Below are positions 1-51,715 of a DNA stretch of 51,715 bases, piece after piece. The translations under genes were made by a program, and so were the position numbers. Numbering within the stretch: position 1 is the first letter of the stretch; each line of letters opens with the position of its first letter. The DNA is from Kiritimatiellia bacterium (lineage in GTDB: Bacteria; Verrucomicrobiota; Kiritimatiellia; PWTM01): positions 1-51,715 of the forward strand of contig JAOACR010000006.1 in NCBI GenBank assembly GCA_026417735.1. Direction: 5' to 3'. The notes beneath the pieces were generated by a model. That model was not told where the DNA came from and did no database searches. It worked only from the letters and a program-made list of their open reading frames with translations.

Positions 1-1109
1 CCCCGCGCCACGTTCACCGCCGCATCCTTCGGCAGCATCACCACCGGCGGCTTCGTCCCCGCCGGCTCCAGGTTCGGTACCTTCACCGGCACCGGCGTGC
101 CCACAAACATCGGCTTCGGTAACTCCAACTTCAGCTCGACCAGCTCCTCGGAACGGGGGGTCTCCGCCGCCCCGTCCTTTCCCTTTGCCCGCTGCGCAGC
201 CGTATCCGCCGCAGCCACAGCCGATGGCGGCTCCGCCCGGAACGAAGGAACAGCCTTCGCCGCGGGAGCGGCGGCAAAGGCGCGCCGCTCCGCCGGTGCC
301 GCCGCTACTTCTGTTTCGCGCGCAGGCTGCTGCTTCGCGTCTGCGGCCACCAAACGGTCGGCCGCGGCTTCCACCGGCGCAAGCCTCATCGGACGCGCCA
401 CACCCGCCAGACCGCCCGCCCAACTTGCCGCATCGCCGGCACCCTCCGCTGCGGTTGCCGCAGGCGCAGAAGGAGAAAGGCCGCTCGGCGAGTGCTGCCG
501 CGCAAGCGGCGCCCTCGTGGCGCGCGTCTGGCTTCCGGCGACGACCTCGGGCTCCTCGGCATGCCGGCGCTGCTCGTCCATTCTCGCGCCCCCTCCACCC
601 GTGGCGGCCAGCTCCCGCATCCGCGCAGTCCGCGAGATCTGCGCTTCAGCGCCCTTCTCCGCAGTCGACGCATCCGCGCGCGGAGCACCGGAAAACTCCA
701 CCGGCGGCCGCACGGCGGACGACCCGCCACTACTGGCGGATGTGCTGCCGGCCTCGGTCGGCCGTTCCCCCACCGTTGCGGCCCACCGAAGACCGCCGAG
801 CACCAGCATCAGACTCGCCGCCCAAGCCAGCCCCCGCCACCACGCCCCGACGGCCGGCGCCGCCGCCCGCCGCACGGCCGCTCGCACCGCAGCGCGACGT
901 TCGGCAGAAAGACTCTCCGGCGCCGGCGCCGAACGCAGCACTTCTCCGATCAGCTCCCTCGCCCGACGCTGCTCCTCCGCCCGCGCGCGGCAGCCGGCGC
1001 AGCTGGCCAGGTGCGCAGCCACCTCCCGCGCCTCCTCCGCCGGCAGCTCACCGTCCAGCCAAGCGGTCAGTTTCGACTCCAGCGATTCGCATCCGGCCTC
1101 CGCGCTCAC
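1..1109 (-). CDS. Anti-sigma factor with zf-HC2 zinc finger, partial at the left edge
   Basis: The frame is open from a GTG at 1109 to the left edge, so the C-terminus is missing (at least 369 codons). The N-terminus has the zf-HC2 pattern: Cys6, an acidic stretch (WLDGELPAEEA) and then HLASCAGC, the His-x3-Cys-x2-Cys zinc ligands that hold an ECF sigma factor in an inactive complex. One membrane helix follows at about residues 75-95 (GLAWAASLMLVLGGLRWAA). Beyond it is a long Ala/Pro/Glu-rich segment expected to be periplasmic. The GTG lies one base after the TAA of the sigma gene (TAA-G-GTG), with GGAG inside the end of that gene as ribosome binding site, so the two should be translationally coupled. 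Family and topology are confident. The input signal and the role of the low-complexity tail are unknown. Confidence 0.85.
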   Translation of the reverse strand, partial: MSAEAGCESLESKLTAWLDGELPAEEAREVAAHLASCAGCRARAEEQRRARELIGEVLRSAPAPESLSAERRAAVRAAVRRAAAPAVGAWWRGLAWAASLMLVLGGLRWAATVGERPTEAGSTSASSGGSSAVRPPVEFSGAPRADASTAEKGAEAQISRTARMRELAATGGGGARMDEQRRHAEEPEVVAGSQTRATRAPLARQHSPSGLSPSAPAATAAEGAGDAASWAGGLAGVARPMRLAPVEAAADRLVAADAKQQPARETEVAAAPAERRAFAAAPAAKAVPSFRAEPPSAVAAADTAAQRAKGKDGAAETPRSEELVELKLELPKPMFVGTPVPVKVPNLEPAGTKPPVVMLPKDAAVNVAR

Positions 1110-1110
1110 C

Positions 1111-1722
1111 TTACAGATCTCCACGAGCTTTCAGCGCGGCCGAGATTCTCCGCACCGCGTTGTGCAACAAACATCCGACGTTTCCTACCGTGCGGCCGGT
1201 CACGTCCGCGATTTGCCGGTAGGAGAGGCCATGCTCAAGACGAAGCACCAGCACCTCACGCTCGCCGGTCGAAAGCTGCTCCAGCTGCAGTTCCACCCAG
1301 CGCCGCCGTTCATCCGGCCCGGGCGACGGCGAAGCCGGCGCTGTCACCTCCCGTGCCATCGCCTCCGTCGCGCGACGGCGGCGCTCCTCGCGCCGGATGT
1401 GGTCCACCGCCGCATTCCGCACCGTTCGATACAGCCAGGGCACAATCCGCGCCGGCGTCGCGGAGAGCATCGCCCAGTGGCGACACAGCCGGATCATTGC
1501 GGTCTGCACCACATCCTGCGCGGCGGCATGGTCACGGACGATTCGTGTCGCATATCTCAACAGCGGGCGCTCCTGCTCGCGGATCACGCCGTCCAGCGTC
1601 GGGGTGCCGGCTGCCGCTCCCGAGGTCGGCATGGTCGACGCACACGATGCTTCACCCGGAATACGCCGGGCACCGGCCGGTTCTTCAGCCGATTCGTCGG
1701 TCCTCTGAAGCTCGGAACTCAT
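1111..1722 (-). CDS. ECF-type RNA polymerase sigma factor
   Basis: A 203-residue sigma70-family protein with only regions 2 and 4, as in ECF factors. Region 2 is visible around LLRYATRIVRDHAAAQDVV and the downstream AVDHIRREERRRR segment. Region 4 is visible around LSTGEREVLVLRLEHGLSY and RQIADVTGRTVGNV, a helix-turn-helix that reads the -35 element. The first 45 residues are low complexity, and the start at 1722 has no clear Shine-Dalgarno sequence; Met31 (around 1632) is an alternative. It is followed one base later by the zinc-finger anti-sigma gene, which is the standard arrangement. The regulon is unknown. The divergent GH78 gene at 2013 is a possible target, but no ECF promoter pair could be recognised. 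Confidence 0.9.
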   Translation of the reverse strand: MSSELQRTDESAEEPAGARRIPGEASCASTMPTSGAAAGTPTLDGVIREQERPLLRYATRIVRDHAAAQDVVQTAMIRLCRHWAMLSATPARIVPWLYRTVRNAAVDHIRREERRRRATEAMAREVTAPASPSPGPDERRRWVELQLEQLSTGEREVLVLRLEHGLSYRQIADVTGRTVGNVGCLLHNAVRRISAALKARGDL

Positions 1723-2012
1723 GCGGCGCCATCGCCGATTTGCGTTGAACGCCGGAGCATCTTGACGGCAACGGCGAGTCGCGTCGAGCGATAAACAGCG
1801 GTGGAGACGACGGCGGAACCGCAGCAGCGAGCGCTACACGTCCGCTGCACCGTCCGGGAAGTCTACGGTCTCCCCCGCGGGTGTCCCCCAATGCCGCGAA
1901 TGCCGCGCTGAGAGGTCACGCGCATCCCCGGCGCACCGGTTGCGTGGACTGGGACGTGCGGATAGGCTGCTGGGTGCTCGGGTGAGTACGCTACCCCCAC
2001 AGGAGGTCCGCG

Positions 2013-5000
2013 ATGTCACCATCCCGTCTCCCTACGGTTGCCCGCCGACTGGTCCGGATCGTGCCGGCGCTGGTCGCGCTGGGGGCGGGTGCGTTCGCTG
2101 CCGAGGAAGGAGCCGTGAACGCCCGCGCGCTCACATGTGAACACCTGATCAATCCCGCCGGCATCGGCGTGGCGCGGCCCCGGCTGAGCTGGGTGCCGGT
2201 TTCGGACCGGCGCAACGACGCACAAACAGCATATCAGATCCTTGTCGCCAGCTCGCCCGAACGCCTCGCACGCAGCGAGGGCGACCTCTGGGACAGCGGA
2301 CGCGTGGCGAGCGATCGCGCGCGCGACCATCGCTATGCGGGCGTACCGCTGCGCTCGAACCAACCGTGCTGGTGGAAGGTCCGTCTCTGGGATCGCGAGG
2401 GCCGTGCCGGCCGATGGAGCGAGCCCGCGGAATTTTCGACCGGTTTACTTAAATCCGACGACTGGATCGCACAGTGGATCGGCTGGAACGCGAGCCGGCC
2501 GGCGTCATCGGAGGAGGACTTCGGCGCGGCCCAGTGGATCACGCACGCGGCGGACCCCGAGCCGGCGCCGGCGGCGGCGCGATACCTGGCGCGGGTGTTT
2601 GAACTGCCCGCGCCCGCGACCTCGGCGCTGCTGCTGGTCACCGTGGACGACCGGGGCGCGGTGTGGCTGAACGGTGAACGAGTGATGCAAACGCCCAACG
2701 TGGCCGACGCATGGAAACAGGCCCGCAGCGCCGATGTCGCCCGCCATCTTCGCGCGGGCACCAATATGCTCGTGGTCGAGGTCCGGAACGCCGCGCCGGG
2801 ACCCTGCGGCATGTTGCTGCGACTTCGTGCCGCTCTGGCCGGAGGGGGGACAATGGAGCTGGTCTCGGACGGCGAGTGGGTGTCCACCGCGAGCCCGCCA
2901 GCTAACTGGGGCAAAACCGTGGATTTCTCGAAATGGGCGGGCGTCCGCGTGATCGGTCCACACGGCGTGGCGCCCTGGGGGCGCATCGAGTCCGCCGCAC
3001 CTCTGCTGCCGCCGGCGCGATATCTGCGCGGCGAGTTTCTCGTGGCCCGGCCGCTGCGGCGCGCGATGCTCTACACCACCGCCCTCGGCATCCACGACGC
3101 GTGGCTGAATGGCGAGCGCGTGAGCGACGACTGGTTCAATCCTGGGTGGACGGACTACCGTCGCCGCGTCTACTGGCGGGCCTACGACGTTACCGCCCGG
3201 GTGCGAAGCGGCACCAACGTGTTGGGCGCGGTACTGGCGGACGGCTGGTTCAGCGGATACGTCGGCTACGGCCGGCAGCGCGACCACTATGGACTCCATC
3301 CGCGCTGGGCCGCGCAACTGCACCTGGAGTACGCAGACGGCTCGACCGAGGTGGTTGCCACCGGCCCGCACTTTCGCGCCGCCGCCGGTGCGTTGCTCGA
3401 GGCAGACTTCCTGATGGGCGAAGTCTGCGACGCACGGCGCGAACCGCGGGGCTGGGCGCAGCCGGGGTTCGACGCCTCAGGCTGGGCGCCGGTGGACGTG
3501 GGCGCGGCGCTGACACCGCGCGTTGAGTGGCATCCGGGGCCGCCGGTGCGAGTGGTTGGCCAGTTCCGCCCCCGCGCGTGGACCGAACCGGCCGCCGGCG
3601 TGTGGGTGGCGGATCTGGGCCAAAACTTTGCCGGGGTGGTACGCCTACGCGTGCGCGGCCGACCGGGGCAGCGCATCCAGCTGCGATTCGCGGAACGCCT
3701 GAATCCCGATGGCACCATCTATACGGAAAACCTCCGCTCCGCCCGCGCGACCGATGTGTACATCTGCCGCGGCGAGAGTCTCGAGGAATGGACGCCCCGC
3801 TTCACCTTCCACGGGTTCCAATACGTCGAGGTGACCGGCCTCGACGGTCCGCCCTCGGAAGACCTGATCCTCGGACTGGCGCTCAGCAGTGACACGCCTC
3901 GCGCTGGCGAATTCGAGTGCAGCGATCCGGCGCTGAACCGATTGTGGCTGAACACCCTGTGGACCCAGTACGCGAACTTCATTGACATTCCGACCGACTG
4001 CCCTCAGCGCGACGAGCGCCTCGGCTGGACCGGCGACGCGCAGGCCTACATCCGCACCGCCTGCATGAACACCGACGTGCAGGCCTTCTTCACTAAGTGG
4101 CTGGTGGACCTGATCGATGCGCAGCGCCCGGACGGCCAGTTCCCGATGGTTGCGCCGCTCAAGGTCGCCGGCGACGACGGCGGACCCGCGTGGGCGGACG
4201 CCGGCGTGATCTGTCCCTGGATCCTCTGGGACGTCTACGGCGATCGCGAACTGCTGGAGCGGCAGTACGAAAGCATGAAACGATTTGTGGAGTTTTGCGT
4301 CGCGCGCTCGACGTCGGACCTGCGACCGCCGGACAAGTTCCACTGCTTCGGCGACTGGCTCCACATCAACGCGGAAACACCCAAACCCGTGATCTATTCC
4401 GCCTATCTGGCAATCAGCGCGGACCTCACCGCGCGCGCCGCGGCGGCGCTCGGCCGCCCGGAGGACGAGCGACGCTATCGCGAGATCTTCGAACGCGCCG
4501 CCGCGGCGTTCCGGGCTGCCCACGTGAAGCCCGACGGCCGCGTTGCGGGCGACACGCAGACGGCCTACATCCTGGCGCTCGCGGCCGGCGTGCTGACGCC
4601 CGAACAGCGATCGCTCGCCGCGCGCCATCTCGCCGATCGGATCGCGGAGCGCGACCATCATCTCTCCACCGGCTTCGTCGGTACTCGCGACATCCTGGGG
4701 GTGCTCTCCGCCATCGGTCGGCACGACCTCGCCTACCGCCTGTTGCACAACGACACGTTCCCCTCCTGGCTGTTCACCGTGCGGCACGGCGCGACGACAA
4801 TCTGGGAGCGCTGGGATGGGTGGACGCCGGACAAGGGATTTCAGACTCCTGCGATGAACTCGTTCGCGCACTACGCCTTCGGTGCAGTCTATCAGTGGAT
4901 GGTCGAGAACATCGGCGGCATCCGCAACGAGGCGCCCGGATATCGTGCGATCCTTATCGCGCCGGTGCTCGACCCGTGGCTGGAGTGGGCCCGCGTCCGC

Positions 5001-5288
5001 TACGACAGCGCGGCAGGCCGCATCGTGAGTGCCTGGCGCATGACCGCCGGAGGTGGCGCGCGATTCGAGATCGAGGTGCCCTGCGGTGTTCGGGCGCGTG
5101 TTCTGCTGCCAGTGCTCGGTGGCAGTACCACAGTGACTGAGGACGGTCGACCGCTGCGCGCGAGCGCGGACGTCCGCCGGATCGCGGAACAGCCGGACGC
5201 ACTTGAGCTGGAGGTTGGTGGCGGCCGCTACGTGTTCGAGGCCGCCCGCGTGTGGAAGCCGGCGAAGATCGAGCGGCCGGCGCGCTGA
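2013..5288 (+). CDS. Secreted alpha-L-rhamnosidase, GH78 family
   Basis: A 1091-residue GH78 enzyme that removes terminal alpha-L-rhamnose from glycans or glycosides by an inverting mechanism. A signal peptide ends near residue 30 (ALVALGAGAFAAEE). Then come a fibronectin-like N-domain (about 36-145), an N-terminal beta-sandwich region (about 165-460), a further beta-sandwich (about 500-630), the (alpha/alpha)6 catalytic barrel (about 635-985) and a C-terminal beta domain. The acidic motif DCPQRDERLGWTGDAQ near residues 662-677 carries the conserved Asp/Glu cluster including the general acid. TTIWERWDG near residue 930 carries the glutamate that matches the catalytic base of characterised GH78 enzymes. 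The start is fixed by AGGAGGT at 2001-2007. It stands alone and converges on the DCC gene 12 nt after its stop. Substrate is unproven, but the fold assignment is very secure. Confidence 0.95.
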   Translation: MSPSRLPTVARRLVRIVPALVALGAGAFAAEEGAVNARALTCEHLINPAGIGVARPRLSWVPVSDRRNDAQTAYQILVASSPERLARSEGDLWDSGRVASDRARDHRYAGVPLRSNQPCWWKVRLWDREGRAGRWSEPAEFSTGLLKSDDWIAQWIGWNASRPASSEEDFGAAQWITHAADPEPAPAAARYLARVFELPAPATSALLLVTVDDRGAVWLNGERVMQTPNVADAWKQARSADVARHLRAGTNMLVVEVRNAAPGPCGMLLRLRAALAGGGTMELVSDGEWVSTASPPANWGKTVDFSKWAGVRVIGPHGVAPWGRIESAAPLLPPARYLRGEFLVARPLRRAMLYTTALGIHDAWLNGERVSDDWFNPGWTDYRRRVYWRAYDVTARVRSGTNVLGAVLADGWFSGYVGYGRQRDHYGLHPRWAAQLHLEYADGSTEVVATGPHFRAAAGALLEADFLMGEVCDARREPRGWAQPGFDASGWAPVDVGAALTPRVEWHPGPPVRVVGQFRPRAWTEPAAGVWVADLGQNFAGVVRLRVRGRPGQRIQLRFAERLNPDGTIYTENLRSARATDVYICRGESLEEWTPRFTFHGFQYVEVTGLDGPPSEDLILGLALSSDTPRAGEFECSDPALNRLWLNTLWTQYANFIDIPTDCPQRDERLGWTGDAQAYIRTACMNTDVQAFFTKWLVDLIDAQRPDGQFPMVAPLKVAGDDGGPAWADAGVICPWILWDVYGDRELLERQYESMKRFVEFCVARSTSDLRPPDKFHCFGDWLHINAETPKPVIYSAYLAISADLTARAAAALGRPEDERRYREIFERAAAAFRAAHVKPDGRVAGDTQTAYILALAAGVLTPEQRSLAARHLADRIAERDHHLSTGFVGTRDILGVLSAIGRHDLAYRLLHNDTFPSWLFTVRHGATTIWERWDGWTPDKGFQTPAMNSFAHYAFGAVYQWMVENIGGIRNEAPGYRAILIAPVLDPWLEWARVRYDSAAGRIVSAWRMTAGGGARFEIEVPCGVRARVLLPVLGGSTTVTEDGRPLRASADVRRIAEQPDALELEVGGGRYVFEAARVWKPAKIERPAR

Positions 5289-5300
5289 GCGGCCGGGCGC

Positions 5301-5744
5301 TCAGCCCGCGCAGCGGGCACAAGAACCCTGCGTTGCGGCCCGCGGGCGAACACTTCGCAGCCGCAGCCACCTCGCCCCCCATGCGAGCCGGTTCCGTGCG
5401 AACGCCGCGTACAGCCGGTCGAATACCCCTCGCAGCCCCGGCCAGCCGGTGGGCGCGACCAACCAGCCCAGCCCAACCGCACCGTAGGCGGCCCGCACCG
5501 CCTCCATGCCGCGCAACACACGACCGTCCGGCGCGATCGCATGAAGGACCCGCCGCACCTCCCCCGGATCGAACCCCCACCGGGCGGCATCAAAGCCGGC
5601 CGCCGCGATATCCACCGGCACAAGCCGGCCGTGCCGATCACGCCGCTGTAGCCAGTCAATCTCCGCACGGCAGAACGGACATGCGCCATCAAAAAAAAGC
5701 CGCAGCGGTGTCGTCGGCCGATTCCAAGGTGCCCGATTGCTCAT
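5301..5744 (-). CDS. DCC-family (DUF393) thiol-disulfide oxidoreductase-like protein
   Basis: A 147-residue protein of the DUF393/DCC family. The diagnostic N-terminal motif is RLFFDGACPFCRAEIDWL (about residues 15-32), with the CxxC pair in FDGACPFC placed after the first beta strand of a thioredoxin-like fold. The middle contains the family pattern of an aliphatic and aromatic stretch (VRAAYGAVGLGWLVAPTGWP). The tail is Arg/Cys-rich and ends in CARCAG, an extra CxxC not typical of the family. No ribosome binding site precedes the ATG, but a TTGACT/GATTGT promoter ends 5 nt before it, so the message may be leaderless. It is monocistronic, between the convergent GH78 gene and the divergent autotransporter. 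Biochemical function of the family is poorly defined. Confidence 0.85.
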   Translation of the reverse strand: MSNRAPWNRPTTPLRLFFDGACPFCRAEIDWLQRRDRHGRLVPVDIAAAGFDAARWGFDPGEVRRVLHAIAPDGRVLRGMEAVRAAYGAVGLGWLVAPTGWPGLRGVFDRLYAAFARNRLAWGARWLRLRSVRPRAATQGSCARCAG

Positions 5745-5749
5745 GGTTC

Positions 5750-5777
5750 ACAATCCGCGTGCCGGTTCAAAAGTCAA
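5750..5777 (-). promoter_or_regulatory. Candidate promoter for the DCC-family gene
   Basis: On the minus strand TTGACT (5777-5772) is followed by a 16-nt spacer and GATTGT (5755-5750). The start codon at 5744 begins only 5 nt downstream, which would place transcription start at or next to the ATG. The -10 match is only 3 of 6, so this is a weak call. Confidence 0.35.
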
Positions 5778-5869
5778 TCTGGTGAGGCCGGCAAGCGCGC
5801 CACATCGCGCGGGGTGATCGCACTGCATGCCGGCGGGCCGAGAGCAGGCCACTGCGGCGAAGCTTCCCC

Positions 5870-5902
5870 TTGACAAGAGCCCTCACGTAAGCCAAGTATC
5901 CT
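5870..5902 (+). promoter_or_regulatory. Candidate promoter elements upstream of the autotransporter gene
   Basis: A perfect -35 hexamer TTGACA lies at 5870-5875. The best -10 candidates are AAGTAT (5894-5899, 18-nt spacer, 3 of 6) and TATCCT (5897-5902, 21-nt spacer, 4 of 6). Either would give a leader of only a few bases before ATG 5910. The -35 is convincing; the -10 is not settled. Confidence 0.35.
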
Positions 5903-5909
5903 GTGGGAG

Positions 5910-7559
5910 ATGAGTGTGCCAATGCGCGATCGTCTGCAGTCTCGCCGCATTCGATGGTGGGTCCTCATGTTTGCCGCCGTGCTGATGCCGCTCGGTGTCG
6001 GGGCACTCATCGCGTCCGCCCAAGAGGACGAATTCGGAGGCGGCAATGACGACAGTGCGGTCGCACCGGATCCCGCCCCCGAACCGGACGACACCACGTT
6101 CCCTCCCGGCGAAGACGAGAAGGGTCCGACCGATGATCCGATCAGTCCTTGGGATCCGGCGGGCGAAGATGATGAGGTGTGGATTCTGCCCGTCGTGCGC
6201 TGGGAGGCGGGCAAGGGAACCCCGCCACCGGATCAATACGTGATTTTGCCGTGGGATCCAGATGGCGACGGCGACGATGACCAGTGGCTGCTCTGGCATC
6301 CCCGCCACGGCGTGGTGGTGTTGCCGATCCCCGAGGGAGAGGATGGCGAGGCTGTTATCCTCGACGCCGGCCAGATGCGGATTTCCAAAAGTTACTGGAA
6401 CAGCGTCGCCGTCGTGGTGCCGATGTCGGTGGCCGGGTTTGAGGAGCTGCTGGAAGCGCTGCGGGGTGCACCGGTTCCCCAGACCCGTCAGCATCGTGCG
6501 CTGAAGGCGATCCGCCGCGCACACGGTGCCATCATTCTCAACGGCCCCTTGGTCCGCTCTCTCTCCGGCTCTGCGCTGCCGGCCGCCGCAGCGCACCGGC
6601 TCGCGATGCTCGGGCTCGCGCGCAGCACCACTCGTGACCTGAACGGCCGTCTGTTTCGCAACATGGTGGGTGACATGGGCCACAGGGGCGCCGATGCGCC
6701 CACTGACCGCTGGCGCACGTTCGCAGCGGGTGAATTCGCGAATCTGGAACTGCACGGCCGGCGCGGTGAATCGGCCGCGGTGGACGTCTGGGCAGCGTCC
6801 GCCGGCGTGGAAACCGGTTTCGGGAGCGGTCTGGACGGCGGCCTCGGCGTCTCGTTGGTTCGCGGAGATGCGGAGCTGGGCGACGACATTGCCTCGCTCG
6901 AGGCCAACGGCGGGGTGGTCGCACCGTATTTGAACTGGTCGGACGGCTCGCTGTGGCTGAACGGCCTGTACGGATTGGGGTGGACCGACAACCACATCGA
7001 CCGGCCCGCGCCGGACGGTGTCGCGCGCGGTTCGACAGAATCGTGGTTCCACGCTTTGGAATTCCATGCGGGGTGGCGTGTCCCGATCGGGATCGTGGTG
7101 GTTGGACCGATCGCCGGTGCCGAGTTCCGTTGGCTGACAATTGACGGCTACAGTGAGAAGGGCAGCGCCTACGCGGCGCAATTCGGCCGGCAGCGCGTCG
7201 AGTCAGCCCTGACGCGACTGGGCGCGCAACTGGCGGTGCCGTTTCAGGTTGGCGGCTGGCGTCTGACGCCCCATGCGCGAGCCGCTTGGGAGCATGAGTG
7301 GGCGGACGGCGACGAGTGGCTCTTTGCTACCTCGTTGACACCCGCGGTCGCCGCGAAGACCGGACGGAGGGTGGAGACGACGCCGTACGAGGCAGCCGGC
7401 CCCGCCTCGCTTCCTGAACGTGACTACCTGAGTGCCGGCGCGGCGCTGCGGCTGGACACCGGTGGCGCGTGGGCAGTGTGGTTGGACTACGAAGGGCACT
7501 TCTTCCGCGGCGACACGACGGGGCACTTCGTGGGGCTGCGGGGGATGCTCCGCTGGTAG
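5910..7559 (+). CDS. Autotransporter beta-barrel domain outer-membrane protein
   Basis: A 549-residue exported protein. A signal peptide occupies about residues 1-38 (basic start, then WWVLMFAAVLMPLGVGALIASAQ). Residues 39-100 are rich in Asp, Glu and Pro and look disordered. A short region to about residue 250 takes the place of a passenger. From about residue 265 to the end there are alternating amphipathic strands with Gly/aromatic turns, as in the autotransporter barrel, and the last residues are MLRW, the expected C-terminal aromatic signature for outer-membrane insertion. There is no long beta-helical passenger. The start is uncertain: GGGAG directly abuts ATG 5910, is 6 nt from the in-frame GTG 5916 and 12 nt from ATG 5922. 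It appears to be a single-gene unit. Confidence 0.75.
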   Translation: MSVPMRDRLQSRRIRWWVLMFAAVLMPLGVGALIASAQEDEFGGGNDDSAVAPDPAPEPDDTTFPPGEDEKGPTDDPISPWDPAGEDDEVWILPVVRWEAGKGTPPPDQYVILPWDPDGDGDDDQWLLWHPRHGVVVLPIPEGEDGEAVILDAGQMRISKSYWNSVAVVVPMSVAGFEELLEALRGAPVPQTRQHRALKAIRRAHGAIILNGPLVRSLSGSALPAAAAHRLAMLGLARSTTRDLNGRLFRNMVGDMGHRGADAPTDRWRTFAAGEFANLELHGRRGESAAVDVWAASAGVETGFGSGLDGGLGVSLVRGDAELGDDIASLEANGGVVAPYLNWSDGSLWLNGLYGLGWTDNHIDRPAPDGVARGSTESWFHALEFHAGWRVPIGIVVVGPIAGAEFRWLTIDGYSEKGSAYAAQFGRQRVESALTRLGAQLAVPFQVGGWRLTPHARAAWEHEWADGDEWLFATSLTPAVAAKTGRRVETTPYEAAGPASLPERDYLSAGAALRLDTGGAWAVWLDYEGHFFRGDTTGHFVGLRGMLRW

Positions 7560-7626
7560 CGAGATCTGTCCGGCCTACGAACTGCTGACCCCTTTTGAAA
7601 GGGACGGGACGCCGGTTTCGGCGGAC

Positions 7627-7660
7627 GCCGGCGGAGTTTTCCGGCTTCTTTCTTCTTTCC
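7627..7660 (+). terminator. Weak candidate terminator after the autotransporter gene
   Basis: GCCGG (7627-7631) and CCGGC (7641-7645) can pair across a 9-nt loop and are followed by a pyrimidine tract TTCTTTCTTCTTTCC. The stem is only 5 bp and the tail is interrupted by C, so it is weak. A second inverted repeat, CCCTTT-TG-AAAGGG, lies just upstream at 7590-7603. Confidence 0.3.
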
Positions 7661-7747
7661 TGCGCCTTCGCCGCGCCGGCGGCAGCGCACCAGTATCGGG
7701 ATCGTGGTGCGGGTGGGCCTCCCACGTTTCGCCTTTTCGCAGCACAG

Positions 7748-8824
7748 TCAGCGCTGATAGATCGGCAAGTAATGACACTTCACCGCGAGGCTCAGGACCG
7801 CCATCGAAGTACCATACACACTGCCGGCACTGTGTTCCTGGCCATGCGGCGCACGCCAGGATCCGTCGGGCTGCTGCCGGGGCAGGAGCGCTTCTTCCAC
7901 CGCACGGCGCGCGTGCTCCGCGTACTCTCCGCCCCGCTGGTACATGCCCTGCGCGTAGTAGTAGGTCCCGTACAGGAAAAATTCGCGCTGCCAGTCGAGC
8001 TCCTGCGCTCGAAGCCAGTCGGCTGCGCCGGCGACCTCCGGCGCGTCGTAGAGGCCGCAGACCTGCATCGCGAGCAGCCCGGCGGCGGCCGAGGCCCATG
8101 ACGGGCTTCGGTTGGGCTGATAAGCACACGCGCCGCCGATTCGCTCCCGCCCGCGCGTATCCGGTTTCCAGGTGCGGCGCAGATACATCACCGCCTTTTC
8201 AATCGCGGCCGTCGGCACATCGATCCCGGCCGCACGCGCGGACCGCAGCGACATGAGCTGCCAAATCGTGACCGAGAGGTCGGAATCCCGCGAATCGGGC
8301 TCGTAGCGCCAGCCGCCAAAGTTGTCGCGATCGTTCGCGTCTTTGCGGTCCTGCGCCCAGAGGATCAGCGCAATCGCCTTGTCCAGCCGCTGCCGGATCC
8401 GCCGGTCCGTCTCGTCGTCCACCCCCATCCCGAGCAGCTCCGAGAGCGCAAGGGTGACAATGCCGTGGCCGTACATTCGGGAGCCGTCATGACCGAAATA
8501 GCCGTTGTCGCGCTGTCGCTTCTCATCGAGCAAGTAGGCCAGTGCACGGCGCGCCGGTTCCCCCGCCGGACTTGGATCGTCCGGTGTGCGTCCGACCGCG
8601 GCCTGCGCGAGCAGCGCGAGCGCGGTCATCGCATGCGGGTTGCCCGCATCGGTGATTGAGCCGTCCGGCTTTTGCTGGCGCACAAGGAACTCGATCGCGC
8701 GGTCGAGCGCCTCATCCACCCGATCGCCCGCCGCACGCGAGATCGGGAGGACGATCGCCGCCGCTGTGAGCAGGCGCGCGCAGAGCCCGGCCCAGACACG
8801 GAGAGTTTGCTGCGCGCGCTTCAT
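7748..8824 (-). CDS. Exported prenyltransferase/squalene-cyclase-like alpha/alpha-toroid protein
   Basis: A 358-residue protein with an N-terminal signal or anchor (VWAGLCARLLTAAAIVLPIS) followed by repeats of the terpenoid-cyclase/protein-prenyltransferase toroid fold. Repeat cores include FLVRQQKPDGSI with AMTALALLA, NFGGWRYEPDSRDSDLSVT with the next helix, and QQPDGSWRAP near the C-terminus. Such QxxDGSW-type repeats are shared by cyclases and by non-catalytic toroid proteins. The cyclase DxDD acid motif is not evident (DSDLS occupies a similar context), so a binding or structural role is more likely than terpene cyclisation. It is the last gene of the moxR operon: its ATG overlaps the TGA of the coiled-coil gene by 4 nt (8821-8824). 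Similar proteins are often seen near MoxR/vWA clusters in planctomycetes (recalled, not searched). Confidence 0.8.
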   Translation of the reverse strand: MKRAQQTLRVWAGLCARLLTAAAIVLPISRAAGDRVDEALDRAIEFLVRQQKPDGSITDAGNPHAMTALALLAQAAVGRTPDDPSPAGEPARRALAYLLDEKRQRDNGYFGHDGSRMYGHGIVTLALSELLGMGVDDETDRRIRQRLDKAIALILWAQDRKDANDRDNFGGWRYEPDSRDSDLSVTIWQLMSLRSARAAGIDVPTAAIEKAVMYLRRTWKPDTRGRERIGGACAYQPNRSPSWASAAAGLLAMQVCGLYDAPEVAGAADWLRAQELDWQREFFLYGTYYYAQGMYQRGGEYAEHARRAVEEALLPRQQPDGSWRAPHGQEHSAGSVYGTSMAVLSLAVKCHYLPIYQR

Positions 8825-11800
8825 TTCGGCTCCGGCCGCCCTTCCCGCGAAATTGCTTTGAAGTACAGCTCAACCATGGCGCGGTACTCCTCCGGCACCG
8901 ACTCGGCGCGCGCGTTCCGCAGCTCGCGCGCAATGTCGGGCGGCAGCTTTGCCCAGTCGTCGGTGACGCGCACCAGCGGCGCGGCCGCCTCGTCCGGGCC
9001 GGGCAGCCCGGCGGCCTGCGCAGACGCACCCTGACGCGGCGCTTCCCCGGGGACCAGACCCTGGGCGCGCGCCTGCGCCATCGCAGCGGCCTGCGCCGCG
9101 GCCGCCTGGGCAGCGGCCTCCGCGGCAATCGCTGCGGCATCGGCCTGATCGAGCGCGCGCGCAAGCCACTCCGCCGTCTGTGCATCGCGTCCGGTCTCTG
9201 AGGGCATCTGCAGCGGGGGCGGCAGCAATCCGCTCAGCTGTTCAAGTTCCTCGGCGCGGCGCGCGGCCGCCGCAGCGGCGGTCTCCAGCGCCGGCGCGGC
9301 TGCGGGCGCGTTCGCACTCGCAATCGCATCGCGCGCCTGCGACATTTCGCCGGACGCCGTCGCACGGGTGCGACGCCCGGCCTCCGCGATCGTTGCGCCC
9401 GCGTTCCGACCCAGCCGCTGCTGATGCCGCCCGGCCCGCTCGACGGACGAACCGGCCGCGTCGGTCTGCGCGATCAGCCCGGGCTGCGACCCGGCCGACT
9501 CCGCCAGCGCGCCGCGCTCGCCCTCCACCGCGGTACGCGCCTGCGCCGCAAGCGCGTCCGCCTGGCGGGCCAGCTCCTCCGCGCGGCCCGCGGACCCCTC
9601 GCCCCGCTGCGCGATCTCGCGGCCGCGCGCCGCCCCCTCTCGGTCACCGCGTTCCTCGGCACGGCGGACCGCCTCGTTCGCACTCCGAGCCGCCTGACGT
9701 GCAGCCTCGGCGGCACGCCGCAATTGTGCAGCGCCCTGCGCGAGCGCGGCCGCCGCCGGTTCGAGCCCAGCGGCCTCCGTGACAGGCATGGTTTCCGCCG
9801 CGGTGGTTGCCGCCTCGGCGGCGGTCTGCAACGGCGCGGATGCCTCGGGCGCCGCAGCTGCGGCGTCCCGCGCGGCGGGCCGCAGCGCTTCCTCCGCGAG
9901 CGCCCGGGCTGCGCGCGCCAGCTCCGCCGCACGCTCCGGCAGCTGCTGACGTGCGCGCGCCAAATTCTCCGCGGCGCTCGCGGTGGCTCGGGCTAGCCGG
10001 CCCTCCGTCTCGGCGACCCGCCGCACGGTGTCGGCCGCTTCCCGCAGCATCGAGCGCGAAAGGCGGTCGAGCGCCGCCTGCATCGCGGGGTTGTCTGCAA
10101 GCATTCGTTCCAGCGCTTCGGGCGTCCGCGCCGAAGGGTCCTGCGCCATCGCGGCGGTGGCAGCGGCGTCCCGGTACTGTTGCTCCATCGCGTCGGTGAG
10201 CCCCGCCTCCCGCTCGGCCGCCCGCAGCTCCGCACGCCGTCCCTCCGCGTCGCCGCCCTCAAGCTTGCGGTAGTGATCGGCGAGCAGCTCGAGGGTCTGC
10301 TCCAGTCGGGCCTGTTGCGCGGCGGCCTGGTCCAGCGCGGCGGCGCGACGCGCCGCATCGGGTGCGGCGGCCGCCGCGCGCAGCAGATCCTCGGCGCGGG
10401 GCGGGGGTTCCCGCAGCATCGCGAGCGCAACATCCGCATCTCGCGCGCGTTCGCGACCCTCGGGCGAGCGAAGGTCCTGCGCGGCCGCTTCGGCGCGCAG
10501 CAGACGGCGCAGGTCCTCCACCTCCTCGTTCGCATGCAGTTGTCGCTGCAGCGCCTCGCCCACCGACGCACGCGCGGCAGGCTCTTCGGTGCGAGCGGCA
10601 TCCTGCGCCGCCTCGCGAGCCCGGCGCACGTCCTCCCGTGCCGCGGCGAACCGGTCGGAAAGCGGTGGCGCGAGCGAGGCCAGCCACTGGCGGGCCTCCG
10701 CCGCGGCCGCCCGCGCCAGCTCGGCGGCGCGGGTGACCGCGTCCCCCGTCGCACGGACCTCGTCGGCCACGTTGTCGCGGCCGGCGATCGCTACGCGCCG
10801 GCGTTCCATTTCTTCCCGTGCACGTGCGGTCTCGGGCAACGTCCTCGCACGGTTCACCGAGTCCGCGGCGGCGGCGACCTGCTGCTCGCGGAGCGCCCGT
10901 TCCAGGTCGGGCAGCGCCGACTCCGCCGCGCGCCACGTGCGAGCGCGAGCGCGCGCGCCGCGGTCATCCGGCCGGCCCCAGCGTTCGTCCGCGGCGAGCG
11001 AGCGCAACGTCCCGGCGGTCGAGGCCGTTTCATGCGCGGTTTCCACCCGGCGCAGCGCATCGGCGATGCGCTCGACGGTGGCCGCGGCGTTCCGGTCCGG
11101 CGCGGCCGGCACGGTGCGCAGCGCGGCGGCAGCGGCCTGAAGGTCACTCACCAGCGCGGGGTCCGCATCGCGTCGAAGTTCCTCAAACGCGGCACGGTCG
11201 CGAAGTATCGCAATGGCCGCGTCGCGCAATGCGGCGAGGCGCTCACTGGCCACCGCGGCGTTCCGTGGAGCCTCCGCGGCCAGTCCCTGCGCAAGCCGCT
11301 GCAGCACATCGCGCCGGGGTCGGCCCTCCGCGAGGCGCCGAAGCGCCTCGTCGGCGTCGCGCTGTGCGTCGGCCACGCCGCGCAGCACGGTGTCGAGTGC
11401 ACCGTCGGTCGCGCGCGCGAGCTCGCCGAGCTGTGTCGCACCGCCGGCCTCTGCGGCGCTGCGCGCAGCGGAGGCCACCGCGGCCAGTTTGCGTGCGGTT
11501 TCTCGGAACCCCCCACGGCGGCGTTCACTTCTCCCGAGAAGCTCAGCGATTTCTTCCAGGTGGGCGGCGGCGACGGCTTGACGGCGGGCGAGGCGTTCCC
11601 GGTCGGCGAGCGTTTCGGCCGGTGCGGCGGTGGCCCGGCGCAGTTCCTGGCTCACGTCGCGCAGATCGGCGACGGCCAGTTCGGCCTCTTCAGCGGCGGT
11701 CGCCAGAGCCGCCGCCCGGCCGGCCTGCTCCGCCAGCTCGACGGCCCGCTCGAGGCGACGGGCGGTCTCCTCTGCAGCCGCTCGGGCCGCGCTCGGGTCC

Positions 11801-13707
11801 TCACCCGCCGCGGCGAGCCGCCGCGCGACCGCCAGCTCTGCATACCGGATCATCGCCAGCGCGCTCGCGATCTGTTCCAGCGCGTCGGCGCCGGGGCCGG
11901 TGGTCATTTCGGCCTGTGCGCGCCGGATTGCCTCCGCGGCCGCATCGGCGGCGCGCTCCGCCGATCGGATCGCGGAGAGGCTCTGTGCGCGCACCGCTGT
12001 GCGGTCGGCCTCGGTGGCGGTTTCACTCTCCGCAGACCGGCCCGCGGCCAGCTGTGCCTGACGCGCCTCCCGTGTCGCCGCGCTCACCCGCTCGAGCGCG
12101 TCGCTGACACTTCGCCAGGCATCGGCGACCGCACGCCGGCCGGGTTCAAACGATTCGGCGGCGATCATCAGGCGGCGCACCCCGGACTCGCCCGTCTGCC
12201 CTCGCAGATCGGTCGCGACATACTTCACCCACACTTCGTCCCCCGGGCGCAGATCGAGTGCGAGCAGGTCGGTGGTTTCGGTGACGACCGCGGTCTCGCC
12301 GGTGCAGGCGCGGGGCGCGCCGTCGTTGCGCCAACCGGCGCCGGCGCGGCGGACCTGGACACGGCGTTGCAGCGCAACCAGGCCGTGATCGTCTGAGGCC
12401 TCGATCGCCCAGCGCACGACGTCGTCCGGAGTCGCGGTCCGATCGGCGGCCGGCTCGACGATCTCGACACGTGGCGGCTGGTCGGGACGGACGCGGATCT
12501 CCCACACCGGCCGATCACGGTTTTCGAACCCGCTATCGGCCGCGACGAGGCGCACCTGGAAGAGGCCGGGGCGGACCAGCTCCAGCGACGTGCGCCAGCG
12601 GCGCGGATCCTCTGGCCGAAGCTCGACCACTCGGCTTTCACCATCGAGATCTAGCCGCAGTTCGGCGGCCCTCAGCGGCTGATCGCTCTCCAGACAGAGA
12701 TCGACGCGGGTGCCCTCCACCCCCTCCAGATCGCCGGCGGTCTCCCGCACGGTGTGGACGGGGCGCCCCAGCCACTCCGGCGGCCGGTACGTCTTTTCGA
12801 ACGCGGCGATCTGCGGCGGTGGCAGCGCGGTGATCCGGTACCAGCGAGTCACCGCATCAGCGCCACGCGCACGGTAGAGCAGTTGCGCATCGGTGGTTTC
12901 GATGGTGGCGGCGAAGCGACCCGCGCCGATCGGTTTCATCCGACTGCGCGCGCGTCGGCCGCCGGCGGCCGTATCGAGCCACGCCTCCGCGACACGCCGG
13001 CCGGCGGCCTCCACCACGATCGTCACCGCATCGCCAAGCGGCACGGTCGCGTCCGGCGGGGTGGGCTGCACCACATCGAGACGGGCGCGGGAAACCCGCG
13101 CGAGATTGGCGACGGGCAACGCGGCCCGGGCCAGCCGGCGACCGCCCTGCAGTCCCGGCCAAGCCAGCAGCAGCGCCACCAGCACCAGCACGACGGCCGC
13201 GGGCACCACCCAACGGCGCACCAGCGACAACGGCAACAGTTGTTCCGGTTCGATCCGGGCCAGCTGCTCAGCAACGCTCGCCTGCAGGCGCGCACGGAAC
13301 GCGGGCGAATCGAGCCCCGCCGCGGCGGGCGGCCGCGTCCCCAGTTCCACCGCCGACAGCACCTCCTCGCGCAGATCCGGCCGTGCCGACTCAAACCAGC
13401 GCGCCAGCCGCGCCAGATCGCGCCGGCCGCGGAGATGCCGCAACGTGAGCCGCCACAGTTCGAACGCCCCGACTCCCCACGCGCCAAGGCTCAGCATCAC
13501 CCGCGGAACATCTTCGATCACCCACGCCGCGTCCGCGGCAGCAACCAGAATCAGCGCACCCAGCGTCGCCGCAGCCGCGCCGAGGAGACCGCGCGTCCAT
13601 AGCAGGCGTTCGCGCCGGCGGCCGAACTCGAGCAGCCGGCGCCGTGTGCGATCGTCCAGGCCGGTTCGGTCCGCCTCCCCCGCCGGCGGCATTGGTTGGT
13701 GCAGCAT
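8821..13707 (-). CDS. Giant Ala/Arg/Glu-rich coiled-coil membrane protein of the MoxR operon (DUF4175-like)
   Basis: A 1628-residue protein if started at the ATG at 13707, which overlaps the upstream TGA by one base (TGATG). Three membrane helices are visible at about 40-60, 68-88 and 166-185. A periplasmic-type region of beta domains runs to about residue 530 (for example PRVEIVEPAADRTATPDD). About a thousand residues of heptad-rich coiled coil then follow, dominated by Ala, Arg and Glu. The C-terminus returns to an ordered motif (WAKLPPDIARELRNARAES, then VPEEYRAMVELYFKAISREG), a module I recall from the same position in planctomycete homologues. The domain order resembles DUF4175-type proteins found after BatA/vWA genes. 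Function is unknown; a long periplasmic scaffold or tether is the natural inference. Confidence 0.75.
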   Translation of the reverse strand: MLHQPMPPAGEADRTGLDDRTRRRLLEFGRRRERLLWTRGLLGAAAATLGALILVAAADAAWVIEDVPRVMLSLGAWGVGAFELWRLTLRHLRGRRDLARLARWFESARPDLREEVLSAVELGTRPPAAAGLDSPAFRARLQASVAEQLARIEPEQLLPLSLVRRWVVPAAVVLVLVALLLAWPGLQGGRRLARAALPVANLARVSRARLDVVQPTPPDATVPLGDAVTIVVEAAGRRVAEAWLDTAAGGRRARSRMKPIGAGRFAATIETTDAQLLYRARGADAVTRWYRITALPPPQIAAFEKTYRPPEWLGRPVHTVRETAGDLEGVEGTRVDLCLESDQPLRAAELRLDLDGESRVVELRPEDPRRWRTSLELVRPGLFQVRLVAADSGFENRDRPVWEIRVRPDQPPRVEIVEPAADRTATPDDVVRWAIEASDDHGLVALQRRVQVRRAGAGWRNDGAPRACTGETAVVTETTDLLALDLRPGDEVWVKYVATDLRGQTGESGVRRLMIAAESFEPGRRAVADAWRSVSDALERVSAATREARQAQLAAGRSAESETATEADRTAVRAQSLSAIRSAERAADAAAEAIRRAQAEMTTGPGADALEQIASALAMIRYAELAVARRLAAAGEDPSAARAAAEETARRLERAVELAEQAGRAAALATAAEEAELAVADLRDVSQELRRATAAPAETLADRERLARRQAVAAAHLEEIAELLGRSERRRGGFRETARKLAAVASAARSAAEAGGATQLGELARATDGALDTVLRGVADAQRDADEALRRLAEGRPRRDVLQRLAQGLAAEAPRNAAVASERLAALRDAAIAILRDRAAFEELRRDADPALVSDLQAAAAALRTVPAAPDRNAAATVERIADALRRVETAHETASTAGTLRSLAADERWGRPDDRGARARARTWRAAESALPDLERALREQQVAAAADSVNRARTLPETARAREEMERRRVAIAGRDNVADEVRATGDAVTRAAELARAAAAEARQWLASLAPPLSDRFAAAREDVRRAREAAQDAARTEEPAARASVGEALQRQLHANEEVEDLRRLLRAEAAAQDLRSPEGRERARDADVALAMLREPPPRAEDLLRAAAAAPDAARRAAALDQAAAQQARLEQTLELLADHYRKLEGGDAEGRRAELRAAEREAGLTDAMEQQYRDAAATAAMAQDPSARTPEALERMLADNPAMQAALDRLSRSMLREAADTVRRVAETEGRLARATASAAENLARARQQLPERAAELARAARALAEEALRPAARDAAAAAPEASAPLQTAAEAATTAAETMPVTEAAGLEPAAAALAQGAAQLRRAAEAARQAARSANEAVRRAEERGDREGAARGREIAQRGEGSAGRAEELARQADALAAQARTAVEGERGALAESAGSQPGLIAQTDAAGSSVERAGRHQQRLGRNAGATIAEAGRRTRATASGEMSQARDAIASANAPAAAPALETAAAAAARRAEELEQLSGLLPPPLQMPSETGRDAQTAEWLARALDQADAAAIAAEAAAQAAAAQAAAMAQARAQGLVPGEAPRQGASAQAAGLPGPDEAAAPLVRVTDDWAKLPPDIARELRNARAESVPEEYRAMVELYFKAISREGRPEPK

Positions 13708-16700
13708 CACAGCAATCCTCGCCGTTTGCGCACGATCCACTCTGCGGTCAGCAGCGCAATGGCCGCCGCAAACCACGGCCATCGCTGCCACAGATGTGTC
13801 TCAGTTTCCACAATGCGCCCGCGGCTGAGCGGCCGCAATACTGCCGCCAGCTCGCCGAGCTGCTCCTCCCGGAACCACCGGCCGCGGGAGACCGACGCGA
13901 TCTGGCGTAACAGCGCCTCATCGCTCGCCGGTGTCGCCGTCTCGAGATCGGGCGAGGGCCGAACCACCCACGCCGCCGACGCGGCGGTCTCGCTCTCCGG
14001 CACGCCTGCCACCGCCACGCGCAGCTCATAGTTGCCCGGCGGCAACGGCGCGGTCTCCGCAACGTACAGGCCGCCGCCGTGCTCGTCCGGCGACATCGGC
14101 AGCGCGGCGACACGACGGCCGTCGCGGAACACCTGCGCCTGCACCATCGCGCCCGCCATCGCGCGCCCGCGCTCGTCGCGCACGCGGGCACGAAGCTGAG
14201 CGCGCCGTCCTGCCAGCTGCACCGGCGGACCGGCGTCCACCGAAATGCGGCGATCGCGCGTCGCGAACGGCGCCTCCATCATTGCGATGGCCAGCTGGTT
14301 CCAAAAGCGGGTCTGCATCCCGTCACCTTCGTCGCGGCGCCAGCGCCACACCTCATCGAACGCGAGCATCGCCACTCGGCCCGCGCCGTAGCGAGCCACC
14401 AGAAGCGCCGGCGCACCGGCCCCGCCGGCGGGCGGTGTCGCCTCCACCCACACCTCCGCGCCCGCGCGCGGCTCCACTGCCGCCAGCCGACGCGGCGGGG
14501 GCAGGCGGCTCCATACGGCCGCCGCGGAGCCGGTGGCGTCCAGCGCAAGCGCAGGCTGGCGCTCCCCCGCCGCGGTCAGCCGCAACGGAGCGGGGTTGGT
14601 GATCGGCTCGCCCACCCACCGCGCCGGCATGACGTCGGCCAGCGGCCCCCCAAGAAAGGCGCGCAGATAACCCCGATGACCACCGAGCCAAATGAGCCCC
14701 CCACCACGGTCGCCCACAAAGTCGCGCAACCATTCCAGCTCGACCGGACGAAACGCGGCTGCCGGCACTTCCCCAAGGATCACCAGATCCATCGCCATCA
14801 GCGCGTCCCGATCGGCCGGAAACCGATCCGGCCCCTCACCGCGCGGCAGCTCACCGTTGACGACATACACCGCAGTCAGATTCCAGCGCGCGTCCCGATC
14901 AAACAGATTGCGGACATAGCGCGTCTCCCAGCGAGGCCGGCCGTCGATCAGCAGCACCCGGTGGGGACGCGTGATCGCAAACACGGAGATCTCCCGCCGG
15001 TTGTTCTCGGGAATCGCGTCACCTTCGGCACCCTCGATGTCGACACGGAAGTCCAGCCGCACGCCCGCACGCTCGCCGCCGCCAGCGGCAACCCGCGAGA
15101 GCTGCGCGGCAATCTTCTCCACGGGGAAGTCGAACTCGACCACTCGCTCGGCGTCGCCAGGCGGCAATTCGCGCGACCAGATCACCTCTCCGTCCGCGGC
15201 AGTGCGAATGCACAGCGTCAGCGGAGAGCCGTGCGGCCGGTGGTCCGTCAGAAAGATGCGCCCGCGAACCCGATCCCGGTGAAAGACCGCGTCGGGCGCT
15301 TCCACGCCCAGCAGCGCCGCATCGGCGGGAGGGCGATCGCTGCCGATGGAGACCGCCATCACCGGAACGCCGCGCGCGCCGAGGAGTCGGGCGGCCTCCA
15401 GCGGCGAGGGCCCCTGGTTGTGCCGGCCATCGGAGATCAGCACGATCGCCGCCCGCACCGCGGCCGCGTCGGCACCCTCCGCGCCGAGGCCACCGCCCAT
15501 CGCCGACAGGTCCGTGAACGAACCCGACGGCAGCGCGGTCGCGGCGGGCGGCGGGCCTTCCGTCGGCAAAGGCCCGGAACGCGCGCTCCACAGCTCCTCG
15601 AGCCGGCCCTCGCGCAGCGCCAGCACGTGCAGATCGCAGTCCTCCGCCAGCGCGGCCAACAGCGGCTGGCGACCTCCCCACAGCGCCATAGCGGCACGCT
15701 CAAAGCGGGGTGTGCGGTCAAACCGCTCCACCGCCGCGCGCCACGCCGGCCGCTCGCTGAGGTCCGCAGCCGCGGTGCGGCGCAGGAACAACTCGCGGAG
15801 TTCGCGTTCCCAGACCGCCAGCCGGGACTCGAGCGCGGCCACCTCGGCGGCCGCGTCTCCCGACGCAGCCAGACGCCGCACCACCTCGACAAGGTCCCGT
15901 TCAATCGCCGGGCGGGGGTCCACCGCCCCCCCAGTTTCAAACGCCACCAGCCGGGTGGCCGGAATCGGGGACTCCAGCGTGCCGTCGGGAAGTTGCCACC
16001 GCACCGCGACGTGCGCCTGCCCGCCGCCCTCCTTGTGCAGAATCTCAAGGTAGACACGACGGCCGGCTTCCAGCGGCACGCGCGAGGACTTCTGGCTGGG
16101 GAACTGCTCCCACTGGCCCGGCGAGGTCCACCCCTCCACGCGGGCGATCACCGCGGCGCGGTCTGGCTCACCGGAGGGGCTCAGCCGAAGTTCCGCGTGG
16201 TCGTCGCTGGAGAGCCAAAACACGTAGTCGCCGGTCATCGGCGGCAGAAGGTAGGCGCGGATCCGTTCGCCGAACTGGTCGGCACCGTCGTCCGGCACAT
16301 CGAGCGAGCTGAGCGCGCGGCGTTCGTCCGGCGGGCCGCGGAATCTGGGCGAGCGGACCAGATCCTCCACCCGGTCGCCACCGATATTGCTCCAACGCTC
16401 GAGATCCGCGCGGCCGGGCGAGCGCAGCTCCGAAAACGTCGCCGCCGGCAGGTCCGACAGCAGTCGATGGGCGTTCGCGATGCGGTCGGCGGCGGACCGT
16501 ACCGCAGCGGCACGATCGGACCGGGCGGCGTCGAGCTCGTCCAGCGCGGCGCGCAGTTCATCGGCGGCCCGCAACAGTGTGCTTTCAGTGCCGGCGGCGT
16601 CCACCCAACCCAGCTGATGCGCGATCTGCAGCTTTCGGCCGGTCTCCATCTGTGCATCGGTGAGCGCCATGCTGGCGGACTGGTCCAGAACCACGCGCAC

Positions 16701-16916
16701 CTGGAGCGGTTCACCGACCCGACGGCGATGACGCAGCACCGGACCGGCGGCCATCAGCGCGACCAACACGATCGCCAGCGCGCGAAGCGTGGCGGGGAGC
16801 GCCACACCACCCGCCGGTGGCCGTTCCCGGCGATATGTCGCCAGCGCGGCGGCAGCGCCGACCACCGCAACCGCAAGTGCGAGCGCGACCGACCCAGTAA
16901 AGTGCAGCGAGCTCAC
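13707..16916 (-). CDS. Membrane vWA-type protein with inserted PA14-like domain and glutamine-amidotransferase-like region
   Basis: About 1070 residues from GTG 16916, which overlaps the upstream stop in a GTGA; an in-frame ATG further upstream would lie inside the BatA gene. Two membrane helices (about 8-27 and 42-62) precede a vWA strand with the metal-site motif DQSAS (residues 78-82). The vWA domain is then interrupted: a helical stretch (110-170), a PA14-like beta domain (about 175-325; TGDYVFWLSSDDHAELRLS is the typical core), and another helical region. The vWA fold appears to resume at IVLISDGRHNQGPSPLEAAR (491-510) and GVPVMAVSIGSD. A GATase1-like segment follows (VLLIDGRPRWETRYVRNLF), then beta domains and a final membrane helix. 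PA14 modules bind carbohydrate in several families, so cell-wall or glycan contact is possible. Its place in the operon is secure; its role is unknown. Confidence 0.8.
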   Translation of the reverse strand: MSSLHFTGSVALALAVAVVGAAAALATYRRERPPAGGVALPATLRALAIVLVALMAAGPVLRHRRRVGEPLQVRVVLDQSASMALTDAQMETGRKLQIAHQLGWVDAAGTESTLLRAADELRAALDELDAARSDRAAAVRSAADRIANAHRLLSDLPAATFSELRSPGRADLERWSNIGGDRVEDLVRSPRFRGPPDERRALSSLDVPDDGADQFGERIRAYLLPPMTGDYVFWLSSDDHAELRLSPSGEPDRAAVIARVEGWTSPGQWEQFPSQKSSRVPLEAGRRVYLEILHKEGGGQAHVAVRWQLPDGTLESPIPATRLVAFETGGAVDPRPAIERDLVEVVRRLAASGDAAAEVAALESRLAVWERELRELFLRRTAAADLSERPAWRAAVERFDRTPRFERAAMALWGGRQPLLAALAEDCDLHVLALREGRLEELWSARSGPLPTEGPPPAATALPSGSFTDLSAMGGGLGAEGADAAAVRAAIVLISDGRHNQGPSPLEAARLLGARGVPVMAVSIGSDRPPADAALLGVEAPDAVFHRDRVRGRIFLTDHRPHGSPLTLCIRTAADGEVIWSRELPPGDAERVVEFDFPVEKIAAQLSRVAAGGGERAGVRLDFRVDIEGAEGDAIPENNRREISVFAITRPHRVLLIDGRPRWETRYVRNLFDRDARWNLTAVYVVNGELPRGEGPDRFPADRDALMAMDLVILGEVPAAAFRPVELEWLRDFVGDRGGGLIWLGGHRGYLRAFLGGPLADVMPARWVGEPITNPAPLRLTAAGERQPALALDATGSAAAVWSRLPPPRRLAAVEPRAGAEVWVEATPPAGGAGAPALLVARYGAGRVAMLAFDEVWRWRRDEGDGMQTRFWNQLAIAMMEAPFATRDRRISVDAGPPVQLAGRRAQLRARVRDERGRAMAGAMVQAQVFRDGRRVAALPMSPDEHGGGLYVAETAPLPPGNYELRVAVAGVPESETAASAAWVVRPSPDLETATPASDEALLRQIASVSRGRWFREEQLGELAAVLRPLSRGRIVETETHLWQRWPWFAAAIALLTAEWIVRKRRGLL

Positions 16917-19060
16917 CGCGCGCGTCCCCCGAGCCGCCGCTGGACGATGAGCTCCAGCCCGAGCAGTCCGAGCACACCCCACCAGGCGGCGCGCCACAGC
17001 TCCCGGCCTTCCCGCCGCTCGCGCTCCAGACGCCGGAACGCCTCCGGCGACTCGACCACCGTTGCGGAGGCCTCGGCGGCGAGCGCAGCCAGCTCCTGCT
17101 CCGACACTGGCGCCAGCTCCGATTCCTCCGGCGGACGACGCACCACCCAGGCGATCGGTGCCGCGCCACCGGGCGGTCGCAGCCGGTAGATGCCGGGCCG
17201 GTCGGTCTCGCCGAACTCGACCACGCGGTGCAGTCCGCGCACCGTCACCGGCAGTTCCCGCACGGCGCCGTCCGGCAGTGTCAACACCGCGCGCTCGCCC
17301 GCCGCGGCGTTCTCATCCAGTCGTGCGGCAAGGCGCTCGCCGGGGTCGACGTTTCGCGGCGGATGCACCACCGAACCCAGGTAGATGATCAGCTCCTGCA
17401 TCAGGGGCACAAAGGCGGGTTGGAACGGCAGGTTGCTCCAATCGGCGTCCACCGGTCCGCCGAGCAGGATCACCCGACCCTCGCCCACCCGTCGCTCAAC
17501 CATCCACGGTTCCCCGGTCTCCAGGCGCAGCAGCACACCGTCCTCACGTTCGATCGGCACCTCGAGCCGGTAGCGCGCACGAATCCGGGCGCCGCTCAAC
17601 GCGCCCTCCCGCAGTCCGGCGAGCGCCGGATGTGCGGGCCACCGCCCCGCGAACCCCACTGCACCGGCTTCGTCGTCCGGGCGGCCCAGGATCCCGCTCA
17701 GTCGGGCCGGCAGCAGCCCCGCCGCCTCGTCCAGCGCTGCCGCCGCCCACGAGGGGGACGCGCGGTCGCCGGGCGCCACCAGCACCCCCCCACCCTCCCG
17801 AACGAACGTCGCCAGCGCCTCGACCAACGCGGCAGACAACTGCCGGATGTTCGCCAGCACCACCACGCGTGTGTCCCTCAGATGGGCGGGCTCGGCGCGG
17901 GCCTCCGGCACGGTGGAGGCCTCAACCAAGTCCACCGCCCGACCGGCCCCGGTCTTCCACGGCTGCAACGCCAGTTCCAGAAACGCGGTCTCCGAGCGCA
18001 GCGGCACCGGATTGGGGTCGCCACTGACCAGCCGCACCGGCAGCCGGTCCGCGACGATCACCGACGCCGCCGCGACGTTGTCGGGCCGAAACGCGTCCGC
18101 CTCGGTTCCGATCTCGACTATGTGAGAGCCCGCACGATCGAACACGTGCGCGAACTGCACAAATTCAACCGCTCCCGGCTCCAGCCGGACCGTCGCGTTC
18201 TTCAACTCAACGCCGTTCACCCGGAAGTGCACGCGCGTGTGCGGCCGTGGACGCCCGCCGTACAGCCGAACGGCGGCGCGCACGCGCAGCGTCTGGCCCG
18301 CTCCCAGCATCCCGCGCGAGACTTCCACCGGCCCGACCGCGACGTTGTCGACCGGCGGCGTACGGATCGGCAGCAGCACCACACGGGGCGGTACCGGCTG
18401 CGCCGCCAGGCGCGTCCAGGCGCGACGTCGCTCCTCCGCGCGGTCCGTGGACCAGTTGGCGCGCTGGAAGTCGCTGATGATCACCAGCAGCCGGTCGGCA
18501 TGGTGCATGCGCTGCTCCAACAGCGCGGCAGCGCGCTGCAACGCCGCCGCGGGCCGGGCGGCGCCCCAGCCCCCCTCCGCGTCCGCGACAGCCTGCCGCA
18601 GCTGCGCGAGGTCCACGGTCGGCTCCTCCGCCAGCGGCAGCGGCCCCGCCATGCCGATCACCGCCGCCTCGGAGCCGCGCGGCAGTTCCTCCAGCATCGC
18701 GCCGGCCGCCTCGCGGGCGGCGGCCAACGCGCTGCGGCCAGCTTCACCCACTTCCATCGAGGCGCTGTTGTCGAGCAGGATCACCGCGGAGGTCGGCGCC
18801 CGACGGATCCGCCCGCCCGCACCGGTGATCACGGGCCGGGCCATCGCCAGGGCCAGCAGCGCCGGAATCGCGGCGCGAATCGCCAGCAGCAACCACTGTT
18901 CGATCCGGATGCGGCGCCGGTTCGTGCGCAGCACATCCTCCAAAAACATCATCGCGCTCCAGCGCACAACGCGAAAACGGCGGCGGTTCAACAGGTGAAT
19001 GATCACCGGGATCGCCGCGGCCGCCGCGCCGGCCAGCAAAGCGGGATTCAACCACGTCAT
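16913..19060 (-). CDS. BatA-domain vWA membrane protein
   Basis: A 715-residue protein starting at ATG 19060, which forms an ATGA overlap with the DUF58 stop. Residues 1-80 are the BatA N-terminal domain: a first membrane helix ending in PVIIHLLNRRRFRVVRWSAM, then FLEDVLRTNRRRIRIEQWLL and a second helix. A vWA domain begins with ILLDNSASM; Asp97, Ser99 and Ser101 form the DxSxS metal site. The rest is periplasmic beta structure plus a GATase1-like region, ending in a membrane helix and a basic tail (LLGLELIVQRRLGGRAR). BatA-type proteins occur with MoxR and DUF58 proteins in aerotolerance and envelope-related clusters. Here the protein sits third in the operon and partners the similarly built vWA/PA14 protein encoded next. 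Confidence 0.9.
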   Translation of the reverse strand: MTWLNPALLAGAAAAAIPVIIHLLNRRRFRVVRWSAMMFLEDVLRTNRRRIRIEQWLLLAIRAAIPALLALAMARPVITGAGGRIRRAPTSAVILLDNSASMEVGEAGRSALAAAREAAGAMLEELPRGSEAAVIGMAGPLPLAEEPTVDLAQLRQAVADAEGGWGAARPAAALQRAAALLEQRMHHADRLLVIISDFQRANWSTDRAEERRRAWTRLAAQPVPPRVVLLPIRTPPVDNVAVGPVEVSRGMLGAGQTLRVRAAVRLYGGRPRPHTRVHFRVNGVELKNATVRLEPGAVEFVQFAHVFDRAGSHIVEIGTEADAFRPDNVAAASVIVADRLPVRLVSGDPNPVPLRSETAFLELALQPWKTGAGRAVDLVEASTVPEARAEPAHLRDTRVVVLANIRQLSAALVEALATFVREGGGVLVAPGDRASPSWAAAALDEAAGLLPARLSGILGRPDDEAGAVGFAGRWPAHPALAGLREGALSGARIRARYRLEVPIEREDGVLLRLETGEPWMVERRVGEGRVILLGGPVDADWSNLPFQPAFVPLMQELIIYLGSVVHPPRNVDPGERLAARLDENAAAGERAVLTLPDGAVRELPVTVRGLHRVVEFGETDRPGIYRLRPPGGAAPIAWVVRRPPEESELAPVSEQELAALAAEASATVVESPEAFRRLERERREGRELWRAAWWGVLGLLGLELIVQRRLGGRAR

Positions 19061-19956
19061 GCCCGCCTCCGTCGCCGCGCCAGATGGCGCGCCAGCGACT
19101 CCGCCCAGGGCCGGTCGGTCGTCATCAACGTCCAGTCCACCCGATGACGATGGCATCCGCGGCGCAGGTCCCGCTGGAACTCATCCACCCGGCGCCGGTA
19201 CGCCTCGCGCAGCACGGCGGGATCCAGCAGCCGCGCGTGGCCGGCGCGTTCGAGCGACTCGAACCGCGTCCACCCGCGGAAGGGAAACTCGATCTCGTCC
19301 GGATGCAGCACCTGAATCACCGAAACGTCGTGGTGGACAAACCGCAGGTGCGCCAGCGCCGCAAGCAGCTGCGGCAGCGGGCCGAGGCAGTCGGAAATGA
19401 CGATCAGCAGCCCCCGCCGGTGCACACGCGCAGCGACGTCATGCAGCACACCGCCGAGGTCGGTTTCACCGCCGGCGACAGTGCGCTCGAGCGCGTCGGT
19501 GAGCACGCGCAGGTGGCCAGGGCGTGCGCGGGGCGGTATGTAGCGGCGCGGCGCGGTGTCGAACGTCAGCAGCCCCACTGCGTCCGACTGCTGAAGCAGC
19601 AACCAGGCCAGACCCGCCGCCAGCCGGGCGGCATACTCGAGCTTGCTCGGATCCCCGTAGGCCATCGAGCCGCTTGCGTCCAGCACGAGCGTCGCGCGCA
19701 CGTTCGTCTCGTCCTCGAACTCGCGCACGTAGAACCGGTCCCGGCGGCCGTAGAGCTTCCAGTCGAGACGGCGGATCTCGTCGCCCGGCACGTACGCGCG
19801 GTGCTCGCGGAACTCGACGCTAAAGCCCTTGTGCGGAGAACGGTGCAGACCGCTGCAGAACCCCTCCACCACCGAACGGGCCAGCACCTGCAGTGTCGCG
19901 AGGCGCCGCAAGTCATCGGCGGACAACAGCGGTGGACGCACCGCCACGGACCGCAC
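19057..19956 (-). CDS. DUF58 protein (MoxR-associated, vWA-like)
   Basis: About 299 residues from GTG 19956, which lies 7 nt after the moxR stop; nearby in-frame GTGs at 19947 and 19941 are alternatives. The DUF58 signature is complete: EFREHRAYVPGDEIRRLDWK followed by LYGRRDRFYVREFEDETN. The vWA-like strand ATLVLDASGSMAYG carries DxSGS, and IVISDCLGPL marks a later strand. No membrane helix is evident, so it is probably cytoplasmic and in contact with MoxR. In this widespread gene pair the AAA+ protein is thought to remodel or activate vWA partners. A paralogue lies alone at 48489-49385. Confidence 0.9.
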   Translation of the reverse strand: MRSVAVRPPLLSADDLRRLATLQVLARSVVEGFCSGLHRSPHKGFSVEFREHRAYVPGDEIRRLDWKLYGRRDRFYVREFEDETNVRATLVLDASGSMAYGDPSKLEYAARLAAGLAWLLLQQSDAVGLLTFDTAPRRYIPPRARPGHLRVLTDALERTVAGGETDLGGVLHDVAARVHRRGLLIVISDCLGPLPQLLAALAHLRFVHHDVSVIQVLHPDEIEFPFRGWTRFESLERAGHARLLDPAVLREAYRRRVDEFQRDLRRGCHRHRVDWTLMTTDRPWAESLARHLARRRRRA

Positions 19957-19963
19957 CCCGCCG

Positions 19964-20989
19964 TCAGACCGCCGGTTCCGGCTCGACCGCCGGCAGCTCG
20001 GCAAGCGCGCGCTCCACGATCTGCACCGGCGTGATTCCCTCCGCCTCTGCGTTGAACGTCGGAACGATCCGATGCCGCAACGCCGGCCGGGCAAGCGCGA
20101 CCACGTCCGCAATCGTCGCGTGGTAGCGTCCCCGCAGAATCGCGCGGACCTTTGCGCCGAGAATCAGCACCTGCGCCGCCCGCGGTCCCGGTCCCCACTC
20201 GACCAGCTCGCGCAGAAACGGAAATGCGTCCGGTTCTTTCGGGCGACAGCGGCGGACGAGATCCAACACGTATTCGGTCACGTGGTCCGGCACCGGCACC
20301 GCTCGAACAATGCGCTGACAGGCGAGAATCTGATCGCCGGTGATCACCGGTCGCAGCTCCGCTTCGTACAGCCCCGTGGTGCGGGCGAGAATTTCCCGCT
20401 CCTGGTCCCGGCTCGGATAGTCCACGCCCACGTGGAACATGAATCGGTCGCGCTGCGCCTCGGGGAGCGGGTAGGTGCCCTCCTGCTCGATCGGATTCTG
20501 TGTCGCGAGCACAAAGAACGGCTCCTGCAACGGCCAGGTGCGGTTCCCGACGGTCACCGAATGTTCCTGCATCGCCTCCAGCAGCGCCGCCTGCGTTTTC
20601 GGCGGGGTACGGTTGATCTCGTCCGCGAGAATCATCTGCGCGAAAATCGGACCCGGCTGGAACACCAGCTGGCGGCGGCCGCCGGGTTCCTCCTGGATGA
20701 TGTCGGTGCCGGTGATGTCGGCCGGCATCAGGTCCGGGGTGAACTGAATCCTCCGAAACGAGAGGTCCATCGTGCGCGCGAGGCTCCGGACCATCATCGT
20801 CTTCGCCAGGCCGGGCACGCCTTCGAGCAGACAATGGCCACGGGCGAGGATCGCGATCACGAGCTGCTCAATCACATCCTCTTGACCGACGATGAACCGC
20901 GCCAGCTCCGCGGTGATGCGGCGGTACGCGTCGCGAAGTTCCTCCGCACGGCGAAGATCCTCATGGCTCATCGTGGGTTCGGCGGTCAT
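19964..20989 (-). CDS. moxR: MoxR-family AAA+ ATPase
   Basis: A 341-residue AAA+ ATPase. Walker A is EGVPGLAKT (about 56-64), Walker B is MILADEIN (about 119-126), and sensor 1 is in [20 protein letters not shown], a MoxR hallmark, followed by the arginine region AQRDRFMF. The start at 20989 is set by AAGGAG 8 nt upstream. MoxR proteins work as chaperone-like ATPases on vWA-domain partners. This one leads a six-gene minus-strand operon containing DUF58, BatA/vWA and vWA/PA14 proteins, which would be its expected partners. A promoter with 5/6 matches in both hexamers lies 28 nt upstream of the ATG. Confidence 0.95.
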
Positions 20990-21023
20990 CGGTGTTCTCC
21001 TTGTCCGAAAAAGCGTGCGCGGC

Positions 21024-21053
21024 AGTATACGAGAGGGCTTTCGGCGATGTCCA
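21024..21053 (-). promoter_or_regulatory. Promoter of the moxR operon
   Basis: Minus-strand TGGACA (21053-21048) and TATACT (21029-21024) each match the sigma70 consensus at 5 of 6 positions and are separated by 18 nt. Transcription would start near 21017, giving a leader of about 28 nt that includes the AAGGAG ribosome binding site of moxR. Confidence 0.6.
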
Positions 21054-21171
21054 CCTCCGTCACCCAGGCGCGGCGGGCCGGCCCCGGCGCCGGGCCGCGA
21101 TCCGCCTGCGCTCACGGGCAGCGTTCCGGCGCCCGCCGGAGCGCGGCAGCCCGACGGTGCCCACCAACCGC

Positions 21172-21200
21172 TTGACCCCTCCGAGAGCACCCTCCATTGT
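21172..21200 (+). promoter_or_regulatory. Candidate promoter for the GH106-type gene
   Basis: TTGACC (21172-21177, 5 of 6) is followed after 17 nt by CATTGT (21195-21200, 3 of 6), 30 nt before the ATG at 21231. The spacing is right but the -10 is weak. Confidence 0.35.
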
Positions 21201-21230
21201 GCTGCCGTGAAGACACGGAGGCCGCTTCGT

Positions 21231-24200
21231 ATGAAACCCGTTGCTTGGTTCCGCACGACGTCGGCGTCGGTGGCGCTGTTCTGTGGGGCCGCCGCCGCGG
21301 AATCGCTCGAGACGCTGCAGCAGGGGTTTCGCGACCCGCCAGCCAGCCATCACACGGTGCCGTTCTGGGTCTGGAACGACGAGCTGACACCCGCGGAGGC
21401 GACGTGGTGGCTGGAGGAGTTTGTGCGGCAGGGTATCCGCTCCGTGATGATCCATCCGCGGCCCGGCCTGCGCACGCCGTATCTGGGCGAGCGGTGGTTT
21501 GAGCTGTGGGCGCACTGCGTCCGCGAGGCCCAACGGTTGGGGATGGAGCTTTGGATTTACGATGAGAACTCCTACCCCTCCGGTTTCGGGGGTGGCCACG
21601 TGCCCGAGGCGATGCCGGATGCGAAAGCGGTGAATCTGGTTGCGCAGGAGTCGAAGCGGCCACCCGCATGGACGAACGCGATTGTGGCCGTCTGGCGGCT
21701 GGACGGCGAGCGGCCGGACGAGGTCAGCGCCCGGCTGAGCGCCACTGAGGCCCTGCCGGAGGGTCGCTACCTCACGGTGCTGACCAAGACGGAGGGCCGC
21801 GCCGCAGACTGGTACGGCGGCTGGTGGTACGTGGACCTTTTGCGGCCGGGCGTCACGGAAAAATTCCTGGAGGTGACGCTCGAGCCCTATCGGGAGCGGT
21901 TCGCGGACCGGTTCGGACGGCTGATCCGCGGCACCTTCACCGACGAACCGCACATCTCCGGCACCGGCGGCCTGCCGTGGACCGCCGATTTTGCGGAGCA
22001 GTTCCGCAAGCGCCGCGGCTATGAGCTGCAACCGCTCCTGGCCGCGCTGTGGGTCGAGCTGGGCGACTGGCGGCGCGTACGGCACGACTTCGCGCGCACC
22101 GCGCATGAGCTGTTCGTCGAGCGATGGGCGATCCCCTATCACGAGTACTGCCGCCGGCACGGATTGGAACTGACCGGTCACTACTGGGAGCACCAGTGGC
22201 CGCTGGCTCGCCAGGTGCCGGACAACATGGCGATGTACCTCTGGATGCAGCGTCCCGGTATCGACATTCTGTTCAACCAGTACGCGGAGGGACCCGCGGC
22301 GCAGTTCGGCAACGTGCGGAGCGTCCGCGAACTTCAGAGCGTCGCGCTGCAGGCGGGGCGGCCGCGCACGCTCTGTGAGGCGTACGGCGGCAGCGGCTGG
22401 GACGTGCGGTTCGAGGATCTGAAGCGAATCGGCGATTGGCTGCTGGCGCTGGGCGTGAACACGATCAATCAACACCTATCGCACGTGAGCATCCGGGGTG
22501 CTCGCAAACGCGACTACCCGGTCTCGTTCTCCTACCACGCGCCGTGGTGGGACTTCTACGGTGCACAGGCGCGCTACTTCGCTCGGCTACAGTGGGTGCT
22601 CACGCAGGGCGAGGTGCCACCCGCCGCCGCGCTCGTGATCGAGCCGACGACGACCTGCTGGATGTACCAGGAGGGGCCGAAGGCCTCCGCGCGCGCCGTC
22701 GAGATCGCGGAGGCGTTTCATCGGCTGCTCGGGTGGCTGGAGGCCGCGCAGATCGAGTATGAGCTCGGCAGCGAAGATGTGATCGGGCGAATCGGCACCG
22801 CCGTCGGCGGCCGGCTCCGCGTCGGACGGCGCCAGTATTCCACCGTGGTGCTGCCGCCGGGCACCGAAAATCTCTCCGCATCGACGGTACGCATGCTCGC
22901 CGCGCTGTTGCGCGACGGCGGCACCGTGTTTGCCTGCGGCCCGCCGCCCGATCGCGTGGACGGCCAGACCGCGGAGGAGCCGGCGCGGCTCGCGCGCGAA
23001 GCCGGCTGGCGCCGCATCGAGCCCGAGGCACTCGCCGGGGCGCTCGCGCCGAACCACGCGCCCGGCGCGCGAGTGGTCCGTGCGGACACCGCCGGCAAGC
23101 TGTTCCATCACCGGCGCCGCATCGGCGATGACGAGATGCTGCTGCTGGTCAATACCAGTTCCAACGAGTGGAGCCGTGGCCACGTGCTCACACCTGCACG
23201 TTCCGCAGAGGATTGGGACGCGTTCACGGGGCGCATCTTCCCCGCTCCCGCAGAGGTTGTGCCGAGCGGCCTTCGCGTGCCGTTCGCGCTGCCCCCTGCG
23301 GGCAGCCGCCTGCTGCGGCTCTCCGCCAGCTCCGGCCCCGTCCCGCCGCCGGCGCCGCCAGCCTCCGGGCGCCGCATCGAACTGGCAGGACCGATTCGCG
23401 TGCGGCGGCTCGACCCAGCCACGCTGCCGCTGGACTTCGTCGAGGTCGACTGTGCCGGACGACGCACCAACCTGCACGTGGTGGCCGCGGCGGACTGGAT
23501 CTTCCAGCAGCACGGCCTCGCGAAAAACCCTTGGCGGCATGCGGTGCAGTACCGGGATCGCCTGATCACGGTCTCGTTCCCGCCAGACAGCGGTTTTGCG
23601 GCCACGTACCGCTTCGTGATCGACGGTGCGCCACCGCCAGATCTCGAGGCCGTGGTCGAACGGCCGGACCTGTACTCGATCGAATGCAACGGCCAGCCGG
23701 TTCAGCCGGCGCCCGGCGCGTGGTGGCTGGATCGCGCCTTCGGTCGCGTGCCGATTGCCACGATCGCCCGTTCCGGCACGAACACGCTGGTGCTGCGGGC
23801 GCGTCCGATGACCATGCTGCATGAGCTCGACCAAGTGGTGTTGCTCGGAGACTTCTTGCCGCGTCCCGCGGAGAAGGGATTCGCGATCGTACCGGCGCAG
23901 CCACTTCATCTCGGATCGTGGTCCGCCCAAGGGTTGCCGACCTACGCAGGCCGCGTTGAATACAGCGCCGACGTCGAGATGACCGCTGGCGAGCCACTGC
24001 GGGTACGGCTGCCCTCGTGGTGGGGCACGGTCGCCGAGGTGCGGGTCGCCGACCGGTCTGCCGGCTTGATCGCCGCGCCGCCGTATGAGCTGGAGTTGCC
24101 CGCCGACCTTCCGGCCGGCCGGCACACAATCGCGGTGACCGTTGTCGGCACGCTGAAAAACCTGCTCGGTCCGTTCCACGCGGGGCCGGTGCGCGGGCTG

Positions 24201-24314
24201 GCCTCCCCGTTCAACATGGCACAGGCGCCCCGGGGAGATCCGCCGCCTGGCGCCGCGTACGACGTGATCCCCTGCGGACTGTTCGAACCCTTCGTCGTCG
24301 AGACCCTCCGCTGA
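21231..24314 (+). CDS. Secreted GH106-type alpha-L-rhamnosidase-like glycoside hydrolase
   Basis: A 1027-residue protein from ATG 21231, preceded by GGAGG about 10 nt upstream. The open frame extends further up, but that part overlaps moxR antisense and is not coding. The signal peptide is [17 protein letters not shown]. The (beta/alpha)8 domain starts with the GH106-type motif [20 protein letters not shown], then [12 protein letters not shown] and [15 protein letters not shown], as in the Glyco_hydro_106 family. Two acidic candidates for catalysis are Glu in GHYWEHQWP (about 320) and Glu in [10 protein letters not shown] (about 382). The C-terminal third is beta-rich and resembles carbohydrate-binding sandwich domains. 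GH106 and GH78 are unrelated families sharing the activity, so the organism carries both solutions. The precise substrate is unknown. Confidence 0.85.
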
Positions 24315-24376
24315 GCCGCGCGCTCCGTTCGGCTTTGCGAGACGACGAGTCGGGGTCGGGCCGCGTTGCAGAAAAC

Positions 24377-24390
24377 TTGATCTTCGTCAA
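24377..24390 (+). promoter_or_regulatory. FNR/CRP-type operator (anaerobox-like) before the ferredoxin gene
   Basis: TTGATCTTCGTCAA differs from the FNR consensus TTGATnnnnATCAA at a single base. Its centre (24383.5) is 29-34 nt upstream of TACGGT (24413-24418), which has a -10-like match, so a start at about 24425 would put the operator at -41.5, the class II activator position. The ferredoxin ATG follows at 24458. Confidence 0.6.
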
Positions 24391-24457
24391 GGCGGGGGCG
24401 CCGCGCCACGGCTACGGTATCTTCGCCGCCAGAACGTGGCGGGTCAGGAGCCTGTCC

Positions 24458-25279
24458 ATGCCGCGACGAAAGGTGATTGAGATCAACGAGGAGCTGTGCA
24501 ACGGCTGCGGCGAGTGCGTCACCGCGTGCGCGGAGGGCGCGCTGCAGATCGTCAACGGCAAAGCGAAGCTCGTGCGCGAAGATTTCTGCGACGGTTTTGG
24601 CGATTGTGTGGGGGAGTGCCCGACCGGCGCGCTGAAGATCGTGGAGCGCGACGTGCCGGACTATGACCCGATTGCCGCCCGTCACCACGTGGCCGCGACC
24701 GGCGGTGAGGCCGCGGCACGCCGGTTCGACGAGGTCGCCCGACGGCACACCGACGCCTCTCCACCCGCCGCTGCCCACACAGCCCCGCACTTCGGTGGTT
24801 GCCCAGGCACGCGAGTGCGCATACCCGCCGCGCCGGCCGACGCCCAACCGGTCGACAATGGCGGTTTGCCGCCCAAGATTCTGCCGTCGGAGCTGCGGCA
24901 GTGGCCAGTGCAGCTGCATCTGGTGACGCCCGGCGCGCCGTTCTTCCGGGGGCGGGAGCTGGTGATCATGAGCACCTGCGGCCCGATTGCGAGCGCGGAC
25001 GCGCACTGGAGATTTCTGCGTGGTCGGGCAGTGGTGGTCGCCTGTCCGAAGCTGGACCGCACGGAACCCTACGTGCCGAAGTTGGCCGCGATCCTCGCGG
25101 ATCGCTCAATTCCGCGCGCGATCGTCGTCCGGATGGAAGTGCCCTGTTGCGGGGGGCTCACCGCGATCGCGCAGGAGGCGTTGCACCGCAGCGGCCGCGA
25201 GGACCTCCCGCTCGACGAGGTGACGCTCTCGCTCGATGGTGAGGTGATGGAGACGGTGCGCGTCGCGGGCCCTGCCTGA
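24458..25279 (+). CDS. 2[4Fe-4S] ferredoxin-domain protein of the anaerobic ferredoxin/cupin pair
   Basis: A 273-residue protein from ATG 24458 (AGGAG 8 nt upstream). The first 65 residues form a dicluster ferredoxin domain: CNGCGECVTACAEGAL, then FCDGFGDCVGECPTGAL. In the second motif the usual second Cys is Phe (CDGFGDC), in line with the CDGLGAC form I recall as typical of this family. A variable linker follows (70-145). The C-terminal domain has the family motifs LVIMSTCGPIASAD, VVVACPKLD and MEVPCCGGLTAI, whose cysteines may bind another metal or cluster. The protein is probably a cytoplasmic electron carrier or sensor used under anoxia. A cupin gene follows 19 nt after the stop and probably shares the transcript. 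The FNR-like box upstream fits anaerobic induction. Confidence 0.85.
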   Translation: MPRRKVIEINEELCNGCGECVTACAEGALQIVNGKAKLVREDFCDGFGDCVGECPTGALKIVERDVPDYDPIAARHHVAATGGEAAARRFDEVARRHTDASPPAAAHTAPHFGGCPGTRVRIPAAPADAQPVDNGGLPPKILPSELRQWPVQLHLVTPGAPFFRGRELVIMSTCGPIASADAHWRFLRGRAVVVACPKLDRTEPYVPKLAAILADRSIPRAIVVRMEVPCCGGLTAIAQEALHRSGREDLPLDEVTLSLDGEVMETVRVAGPA

Positions 25280-25298
25280 AAAATCGGAGGAAGATGCA

Positions 25299-25640
25299 AT
25301 GTCCGCTTCCGCTGACCTGCGCAATCGGGTGCTGAAACTCTCCGCACTGGTGGACTACGGACCCGGCGCGGTGGTGAGCCGTACACTGCTGGACCATCCG
25401 GCGGGCACGCTGACCGTGTTTGCGTTCGACGCCGGCCAGGGACTGAGCGAACACACCGCGCCCTACGATGCGACCGTTGAAGTGGTGGAGGGCACCGGCG
25501 AGTTCAAGGTCGGCAACACGGTGCACACCGTGCGGGACGGCGAGCTGCTGATCATGCCGGCAGGCGTACCGCACTCGGTGCGGGCCCGAGAGCGCTTCAA
25601 GATGCTCTTGATCATGATCCGCAGCCGTCCCGCTGGCTGA
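25299..25640 (+). CDS. Small cupin-domain protein
   Basis: A 113-residue single-domain cupin. Motif 1 is the region GQGLSEHTAPYDATVEVVEG, where one His and a Glu are available for metal binding; the classical HxH is reduced to a single His. Motif 2 is LLIMPAGVPHSVRA with its metal-binding His. The start follows GGAGGA at good spacing. It lies 19 nt after the ferredoxin gene; small cupins of this type are frequent partners of that ferredoxin family in anaerobes (recalled association). The last 29 bases overlap the 3' end of the convergent nrdG gene. The ligand is unknown. Confidence 0.85.
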   Translation: MSASADLRNRVLKLSALVDYGPGAVVSRTLLDHPAGTLTVFAFDAGQGLSEHTAPYDATVEVVEGTGEFKVGNTVHTVRDGELLIMPAGVPHSVRARERFKMLLIMIRSRPAG

Positions 25641-26388
25641 GCACGGCGGCAGGCTCGTCGCCGCGCACCAGCAGCTCGTTCACTAGTCCGCGGTAGCGGT
25701 CGCGCAGTTCCCGCAGCCGCGCCGCCGGTGTGCGCGGTGTCTGGCGCAGCGCGGGGTCGGGCAGATCCTCCCGCGGTTCAAACGCCTGCAACACCCACCG
25801 CCGCGCGCCCCGCGCCCAGTCCGCGATCGCATCCATCTCCGCGTCATCGTGCCAACCGGGAACGACGGTGGTGCGGAACTCATAGTCTGGCGCGCATCGC
25901 CGGATCAGCTCGGCTGACTCCTGCAGACGATCCACCGCCGCCCAGCCGAGTCGAGCCGGGTAGTTGTGGGGGGCGCACTTCAAATCCATCGCGACGTAGT
26001 CCAACTCGCCGATCACTTCAGCGAGGCGGTCGGGGCGGGTGCCGTTGGTGTCGAGCTTCACGCGAAACCCGGCGGAGCGCAGCCGCCCGATCACCTCCGG
26101 CAGGTCGTCCGCGAGCGTCGGCTCTCCGCCGCTGAGCACGACCGCATCCACCCACAGCTCCCGAAACCGTGCCAGACACGCGCCGAGCACTTCCGACGGC
26201 ATCGGGTCGGCGGACAGCTCCAGCAGCGCGCGGTTGTGGCAGTACCCGCAGCGCAGATTGCAGCGGGGCACCAGCAGGACCGCCGCCATCCGGCCGGGCC
26301 AGTCGACCAGGGACGGCGACCGCAGCGACGCGGCAATGCCGATGCGGACCGCGCCGTCGGGAGAGGAGTGGGTTCGAGCGCAACTCAT
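25612..26388 (-). CDS. nrdG: Anaerobic ribonucleotide reductase activating protein (radical SAM)
   Basis: A 258-residue radical-SAM enzyme starting at ATG 26388, in an ATGA overlap with the upstream thioredoxin-like gene. The cluster motif is CNLRCGYC (Cys43, Cys47, Cys50), preceded by SLVDWPGR as in the longer NrdG2-type activases. VVLSGGEPTL is the SAM-binding glycine motif. It uses reduced [4Fe-4S] and S-adenosylmethionine to generate the glycyl radical on NrdD, encoded two genes upstream. An alternative in-frame start at 26751 would extend through the neighbouring gene and is not credible. The last 29 bases overlap the convergent cupin gene. Confidence 0.9.
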   Translation of the reverse strand: MSCARTHSSPDGAVRIGIAASLRSPSLVDWPGRMAAVLLVPRCNLRCGYCHNRALLELSADPMPSEVLGACLARFRELWVDAVVLSGGEPTLADDLPEVIGRLRSAGFRVKLDTNGTRPDRLAEVIGELDYVAMDLKCAPHNYPARLGWAAVDRLQESAELIRRCAPDYEFRTTVVPGWHDDAEMDAIADWARGARRWVLQAFEPREDLPDPALRQTPRTPAARLRELRDRYRGLVNELLVRGDEPAAVLSQRDGCGS

Positions 26389-26801
26389 GCGGTCGCCAGC
26401 GGACGCAGCGCGGCGCGCGCCTGCTCGAGCACCGCCACGATCATCGCCGGCGTGATCACGCCGCGACCGCGGGGGGAGTAGTCCGTCTGCAGGCCAACGA
26501 GGTGATACAGCCGGCAGGCGCCCAACACGGGATCTGTCGCGGCGGCGGGCACCGCCGGAATCGGCACCAGACGACCGTCCGGCTCTGCGCGGCAGGCCAC
26601 TAGCGCCGGCAAGCGCTGTGGATTCAGGCATTCCATGCGACAGAACTCGACGAGGCCCTCCTCCGTTTCGACGTCGAGATAGCGCACGCGCACATCCGCC
26701 CATTCCGGCTGCTCGGCCAGCTGGGTCACTCGGCGCAGCAGCGCCTTGCATTTGTCACAGCCGGCCTTGCCGAACACGACCGCCTCGATCTTCACGTCCA
26801 C
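26385..26801 (-). CDS. Thioredoxin/glutaredoxin-like protein between nrdD and nrdG
   Basis: A 138-residue protein with a thioredoxin-fold start, VVFGKAGCDKCKALLRRV, where Cys15 and Cys18 form the CxxC. A probable cis-Pro strand is LPALVACRAEPDG. It begins at a GTG within the end of nrdD (10-nt overlap, with GAGGAGG in the nrdD tail as ribosome binding site) and overlaps nrdG by ATGA. The position suggests a dedicated reductant for the class III reductase or its activase; many class III enzymes use formate, while others use a thioredoxin/glutaredoxin-type donor. Compared with glutaredoxins it has an extra 50-residue C-terminal part with no obvious motif. Confidence 0.8.
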   Translation of the reverse strand: MDVKIEAVVFGKAGCDKCKALLRRVTQLAEQPEWADVRVRYLDVETEEGLVEFCRMECLNPQRLPALVACRAEPDGRLVPIPAVPAAATDPVLGACRLYHLVGLQTDYSPRGRGVITPAMIVAVLEQARAALRPLATA

Positions 26802-29479
26802 CGCGCCGCCTCCTCCGCGCCCGCCGGCTCCACTGCGTAGTTCCCCCGGTGGCGGGCCGGCAGCTCGCCGTGCCGTTTCGACTTGTTCCAGTTGCGGATC
26901 TTGCTGAAGTAGCCGACCACTCGTGTCTCCTGTTCGACGCTGTCGCTACCGCACTCGGTGCAGGTGGCGCGCAGCCCGCGCATCGTGTGCCCGCAGCGGT
27001 TGCAGTAGGTGAACTCGGGCGAAATCGTCAGCTGCGCGCACTGGGTCCGGTAGAGCGTCTCGCGCACCAGCTGAGCGATTGCGCCGGGCGACGGCCGCTC
27101 TTCGCCGACGAACGCATGGATGATCGCGCCGGACTCAATCATCGGGTGGAACATCGACTGTTTGCGGATGCGCTCCACCAGTGGCACCGGCGCATCGGCG
27201 GCGAGATGAATCGAGTTGGTGTAATAGGCGGCATCCTCACCGCCCTTCACCACCGTTTCCGCCTCCGGTCGGTAATAGATCAGGTCGCTCTTGGCGAGCC
27301 GACGTGCGGCGCTCTCCGCGGGTGACTCCTCGAGCGTGAGTTTCAGCCCGTGCTTGCGGCTCAGCCGCTTCGCACGCAGGTGCATGTGAGCGACCACCCG
27401 CAGTCCCATCATCAGCGCCTCGTCGCTCTCATGGAACTGCCGGCCCGTCAGAAACTGGATCGCATCGTTCAGACCGATCAGCCCGATGATGTAGGTGCAC
27501 TTGTCGAGCTCGACGTAGGGCCGGCCGTCGCATGCCGGTTGTCCGATCTGCCAGAGGGGGTGGCCCGGCCCGCTCATCATCTCCGCGATCTTCGCGCGCT
27601 TCTGTAGATGCGCGGCGACGGCGAGGTCCATCGTCGCGTCCACCTCCTCGAGAAATCCCTCAAGCGTGCGCCGCCCCGCACGGGCAGCACGGTAGGCGGC
27701 CTGCGGAAGGTTGATCGTCACGTTCTGGAAGCCGCAGAAGCGGAGGCGTTCGGGATGGCGCAACAGATGGGCGTCCGTGATCGTTGTGCGCAACCGGCAG
27801 CAAGCGGCCAGCGTGACCTGGTCGCGGTCGAACACGAAGTACGGCGAGCCGTTCCGGCTGGCGACCTCGCAGGCGCGGTGAAAGATCTCCAGCTGCGCCG
27901 GATCCTCGAACGTCTCCTCGCTGACGTGGAAATCGCATTTGGGGAACTCAAACACCCGGCCGTTCCGGTCGCCCTCCGCCCACACGTCCAGCAGCGCGCG
28001 CGCAAACGCCATCGCCTCTCGGCGGTAGTCGCCGTAGCGCACGACGCGCTCGCCGCGCGCGGCCAGCGCCGCGTCCACCTGCGGATCGTACTGCACATTG
28101 CCGTCGCGGTCGGGCATTTCGCGCAGCACGCAGCGCCGCGTACCGTCGGGCTCGCGCACGTAGAGTTCCATCCGCGGCCACGGCGACGTGCCATCGCGGT
28201 GGAGTTCCTCCTCGAGCGGTTCGATCGCGCCGTTCGCGCGGCGCAACTGATAGCGGCCCCCCGGACCGATCGCCGGCACGTCGGCGAGATACGACGGCAC
28301 GCCGGAGTGCACGTTGAAGTCGAGAAAGAGCGTCTGGCCGCCGCGCGAAAACGCGTTCTGCGCACCGTTGAAAATCAGCTCTTGCGCGACCTGGTGCAGC
28401 TGGCGATCGGTCATGCCGACGAGGTACGGAGCATAGAAGATGTTGATGTAGCCCAGCCCCAGCGCGCCCGCGTAGTTCGCCTGCATCGAGGCCAAGAACG
28501 TGTTCAGGTGGCCGGTCAGCACCGACGCGGAGCGCGCGGGCTTCGACTCGTTGTTCAGGTTCACCAACCCCCGCAGTCCGTACTTCTTCACGTACTCCAC
28601 CGAATGCGACGAACAGTACACCCGGTGCGGGTAGCCGAGATCGTGCAGGTGGATCGCGCCGGTGTGGTGCGCGCGCCGGACCTCGGGCGAAAAGATCGTG
28701 TCCAGCGCCCACTGCTTCAGCACCAGCTCCGCGATGCCGAGGTTCACCGCCTCAGGGTTGTTGTTCACGATGTTCGAGTTCTCGACCGACTTCGTGAACA
28801 TCAGCTGCTCGATGTAGTCGCGCGGCACGCCGTACACTGACAGGTCGCGCAGCTGCGCCGGCAGCCCCCGCAGCGACAGCTCGTTGTTCACCAGATCGCG
28901 GATCAGCGCGGTGGTGATGTTGTCCAGACCGCTCGCGATCACCTGGTTTTCCACCGCCTTCGCGACCGACGCCGCCACCTCCACCGACAGTCCCACACGG
29001 TTCACCAGCTGCTGCACGATCCGCCGCCGGTCCCACGGCGTCACGACCGCGTCGCTCGACGACTGCACCAGCAGCAGACTCGCATCCGTGATGTCCTGCA
29101 CGCCGCTGACGACGGCATCCCGCACGCGGATTTTGCGGCGCGCCTGTTCCCGCTGTTTGCGGTACCGTTTGTAGGCGGTCACGATGGACGCGCAGCCCTG
29201 TTCGCTGAGCGTGATCTCGACCAGGTCCTGCACGTCCTCGATCTCGGGAATCCGCCGACCCTCCGCGTCCGGGAACACGTAGTACTCGCTGCGCGGGTCG
29301 TTGAGCTGTTCGATCACGCGGTCCGCAATTCGGCGCTGCAGGTCATCCGAGAAGGTGAGCCCCTCACGCCGCGCCACCGACTCCGCCGCCAACCGCACCG
29401 CCCGTTCGATCTTTTCGCGGCGGAACGCCACCACCGTGCCGTCCCGCTTTCGAAACCCGTCAAACCCATCCTGACTCAC
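26792..29479 (-). CDS. nrdD: Anaerobic (class III) ribonucleoside-triphosphate reductase
   Basis: An 895-residue class III reductase making dNTPs without oxygen. It starts at GTG 29479 with GGAGGG 8 nt upstream. Residues 8-105 are an ATP-cone allosteric domain (KRDGTVVAFRREKIERAV, then TEITLSEQGCAS-type core). The catalytic barrel includes NLNNESKPARSASVLTGHLN and LGLGYINIFYAPYLVGM. Near the C-terminus, CNRCGH and CTECGS form the structural four-Cys zinc site. The glycyl-radical loop is RVVGYFSKIRNWN with the radical Gly at about 856. It is followed by a thioredoxin-like gene and nrdG. NrdR-like boxes lie 75-122 nt upstream of the start codon, implying repression when dNTP levels are high. 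Confidence 0.95.
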   Translation of the reverse strand: MSQDGFDGFRKRDGTVVAFRREKIERAVRLAAESVARREGLTFSDDLQRRIADRVIEQLNDPRSEYYVFPDAEGRRIPEIEDVQDLVEITLSEQGCASIVTAYKRYRKQREQARRKIRVRDAVVSGVQDITDASLLLVQSSSDAVVTPWDRRRIVQQLVNRVGLSVEVAASVAKAVENQVIASGLDNITTALIRDLVNNELSLRGLPAQLRDLSVYGVPRDYIEQLMFTKSVENSNIVNNNPEAVNLGIAELVLKQWALDTIFSPEVRRAHHTGAIHLHDLGYPHRVYCSSHSVEYVKKYGLRGLVNLNNESKPARSASVLTGHLNTFLASMQANYAGALGLGYINIFYAPYLVGMTDRQLHQVAQELIFNGAQNAFSRGGQTLFLDFNVHSGVPSYLADVPAIGPGGRYQLRRANGAIEPLEEELHRDGTSPWPRMELYVREPDGTRRCVLREMPDRDGNVQYDPQVDAALAARGERVVRYGDYRREAMAFARALLDVWAEGDRNGRVFEFPKCDFHVSEETFEDPAQLEIFHRACEVASRNGSPYFVFDRDQVTLAACCRLRTTITDAHLLRHPERLRFCGFQNVTINLPQAAYRAARAGRRTLEGFLEEVDATMDLAVAAHLQKRAKIAEMMSGPGHPLWQIGQPACDGRPYVELDKCTYIIGLIGLNDAIQFLTGRQFHESDEALMMGLRVVAHMHLRAKRLSRKHGLKLTLEESPAESAARRLAKSDLIYYRPEAETVVKGGEDAAYYTNSIHLAADAPVPLVERIRKQSMFHPMIESGAIIHAFVGEERPSPGAIAQLVRETLYRTQCAQLTISPEFTYCNRCGHTMRGLRATCTECGSDSVEQETRVVGYFSKIRNWNKSKRHGELPARHRGNYAVEPAGAEEAARWT

Positions 29480-29553
29480 GTCGGACCCTCCCGGGCGATC
29501 CCACCACACCCGTGTGTCCACGTTGAAGCAAAATCCGCGGACTCTGCAATCAA

Positions 29554-29601
29554 AGACCAAGGATTGGGGTGTGTCAACTGTGAGGTCTCAATATATGGTG
29601 G
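29554..29601 (-). promoter_or_regulatory. Tandem NrdR-box-like sites upstream of nrdD
   Basis: On the minus strand 29601-29586 reads CCACCATATATTGAGA, a close match to the NrdR consensus acaCwAtATaTwGtgt. A second, weaker site lies at 29569-29554 around CCAATCCTTGG. The centres are 32 nt apart, the three-turn spacing typical of paired NrdR boxes. The second site also resembles the TCCAATCATTGGA-type palindrome at 48416, so its identity is ambiguous. Confidence 0.55.
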
Positions 29602-29734
29602 TTTCGGCCATTTTCGGCCTTTTCGGGGGTCGGCGCTGCGAGGCCGCGGCGCTGTGCGGCGTGTTGACGGAGCAGGCTCGTTGCATCGCCGAGCTTGTTC
29701 TGATGCGGTCGACGGCAAATACTGCGACGTGGCC

Positions 29735-31474
29735 ATGAAGCCGAACCGGCACCCTCAGCGGTATCTCTACGGCGCGATCTCCCTGGGCGTGTTGGCGCTG
29801 CTGTTGTTGCTGCCCGGCAGCCGGACCCTGCCGCTGCTGGACCGCGACGAGCCGCGATTTTCCCGCGCCACCATCGAAATGATCGAGCGCGGCGACTGGG
29901 TCGTGCCCTGGTTCAACGGCCAGTACCGCTTCGATAAGCCGGTGCTGACCTACTGGCTCATGCGCGCCGGCTACGCGGTGTTCGGCCGCAACGAGCTGGG
30001 CGCACGCGCACACGCGGTGTTCACCGCCGCGCTGATGGCCGCGCTGCTCTACCGAATGGGCCTTCGCTGGTGGAGCGAAGGCGCCGGCATGGCGGCGGGG
30101 TTGACGTGGCTGTTTGCGCTGCAGGTCTTCATCCATGGCCGCGCCGCGGTGGCCGACATGCCCATGGTGCTGGCGGTGACCGCCGCACACGAGGCGCTCT
30201 GGCATCTGCTGGCTGGCGAAGGAGCCGGCCCGCGGCGTGGCTGGTGGTGGCAACTGTGGTTGTCGCTGTCGGTTGGATTTCTCGCAAAAGGGCCGGTCGC
30301 GATCCTGGTGCCGCTGGTGACGCTGTTGTTGTGGCGATGGGGACTGGAACGGCGCCCGTTGCGCTGGCGCAACCTCGGTGCGCTGCGGGGCGCGTTGCTA
30401 GCGCTCGCGGTGATCGCGCCGTGGGGACTGCTCGCCCTCCTGCGCACCGGCGGCGAGTTCTGGCGCATCGGCATCGGCCACCACGTAGTGCGGCGGGGAC
30501 TGGAAGCGTTCGACGGCCGCCCGTTCATTCCCTTCTACTACCTGCCGACCGCGCTGTTCAGCTATTTTCCCTGGGTCGCCTGGGTCGGCGCGGCGGTGGT
30601 GGCCGCGCGACGTGACCGTACGCCACTGACGCGCTTTCTTTTGAGCTGGTGGCTTTCGCCTTACCTGATTTTCTTCGCCTACACGACGCAGCTGCCCCAC
30701 TACATCCTGCCCGGCATGCCCGCGTTCTTCTTGCTGCTGGGCCGCGCGGCGGATCCGCGGGCGGGCATGATCGCGCGCGGCGCGGCCGACCTGCCCCGCT
30801 GGGCTCGGCGCTGGCGCACCGGCGTGATCGCGCTGGGCGGCACGCTGATCGTGTTGGCGACGGCAGCCGCAGCGCTCGCCCGGGGTGACCCCCTGCTCGG
30901 CCCGCTTGCGCCCCTGCTTGTCGGTTTCGCGCTGTTGCTGCTGGGTCTGCTCACCGCGCAGTGGCTCTACCCGCGGCCGAGCTCGCCGGTGATGGTTGCC
31001 GCAGTGCTACTGCTGGCGGTCGGCGGCGGCGTGTTCGCCCGCACGCTCCGCGAGCTTTCCGCCGGCCCCGCACTGCAGGCGATGCTGGGGCGGCTGCCGG
31101 CCGGTACCGAGTGTATCTGGCACCGCTACCAAGAGCCCTCCACCGTTTTTTACACCGGCTGCCGCTGGCGCGCCGCCAGCGGCGTCGAGGAGATCCGCGA
31201 CCGGATGCGAACCCCCGGCCCCCGCGTGGTGCTCTCCGCCGCAGAACGGCTCGATGTGGACGACCTGCTGCGCACGCGGCTGGCGGAACGCGGCTGGGGT
31301 CGGCCGAAGCGCGCACGCAGCGACTGGAGCGCCGAACTGGAACGTCTGGCGCTGCCGGGCTACCGCCGCCGCGATCTCCGCGTGTTCGTGATTGGCACTG
31401 GCTCGTGGTACACACTGTCCGTCTTCGATAATCTGGAGACCGCCGGCGGCGGCCCGTCGCCGGCCAGTCCATGA
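29735..31474 (+). CDS. ArnT-like / PMT_2 family membrane glycosyltransferase
   Basis: A 579-residue polytopic membrane protein of the GT-C fold. After the first membrane helix comes the characteristic acidic loop LLDRDEPRFSRATIEMI with DRDE, followed by GDWVVPWFNGQYRFDKPVLT, the signature of ArnT-like enzymes (GT83) that move sugars from polyprenyl phosphate to lipid A or other envelope acceptors. About ten further hydrophobic segments follow to about residue 430, with a soluble periplasmic C-terminal domain (about 430-579). The start at 29735 was chosen because the upstream part of the open frame overlaps the nrdD regulatory region and looks non-coding. It diverges from nrdD. A Gfo/Idh gene follows 22 nt later and may be co-transcribed. 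Donor and acceptor are unknown. Confidence 0.85.
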   Translation: MKPNRHPQRYLYGAISLGVLALLLLLPGSRTLPLLDRDEPRFSRATIEMIERGDWVVPWFNGQYRFDKPVLTYWLMRAGYAVFGRNELGARAHAVFTAALMAALLYRMGLRWWSEGAGMAAGLTWLFALQVFIHGRAAVADMPMVLAVTAAHEALWHLLAGEGAGPRRGWWWQLWLSLSVGFLAKGPVAILVPLVTLLLWRWGLERRPLRWRNLGALRGALLALAVIAPWGLLALLRTGGEFWRIGIGHHVVRRGLEAFDGRPFIPFYYLPTALFSYFPWVAWVGAAVVAARRDRTPLTRFLLSWWLSPYLIFFAYTTQLPHYILPGMPAFFLLLGRAADPRAGMIARGAADLPRWARRWRTGVIALGGTLIVLATAAAALARGDPLLGPLAPLLVGFALLLLGLLTAQWLYPRPSSPVMVAAVLLLAVGGGVFARTLRELSAGPALQAMLGRLPAGTECIWHRYQEPSTVFYTGCRWRAASGVEEIRDRMRTPGPRVVLSAAERLDVDDLLRTRLAERGWGRPKRARSDWSAELERLALPGYRRRDLRVFVIGTGSWYTLSVFDNLETAGGGPSPASP

Positions 31475-31496
31475 ACAGTAACGGAGGTGCAACATC

Positions 31497-32777
31497 ATGA
31501 ACCGGCGAACCTTCCTGCAAACTACGGCGGCCGGCGTCGCCGCCAGCGTTGCGGTCCGCGGCGCGGAAACGGCCACCGCGAACGAACCGCTGCGCCTCGG
31601 TCTGATCGGCTGCGGCTGGTACGGCGGCGTGCTGCTCGATGCCGCACACCGCGCCGGCGGCGTCGAGGTCGCCAGCCTCTGCGATGTGGACGCCCGCCAC
31701 CTCGAGGATACCGCCAGAAAGATCGCCGCGCGCCAGAACGACCGACGGCCGCGCACCTTCAAGCATTACGAGGAGATGCTTTCCGCCGGCGGGCTGGACG
31801 CGGTGATCATCGCCACTCCCCCCCACTGGCACGCGCTGCAGTTCCTCGCCGCGCTTGAAGCGGGTCTGCACGTATACCTCGAAAAACCGCTCGCCTATGA
31901 CATCCGTGAGTGCCAGGCGATGGTCCGCGCCGCCGAGGCGCGACCCAAGCAGGTCGTTCAAATTGGCTTCCAACGCCGGCAGAGCCCCGCCTTCCAGCAG
32001 GTCCGCGAGTTTATCGGGCAGGGCGGCCTCGGCACGGTGCGCCAGCTCGAGGCGCAGATCCACTACGCCGCCGGTCTGCTGGACTCCACCCCGCAGGACC
32101 CACCGCCCGAGCTGGACTGGGAGCTCTGGTGCGGCCCCGGCCCGAAGCTGCGCTACTCACCCCAGGTTGGCCACAAGGCGTGGCGGCTGGAGCGCGAGGT
32201 GGGACACGGCCATCTCGCGGACTGGGGCATTCACCTGATCGATGCCGCGCGCGTACTTCTGACTGCGGCGATTCCACGTCGCGTTGCCGCCAGCGGCGCA
32301 CTGGTCCGATATGCTGGCCGGATCACCACGCCGGACACCATGAGCGCGTGGTTTGAGTTCGGCGATGTCCCGCTGGTCTGGCGCCACCGCCTGTGGGGTG
32401 CGCAGGAACACGATCCCGACACACAAAACGGCATCTTCATTTACGGTGACGAAGGCACCGTGTTCGTCACCGATCAGCGCTGGATCTTCACACCGCGCGG
32501 CAAACCGGCGGAACGCAAAGTGACCGAAGCCAAGGCCGATCTCGCCCGCGAACACATGCAGGAGTTCCTGGACGCGGTGCGTGGGCGCCGTCCCGCCGGC
32601 TGCAGCACACGCGACGGTGCGGCATCAACGATCGCGGTGAAGCTGGCGATGATTGCGATGGACCTGGGCCGAACTGTCGAATGGGACGCGAATCGCGAAC
32701 AGGCCGTCGGCGAGGATGCGGTCGCGCGAATGAAGCGGGAGTACCGCGCGCCATGGCGCCACCCGTGGAGCGGGTGA
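31497..32777 (+). CDS. Tat-exported Gfo/Idh/MocA-family oxidoreductase
   Basis: A 426-residue NAD(P)-dependent sugar oxidoreductase with an N-terminal twin-arginine signal (NRRTFLQTTAAGVAASVAV). The Rossmann domain begins LRLGLIGCGWYGG, followed by ATPPHWHALQ and the family motif YLEKPLAYD. The C-terminal domain contains GFQRRQSPAF and GHLADWGIHLIDAA, where the His is the likely catalytic residue. A strong ribosome binding site (CGGAGG) precedes the ATG. Tat-exported members of this family are abundant in Planctomycetes and Verrucomicrobia and act on sugars outside the cytoplasm with a tightly bound cofactor. The substrate is not identifiable from sequence. Confidence 0.9.
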   Translation: MNRRTFLQTTAAGVAASVAVRGAETATANEPLRLGLIGCGWYGGVLLDAAHRAGGVEVASLCDVDARHLEDTARKIAARQNDRRPRTFKHYEEMLSAGGLDAVIIATPPHWHALQFLAALEAGLHVYLEKPLAYDIRECQAMVRAAEARPKQVVQIGFQRRQSPAFQQVREFIGQGGLGTVRQLEAQIHYAAGLLDSTPQDPPPELDWELWCGPGPKLRYSPQVGHKAWRLEREVGHGHLADWGIHLIDAARVLLTAAIPRRVAASGALVRYAGRITTPDTMSAWFEFGDVPLVWRHRLWGAQEHDPDTQNGIFIYGDEGTVFVTDQRWIFTPRGKPAERKVTEAKADLAREHMQEFLDAVRGRRPAGCSTRDGAASTIAVKLAMIAMDLGRTVEWDANREQAVGEDAVARMKREYRAPWRHPWSG

Positions 32778-33189
32778 GTGCGCGCTCGCTCCGTTCCGCA
32801 AGAGATGGCGTCCGCAACCCAACGTGCGTGCGAGCGCAGCAGCAGGACTTGAGCTCCCCAGATTTGAATCTTCGGTAAGCGCAGAACCGCAAAACCCCGG
32901 CCGGTCCGGAGGCCGTCAGGCCTGCCCGCGGTCAGTGGGCGCCGAACGCCAGGGTAGGGTCACTTCCACACCCCACTTGCCCGAAGGGCGGTCATGGACC
33001 AGTAAAGATCTGGCCACCAGCGGAATCCATGGAAACACCGCCGTGCCCTGCCGACCAACCCCGATCGACGGGTGCCCTCGACCATCTTGACCCCCACGGA
33101 TTCGGCCTCTGCGACTCAATGGCTTGGCATGCTAGCTGCTAGGTCGGTCTGCAAAGTGGCTACAAAAAATTTGTGAGTGGCAAGGTGGC
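32778..33189. other. Intergenic region of about 410 nt without a recognisable gene
   Basis: No open frame here has a plausible start, family motif or ribosome binding site, and I see no tRNA or terminator with a U-tract. Small inverted repeats are present: AGATT-TG-AATCT near 32863 and ACAAA-AAA-TTTGT near 33163. The last 40 nt are unusually AT-rich for this window and may hold the promoter for the 33190 gene. A minus-strand frame (about 32916-33119) looked slightly protein-like but matched nothing I know. Confidence 0.6.
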
Positions 33190-33678
33190 ATGGCCGTGAG
33201 TATGATCACAAACGGGCTTGACGGGGACGTCACTGCAGTGCCCAGCGGCGGTCAGGAACGACGGCTGAGCGGTGCGCCTCCCCTGCGGGGGAGGCGGCCG
33301 GAACTCGACCTTGATCTCGAAGACGGGGGCGAATCGCTCGACTCGCTGGTGCGCATGTTTTGGACGATCGAAGAGGCATTGGGCGACTCGCAGAATGTTG
33401 TACGGTTGCCCTCGCGATTGTTTCTCGAAAACTTGCCCGAAGAGCTGAGAGGTCCGCGCTGGCGACCGGATCTGTTCCCGGCGGTGGTGGTCGAGGTGGA
33501 CTCGTGGGATCTGCTTTGCAAGATCAAAATGGGACGGGTGACCTATCCGCTGGCGCGGATCATCCACGATCTGCCGCCAGGGTGGGTGGTGGGTGCTCCG
33601 GATGCGGAACTGGTGCTCGACCTGGCCGGTGTGCTCGAAGTACTGCCGACACATCTTCGCGAGAAGCTGAAGGGGTGA
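33190..33678 (+). CDS. Hypothetical protein with three LP-type internal repeats
   Basis: A 162-residue protein that I cannot assign to a family. The first 50 residues are low complexity and probably disordered. From residue 70 three related segments can be aligned: VVRLPSRLFLENLPEELRG (70-88), RVTYPLARIIHDLPPGWVVG (116-135) and LVLDLAGVLEVLPTHLREK (141-159). Their common pattern is V-x-x-P/D-L-x-x-hydrophobic-hydrophobic-x-x-LP. This suggests a small repeated beta-turn-helix module. AAGGTG lies just before the ATG as a weak ribosome binding site; ATG 33202 is an alternative. Its TGA overlaps an in-frame GTG of the SGNH gene, so the two genes are probably co-transcribed. There is no signal peptide. 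Confidence 0.6.
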   Translation: MAVSMITNGLDGDVTAVPSGGQERRLSGAPPLRGRRPELDLDLEDGGESLDSLVRMFWTIEEALGDSQNVVRLPSRLFLENLPEELRGPRWRPDLFPAVVVEVDSWDLLCKIKMGRVTYPLARIIHDLPPGWVVGAPDAELVLDLAGVLEVLPTHLREKLKG

Positions 33679-33689
33679 TCGGCGCGGCA

Positions 33690-34394
33690 ATGCGTTGGGC
33701 AGAGGCGTGCCGGGGGTGGTGGGTCTGCTGCGCGGGCGCGCTGCTGCTCACGGTCACGCCGGCGCTGCCCGCCGCCCGGTTCGCAGACCAGATCGCGGCG
33801 TTTGACCGGGAGGACGCCGCTCGGCCCCCACCGGCGGATCCGATCGTGTTCACCGGAAGTTCGAGCATCCGACTGTGGACCACGCTGACGAACGATTTCC
33901 CGGGGGCGCCCGTGTTGAATCGCGGCTTTGGTGGCGCGACGATGCGAGACCTGCTCGAACGGTTCGACCGGGTCGTCGCGGCCTATCGTCCCCGCGCATT
34001 GGTCGTGTACTGCGGCGAAAACGACGTGGCGCTCGGCCGAGATCCGATTGAAACGGCAAATGACTACATTGAGCTGATTCGCCGCTGTCGGCTCGTGCGG
34101 CCAGACATGAAGATTCTCGTCGTGCTGATGAAGCCCTCGCCGCGGCGATGGCATCTGTGGACCCAGTTCAAGGCGGCGAACCGTCGGATCCAGGAGATTT
34201 GCGTGACCGAAGGGGTGGCGATACTGGACGTCGCACCTGCCATGCTCGGCGCGGACGGCTGCCCCCGACCGGAGCTCTACCGCGATGATCGGCTTCATCT
34301 GACCGCCCTGGGCTATCACCAGTGGGCGGAACAAATCCGGGAATGGCTCCGCCGGGAGGGGCTCATCGCCCCCGCGGCGTCGCTCACACCATGA
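33690..34394 (+). CDS. Secreted SGNH/GDSL-family hydrolase
   Basis: A 234-residue hydrolase with a signal peptide (WWVCCAGALLLTVTPALPA). The SGNH blocks are present: VFTGSSSIRLW with the nucleophile Ser, NRGFGGATMRDL with the Gly, VVYCGENDVALG with the oxyanion Asn, and DRLHLTALGYHQW with the catalytic Asp and His. Enzymes of this layout are often carbohydrate esterases that remove acetyl groups. The start is taken at ATG 33690; GTG 33675, overlapping the upstream stop as GTGA, is possible and would add five residues. It lies between the LP-repeat protein and a TauE-type permease, all on the same strand with short gaps. Confidence 0.88.
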   Translation: MRWAEACRGWWVCCAGALLLTVTPALPAARFADQIAAFDREDAARPPPADPIVFTGSSSIRLWTTLTNDFPGAPVLNRGFGGATMRDLLERFDRVVAAYRPRALVVYCGENDVALGRDPIETANDYIELIRRCRLVRPDMKILVVLMKPSPRRWHLWTQFKAANRRIQEICVTEGVAILDVAPAMLGADGCPRPELYRDDRLHLTALGYHQWAEQIREWLRREGLIAPAASLTP

Positions 34395-34404
34395 GGCGGC
34401 CGGC

Positions 34405-35145
34405 ATGCCGCACCGTCCGATGAGCCCGGGCGCCTGGGCGGCAGCGGGGGCGGCCGCGCTGCTCATCGGGATGGCGAAGTGCGGACTGCCCGGTCTCGGC
34501 ATGCTCGCGGTGCCGCTGATGGCGATGGTGATGCCGGCCCGCCAGTCGGTAGGTGCACTGCTGCCGATTCTGCTGGTGGGCGACGCGCTGGGCATCGCGT
34601 TTTTCCGGCAGCACGCGAAGTGGGGTTGGATCCTCCGCCTGTCACCATGGGTTACCGCGGGCCTCGTCGCTGGCGCGGTGTGGCTCTCACACCTCGACAA
34701 CGACCGGTTGCGGCGCCTGCTCGGCATGCTGGTGCTGGGCATGGTCGCGCTCGACATTCTACGGCGCCGCCTGCAGTGGGAGCGGCTGGCACATCACCCC
34801 TTGGCGACCGCGGCGGTCGGCGTGTTGGCCGGCACCGCGACAACGCTCGGTAACGCCGCGGGACCGGTGATGAACCTCTACCTCCTGGCGCGGGGACTGC
34901 CACGACAGGAGTTCGTCGGCACCGCGGCGTGGTTTTTTCTGCTGGTGAACCTGACCAAGGTGCCGGTGTTCGTCGCCCAGCAGATGTTGACCCGGGATCT
35001 CGCGCGCCTGACGGTGCTGATGGCTCCAGTGGTCGTGCTCGGTGGGGTCGTCGGGCGGTCGATCGTCCATCGCATTCCGGAGGCAATATTTCGGCAGATC
35101 GTACTGTGGCTGTCTGCGCTCGCCGGTCTGCGGCTGTTGTGGTGA
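34405..35145 (+). CDS. TauE/SafE (sulfite exporter-like) family permease
   Basis: A 246-residue integral membrane protein with about eight hydrophobic segments. The N-terminal half has the family pattern AALLIGMAKCGLPGLGMLAVPLM. The second half repeats it in weaker form as VGVLAGTATTLGNAAGPVMN with the following LYLLARGLP. Members move sulfite, sulfoacetate or other organic anions, so the substrate cannot be stated. It follows the SGNH hydrolase by 10 nt with GAGG as ribosome binding site. It converges on the DUF4091 gene 29 nt after its stop, with no clear terminator between. Confidence 0.88.
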   Translation: MPHRPMSPGAWAAAGAAALLIGMAKCGLPGLGMLAVPLMAMVMPARQSVGALLPILLVGDALGIAFFRQHAKWGWILRLSPWVTAGLVAGAVWLSHLDNDRLRRLLGMLVLGMVALDILRRRLQWERLAHHPLATAAVGVLAGTATTLGNAAGPVMNLYLLARGLPRQEFVGTAAWFFLLVNLTKVPVFVAQQMLTRDLARLTVLMAPVVVLGGVVGRSIVHRIPEAIFRQIVLWLSALAGLRLLW

Positions 35146-35174
35146 GGCGCGTCGCGCGGCGGCGGCACGCTCAT

Positions 35175-37484
35175 CTATCTGGGTGGGGGGACGCCAGCGG
35201 CGATCAGCTTCAGAATCCGTCGCGCAATCCGCCAGCGATGGATGTCAAATTCATCGGCGTCCCACAAGCCCTCGGTCTTGAAGCGCACAAGCGCGGGCAC
35301 CGCATCCAAAACTCCCTGCAGCTCTGCTTCCGCGGCGTCCGCAGCGCGGTGAGCCGCCGGTCCCCCGCATTCTCGCGCCGCGTCGATCAGATGTTGCAGA
35401 GTCGCGAGGTACCGCGCATCGTCCCAGCCCTCGCGATACGCCTCCCACAGTGCGACGGGGGTCGGCGTGCCGTCGGGCTCGCTGCGGTTCATGAAGTCCA
35501 TGTAGGGTCCGTCGAGATAGTTCCACGGATTGCCGACGTTGGCCTGGTAAATCCACGGGATCAGCGCCCGGTAGCCGCTACGATGGAAACCAAAACCATA
35601 GGTCATCCGGGCGCCGGCGACGGGGGTGTGATCGTTCTCACCCGCCACGTGGTTGGGGTAACACCAGTACTCGATGCCTCGCGCGCGGTCGGCGTGCACC
35701 CGGGAGGCCGGCACATTGAACGCCTGATAACACCACACATCCACCCACGGACGCAACGGTTCAAACGCGTCCGCGGTCGGATCAGCGGTCACATAGGTCC
35801 GAACGCCGGCGGCCTTGCAGGCGCGCAGCACGGTCACCATGAACTCGACCGCGGCGGGCTCGGTGGAGGGCTCGTCCACCGGATAGTACAGAAATTCCGG
35901 CCAGCCCCGTTCGCGCCGCCCCGCCTCGATGGCGCGCACCATCGCGGTGATTTCCTCCGCGAACGCGGCGGGGGGCCGCTCCACCCCTCGCAGATGGCTC
36001 CCATAAGTGCGGCCAGTGTGGCGACGATAGACCGCCTCCACCGGAAACGACACGACAAGCGGTCCACGAAAATCGTGCCGACGCCCGAGCTCGATCTTTT
36101 CGCCGAGCAGGTCCCACCGAATGCGGAACTCACCGCGTTCGTCCGCCGGTGACGCGGAGACGTGCAGCACAACGTTGCGCGTGCCGTGCGCTGCAATGTC
36201 GGCATGTTCCAGCTCCGCCTTGCGGCGCCAGTAGTTGCGAGAGATCGCGTCCGGTGCGGCGTCGGCCAGGTCCAACGGATGGCGGTAATAGATCGCATAG
36301 AGACGGTCCTTGGGCTCTCGCAGCCGAAACGGCAACACGCGCAGACGCACCGGCACCTCCGCCCGCGCGCCGCCCGCGCGGATCACGATCCCGCCCCGAT
36401 GTTCACCGGCGGGTGCGTCCTCCGGCACGTGCACCGTCGCCCACAGCCGGAGGTTTTCGCCCGCACGGAGTGACCGGGGCGCCCACCGCTCCAGCACATC
36501 AGGGACGACTCGATAGCTCCCAAACACCGAGTAGTTCGGCCGCGCCCGCATGTACCGCACGGACCGAAGCTCAATCCGCCCGGCCGGCACTGGCCCGATG
36601 CCAAGCGCCTCCGCTTCGATGCGTTCGAGGTCCCGCAGCGGCCGCACCACCACCGTGAAGGGCTCCAGCTCCCCCGGCGTCGCGAACAGCCGGATCTCCG
36701 GATCGAGCTCCTCACCCCGTGGTTCGCTGGCGGGATACACCGGTTCCATCCAGTGCCGGCTCCAGACTCGAAAGCCCCGCTCTCGCTCGTGCGGGCGCAG
36801 AGGCTCCACCTCACCCGGCGGTGGGGGCGGGTCCTCTCGCCAGCGTTCGCGCTCATGCGGCGGCAGGCCAAAGGTCCACTCGTAAACCTCTGCGAGCATG
36901 TCGCGCTCCGCAGCCGGATCGCCGGCCGGCCAAACCACCACCGCGTTCGCGATCCAGCGGTTTCTCGGCAGAAACCGGACCTCGAGGCCGTCCGGTCCCG
37001 CCACCGCATGCAGCCGCGTGAACCGAAACTCATAGATGCCGGCGACGATCACCCGCTGTGTCGCACCGCCCACCGCAAGATCAAAATCAAACACCCACGC
37101 GCGGTGCTGGGAGACACTGGATCCTGAGATGACCTCCACCTCGTACTCACCGGGCGCGACCGCGATGCGCAGGGTTGCCGCCTCCGTCCCCAGCAACGCA
37201 TCCTCCGTGATCGGACTCGTCCACATCGGCGGCGGTTCGGTGCGGCCGCGCGCAGGGTTCTCCACCGGCACCGCATGCCGCTGTACCACCGCGCGCAGGC
37301 CCGGTGCGTCCACCCAGCCCGCCAGGGCACCGTTCGTCCATCGGTCCTCCGGTGTGAGCCGCAGAAACCCTGCCCACACCTCTGAGGTTACCGCGCCGAG
37401 GTCCAACCCCACCCTCGCCGGCAATTCGGCGGCGATCGCCGGCAACACCAGCGCGGTGATGACCAACCACCGCGCCGGTCTCAT
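35175..37484 (-). CDS. Secreted DUF4091 / GH123-like glycoside hydrolase candidate
   Basis: A 769-residue protein from ATG 37484 (ATGA overlap with the upstream gene), with signal peptide RWLVITALVLPAIAAELPA. The N-terminal half is beta-rich, including a segment resembling a carbohydrate-binding or immunoglobulin-like domain (AGENLRLWATVHVPEDAPAG, then VPVRLRVLPFRLRE) that commonly precedes this catalytic domain. The C-terminal half is a TIM-barrel-like DUF4091 domain; FLYYPVDEPSTEP near residue 535 carries the Asp-Glu pair that corresponds to the substrate-assisted catalytic residues of GH123 enzymes. IEYWCYPNHVAGEN and YQANVGNPWNYLDGPY are further family landmarks. It is probably a periplasmic or secreted hexosaminidase-like hydrolase. 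It is last in a five-gene minus-strand run. Confidence 0.8.
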   Translation of the reverse strand: MRPARWLVITALVLPAIAAELPARVGLDLGAVTSEVWAGFLRLTPEDRWTNGALAGWVDAPGLRAVVQRHAVPVENPARGRTEPPPMWTSPITEDALLGTEAATLRIAVAPGEYEVEVISGSSVSQHRAWVFDFDLAVGGATQRVIVAGIYEFRFTRLHAVAGPDGLEVRFLPRNRWIANAVVVWPAGDPAAERDMLAEVYEWTFGLPPHERERWREDPPPPPGEVEPLRPHERERGFRVWSRHWMEPVYPASEPRGEELDPEIRLFATPGELEPFTVVVRPLRDLERIEAEALGIGPVPAGRIELRSVRYMRARPNYSVFGSYRVVPDVLERWAPRSLRAGENLRLWATVHVPEDAPAGEHRGGIVIRAGGARAEVPVRLRVLPFRLREPKDRLYAIYYRHPLDLADAAPDAISRNYWRRKAELEHADIAAHGTRNVVLHVSASPADERGEFRIRWDLLGEKIELGRRHDFRGPLVVSFPVEAVYRRHTGRTYGSHLRGVERPPAAFAEEITAMVRAIEAGRRERGWPEFLYYPVDEPSTEPAAVEFMVTVLRACKAAGVRTYVTADPTADAFEPLRPWVDVWCYQAFNVPASRVHADRARGIEYWCYPNHVAGENDHTPVAGARMTYGFGFHRSGYRALIPWIYQANVGNPWNYLDGPYMDFMNRSEPDGTPTPVALWEAYREGWDDARYLATLQHLIDAARECGGPAAHRAADAAEAELQGVLDAVPALVRFKTEGLWDADEFDIHRWRIARRILKLIAAGVPPPR

Positions 37485-38371
37485 CGCGGTGCCTCCCATG
37501 GCGAGGCCACAAATCGCACTGCCGCCGTCACCGCCTGCGTGCTGTCGGTCATGCGCACGATCCACTCGGCCGCTCCCTCGCCGAATCCACCAGGCGGCGC
37601 TGGCACGGAAAGCCGCCACGCGCCGCGGCCGAGCACCGCGGTCCGCTTCGCCAGTACCCGCCCCTCCCTCGCCACCTCGCAGATCACCGTCGCGGTCGCG
37701 CCGGGCCGCAGACCCGCCAGCCGGACACTACCGAGAACCGCGCGTGCATCGGCCCACACCCAGCCATGCCCGACTCGCGTCTCGACCACCGTCGGCTGCG
37801 CGTACCGCTCGAGCGCGATGGAGGCGATCCACACATCTACGCGCTCACCATGACGATACTCCGACTCAGCCACGTGCCATTGGATCCGTGCAACGTGCGC
37901 AAGGTCGGCGAGACGATCCAGGTCAAGCCACCAGTCCCGCCAGCCCGAATCGGCCGACACCGACCACCACTCCGTGTTCGCGGACGCCTTGTCCGGCGCA
38001 TACACCTGTACTCCCACCGCCCGTTCAGGCCAGCGCTCACGAGTGCCCTCCGCGCGCCAGCGCACACGCAACCGTTCCCATCCCGACCAGTCCCGCCATT
38101 CCGGCGGCAGCCGGATGCCAAAACGAGGCCAGCCGACCGGATATGCCGCCTCCCCCCCGTGGTGGTCCACCACCACTGACCACCGCAGCGTCGGTGCTTC
38201 GCCGCCGGCCGCGGGCTCCAACCGCACTGACGACTCCGCCGAATAGAGATGGCCGGTTGTCAGGTGAAGCGGGAGCTCGCGCCGTTCGAGCGTTTCCTCC
38301 GCGTCCGCGCACCGCGCGATCGCCGCCGCCAGCGACCACAGGGCAATCCGGCCAAGCCTGACCGATTTCAT
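37481..38371 (-). CDS. Exported hypothetical protein, likely beta-sandwich, paired with the DUF4091 hydrolase
   Basis: A 296-residue protein with a signal peptide (IALWSLAAAIARCADAEE). The body is rich in Trp, Arg and alternating beta pattern (WERLRVRWRAEGTRERW, WWLDLDRLADLAHVARIQWH), resembling a carbohydrate-binding sandwich of the galactose-binding type followed by a second small beta domain (about 190-296). I do not recognise a named family. ATGA overlaps join it to the release-factor-like gene upstream and the DUF4091 gene downstream. The pairing suggests an accessory binding protein for that hydrolase. Confidence 0.6.
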   Translation of the reverse strand: MKSVRLGRIALWSLAAAIARCADAEETLERRELPLHLTTGHLYSAESSVRLEPAAGGEAPTLRWSVVVDHHGGEAAYPVGWPRFGIRLPPEWRDWSGWERLRVRWRAEGTRERWPERAVGVQVYAPDKASANTEWWSVSADSGWRDWWLDLDRLADLAHVARIQWHVAESEYRHGERVDVWIASIALERYAQPTVVETRVGHGWVWADARAVLGSVRLAGLRPGATATVICEVAREGRVLAKRTAVLGRGAWRLSVPAPPGGFGEGAAEWIVRMTDSTQAVTAAVRFVASPWEAPR

Positions 38372-38784
38372 TCGTCCACCGTCGGGCGCCGTCGCTCAGC
38401 CTTTCGCTCGGCACGGCGGCGTTTGTGATGAAGTCGCCGCAGCTGAGCGGAACGCGGCGGCCGGCGCGTTTGCCGCCGCGCACGTTCCCGCTGCGTGCGG
38501 TCGGCCGCGCTGCTCTGCCGCTGCCATGCCTCGAGTCGGTCACACAGCTTCCGCCGCGCGAGCTGCCGGTTGACGGCCTGCGACCGTTCGCGGTCACAGC
38601 GCACTTCGATGCCGGTGGGTCGGTGCCGCAATACCACGCAGGACGAGGCCTTGTTGATCTTCTGCCCGCCGGGGCCGCCGCCGCGGACAAACCGCTCGTC
38701 GAGGTCCTCCTCACGGATGTGCAGTGCGGCCAATCGGCGCGCGAGCGCGCGGTCCAACGGGAGATGTGCGTGGGCCGCCGTCAT
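38368..38784 (-). CDS. GGQ-domain release-factor-like protein (ArfB/RF-H type)
   Basis: A 138-residue protein containing only the peptidyl-tRNA hydrolysis domain of class I release factors: FVRGGGPGGQKINKASSCV with the GGQ at residues 39-41, then VLRHRPTGIEVRCDRERSQ. The C-terminus is a strongly basic tail (RRLHHKRRRAERKAERRR) like those used by ArfB-type rescue factors to enter the mRNA channel. It lacks codon-recognition domains. It probably frees stalled ribosomes or rescues peptidyl-tRNA. The start at 38784 makes an ATGA overlap with the lipoprotein gene; the longer open frame is an artefact of that overlap. Its place among envelope and hydrolase genes is unexpected. Confidence 0.88.
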   Translation of the reverse strand: MTAAHAHLPLDRALARRLAALHIREEDLDERFVRGGGPGGQKINKASSCVVLRHRPTGIEVRCDRERSQAVNRQLARRKLCDRLEAWQRQSSAADRTQRERARRQTRRPPRSAQLRRLHHKRRRAERKAERRRPTVDE

Positions 38785-39968
38785 GGCCGCATATCGTCGT
38801 GAACCAGCATCACGAAACGATCGCGGCGGCGCGGCGGTGCCGCGGCAATGGTGACCGTGCCCAGCGTGGCGCCGTTCGCAGCACGGTACACCACTTCGAT
38901 GGGCTCCCACCGGGGTGGGCATCGCACGCGCGCCACCTGCAGCGAACGTGGCAGCGTTTCCCATCGCCGCAGATCCGGCCGCTCGAGCAGCCCGATCCAA
39001 ATGAGACGCACGAGATCGCCCAGCCCGGAATTGTTGGTGCTGTCCTCGATCACGCCGGCGATCACGTCCTTCAGCATCACCCGCGCGACCGTCTTCGCCG
39101 CCCGCATCGCGGCGAGCCGCTCCTCCGTCAGCGCGGAGAGCACCGCGACGTCCGCCAGCGGCCAACTGCGGCCCGCAGGATGCCCACCAATGCGGATGTC
39201 GACGTATCCGGGCGAGGGGCGGAAGATGCCGCCGGCGGCGGGCATAAGCTCACCGAGCAGCACAAAACAGATCAGTTCACCGGTCCAGCCCGCGCGCGGC
39301 AACGGTTCGGCGGGTGACGGTGGATCGTTCGTGGATGCGGCGCGCGGCCCTAGCCGGCCAGTAGCGGCGTCCACCGCGACGCCAGGAGGCGCGGCGTCCG
39401 CTGCGCGACGGTAGAGCAGCTGCGCGTTGGAGGGGTCGTCCAGCAACTCCAGCGCAACACCGGCGACATAGGCCGAGAACGCGTCGCGCGGGAAACCGTC
39501 ACGCTCCGCGGCGTCCAGCGCGTCAATGGTACGACGCGCTTCGACACCCGCCTCGTCCCAGCGCGCGAGCGCAAAGTGGTTCAGCGCGGTGAGCGAGTGC
39601 AGCAGTGTCCGCTCGAAGGGAGCGCCGCGATAGGAATGCACGGTGTCATTCACCACCCAACTGGCCGCGCCCCGGCTCAGGCTGTAGGTCTCGAGCTGCG
39701 CGCTGCGCTCCGCGGCCGCAATCCAGTCGCGGCTGCTCTCCTCATAGCGTCCCGCGCGGTGACGAATCATTCCGCGCTCCATCAACACCAGCACCCGGTC
39801 GCGGTCGCCCTCGGCCGGATCGGCACTGAGCACGGTATCCGCGCGGTCATACCGCCCCAGCCGGTAGTTTTCGCGCGCCGCTTCCAGCGGCGTGGTCGCA
39901 CAGCCGCCCGCCAGCAGCGCGGCGCCGGCAATCGCCGCCACCCGCCGCGCGATTGCGCCCGCCTGCAT
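38781..39968 (-). CDS. COG3014-family lipoprotein
   Basis: A 395-residue lipoprotein. The signal sequence ends in the lipobox LLAGGC (Cys at about 23). TPR-like helical repeats follow (ARENYRLGRYDRADTVL, MIRHRAGRYEESSRDW, SAYVAGVALELLDD). The rest has the COG3014 pattern ELICFVLLGELMPA. Members commonly lie next to an LpoB-type lipoprotein, as here: lpoB is 37 nt upstream. The pair is presumed to act at the outer membrane on peptidoglycan synthesis or envelope organisation, but COG3014 itself is uncharacterised. The 3' end overlaps the release-factor-like gene by ATGA. Confidence 0.85.
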   Translation of the reverse strand: MQAGAIARRVAAIAGAALLAGGCATTPLEAARENYRLGRYDRADTVLSADPAEGDRDRVLVLMERGMIRHRAGRYEESSRDWIAAAERSAQLETYSLSRGAASWVVNDTVHSYRGAPFERTLLHSLTALNHFALARWDEAGVEARRTIDALDAAERDGFPRDAFSAYVAGVALELLDDPSNAQLLYRRAADAAPPGVAVDAATGRLGPRAASTNDPPSPAEPLPRAGWTGELICFVLLGELMPAAGGIFRPSPGYVDIRIGGHPAGRSWPLADVAVLSALTEERLAAMRAAKTVARVMLKDVIAGVIEDSTNNSGLGDLVRLIWIGLLERPDLRRWETLPRSLQVARVRCPPRWEPIEVVYRAANGATLGTVTIAAAPPRRRDRFVMLVHDDMRP

Positions 39969-40005
39969 CGCCGCGCCCCGCGCCGCGCGCGCCCGCCGCC
40001 CGGGC

Positions 40006-40617
40006 TCACCAGCCGATCAGCGGCAGCCGCGCCTCGCGCGCGAACTCCTCCTCATGAATCCACTTGATCTCGGCGGTCTCCAAATCGGTGACCTCGAAGG
40101 TGAGCTTGTAGTAGTTGACCTTCGTCTTCGACACCCGCACCTGCCGCGGCGACTCGTCCTTCATCTCCGTCAGCGAGCCGCTGATCATGTAACGCGCACC
40201 GAGCTGCCGTCCGATCGCGATCTGGGTTTCCGGCGTTGCGTTCGCGGCGGTATAGCCCTGCTCCTTGAGCAGATCCTCCCGCCGTGCCTCGTTCACAAAC
40301 CGGGCCCGGCCGCTCTGGATCAGCAGCGTCCGCACGCGATCGGTGAGGTTCTTGGTATCCACGTACTGGCTGGTGCGATTCTGCACCCCCGCAATCATCA
40401 TCACCGGTGGCTCGGCGTGTTTCTGCAGAAACTCGCTCACCATCGCCGCGGTCACCCGCTGCGAAATCGCGCGCATGTCGCTGTAGTCATAGCGCGCGCT
40501 CATGTGCCGTGTCTGCTCGACGTCCACCTCGCTGATCTTCGCCCGGAACGCGGCGCACCCGGCTCCCCCCGCCATCACCGCCGCCCCGACCAGCATCCAC
40601 CATATGCTGCGAGTCAT
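40006..40617 (-). CDS. LpoB-family penicillin-binding-protein activator lipoprotein
   Basis: A 203-residue lipoprotein with signal MLVGAAVMAGGAGCAAF and lipobox Cys at 21. The body fits the LpoB/CsgG-like fold: MIAGVQNRTSQYVDTKNLTD, then RFVNEARREDLLKEQGY and GARYMISGSLTEM, with a C-terminal beta strand pair (YYKLTFEVTDLETAEIKW). In enterobacteria LpoB reaches through the peptidoglycan to activate PBP1B; the remote homologue here may do something related. GGGAG precedes the ATG at proper spacing. It is the first gene of a five-gene minus-strand operon and diverges from greA. Confidence 0.85.
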   Translation of the reverse strand: MTRSIWWMLVGAAVMAGGAGCAAFRAKISEVDVEQTRHMSARYDYSDMRAISQRVTAAMVSEFLQKHAEPPVMMIAGVQNRTSQYVDTKNLTDRVRTLLIQSGRARFVNEARREDLLKEQGYTAANATPETQIAIGRQLGARYMISGSLTEMKDESPRQVRVSKTKVNYYKLTFEVTDLETAEIKWIHEEEFAREARLPLIGW

Positions 40618-40629
40618 CGTGTCACTCCC

Positions 40630-40647
40630 GGCACCGCTCTAGGTGCC
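40630..40647. repeat. Perfect inverted repeat in the lpoB leader
   Basis: GGCACC (40630-40635) and GGTGCC (40642-40647) flank GCTCTA, 13 nt upstream of the lpoB start codon. It overlaps or adjoins the lpoB ribosome binding region and could be an operator or a small hairpin. Short repeats of this size also arise by chance in GC-rich DNA. Confidence 0.35.
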
Positions 40648-40854
40648 CACCGAATCGACGGACTCCACCGCCGGTTATTCAACCACCCCTCCCCCACCTC
40701 CGCAACCGCACGGCCCCGCAAACCGGTGCACCGACCGCACAGCAGGCAGGGTCCGTCTCTGCCGACCGAGAACGTCGGCTCCTGCGTGTGTTTTCTGCGA
40801 ACCTCCGGCGCCCGCTCGAACCCCCTCGCTCAGCGACCGTGCACCGCCCCCCCG

Positions 40855-40884
40855 TTGACAGGCCGCCGCGCTAGCGGATAGCTT
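40855..40884 (+). promoter_or_regulatory. Promoter directly upstream of greA, possibly leaderless
   Basis: A perfect TTGACA (40855-40860) is followed by GATAGC (40877-40882, 16-nt spacer) or TAGCTT (40879-40884, 18-nt spacer). The ATG is at 40891, only 6-8 nt beyond, and no purine-rich ribosome binding site fits, so transcription may begin at the start codon. Confidence 0.5.
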
Positions 40885-40890
40885 GGCGGG

Positions 40891-43047
40891 ATGACCGCGG
40901 TGCCGCCCAACGCTGCGAACGAGTGCGCTGCACTGCTGAGCGAAGACGAGTTTCTCGAACGGATTGCGCGCCCTGAGCCGCCGGTCGAGGAACTGTTCCG
41001 CTCGCTCGACGCGCTGGCCGCCAGGGGTGCGATCGCACAGGCGGAGGCGCGTGCACAATTGCTGCAGGACGTGCTCATCGAACGCCGCCGCACAGTCGAG
41101 GCGCTTGATGTGCTGGCGATGCGGCTGCGGTGGATGGATGGCCGTCTGCCCCCCGACACGCTGCGCCGGGAACTCGTGGAGATCCTCGGCTTGGGATCGG
41201 ACGCTCGGGCATTGTTGGAGGCGGTTCCCATCGAGACCAGCCGTCCCCTGGAGACCGTCGCGCGGCTTCGGACCCTGCTGCAGCTGGCGCCGGGGGTGGT
41301 CTGCCTCGACCGAACCTGGGGCGTCGGCATCGTGCGTGAAATGGATTTCTTCGACCGCAAGGTCGAAATCGACTTCGAGCGACGGCCGGCCCATCGCATG
41401 ACCTTCGGCTACGCCGCCGAAACGCTGAAAGTCCTGCCCTCCGATCACCTTCTTGCCCAGTGGCTTCGCGATCCGGCCGGAGTTGCCGCCCAAGCGAAGT
41501 CGGACCCCGCCGCGATCGTGGTCCGTGCGCTGAGCAGCTTCGGACCGCTCACGGTCGCGCAGCTGCAGGAGATACTGTGCCCGCGGCTGGTGGCGCCCGA
41601 GGCTTGGAAAGAGTTCTGGGACGCTGCGCGCCGCGAGCTGCGCGGCCACCGACGGGTGCGACTCCCCGTGCGCCGCACCGAACCGCTTAGCCTGCAGGCG
41701 GAGGAGCCGGCCGAGCCGGATCCCGCCGCGGCGCTGGCCGCAGACCGCGAGCCGGACTCGATTCTCGAACGGGTCGAACGCGCGATTGCGGCCGGCCCGC
41801 TGTCCGGCTCGTTGCGCGCCGCGGTGGTCGGGCGGCTGGATTTCGTCCGCCGCGCGGCGGGGCGAACGAATCGCGCGCAGCTGGCGCGCGCCGCCCTGCT
41901 GGCCACCGCCGCGGGGCTGTCCGAAGACGAGTTTCCAATCGCGCCGCTTCTGGAAACTTGGTCGCAGCCGGAGGAACTACGGGAAGTGATCCACGCGGTC
42001 GGCCGCCGGGAACTGCCCCGTCTGCTCGAATGGCTGGCCGGCCGTCTCGGCGAGACAGTTTGCGCGCAGCTGATCGAGATGCTGCCGCGGTGGCACGCGA
42101 GCGCGCTGGCGGATGTGATGGAGTTCCTCTTCGCCCGCGGCAAGGAAGCGGAGGTCGCCGCCGCCGTCCGGGAGATGGTCGCGCGCAAACAGATCAGCGT
42201 GGAGCTGCTGCTGTGGTTGCACCGCAACTGGGAGCGGTGGGCCGACTGGCGGCTGGGCACATGGGCCGACTTCACGCGGCTGGCGCTCGCGGCGCTCGAA
42301 GAAAACCTCCGCGGCGAACGGCTGAGGGCACAAAACGCGCTCCGGGAGCGGCTCGAGAAACCGGAGTGGCTCCGCAGCCTGATGGACAACGCCGGCGACA
42401 ATGCGACGCGCGAGGACCTCTTTGATCGTTTTCAGCGCACCACCGCCTGGTCCCAGCATGATCGCGCCGCCGTGCTCGGCCATCTGGTTCGCGCGCGACC
42501 AGAACTGGCGGAGCGCCTGCGCAAAGAGCCGGTCGCGACGAGCGCGGCGCCGGTGACCTCGCTGCGCAGCTATCGGGAGCGCCAGCAGCAGCTCCGCCGC
42601 CTCATCGAGGTCGAGATTCCGAAGAACAGCCGCGAGATCGCGCTCGCCCGCAGCTACGGCGACCTGCGCGAAAACTTCGAATACAAGGCCGCGAAGGACA
42701 TGCAGGCGCTACTGATGCGCCGGCAGGCGGAACTCGACGCCGCACTGCGGCAGGTGCAGCCAACCGATTTCTCCAACACGCCCACCGATCGCGTCGCGCC
42801 GGGCACCACCGTCGAGATCGAGCATGTGGACGGGCGTCGCGAGCGCTACCACGTGCTGGGATTGTGGGACGGCGATGAATCGCGTCGCGTGCTCTCGTCC
42901 GAGTCCCGCCTCGCGAAGGCGCTGCTGGGGCGGGCGGTGGGTGATCGTGTCGCGGTGCCGACCGAGACCGGCGAAGCGCCGGTCACCATCGTCGGAATCT
43001 TCCCGCTGCCGGACGACCTGCGCGCGTGGGTGCGGGGCGAGGAATGA
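40891..43047 (+). CDS. greA: Transcript cleavage factor GreA with a long N-terminal extension
   Basis: A 718-residue protein, against about 158 for ordinary GreA. The last 160 residues are GreA: the coiled coil has VEIPKNSREIALARSYGD followed by LRENFEYKAAKDMQALLMRR, including the acidic tip, and the C-terminal FKBP-like domain ends GDRVAVPTETGEAPVTIVGI. Residues 1-550 are helical and charged with no motif I can name; residues 135-170 may be a small beta domain (TWGVGIVREMDFFDRKVEID). Chlamydial GreA proteins are also over 700 residues, so the extension looks like a PVC-lineage form. It should rescue backtracked RNA polymerase; the extension may bind polymerase or another partner. gtrA follows by ATGA overlap. 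Confidence 0.9.
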   Translation: MTAVPPNAANECAALLSEDEFLERIARPEPPVEELFRSLDALAARGAIAQAEARAQLLQDVLIERRRTVEALDVLAMRLRWMDGRLPPDTLRRELVEILGLGSDARALLEAVPIETSRPLETVARLRTLLQLAPGVVCLDRTWGVGIVREMDFFDRKVEIDFERRPAHRMTFGYAAETLKVLPSDHLLAQWLRDPAGVAAQAKSDPAAIVVRALSSFGPLTVAQLQEILCPRLVAPEAWKEFWDAARRELRGHRRVRLPVRRTEPLSLQAEEPAEPDPAAALAADREPDSILERVERAIAAGPLSGSLRAAVVGRLDFVRRAAGRTNRAQLARAALLATAAGLSEDEFPIAPLLETWSQPEELREVIHAVGRRELPRLLEWLAGRLGETVCAQLIEMLPRWHASALADVMEFLFARGKEAEVAAAVREMVARKQISVELLLWLHRNWERWADWRLGTWADFTRLALAALEENLRGERLRAQNALRERLEKPEWLRSLMDNAGDNATREDLFDRFQRTTAWSQHDRAAVLGHLVRARPELAERLRKEPVATSAAPVTSLRSYRERQQQLRRLIEVEIPKNSREIALARSYGDLRENFEYKAAKDMQALLMRRQAELDAALRQVQPTDFSNTPTDRVAPGTTVEIEHVDGRRERYHVLGLWDGDESRRVLSSESRLAKALLGRAVGDRVAVPTETGEAPVTIVGIFPLPDDLRAWVRGEE

Positions 43048-43520
43048 TCCCGCCCGATCTTCTGGAGCTGGCCGCGCAGTTTCTCCGCTACGCGGTCTGC
43101 GGCTTTATCGCCACCGCGACCGATGCCGCTGTTTTCTACCTGCTGGCGCTGCGGGTATGGCCGGCGCTGCGCGCCGATGATCCCGTGGTGCGCCGCTGGC
43201 GGCTGCAGGTGCGGCCGGTGGAGGAGCGCCAGCGCGCGGCGCGCTTTCTTCTGAACAACGCGGTCGCGTTCATCGCCTCCAACCTCGTCGGCTACGCGCT
43301 GAACACCGCGTTCGTGTTCACCAGGGGCCGGCACCCACGCGCGCTGGAAATCGCGCTCTTCTTCGCCGTTTCCGCCGCCTCAATGGCCGCCGGTTCGTTC
43401 ACTGGCTGGGCGCTGATCCGCGGTGCGGGCTGGGGCACCACACCGGCCTACGCGGCGAAAATCGCGGCGTCGCTGCTGATGAACTTTGCGGGTCGCAAAT
43501 GGATCGTGTTTCTCCGCTGA
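43044..43520 (+). CDS. GtrA-family membrane protein
   Basis: A 158-residue protein with four hydrophobic helices in the GtrA arrangement: FLRYAVCGFIATATDAAVFY, AVAFIASNLVGYALNTAFVF, then two more and the closing FAGRKWIVFLR, which resembles the typical C-terminal NF..RxwvF pattern. GtrA-like proteins are proposed to flip or position polyprenyl-linked sugars for surface polysaccharide modification. A charged loop of about 40 residues between helices 1 and 2 (RRWRLQVRPVEERQRAAR) is longer than usual. The start at 43044 is in an ATGA overlap with greA; the end overlaps the next gene by 22 nt. Confidence 0.85.
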   Translation: MIPPDLLELAAQFLRYAVCGFIATATDAAVFYLLALRVWPALRADDPVVRRWRLQVRPVEERQRAARFLLNNAVAFIASNLVGYALNTAFVFTRGRHPRALEIALFFAVSAASMAAGSFTGWALIRGAGWGTTPAYAAKIAASLLMNFAGRKWIVFLR

Positions 43521-46165
43521 CGGTCGCCGCCGCCGCGCTCATCGCCGGCTGTGTCGCGACGCCGCCCCAGTGGCCCGCCCGCCGCGAAGCGGCCACCGAC
43601 GCCGCCCCTCCCGTGTTCCGCCCCCCCCCCGCCGCGCCCTGGACCGGCTGGGATGACGCCCGCCCACCCCAGATCCGTTTCGACCGCCTCCGCGGCTGGT
43701 CCGCCGAACCCGCCGCCATCGTCCGCTTCGACCGCGTGAGCGACGCGTTCACCGGTCATCATCCTGCCGCGCGACTGACCGCGAACACCTCGGTGGGAGC
43801 GCTGCGCGTCGTTCTGCGGCCCGAGCAGCCGGTTGGGCTCGAGGCACCGGCCGATACAGTCGAAGCGGTGGTGGCCGCCCGGGGTACCCGGCCCACCGCA
43901 CGCATTGCGCTGCGTCTCCGCGACGCCGCCGGCACCCTTCACCGCGCCGACCTCGGCCCCATTCCCGCCGAGCGCTGGACAATTCTGCAGGCTCCGCTTC
44001 CCCACGTGTTTCGCCAGTGTGGAGAGAGCGGCCAGTTCGGCAGCATCGAGGCGATCGAAATCACCGACTGGAACCCCGCGCAGGCACCAGAGCTGAGGCT
44101 TGCGGCGATCACCGCAGGACCGCGTCACCCCGTGCTCCTGCCCCCACCCCCACCGGAGGCTGCGGCGCCATCACCGACTGCAGCTCCGCCTCCTTCGCCG
44201 TCCCTCTGCACAGTCCACCGTCGTGCGGACGGCTGGATTGAAATCCGGTCGTCTGCAGACGACGGCGAACTCAGCTATACCCTGGACCCGGCAACATGGC
44301 ACCGCGGACTCGCGATCTCCTGGAACGGCCGTCTCCGAGCGCGATGGGGAGGATGGCGGTTTGAGGCAGTGATGGGAGATCCCACGCCGAGGTCTGTCGT
44401 CACCACCGCAGACCGCATCGAGATCGACACCGCCAGCGGTGCCCGGGTGTCGGTGCGGGCGGCCGGTCGCACGCTGACCATGCAGTTCCGCGCGCCCCGC
44501 TCCGCGGGGACCATCGTCGCAGCCGGCTGGGCGGCGCCCTCGCCGCAGCTGCTGACGTTGCCGTTGCTCGAGGATGTCCCCGTCGCGCTCTGGCGCGCCA
44601 ACGCGCCGGCGGAGCCGCCGCTTTTCGGCACCGCCTTCTTCGATCCCTTCCGGTCCAGCGCCTCCGAGATGGACGCAAGCCGCTCGGTGCTCGGCGCGCT
44701 CGGCGCCGCGCGCTACCGGCCCGCGGACGACGGGCGGCCGCCAGCCGTGGAGGAGACATTCCACCTGACGATCTCGCCGCGGGTCGAAGACGTGCTGCCC
44801 TCCGTGCCGGCGATGTCCGGCCGGCGCGCCGCAGACGCGGCAATGAGCGTCTACCACGAACCTGGCCCGCTCGGGACCGGCCGCCTCCGCGAGATGTGGG
44901 ACGAGATGCAGGCTGGCCCCATGTTCGTGCTGAGCGAACCCGCCGTGGGCGCGCCGCGCGAGGACGAGCTCGATTGCACCGATCCGCGCTGGACCCGCGA
45001 GTGGCTCCGCTACGGCGCCGATGGCCGCTGGCGCGAGGGCTCCGCTCCCGGTCGTTACGCGATCAAGACCGCCTGGATGGCCACCGCGCAAGCGCTGTCG
45101 GCCGCTCGAGGTGAGCCGGCGGACCGCGCCACGGTCGTGCGGGTCGGTGCGGATCCGCCGTGGGCATTCACCGACTACGACGCGCGCACTCCCGGTGCCG
45201 CGACATTCCGTGCCGCGATGGAGGGGTTGCACGAGTGGTTCCGGCTCGAGTCGCGGCGACGAGCCGCGCCGGTGCTGTGCGATGCCGCGCGTGCGTGGTA
45301 CCACGCGGACGCGGCGGACGCGGCGGTCTGGAATCCCGCGCGCGCGGCCGAGCTGGTCGAACAGCCCTGGCGCCCGCTGATGCCGCTGCTACGCCTAAAC
45401 CGCGCGCTGGGGCTGGTTGGCCCGCCAGTGCCGGCTGCGGGGACGGAACCCGACCATCGCACCCTCGCCTGCCTGATCGCGCACGGCATGGCGCTGAGGC
45501 TTCCGCCGCTCGACATCGCCGACGATCGACTGTGGCGATGGACCTTTCTGGTCGCCGCGCTGCACCGGCGCCAGGCACTGCAGACGGTCGAGCGGCTCGC
45601 GTGGGGCACGCAGGAGGGAGGGCTCTGTTCCGCCTCCGCCGCACTGGCGGGGGATGCATGGCAACACTCGCGGCTGTACCTGCGATATCGCGACGGCCTC
45701 GAAATCTGGGTGAACGGCAGTGTGGACACCTGGCCGGTGACGATCGGCGGAGATCCGGTCGAGCTGCCCGCCGGCGGCTGGTTCGCGATCGGCCCCGATT
45801 TGCTGGCGGCCTCTACGCTGCTTGACGGACGCCGGTTCGACCGGGTTCGCGCACCGGAATACGCCTATCACGACGGCCGCGGGTCCGACCGATTGCAGGA
45901 CGGCATCAGCTCCCCCGCACCGGTGCTGGTGCGCCTGGAGGAGCGGCCCCGTGGACGGTGTCTCCGACTGACCTTCCTCGGTACGCCGGCGCCGGTCGCC
46001 TTCGGCCCGCCGTTCTGGCCCCGCGGCGCGCGACTGGTGCGGCTGTCCACCGTCAGCAGCATCGGCGCCCCGATCGCACCGCCTGATGCGGTGCCCGAAC
46101 AGGATCGACTCCGCGTCACAGCACCGGCCGGCGCGCGGGAGGTCGAATTGGAGTGGACGCGATAG
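43499..46165 (+). CDS. Large lipoprotein of unknown function, possibly glycan-active
   Basis: An 888-residue protein with signal VSPLTVAAAALIAGC (lipobox LIAGC). Proline-rich linkers occur at 38-50 and 215-240. Residues 55-205 look like a jelly-roll sandwich (TARIALRLRDAAGTLHRADL). Residues 240-400 are a beta-rich domain. The central part (about 440-720) has TIM-barrel-like features with conserved-looking acids, including LREMWDEMQAGPMFVLSEPA and ELDCTDPRWTREWLRYG. The C-terminus is again beta sandwich. The overall architecture resembles a glycoside hydrolase with flanking accessory domains, but I recognise no family. It overlaps gtrA by 22 nt, so it belongs to the greA transcript. Confidence 0.65.
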   Translation: MDRVSPLTVAAAALIAGCVATPPQWPARREAATDAAPPVFRPPPAAPWTGWDDARPPQIRFDRLRGWSAEPAAIVRFDRVSDAFTGHHPAARLTANTSVGALRVVLRPEQPVGLEAPADTVEAVVAARGTRPTARIALRLRDAAGTLHRADLGPIPAERWTILQAPLPHVFRQCGESGQFGSIEAIEITDWNPAQAPELRLAAITAGPRHPVLLPPPPPEAAAPSPTAAPPPSPSLCTVHRRADGWIEIRSSADDGELSYTLDPATWHRGLAISWNGRLRARWGGWRFEAVMGDPTPRSVVTTADRIEIDTASGARVSVRAAGRTLTMQFRAPRSAGTIVAAGWAAPSPQLLTLPLLEDVPVALWRANAPAEPPLFGTAFFDPFRSSASEMDASRSVLGALGAARYRPADDGRPPAVEETFHLTISPRVEDVLPSVPAMSGRRAADAAMSVYHEPGPLGTGRLREMWDEMQAGPMFVLSEPAVGAPREDELDCTDPRWTREWLRYGADGRWREGSAPGRYAIKTAWMATAQALSAARGEPADRATVVRVGADPPWAFTDYDARTPGAATFRAAMEGLHEWFRLESRRRAAPVLCDAARAWYHADAADAAVWNPARAAELVEQPWRPLMPLLRLNRALGLVGPPVPAAGTEPDHRTLACLIAHGMALRLPPLDIADDRLWRWTFLVAALHRRQALQTVERLAWGTQEGGLCSASAALAGDAWQHSRLYLRYRDGLEIWVNGSVDTWPVTIGGDPVELPAGGWFAIGPDLLAASTLLDGRRFDRVRAPEYAYHDGRGSDRLQDGISSPAPVLVRLEERPRGRCLRLTFLGTPAPVAFGPPFWPRGARLVRLSTVSSIGAPIAPPDAVPEQDRLRVTAPAGAREVELEWTR

Positions 46166-46246
46166 CTCCTCATCGATAGTCTTGGCGCGCGCCGTGCGCG
46201 ACCGGCGCGGGCAGGTGCGCGCGGACCGCAACCGCAAGGAGCGAAC

Positions 46247-47542
46247 ATGACAGCCGAACAGGTTGCGCAGCGGATCGGGCGGTATCGGTGGCTGATCTGC
46301 GCACTGCTCTTCATCAACACCGCCAATAACTACCTGGACCGGCAGATGCTCGGCATCCTCGTGCCGAAGCTGGAGGGCATGTTCAACTGGCCGAAGGAAA
46401 TCGGCTGGGCGCGCATCGTGATGGCGTTCCAGCTCGCGTACGCGGTCGGTTTGCCGTTCTTCGGCCGACTCGTGGACCGCTTTGGCACGCGCGCCACCTA
46501 CGCATGGGCGACCATCTTCTGGGGCTTTGCGGCGTGGGGGCACATGTTCTGCCGCGAGTGGTGGCAGTTCGGCATCATGCGGCTCTTTCTAGGCCTCGGC
46601 GAGGCGGTGAACTTCCCCGCCGCGATCAAGGCGGTCACTGAGTGGTTTCCCCGCCGCGAGCGCGCACTGGCAACCGGCATCTTCAACTCCGGCGCGAACA
46701 TCGGCGCGGTGATCACCCCCGCCCTGGTGCCCTGGCTGGCGACGCGGTTCGGCTGGCAGTACGCGTTCCTCGTGGGCGGTTCGATCAACTTCATCTTTGT
46801 CGCGATGTGGTGGCCGCTCTACCGCCGACCGCAGGAGATGCGCCGGCTGGACCCGGCTGAGCTCTCCTACATCCTCAGCGACAAGGACGAGGAGCCGCCC
46901 GTGAAGCTGCCCTGGTGGCAGCTGCTACGCCACCGCGAAGCGTGGGCGTTCGTAATCGGCAAGTTCATGACCGACCCGATCTGGTGGTTCTACTTGTTCT
47001 GGCTGCCGAAATGGCTGAACAAGGACTTCGGGCTGGACCTGAAACAGCTCGGCTGGCCGCTGATCGTCGTCTACACGTTCGTGACCATCGGCAGCATTGG
47101 CGGCGGTTACATCTCCTCCGCGCTGTTGCGCTCCGGCCGCTCGGTGAACTTCGCGCGCAAAATGGCGTTTCTGCTGATGGCGCTGTGCGTGGTGCCGGTG
47201 TCGGTGATCACCCGGCTCTCGAACGTGTGGTGGGCGGTGATCTACGTGGGCTTGGCCGCCGCTGCGCACCAGGGCTGGTCCGCGAACCTGTTCACGCTGG
47301 TCTCGGACTGCTTTCCGAAGAACGCGGTCGCCAGCGTGATCGGAATCGGCGGCATGGCCGGCTCGATCGGCGCCATCCTGTTCTCCGAGTTCATCGGGCG
47401 CTGGCTCGAGCGCACCGGCCGCTACTGGCTGCTGTTCTTCATCGGCTCGACCGCGTACCTGATCGCATTGGCGATCATCCACGCGCTGGTGCCGCGCATC
47501 CGGCCGGTCGATCTCGGTGGGCCGGCCGCGGACCGCCGCTGA
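46247..47542 (+). CDS. MFS transporter, ACS (hexuronate transporter-like) family
   Basis: A 431-residue transporter with twelve hydrophobic segments. The start has LFINTANNYLDRQMLGILVP, as in ExuT-type proteins. The loop 2-3 motif is GRLVDRFGTRATYA. LGLGEAVNFPAAIKAVTEWF followed by PRRERALATGIFNSGANIGA is strongly diagnostic of the anion:cation symporter family. Known members import hexuronates, glucarate or related sugar acids with protons. AAGGAG 7 nt before the ATG fixes the start. Together with the rhamnosidases this suggests use of rhamnose- and uronate-containing polymers. Confidence 0.9.
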   Translation: MTAEQVAQRIGRYRWLICALLFINTANNYLDRQMLGILVPKLEGMFNWPKEIGWARIVMAFQLAYAVGLPFFGRLVDRFGTRATYAWATIFWGFAAWGHMFCREWWQFGIMRLFLGLGEAVNFPAAIKAVTEWFPRRERALATGIFNSGANIGAVITPALVPWLATRFGWQYAFLVGGSINFIFVAMWWPLYRRPQEMRRLDPAELSYILSDKDEEPPVKLPWWQLLRHREAWAFVIGKFMTDPIWWFYLFWLPKWLNKDFGLDLKQLGWPLIVVYTFVTIGSIGGGYISSALLRSGRSVNFARKMAFLLMALCVVPVSVITRLSNVWWAVIYVGLAAAAHQGWSANLFTLVSDCFPKNAVASVIGIGGMAGSIGAILFSEFIGRWLERTGRYWLLFFIGSTAYLIALAIIHALVPRIRPVDLGGPAADRR

Positions 47543-47574
47543 GCGCCGCGCGCCGGGCCTCGGAGACCCCCCGA

Positions 47575-48405
47575 ATGCGCGCGGGACCGCGAGCGCTGCG
47601 AGGTGCCGCGGCAGCGGCCACGCTCGCCGCCGCCGTGCGCACGATCGCCGCGCCCGAGCCGGCCGAAATGGACGCGCTGCTCGCGCTCTGGCGCGCGCAC
47701 ATGGCCTCGCCAACCGGCCACGCCGCCATCGTCGGCATCGCGACCACGTTCCTGCGCCGTTTTCCCCACGGCGAGCTGCGCGCCGTCGCGCAAGGCCTCG
47801 CCGCCTGGCACGCGCTCCGTGAGGCTGCCACCAACCAGGCCGCCGCTCTCTGGTCCGAGATGCTGCAGGCCGACGCCACGCCGCTCGATCGCGCCGGCCA
47901 GACCATCGCCCGCCGCTGGCTCACCCGGCTCGACCGCGAGGCGGTGCGCGCGGCCCTGCGCCGTCACTACGCGCAGCACGTCGCCTTCCCCCCCACGCTC
48001 CAACCGTTGCGCGCTCTCCCCCCGGACCAGCGCCCCCCTCTCACCGACCGCTTCGGCGAAGCCTGGCAGTACTCGCTCGATGGATTCCGGCGCATCCCCG
48101 GCACCCGAGGTCACCGCTACCGCCTCTTCAGCAGCCGGCTCGGCGAGGAGCTCTCGGATCTGTCCACCGCGCTCGCCCGCCCCTACGGCGGGGGCCACGA
48201 ACCTCCCCGCCCGCTGCGCCGCCTCGGCGCCGCGGTGCAGTTCGAGCTCGGCAGCGAGCAGCCCGTCGTCGGCGAGAACACGACGATCGGCCCCTGGCGC
48301 CTCGCCCGCGTGACCGAGCGGTTCCTCGTTCTGTCCGACGACGATTACTGGTGGTTGCTGCCCGCTCCCCCCGAGGCGCCGGCCGCGCCACAAAGCCCGC
48401 GATGA
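47575..48405 (+). CDS. Exported hypothetical protein
   Basis: A 276-residue protein beginning at ATG 47575, 32 nt after the MFS gene, with GGAG upstream. A hydrophobic N-terminus (AAAAATLAAAVRTIAAPEPA) is a likely signal peptide. The middle is helical and Ala/Arg-rich. The second half has LTDRFGEAWQYSLDGFRRIP and TRGHRYRLFSSRLGEELSDL, vaguely like the globular part of secretion pseudopilins, and a C-terminal beta segment (VGENTTIGPWRLARVTERFL with VLSDDDYWWLLP) that could be a small PDZ- or GspC-like domain. I cannot name a family. Confidence 0.65.
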   Translation: MRAGPRALRGAAAAATLAAAVRTIAAPEPAEMDALLALWRAHMASPTGHAAIVGIATTFLRRFPHGELRAVAQGLAAWHALREAATNQAAALWSEMLQADATPLDRAGQTIARRWLTRLDREAVRAALRRHYAQHVAFPPTLQPLRALPPDQRPPLTDRFGEAWQYSLDGFRRIPGTRGHRYRLFSSRLGEELSDLSTALARPYGGGHEPPRPLRRLGAAVQFELGSEQPVVGENTTIGPWRLARVTERFLVLSDDDYWWLLPAPPEAPAAPQSPR

Positions 48406-48415
48406 ACACCTCCGC

Positions 48416-48460
48416 TCCAATCATTGGACGCCTCCGGCCCCGTCCCCTCCAACCCTTGGA
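48416..48460. repeat. Pair of TCCAA-TTGGA palindromes 32 nt apart
   Basis: TCCAATCATTGGA (48416-48428) and TCCAACCCTTGGA (48448-48460) are near-identical inverted repeats whose starts are exactly 32 nt apart, about three helical turns. They lie in the 83-nt gap before the DUF58 gene. Such sites look like a paired operator, though each could also form a short hairpin. A related core, CCAAGGATTGG, occurs at 29557-29567 upstream of nrdD. Confidence 0.6.
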
Positions 48461-48488
48461 GGCCCCGCGGGTCCGCCCCGGCTGACCG

Positions 48489-49385
48489 ATGCCCGCGCTG
48501 ATCCATCGCTTCCTGACCGCTGACGAACTCGGCCAGCTCAACCGGTTGACGCTACAGTCCCGCCGCGTCGTGGAAGGCACGCTCGCCGGCCGTCACCGCA
48601 GCCCGCTGCGCGGCGCCAGCTCCGAGTTTGCGGACCACCGTGCGTACATCCCCGGTGATGACCCGAAGCGGCTCGACTGGAAAGTGCTCGCCCGCACCGA
48701 CCGCCACTACATCCGCCGCTACGAGGAGGAAACCAACCTGCGCGTGTACGTCGCGCTCGACCGCAGCGCGTCCATGGACTACGGCTCGCGCCACGTGACC
48801 AAGTTCCAGTACGCGGTGCGCCTGACCGCGGCGCTCGGCTACGTCGTCGTCCGTGCGCGCGACTCGGTGGGGTTGTACGTGTTCTCCGAGCGGATTGATG
48901 AGTCCCTCGGCGCGGGCAACTCGCGGCTACACTTCAACAACCTGCTCGAGCGCCTCGACCGGCTGCGGCCGAAAGGGACCACCCGCACCGCGGCCGCGCT
49001 GCACCGTATCGCCGACGACATCCAGCGGCGCGCGCTCGTAGTGCTGATCTCGGACCTGCTCGACGAGCCCGACGACGTCGCCCGCGCGCTCGCACACTTC
49101 CGCCGGCAGCATCACGACGTGATCGTGCTGCAGGTGCTCGATCCCGCCGAGCTCGAGTTGCCGTTCCCCCGCGGCGCAGAGTTCGAAGACCTCGAAACCG
49201 GCGAGGTTGTCGCCGCGGACCCCCGCGGCATCCGTGAAGAGTACCGTCGGCTCATCGAGGAGTTCGTCGACCGCCATCGCCGCACCTGCGCGGAGCTGGG
49301 GCTGGACCATCGCATCGTCAACACCGCCCAACCGCTCGACCGGTTTCTGCGCGCCTACCTCGACGAACGCAAGCGTCTCCATTGA
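48489..49385 (+). CDS. Second DUF58 protein, without a moxR neighbour
   Basis: A 298-residue DUF58 protein, paralogous to the one at 19057-19956. It shows EFADHRAYIPGDDPKRLDWK and LARTDRHYIRRYEEETNLRV, the vWA-like strand VALDRSASMDYG and VVLISDLLDEPDD. No membrane helix is evident. Unlike its paralogue it has no adjacent AAA+ or BatA gene and sits between an unknown exported protein and CorA. It might use the MoxR of the other locus or one elsewhere in the genome. The TCCAA-TTGGA palindromes lie just upstream of the ATG. The start lacks a strong ribosome binding site. Confidence 0.9.
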   Translation: MPALIHRFLTADELGQLNRLTLQSRRVVEGTLAGRHRSPLRGASSEFADHRAYIPGDDPKRLDWKVLARTDRHYIRRYEEETNLRVYVALDRSASMDYGSRHVTKFQYAVRLTAALGYVVVRARDSVGLYVFSERIDESLGAGNSRLHFNNLLERLDRLRPKGTTRTAAALHRIADDIQRRALVVLISDLLDEPDDVARALAHFRRQHHDVIVLQVLDPAELELPFPRGAEFEDLETGEVVAADPRGIREEYRRLIEEFVDRHRRTCAELGLDHRIVNTAQPLDRFLRAYLDERKRLH

Positions 49386-49411
49386 AGCGGGCGCGCGCGC
49401 CGTGCGATAGT
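49382..49411 (+). promoter_or_regulatory. Candidate promoter for corA overlapping the DUF58 stop codon
   Basis: TTGAAG (49382-49387) overlaps the DUF58 stop and is followed after 18 nt by GATAGT (49406-49411); each hexamer matches at 4 of 6 positions. An ATG for a 21-codon open frame lies 8 nt further on. Confidence 0.35.
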
Positions 49412-49419
49412 CGCCGCAA

Positions 49420-49485
49420 ATGTGCCGCCGAGGTCCCGTGCAGCCGCGCCGCGGACCCCGGCAAACGAACCCGGAGGCGATATGA
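49420..49485 (+). CDS. Possible 21-residue leader peptide before corA
   Basis: ATG 49420 opens a 21-codon frame (MCRRGPVQPRRGPRQTNPEA plus Ile) that ends in TGA overlapping the corA ATG as ATGA (49482-49485). The ATG lies 8 nt after a -10-like GATAGT, the same geometry as at greA. The peptide is rich in Arg and Pro, residues known to stall ribosomes, and Pro/Arg-rich leader peptides control some magnesium transporter genes in enterobacteria. It is short enough to be chance. Confidence 0.25.
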   Translation: MCRRGPVQPRRGPRQTNPEAI

Positions 49486-50411
49486 ACCCGCTGATCGTGT
49501 TCGACTTCGCGACGCGCACCTGCCGTGTCGATGATGCGTCCGCCGCCGCGCACCCCGGCAGCCCCGACACGTTCGTCTGGCTGGATGTCGATCTGGAGAG
49601 CGCATCGGCCAGCGAGGCGCTCGCGCCCCTGGGACTGGACGCCAACGCGGCGGCGTTTCTGATGGGCAGCGATACGGAACCGCCCGCCGGTGCGCAGCCG
49701 GTCGAGCTGGTCGAGCTGCTGGCGCCAGATGCGCCGTCGGTGCGCTGCGCGATGAGCGAGCACACGCTCGTCACCGCACACCGCGGCGCGGTCGGCTGGC
49801 TCCGCTCCGCTGCGGAACGCTCGCGAGACGACTTTCTGCGGTTCGCGCGCACGCGCGGATTCCTGCTCTTCGAGCTCGGCGCCGCGCTGCTGCGCGAGGT
49901 GCGCGAGGCCGCGCTCGCCGCCAACGACACCGCAGGTCGCCTCGCCGCAGAGCTGCTGGCGCCCTCCGCGGCGGCGCCGTTCGAGCGCGTCGGGCAGGCG
50001 GTGCGGCGGCTCGTCGAGCTGCGGCTCTGCGCGGCGCGCGCGGCGGGCGTGTTCGCGGACCTCGGCACGCGCCGCTCCGCGGTGGTACCGGAAAGCACAC
50101 AGCCCTACCTCCGCATGCTCGCCGACCGGTTCGACCGCGTCGCGGACGAGCTCGCGGTGCAGCGGGAGATCCTGAACGACGCGGTCCAGATGCAGCTGGG
50201 CGCCCTCGGCCAGCGCGCCAACCAGATCATGCAGCGGCTGACCATCGTCGGCACGATTTTCCTCCCCCTCACGTTCCTCACCGGCATCTACGGGATGAAC
50301 ATGGCGATCCCGGAGGCGCGTTGGCCGGGGATGTACGGCGTGTTCTGGGCGCTCTGCGCGGTGATCGCGGGTGCGCTGCTGGTGCTGATGCGCCGATGGG
50401 GATGGTGGTAG
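49482..50411 (+). CDS. corA: CorA-family magnesium/divalent cation transporter
   Basis: A 309-residue CorA-like channel. The N-terminal cytoplasmic domain is alpha/beta, followed by a long helix region (about 175-255). Two C-terminal membrane helices are joined by the pore signature YGMNM, the GMN motif that selects hydrated Mg2+, preceded by IFLPLTFLTGI. The C-terminal basic end MRRWGWW is short. GGAGG 6 nt before ATG 49482 sets the start; the longer open frame upstream is not supported. Channels of this family form pentamers. A TonB-dependent receptor gene follows after about 100 nt with its own promoter. Confidence 0.9.
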   Translation: MNPLIVFDFATRTCRVDDASAAAHPGSPDTFVWLDVDLESASASEALAPLGLDANAAAFLMGSDTEPPAGAQPVELVELLAPDAPSVRCAMSEHTLVTAHRGAVGWLRSAAERSRDDFLRFARTRGFLLFELGAALLREVREAALAANDTAGRLAAELLAPSAAAPFERVGQAVRRLVELRLCAARAAGVFADLGTRRSAVVPESTQPYLRMLADRFDRVADELAVQREILNDAVQMQLGALGQRANQIMQRLTIVGTIFLPLTFLTGIYGMNMAIPEARWPGMYGVFWALCAVIAGALLVLMRRWGWW

Positions 50412-50429
50412 CGGCCCTCTCGCGCGGCC

Positions 50430-50458
50430 TTGACGGCGCCTCGACCAGTGTGTATGAG
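50430..50458 (+). promoter_or_regulatory. Promoter of the TonB-dependent receptor gene
   Basis: TTGACG (50430-50435, 5 of 6) is followed by exactly 17 nt and TATGAG (50453-50458, 4 of 6). Transcription would begin near 50465, giving a leader of about 48 nt. The -10 lies inside the inverted repeat at 50452-50479, a good place for an operator. Confidence 0.6.
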
Positions 50459-50497
50459 TTTTTGCGAAAAACATCATACGCCGCGGACCCCCGCGGC
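50452..50497 (+). repeat. Two consecutive inverted repeats in the TonB receptor leader
   Basis: The first repeat pairs GTATGA+GTTTTT (50452-50463) with AAAAAC and TCATAC (50467-50472, 50474-50479) around GCG, leaving one unpaired A: twelve base pairs covering the -10 element. The second pairs GCCGCGG (50480-50486) with CCGCGGC (50491-50497) around ACCC and ends 4 nt before the GGGAGGT ribosome binding site. The first looks like a regulator operator, the second like an RNA hairpin near the translation start. Confidence 0.6.
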
Positions 50498-50512
50498 ACG
50501 TGGGAGGTATCC

Positions 50513-51696
50513 ATGAACCGGATCGGTCAGCGAAGTGGAATAATGGTGGCGTCCCTGCTGGCCGCGGCTGCAGTCATCGCCGCGGAGGTGCAAGTGCCGG
50601 AAATCGTGGTGACACCGGCGCGCGGCCCGGCCGCGCTGACGAACGTGACCCAGGCGGTCACGGTGCTGCAGGAGCGCGACGCCGAGACGATCGTCGCGCC
50701 AAAGGCGAACATTGCGGAGCTGCTGACCTGGCAGCCGGGCACCCGCGTGACCGTGCTCTCGCGCAACGACGCCAACTGGGGCTCGTTCGGCGGTCTCGGC
50801 CCGAAGTACAGCACGTTCATGCTCGACGGACTGCCAGTGGACGCGTTTGTGGACACACAGGCGCTCGACCCCTGGGCGCTGGACCGCGTGGAGGTGCAGC
50901 GCGGACCGGCGTCGGTGATGTACCCGAACTACCTCTCCCAGGACTTCGCCGGCAATCAGAGTCCGCTGTCCGGCACGGTGAACCTGATCCCCCGCATCGC
51001 GGCCACGGCCCCGCGCACACGGCTCGATGCGGCCTGGGGCTCCTACAACACCTGGCGGCTGCGCGGCGCGCACGAAAACCGCATCGGCCGCCTCGGCCTC
51101 GCCGGCGGCGCGTTCTGGGAGGACTCCGACTACACCAACTACGGCACCGAGAACTCCTGGCTGAACATGCTCGACGACCCCGAATACTCGAAGCTGCGAC
51201 TGTGGGCGGGCGGTCGCCTGGATCTCGACGAGGACGGGCGCCATGCGCTCTCCGCGTTCGGGAACTGGATGCACCACGAGGGCGACGCCGGCCGCCCGAA
51301 CCGCGGCTTTGACCACGAGTACCTGCTGGTGCAGGGTGGCTACGCCGGCCAGCTCGCCGATCAGGTCTCGCTGACGCTGCGCGCCGGCTGGCGCCGCTAC
51401 GACCGCACTTGGCAGGAGGACAATTTCTTCAACGGCGGCGACCTCTCGCTGGCCTCGAACAATGGCGTGGAACAGAATATCGTGCCGGCCGACGTCGCCA
51501 TCGCGTTCGCGCACGGCGAGGGTAGCCGACTCACGCTCGGCGCCGACGCGCAATGGGCCGACTATCAGACCTGGACCGACCCCGGCCAGCGCCAGATCGG
51601 CAACGACAGCCGGTCCAGCCAGTACGGACTGTTTGCACAGGAGGAGTGGCTGACGGGCCCGTGGGTGCTGCGGGGCGGCGCGCGCGTCGCCTGGAC
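50513..51696 (+). CDS. TonB-dependent outer-membrane receptor, 3' truncated
   Basis: The frame is open from ATG 50513 (GGGAGGT upstream) to the end of the window, giving about 394 residues before the adapter sequence begins at 51697. A signal peptide (IMVASLLAAAAVIAA) is followed by a TonB-box-like VPEIVVTPAR. The plug domain has IAELLTWQPGTRVTV, FMLDGLPVDAF and WALDRVEVQRGPASVMYPN, all diagnostic. The barrel begins at about residue 170 with strands such as RLDAAWGSYNTWRLRGA. At least half of the barrel is missing. The ligand could be a siderophore, cobamide, metal complex or oligosaccharide; the window does not decide. Confidence 0.93.
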
Positions 51697-51715
51697 CTGT
51701 CTCTTATACACATCT
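51697..51715. other. Untrimmed Tn5/Nextera mosaic-end adapter at the contig end
   Basis: The last 19 bases, CTGTCTCTTATACACATCT, are identical to the Tn5 mosaic end used in Nextera libraries. On the opposite strand it reads as the familiar spurious peptide start MCIRDR. It is not part of the genome, and any translation past 51696 is false. Confidence 0.97.

Follow-up and report, generated by a model that had tools for sequence, protein, structure and literature searches.

The interrupted receptor gene at the contig end

Examination of the right-hand end of the window, which is the entire contig C6 of the genome (G000:C6; 51,715 nt), revealed a gene coding for a TonB-dependent receptor that is cut by the contig end and followed by a terminal 19-nt sequence (Table 1). 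The genuine N-terminal part of the receptor shares 85% and 73% identity with the complete receptors of two congeners, G007 and G388, respectively. On the plus strand the terminus reads ...GTCGCCTGGAC followed by CTGTCTCTTATACACATCT, the latter occupying the last 19 positions. Its reverse complement, AGATGTGTATAAGAGACAG, is the exact 19-nt Tn5 mosaic end with 0 mismatches, in agreement with the original prediction, and the identical 19-mer is given as the mosaic end in a published description (PMC8269240). At this terminus the adapter consists of its mosaic-end portion only, without an A or B tail. No second match to the 19-mer with three or fewer mismatches was found within the window, and 100 shuffles of the window yielded 0 matches.

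The receptor frame had been predicted to stay open through the adapter, and it is indeed open to the last base of the contig, terminating in ...VAWT-CLLYTS. Immediately before the junction, the protein reads RGGARVAWT or RGGARLAWT in C6 and in the two relatives, and the relatives then carry on with the residues given in Table 1. The threonine codon ACC takes its third base alone from the adapter. Since this threonine is conserved in the relatives and its codon is mostly genomic, the false tail comprises six residues (CLLYTS). The spurious MCIRDR-type protein that had been anticipated on the other strand corresponds to a 60-amino acid open reading frame, antisense to the receptor, and a Pfam search with it returned no match even at E 1. 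At the nucleotide level, the 100 nt leading up to the junction are identical to the two congeners at 85/100 and 74/100 positions, against 7/19 and 8/19 across the 19-mer. Homology to the congeners ends exactly at 51696, and their receptor gene carries on.

Table 1. Features at the end of contig C6 and location of the mosaic-end copies in the genome.
Feature	Contig	Position	Strand	Evidence or remark
TonB-dependent receptor, genuine N-terminal part, ~394 aa, cut by contig end	C6	50513..51696	+	Pfam Plug PF07715, E 2e-13; congeners
False C-terminal tail CLLYTS of receptor frame	C6	51697..51715	+	Relatives: AHEIDRLGG.../GHDIDRLGG...
Spurious 60-aa ORF antisense to receptor, starting at the adapter's ATG	C6	51531..51713	-	No Pfam match (E 1)
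Tn5 mosaic end AGATGTGTATAAGAGACAG, Nextera/tagmentation adapter remnant, non-genomic (copy 1)	C6	51697..51715	-	Exact match; terminal in 3/3 genome copies; congener identity lost; contig end
Mosaic end, copy 2	C11	1-19	+	Contig start
Mosaic end, copy 3	C14	148519-148537	-	Contig end (C14 = 148,537 bases)

Copies of the mosaic end and the true neighbours of the affected contigs

The genome consists of 24 contigs totalling 3,094,483 bases (3.09 Mb), and an exact scan of all of them detected exactly three copies of the 19-mer. The screen of other contig ends proposed with the original prediction was thereby rewarded at the start of C11 and at the end of C14, both copies lying in adapter orientation. 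All three copies form the outermost 19 nt of their contig and are oriented so that their 3' end points into the insert; none carries an A or B tail, the contigs stopping at the mosaic end itself. No further copies were found in the genome at up to three mismatches, and a control with the reversed pattern across the genome gave 0 matches. Among the 48 contig ends inspected (C5 being masked), the other readable ends have at most 3 nt of the 19-mer terminus, which is the chance level.

Several pairs of other contig ends have exactly 141 nt in common, an overlap length characteristic of de Bruijn assembly at k = 141. Each of the three adapter ends has nothing but the adapter in common with any other contig end, so that in the graph these ends would be dead ends instead of branch points. 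The window itself (C6 1-141) opens with the same 141 nt as the end of C4, a branch node of the k = 141 assembly. The initial 24 nt of C10 are matched in C11, four bases short of its terminus, and may represent a join by an overlap shorter than k = 141.

A search of the genome with the C-terminal part of a relative's receptor gave one match, at C23:2-643, with 88% identity to G007. When the tail of C6 and the start of C23 were mapped onto each of the two relatives, the hole between them measured 186 nt both times, so that the two contigs are adjacent in the chromosome, of which the adapter is no part. The true chromosome runs from C6 across 186 nt into C23, with no mosaic end at this place. The contig does not carry on as genomic DNA through 51715: the relatives diverge at 51697 and the true continuation is C23. 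No transposon sequence occurs at the start of C23, which begins directly within the receptor gene. A second genomic copy of the C6 tail bearing the true continuation was also searched for, and none was found.

The reading frame that stays open through the 19-mer is what a natural chromosomal sequence, resembling the mosaic end by chance, might be expected to show. However, the composition of the window (70% GC) predicts about 1e-8 copies per window and 6e-7 per genome, against three seen, all terminal; the 19-mer has 37% GC in a contig of 70% GC, and homology to two relatives is lost precisely from its first base onward. A natural chromosomal origin is refuted by the genome scan together with the continuation on C23, and we assign it a vanishingly small probability.

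The other two copies also interrupt genes. The start of C11 lies inside a histidine kinase gene, to which the adapter gives a false tail ending in VSYTH; the remainder of this gene opens contig C7, and comparison with G007 puts the missing stretch between the two contigs at about 28 nt. The end of C14 lies inside a KDPG aldolase gene (TIGR01182), and there the ATG of the adapter (148519-148537) is in frame with the truncated aldolase, creating a false MCIRDR N-terminus (L003 882-1517, minus strand). A gene finder would call MCIRDRHGPPLARAL... for this aldolase, where the corresponding true N-terminus, as judged from the relatives, would read ...RAEDGPPLARAL. The warning about automated annotation was thus well founded, and it weighs more heavily at C14, where a genuine enzyme acquires an in-frame MCIRDR. 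As a partner for the C14 end, C1 was considered and rejected, the relative's upstream DNA matching C1 internally (36602-37817), and no partner was found among the contigs of the genome.

Origin of the terminal 19-mer and its consequences

Bases 51697-51715 are, almost certainly, the synthetic Tn5 mosaic end from a tagmentation (Nextera-type) library. An observation that counts against this origin is that all three copies lack the A or B tail. In favour of a real transposon end in the receptor gene, be it of a native Tn5/IS50 or of an engineered Tn5 with mosaic ends, the ends of Tn5 gave rise to the mosaic end. Against such an insertion, the hyperactive mosaic end is itself a synthetic hybrid of the Tn5 outer and inner ends. 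The native outer end differs from it at 3 positions and would have been picked up by the genome scan allowing 3 mismatches, which gave only the three terminal copies; the native inner end has a single match in the genome, with 3 mismatches, at C23:24128, far from contig ends. Moreover, the receptor continues on C23, which opens without transposon sequence, and three insertions all stopping exactly at contig termini are implausible. A real transposon end is consequently very improbable, and a genuine insertion of a mosaic-end transposon in the bacterium, for example in an engineered strain, is more improbable still.

For the tagmentation adapter, a plausible course of events would begin with a failure of coverage at the end of C6, the outermost reads presumably coming from a short fragment and running through into adapter sequence that was probably left untrimmed. 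Without a competing genomic path, the assembler may then have extended the dead-end path to the terminus of the mosaic end; given k = 141, about 122 genomic bases and the mosaic end would be expected together in one read or more. The exact stop at the last base of the mosaic end could reflect either a trimmer that took only the A or B tail, or a fork of the graph where the tails differ. If the adapter was read through in this manner, bases clipped at 51697 would read into CCGAGCCCACGAGAC or GACGCTGCCGACGA.

The adapter at C6 is an ordinary library artefact or clean-up error, not a biological feature, and it holds no biological novelty. Its value is practical only, namely corrected gene models and two contig adjacencies. 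Trimming 19 nt at three contig ends removes one false protein start (the aldolase), two false protein tails (the receptor and the histidine kinase) and the spurious MCIRDR/MYKRQ-type open reading frames. The assembly also improves when two pairs of contigs are recorded as adjacent, C6-C23 with its 186-nt hole and C7-C11 with one of about 28 nt.

Mosaic ends in public sequences

A scan of public prokaryote contigs detected at least 133 copies of the 19-mer in at least 119 stretches. Among the matches listed, 121 of the 133 copies face inward no more than 100 nt from a contig end, a Nextera A or B tail accompanies 103, and for 20 the sequence stops precisely with the mosaic end; the rest, again among the matches listed, mostly adjoin N gaps within scaffolds or bear an adapter tail. 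In one public contig of a Myxococcales MAG (L075 3073-3091), the mosaic end is situated about 1 kb from the contig end and no Nextera tail or N gap can be recognised on either flank, an arrangement suggestive of a chimeric join via the adapter. Viral contigs follow a similar distribution: 123 of 127 copies are equally close to a contig end and face inward, and 115 have a Nextera A or B tail. In a sample from the same phylum, 4 of 388 genomes, counting the one studied here, contain the 19-mer; the other three hold ten copies, all at most 35 nt from a contig end. The full Nextera adapter is present in phage records (41 for the B side, 26 for the A side) and in 9 plasmid records, plasmids having been searched for the B side only. 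No full B-side adapter was found in complete E. coli genomes (20,395 records, 28 Gb).

Some of these remnants have been translated into deposited proteins. An annotated gene of phage ESSI2_ev239 (VUF53723.1; L338 1333-1515, minus strand) includes the adapter-derived VYKRQ..., and the deposited terminase of Peduovirus P22H1 has the adapter-derived C-terminal part ...CLLYTSDAADD... (L336 around 1501). With adapter peptides present in deposited phage annotation, short CLLYTS, VSYTH, MCIRDR or MYKRQ ends shared between unrelated proteins should therefore not be taken for homology. No papers mentioning the MCIRDR or CLLYTSPSPRD peptides were found among the open-access papers searched.

The sequence at the end of C6 resembles the Nextera read-through remnants of other assemblies in that the same 19-mer is terminal, faces inward and interrupts genes at assembly gaps. 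In contrast to the usual remnants, the mosaic end stands alone at C6, with no A or B tail.
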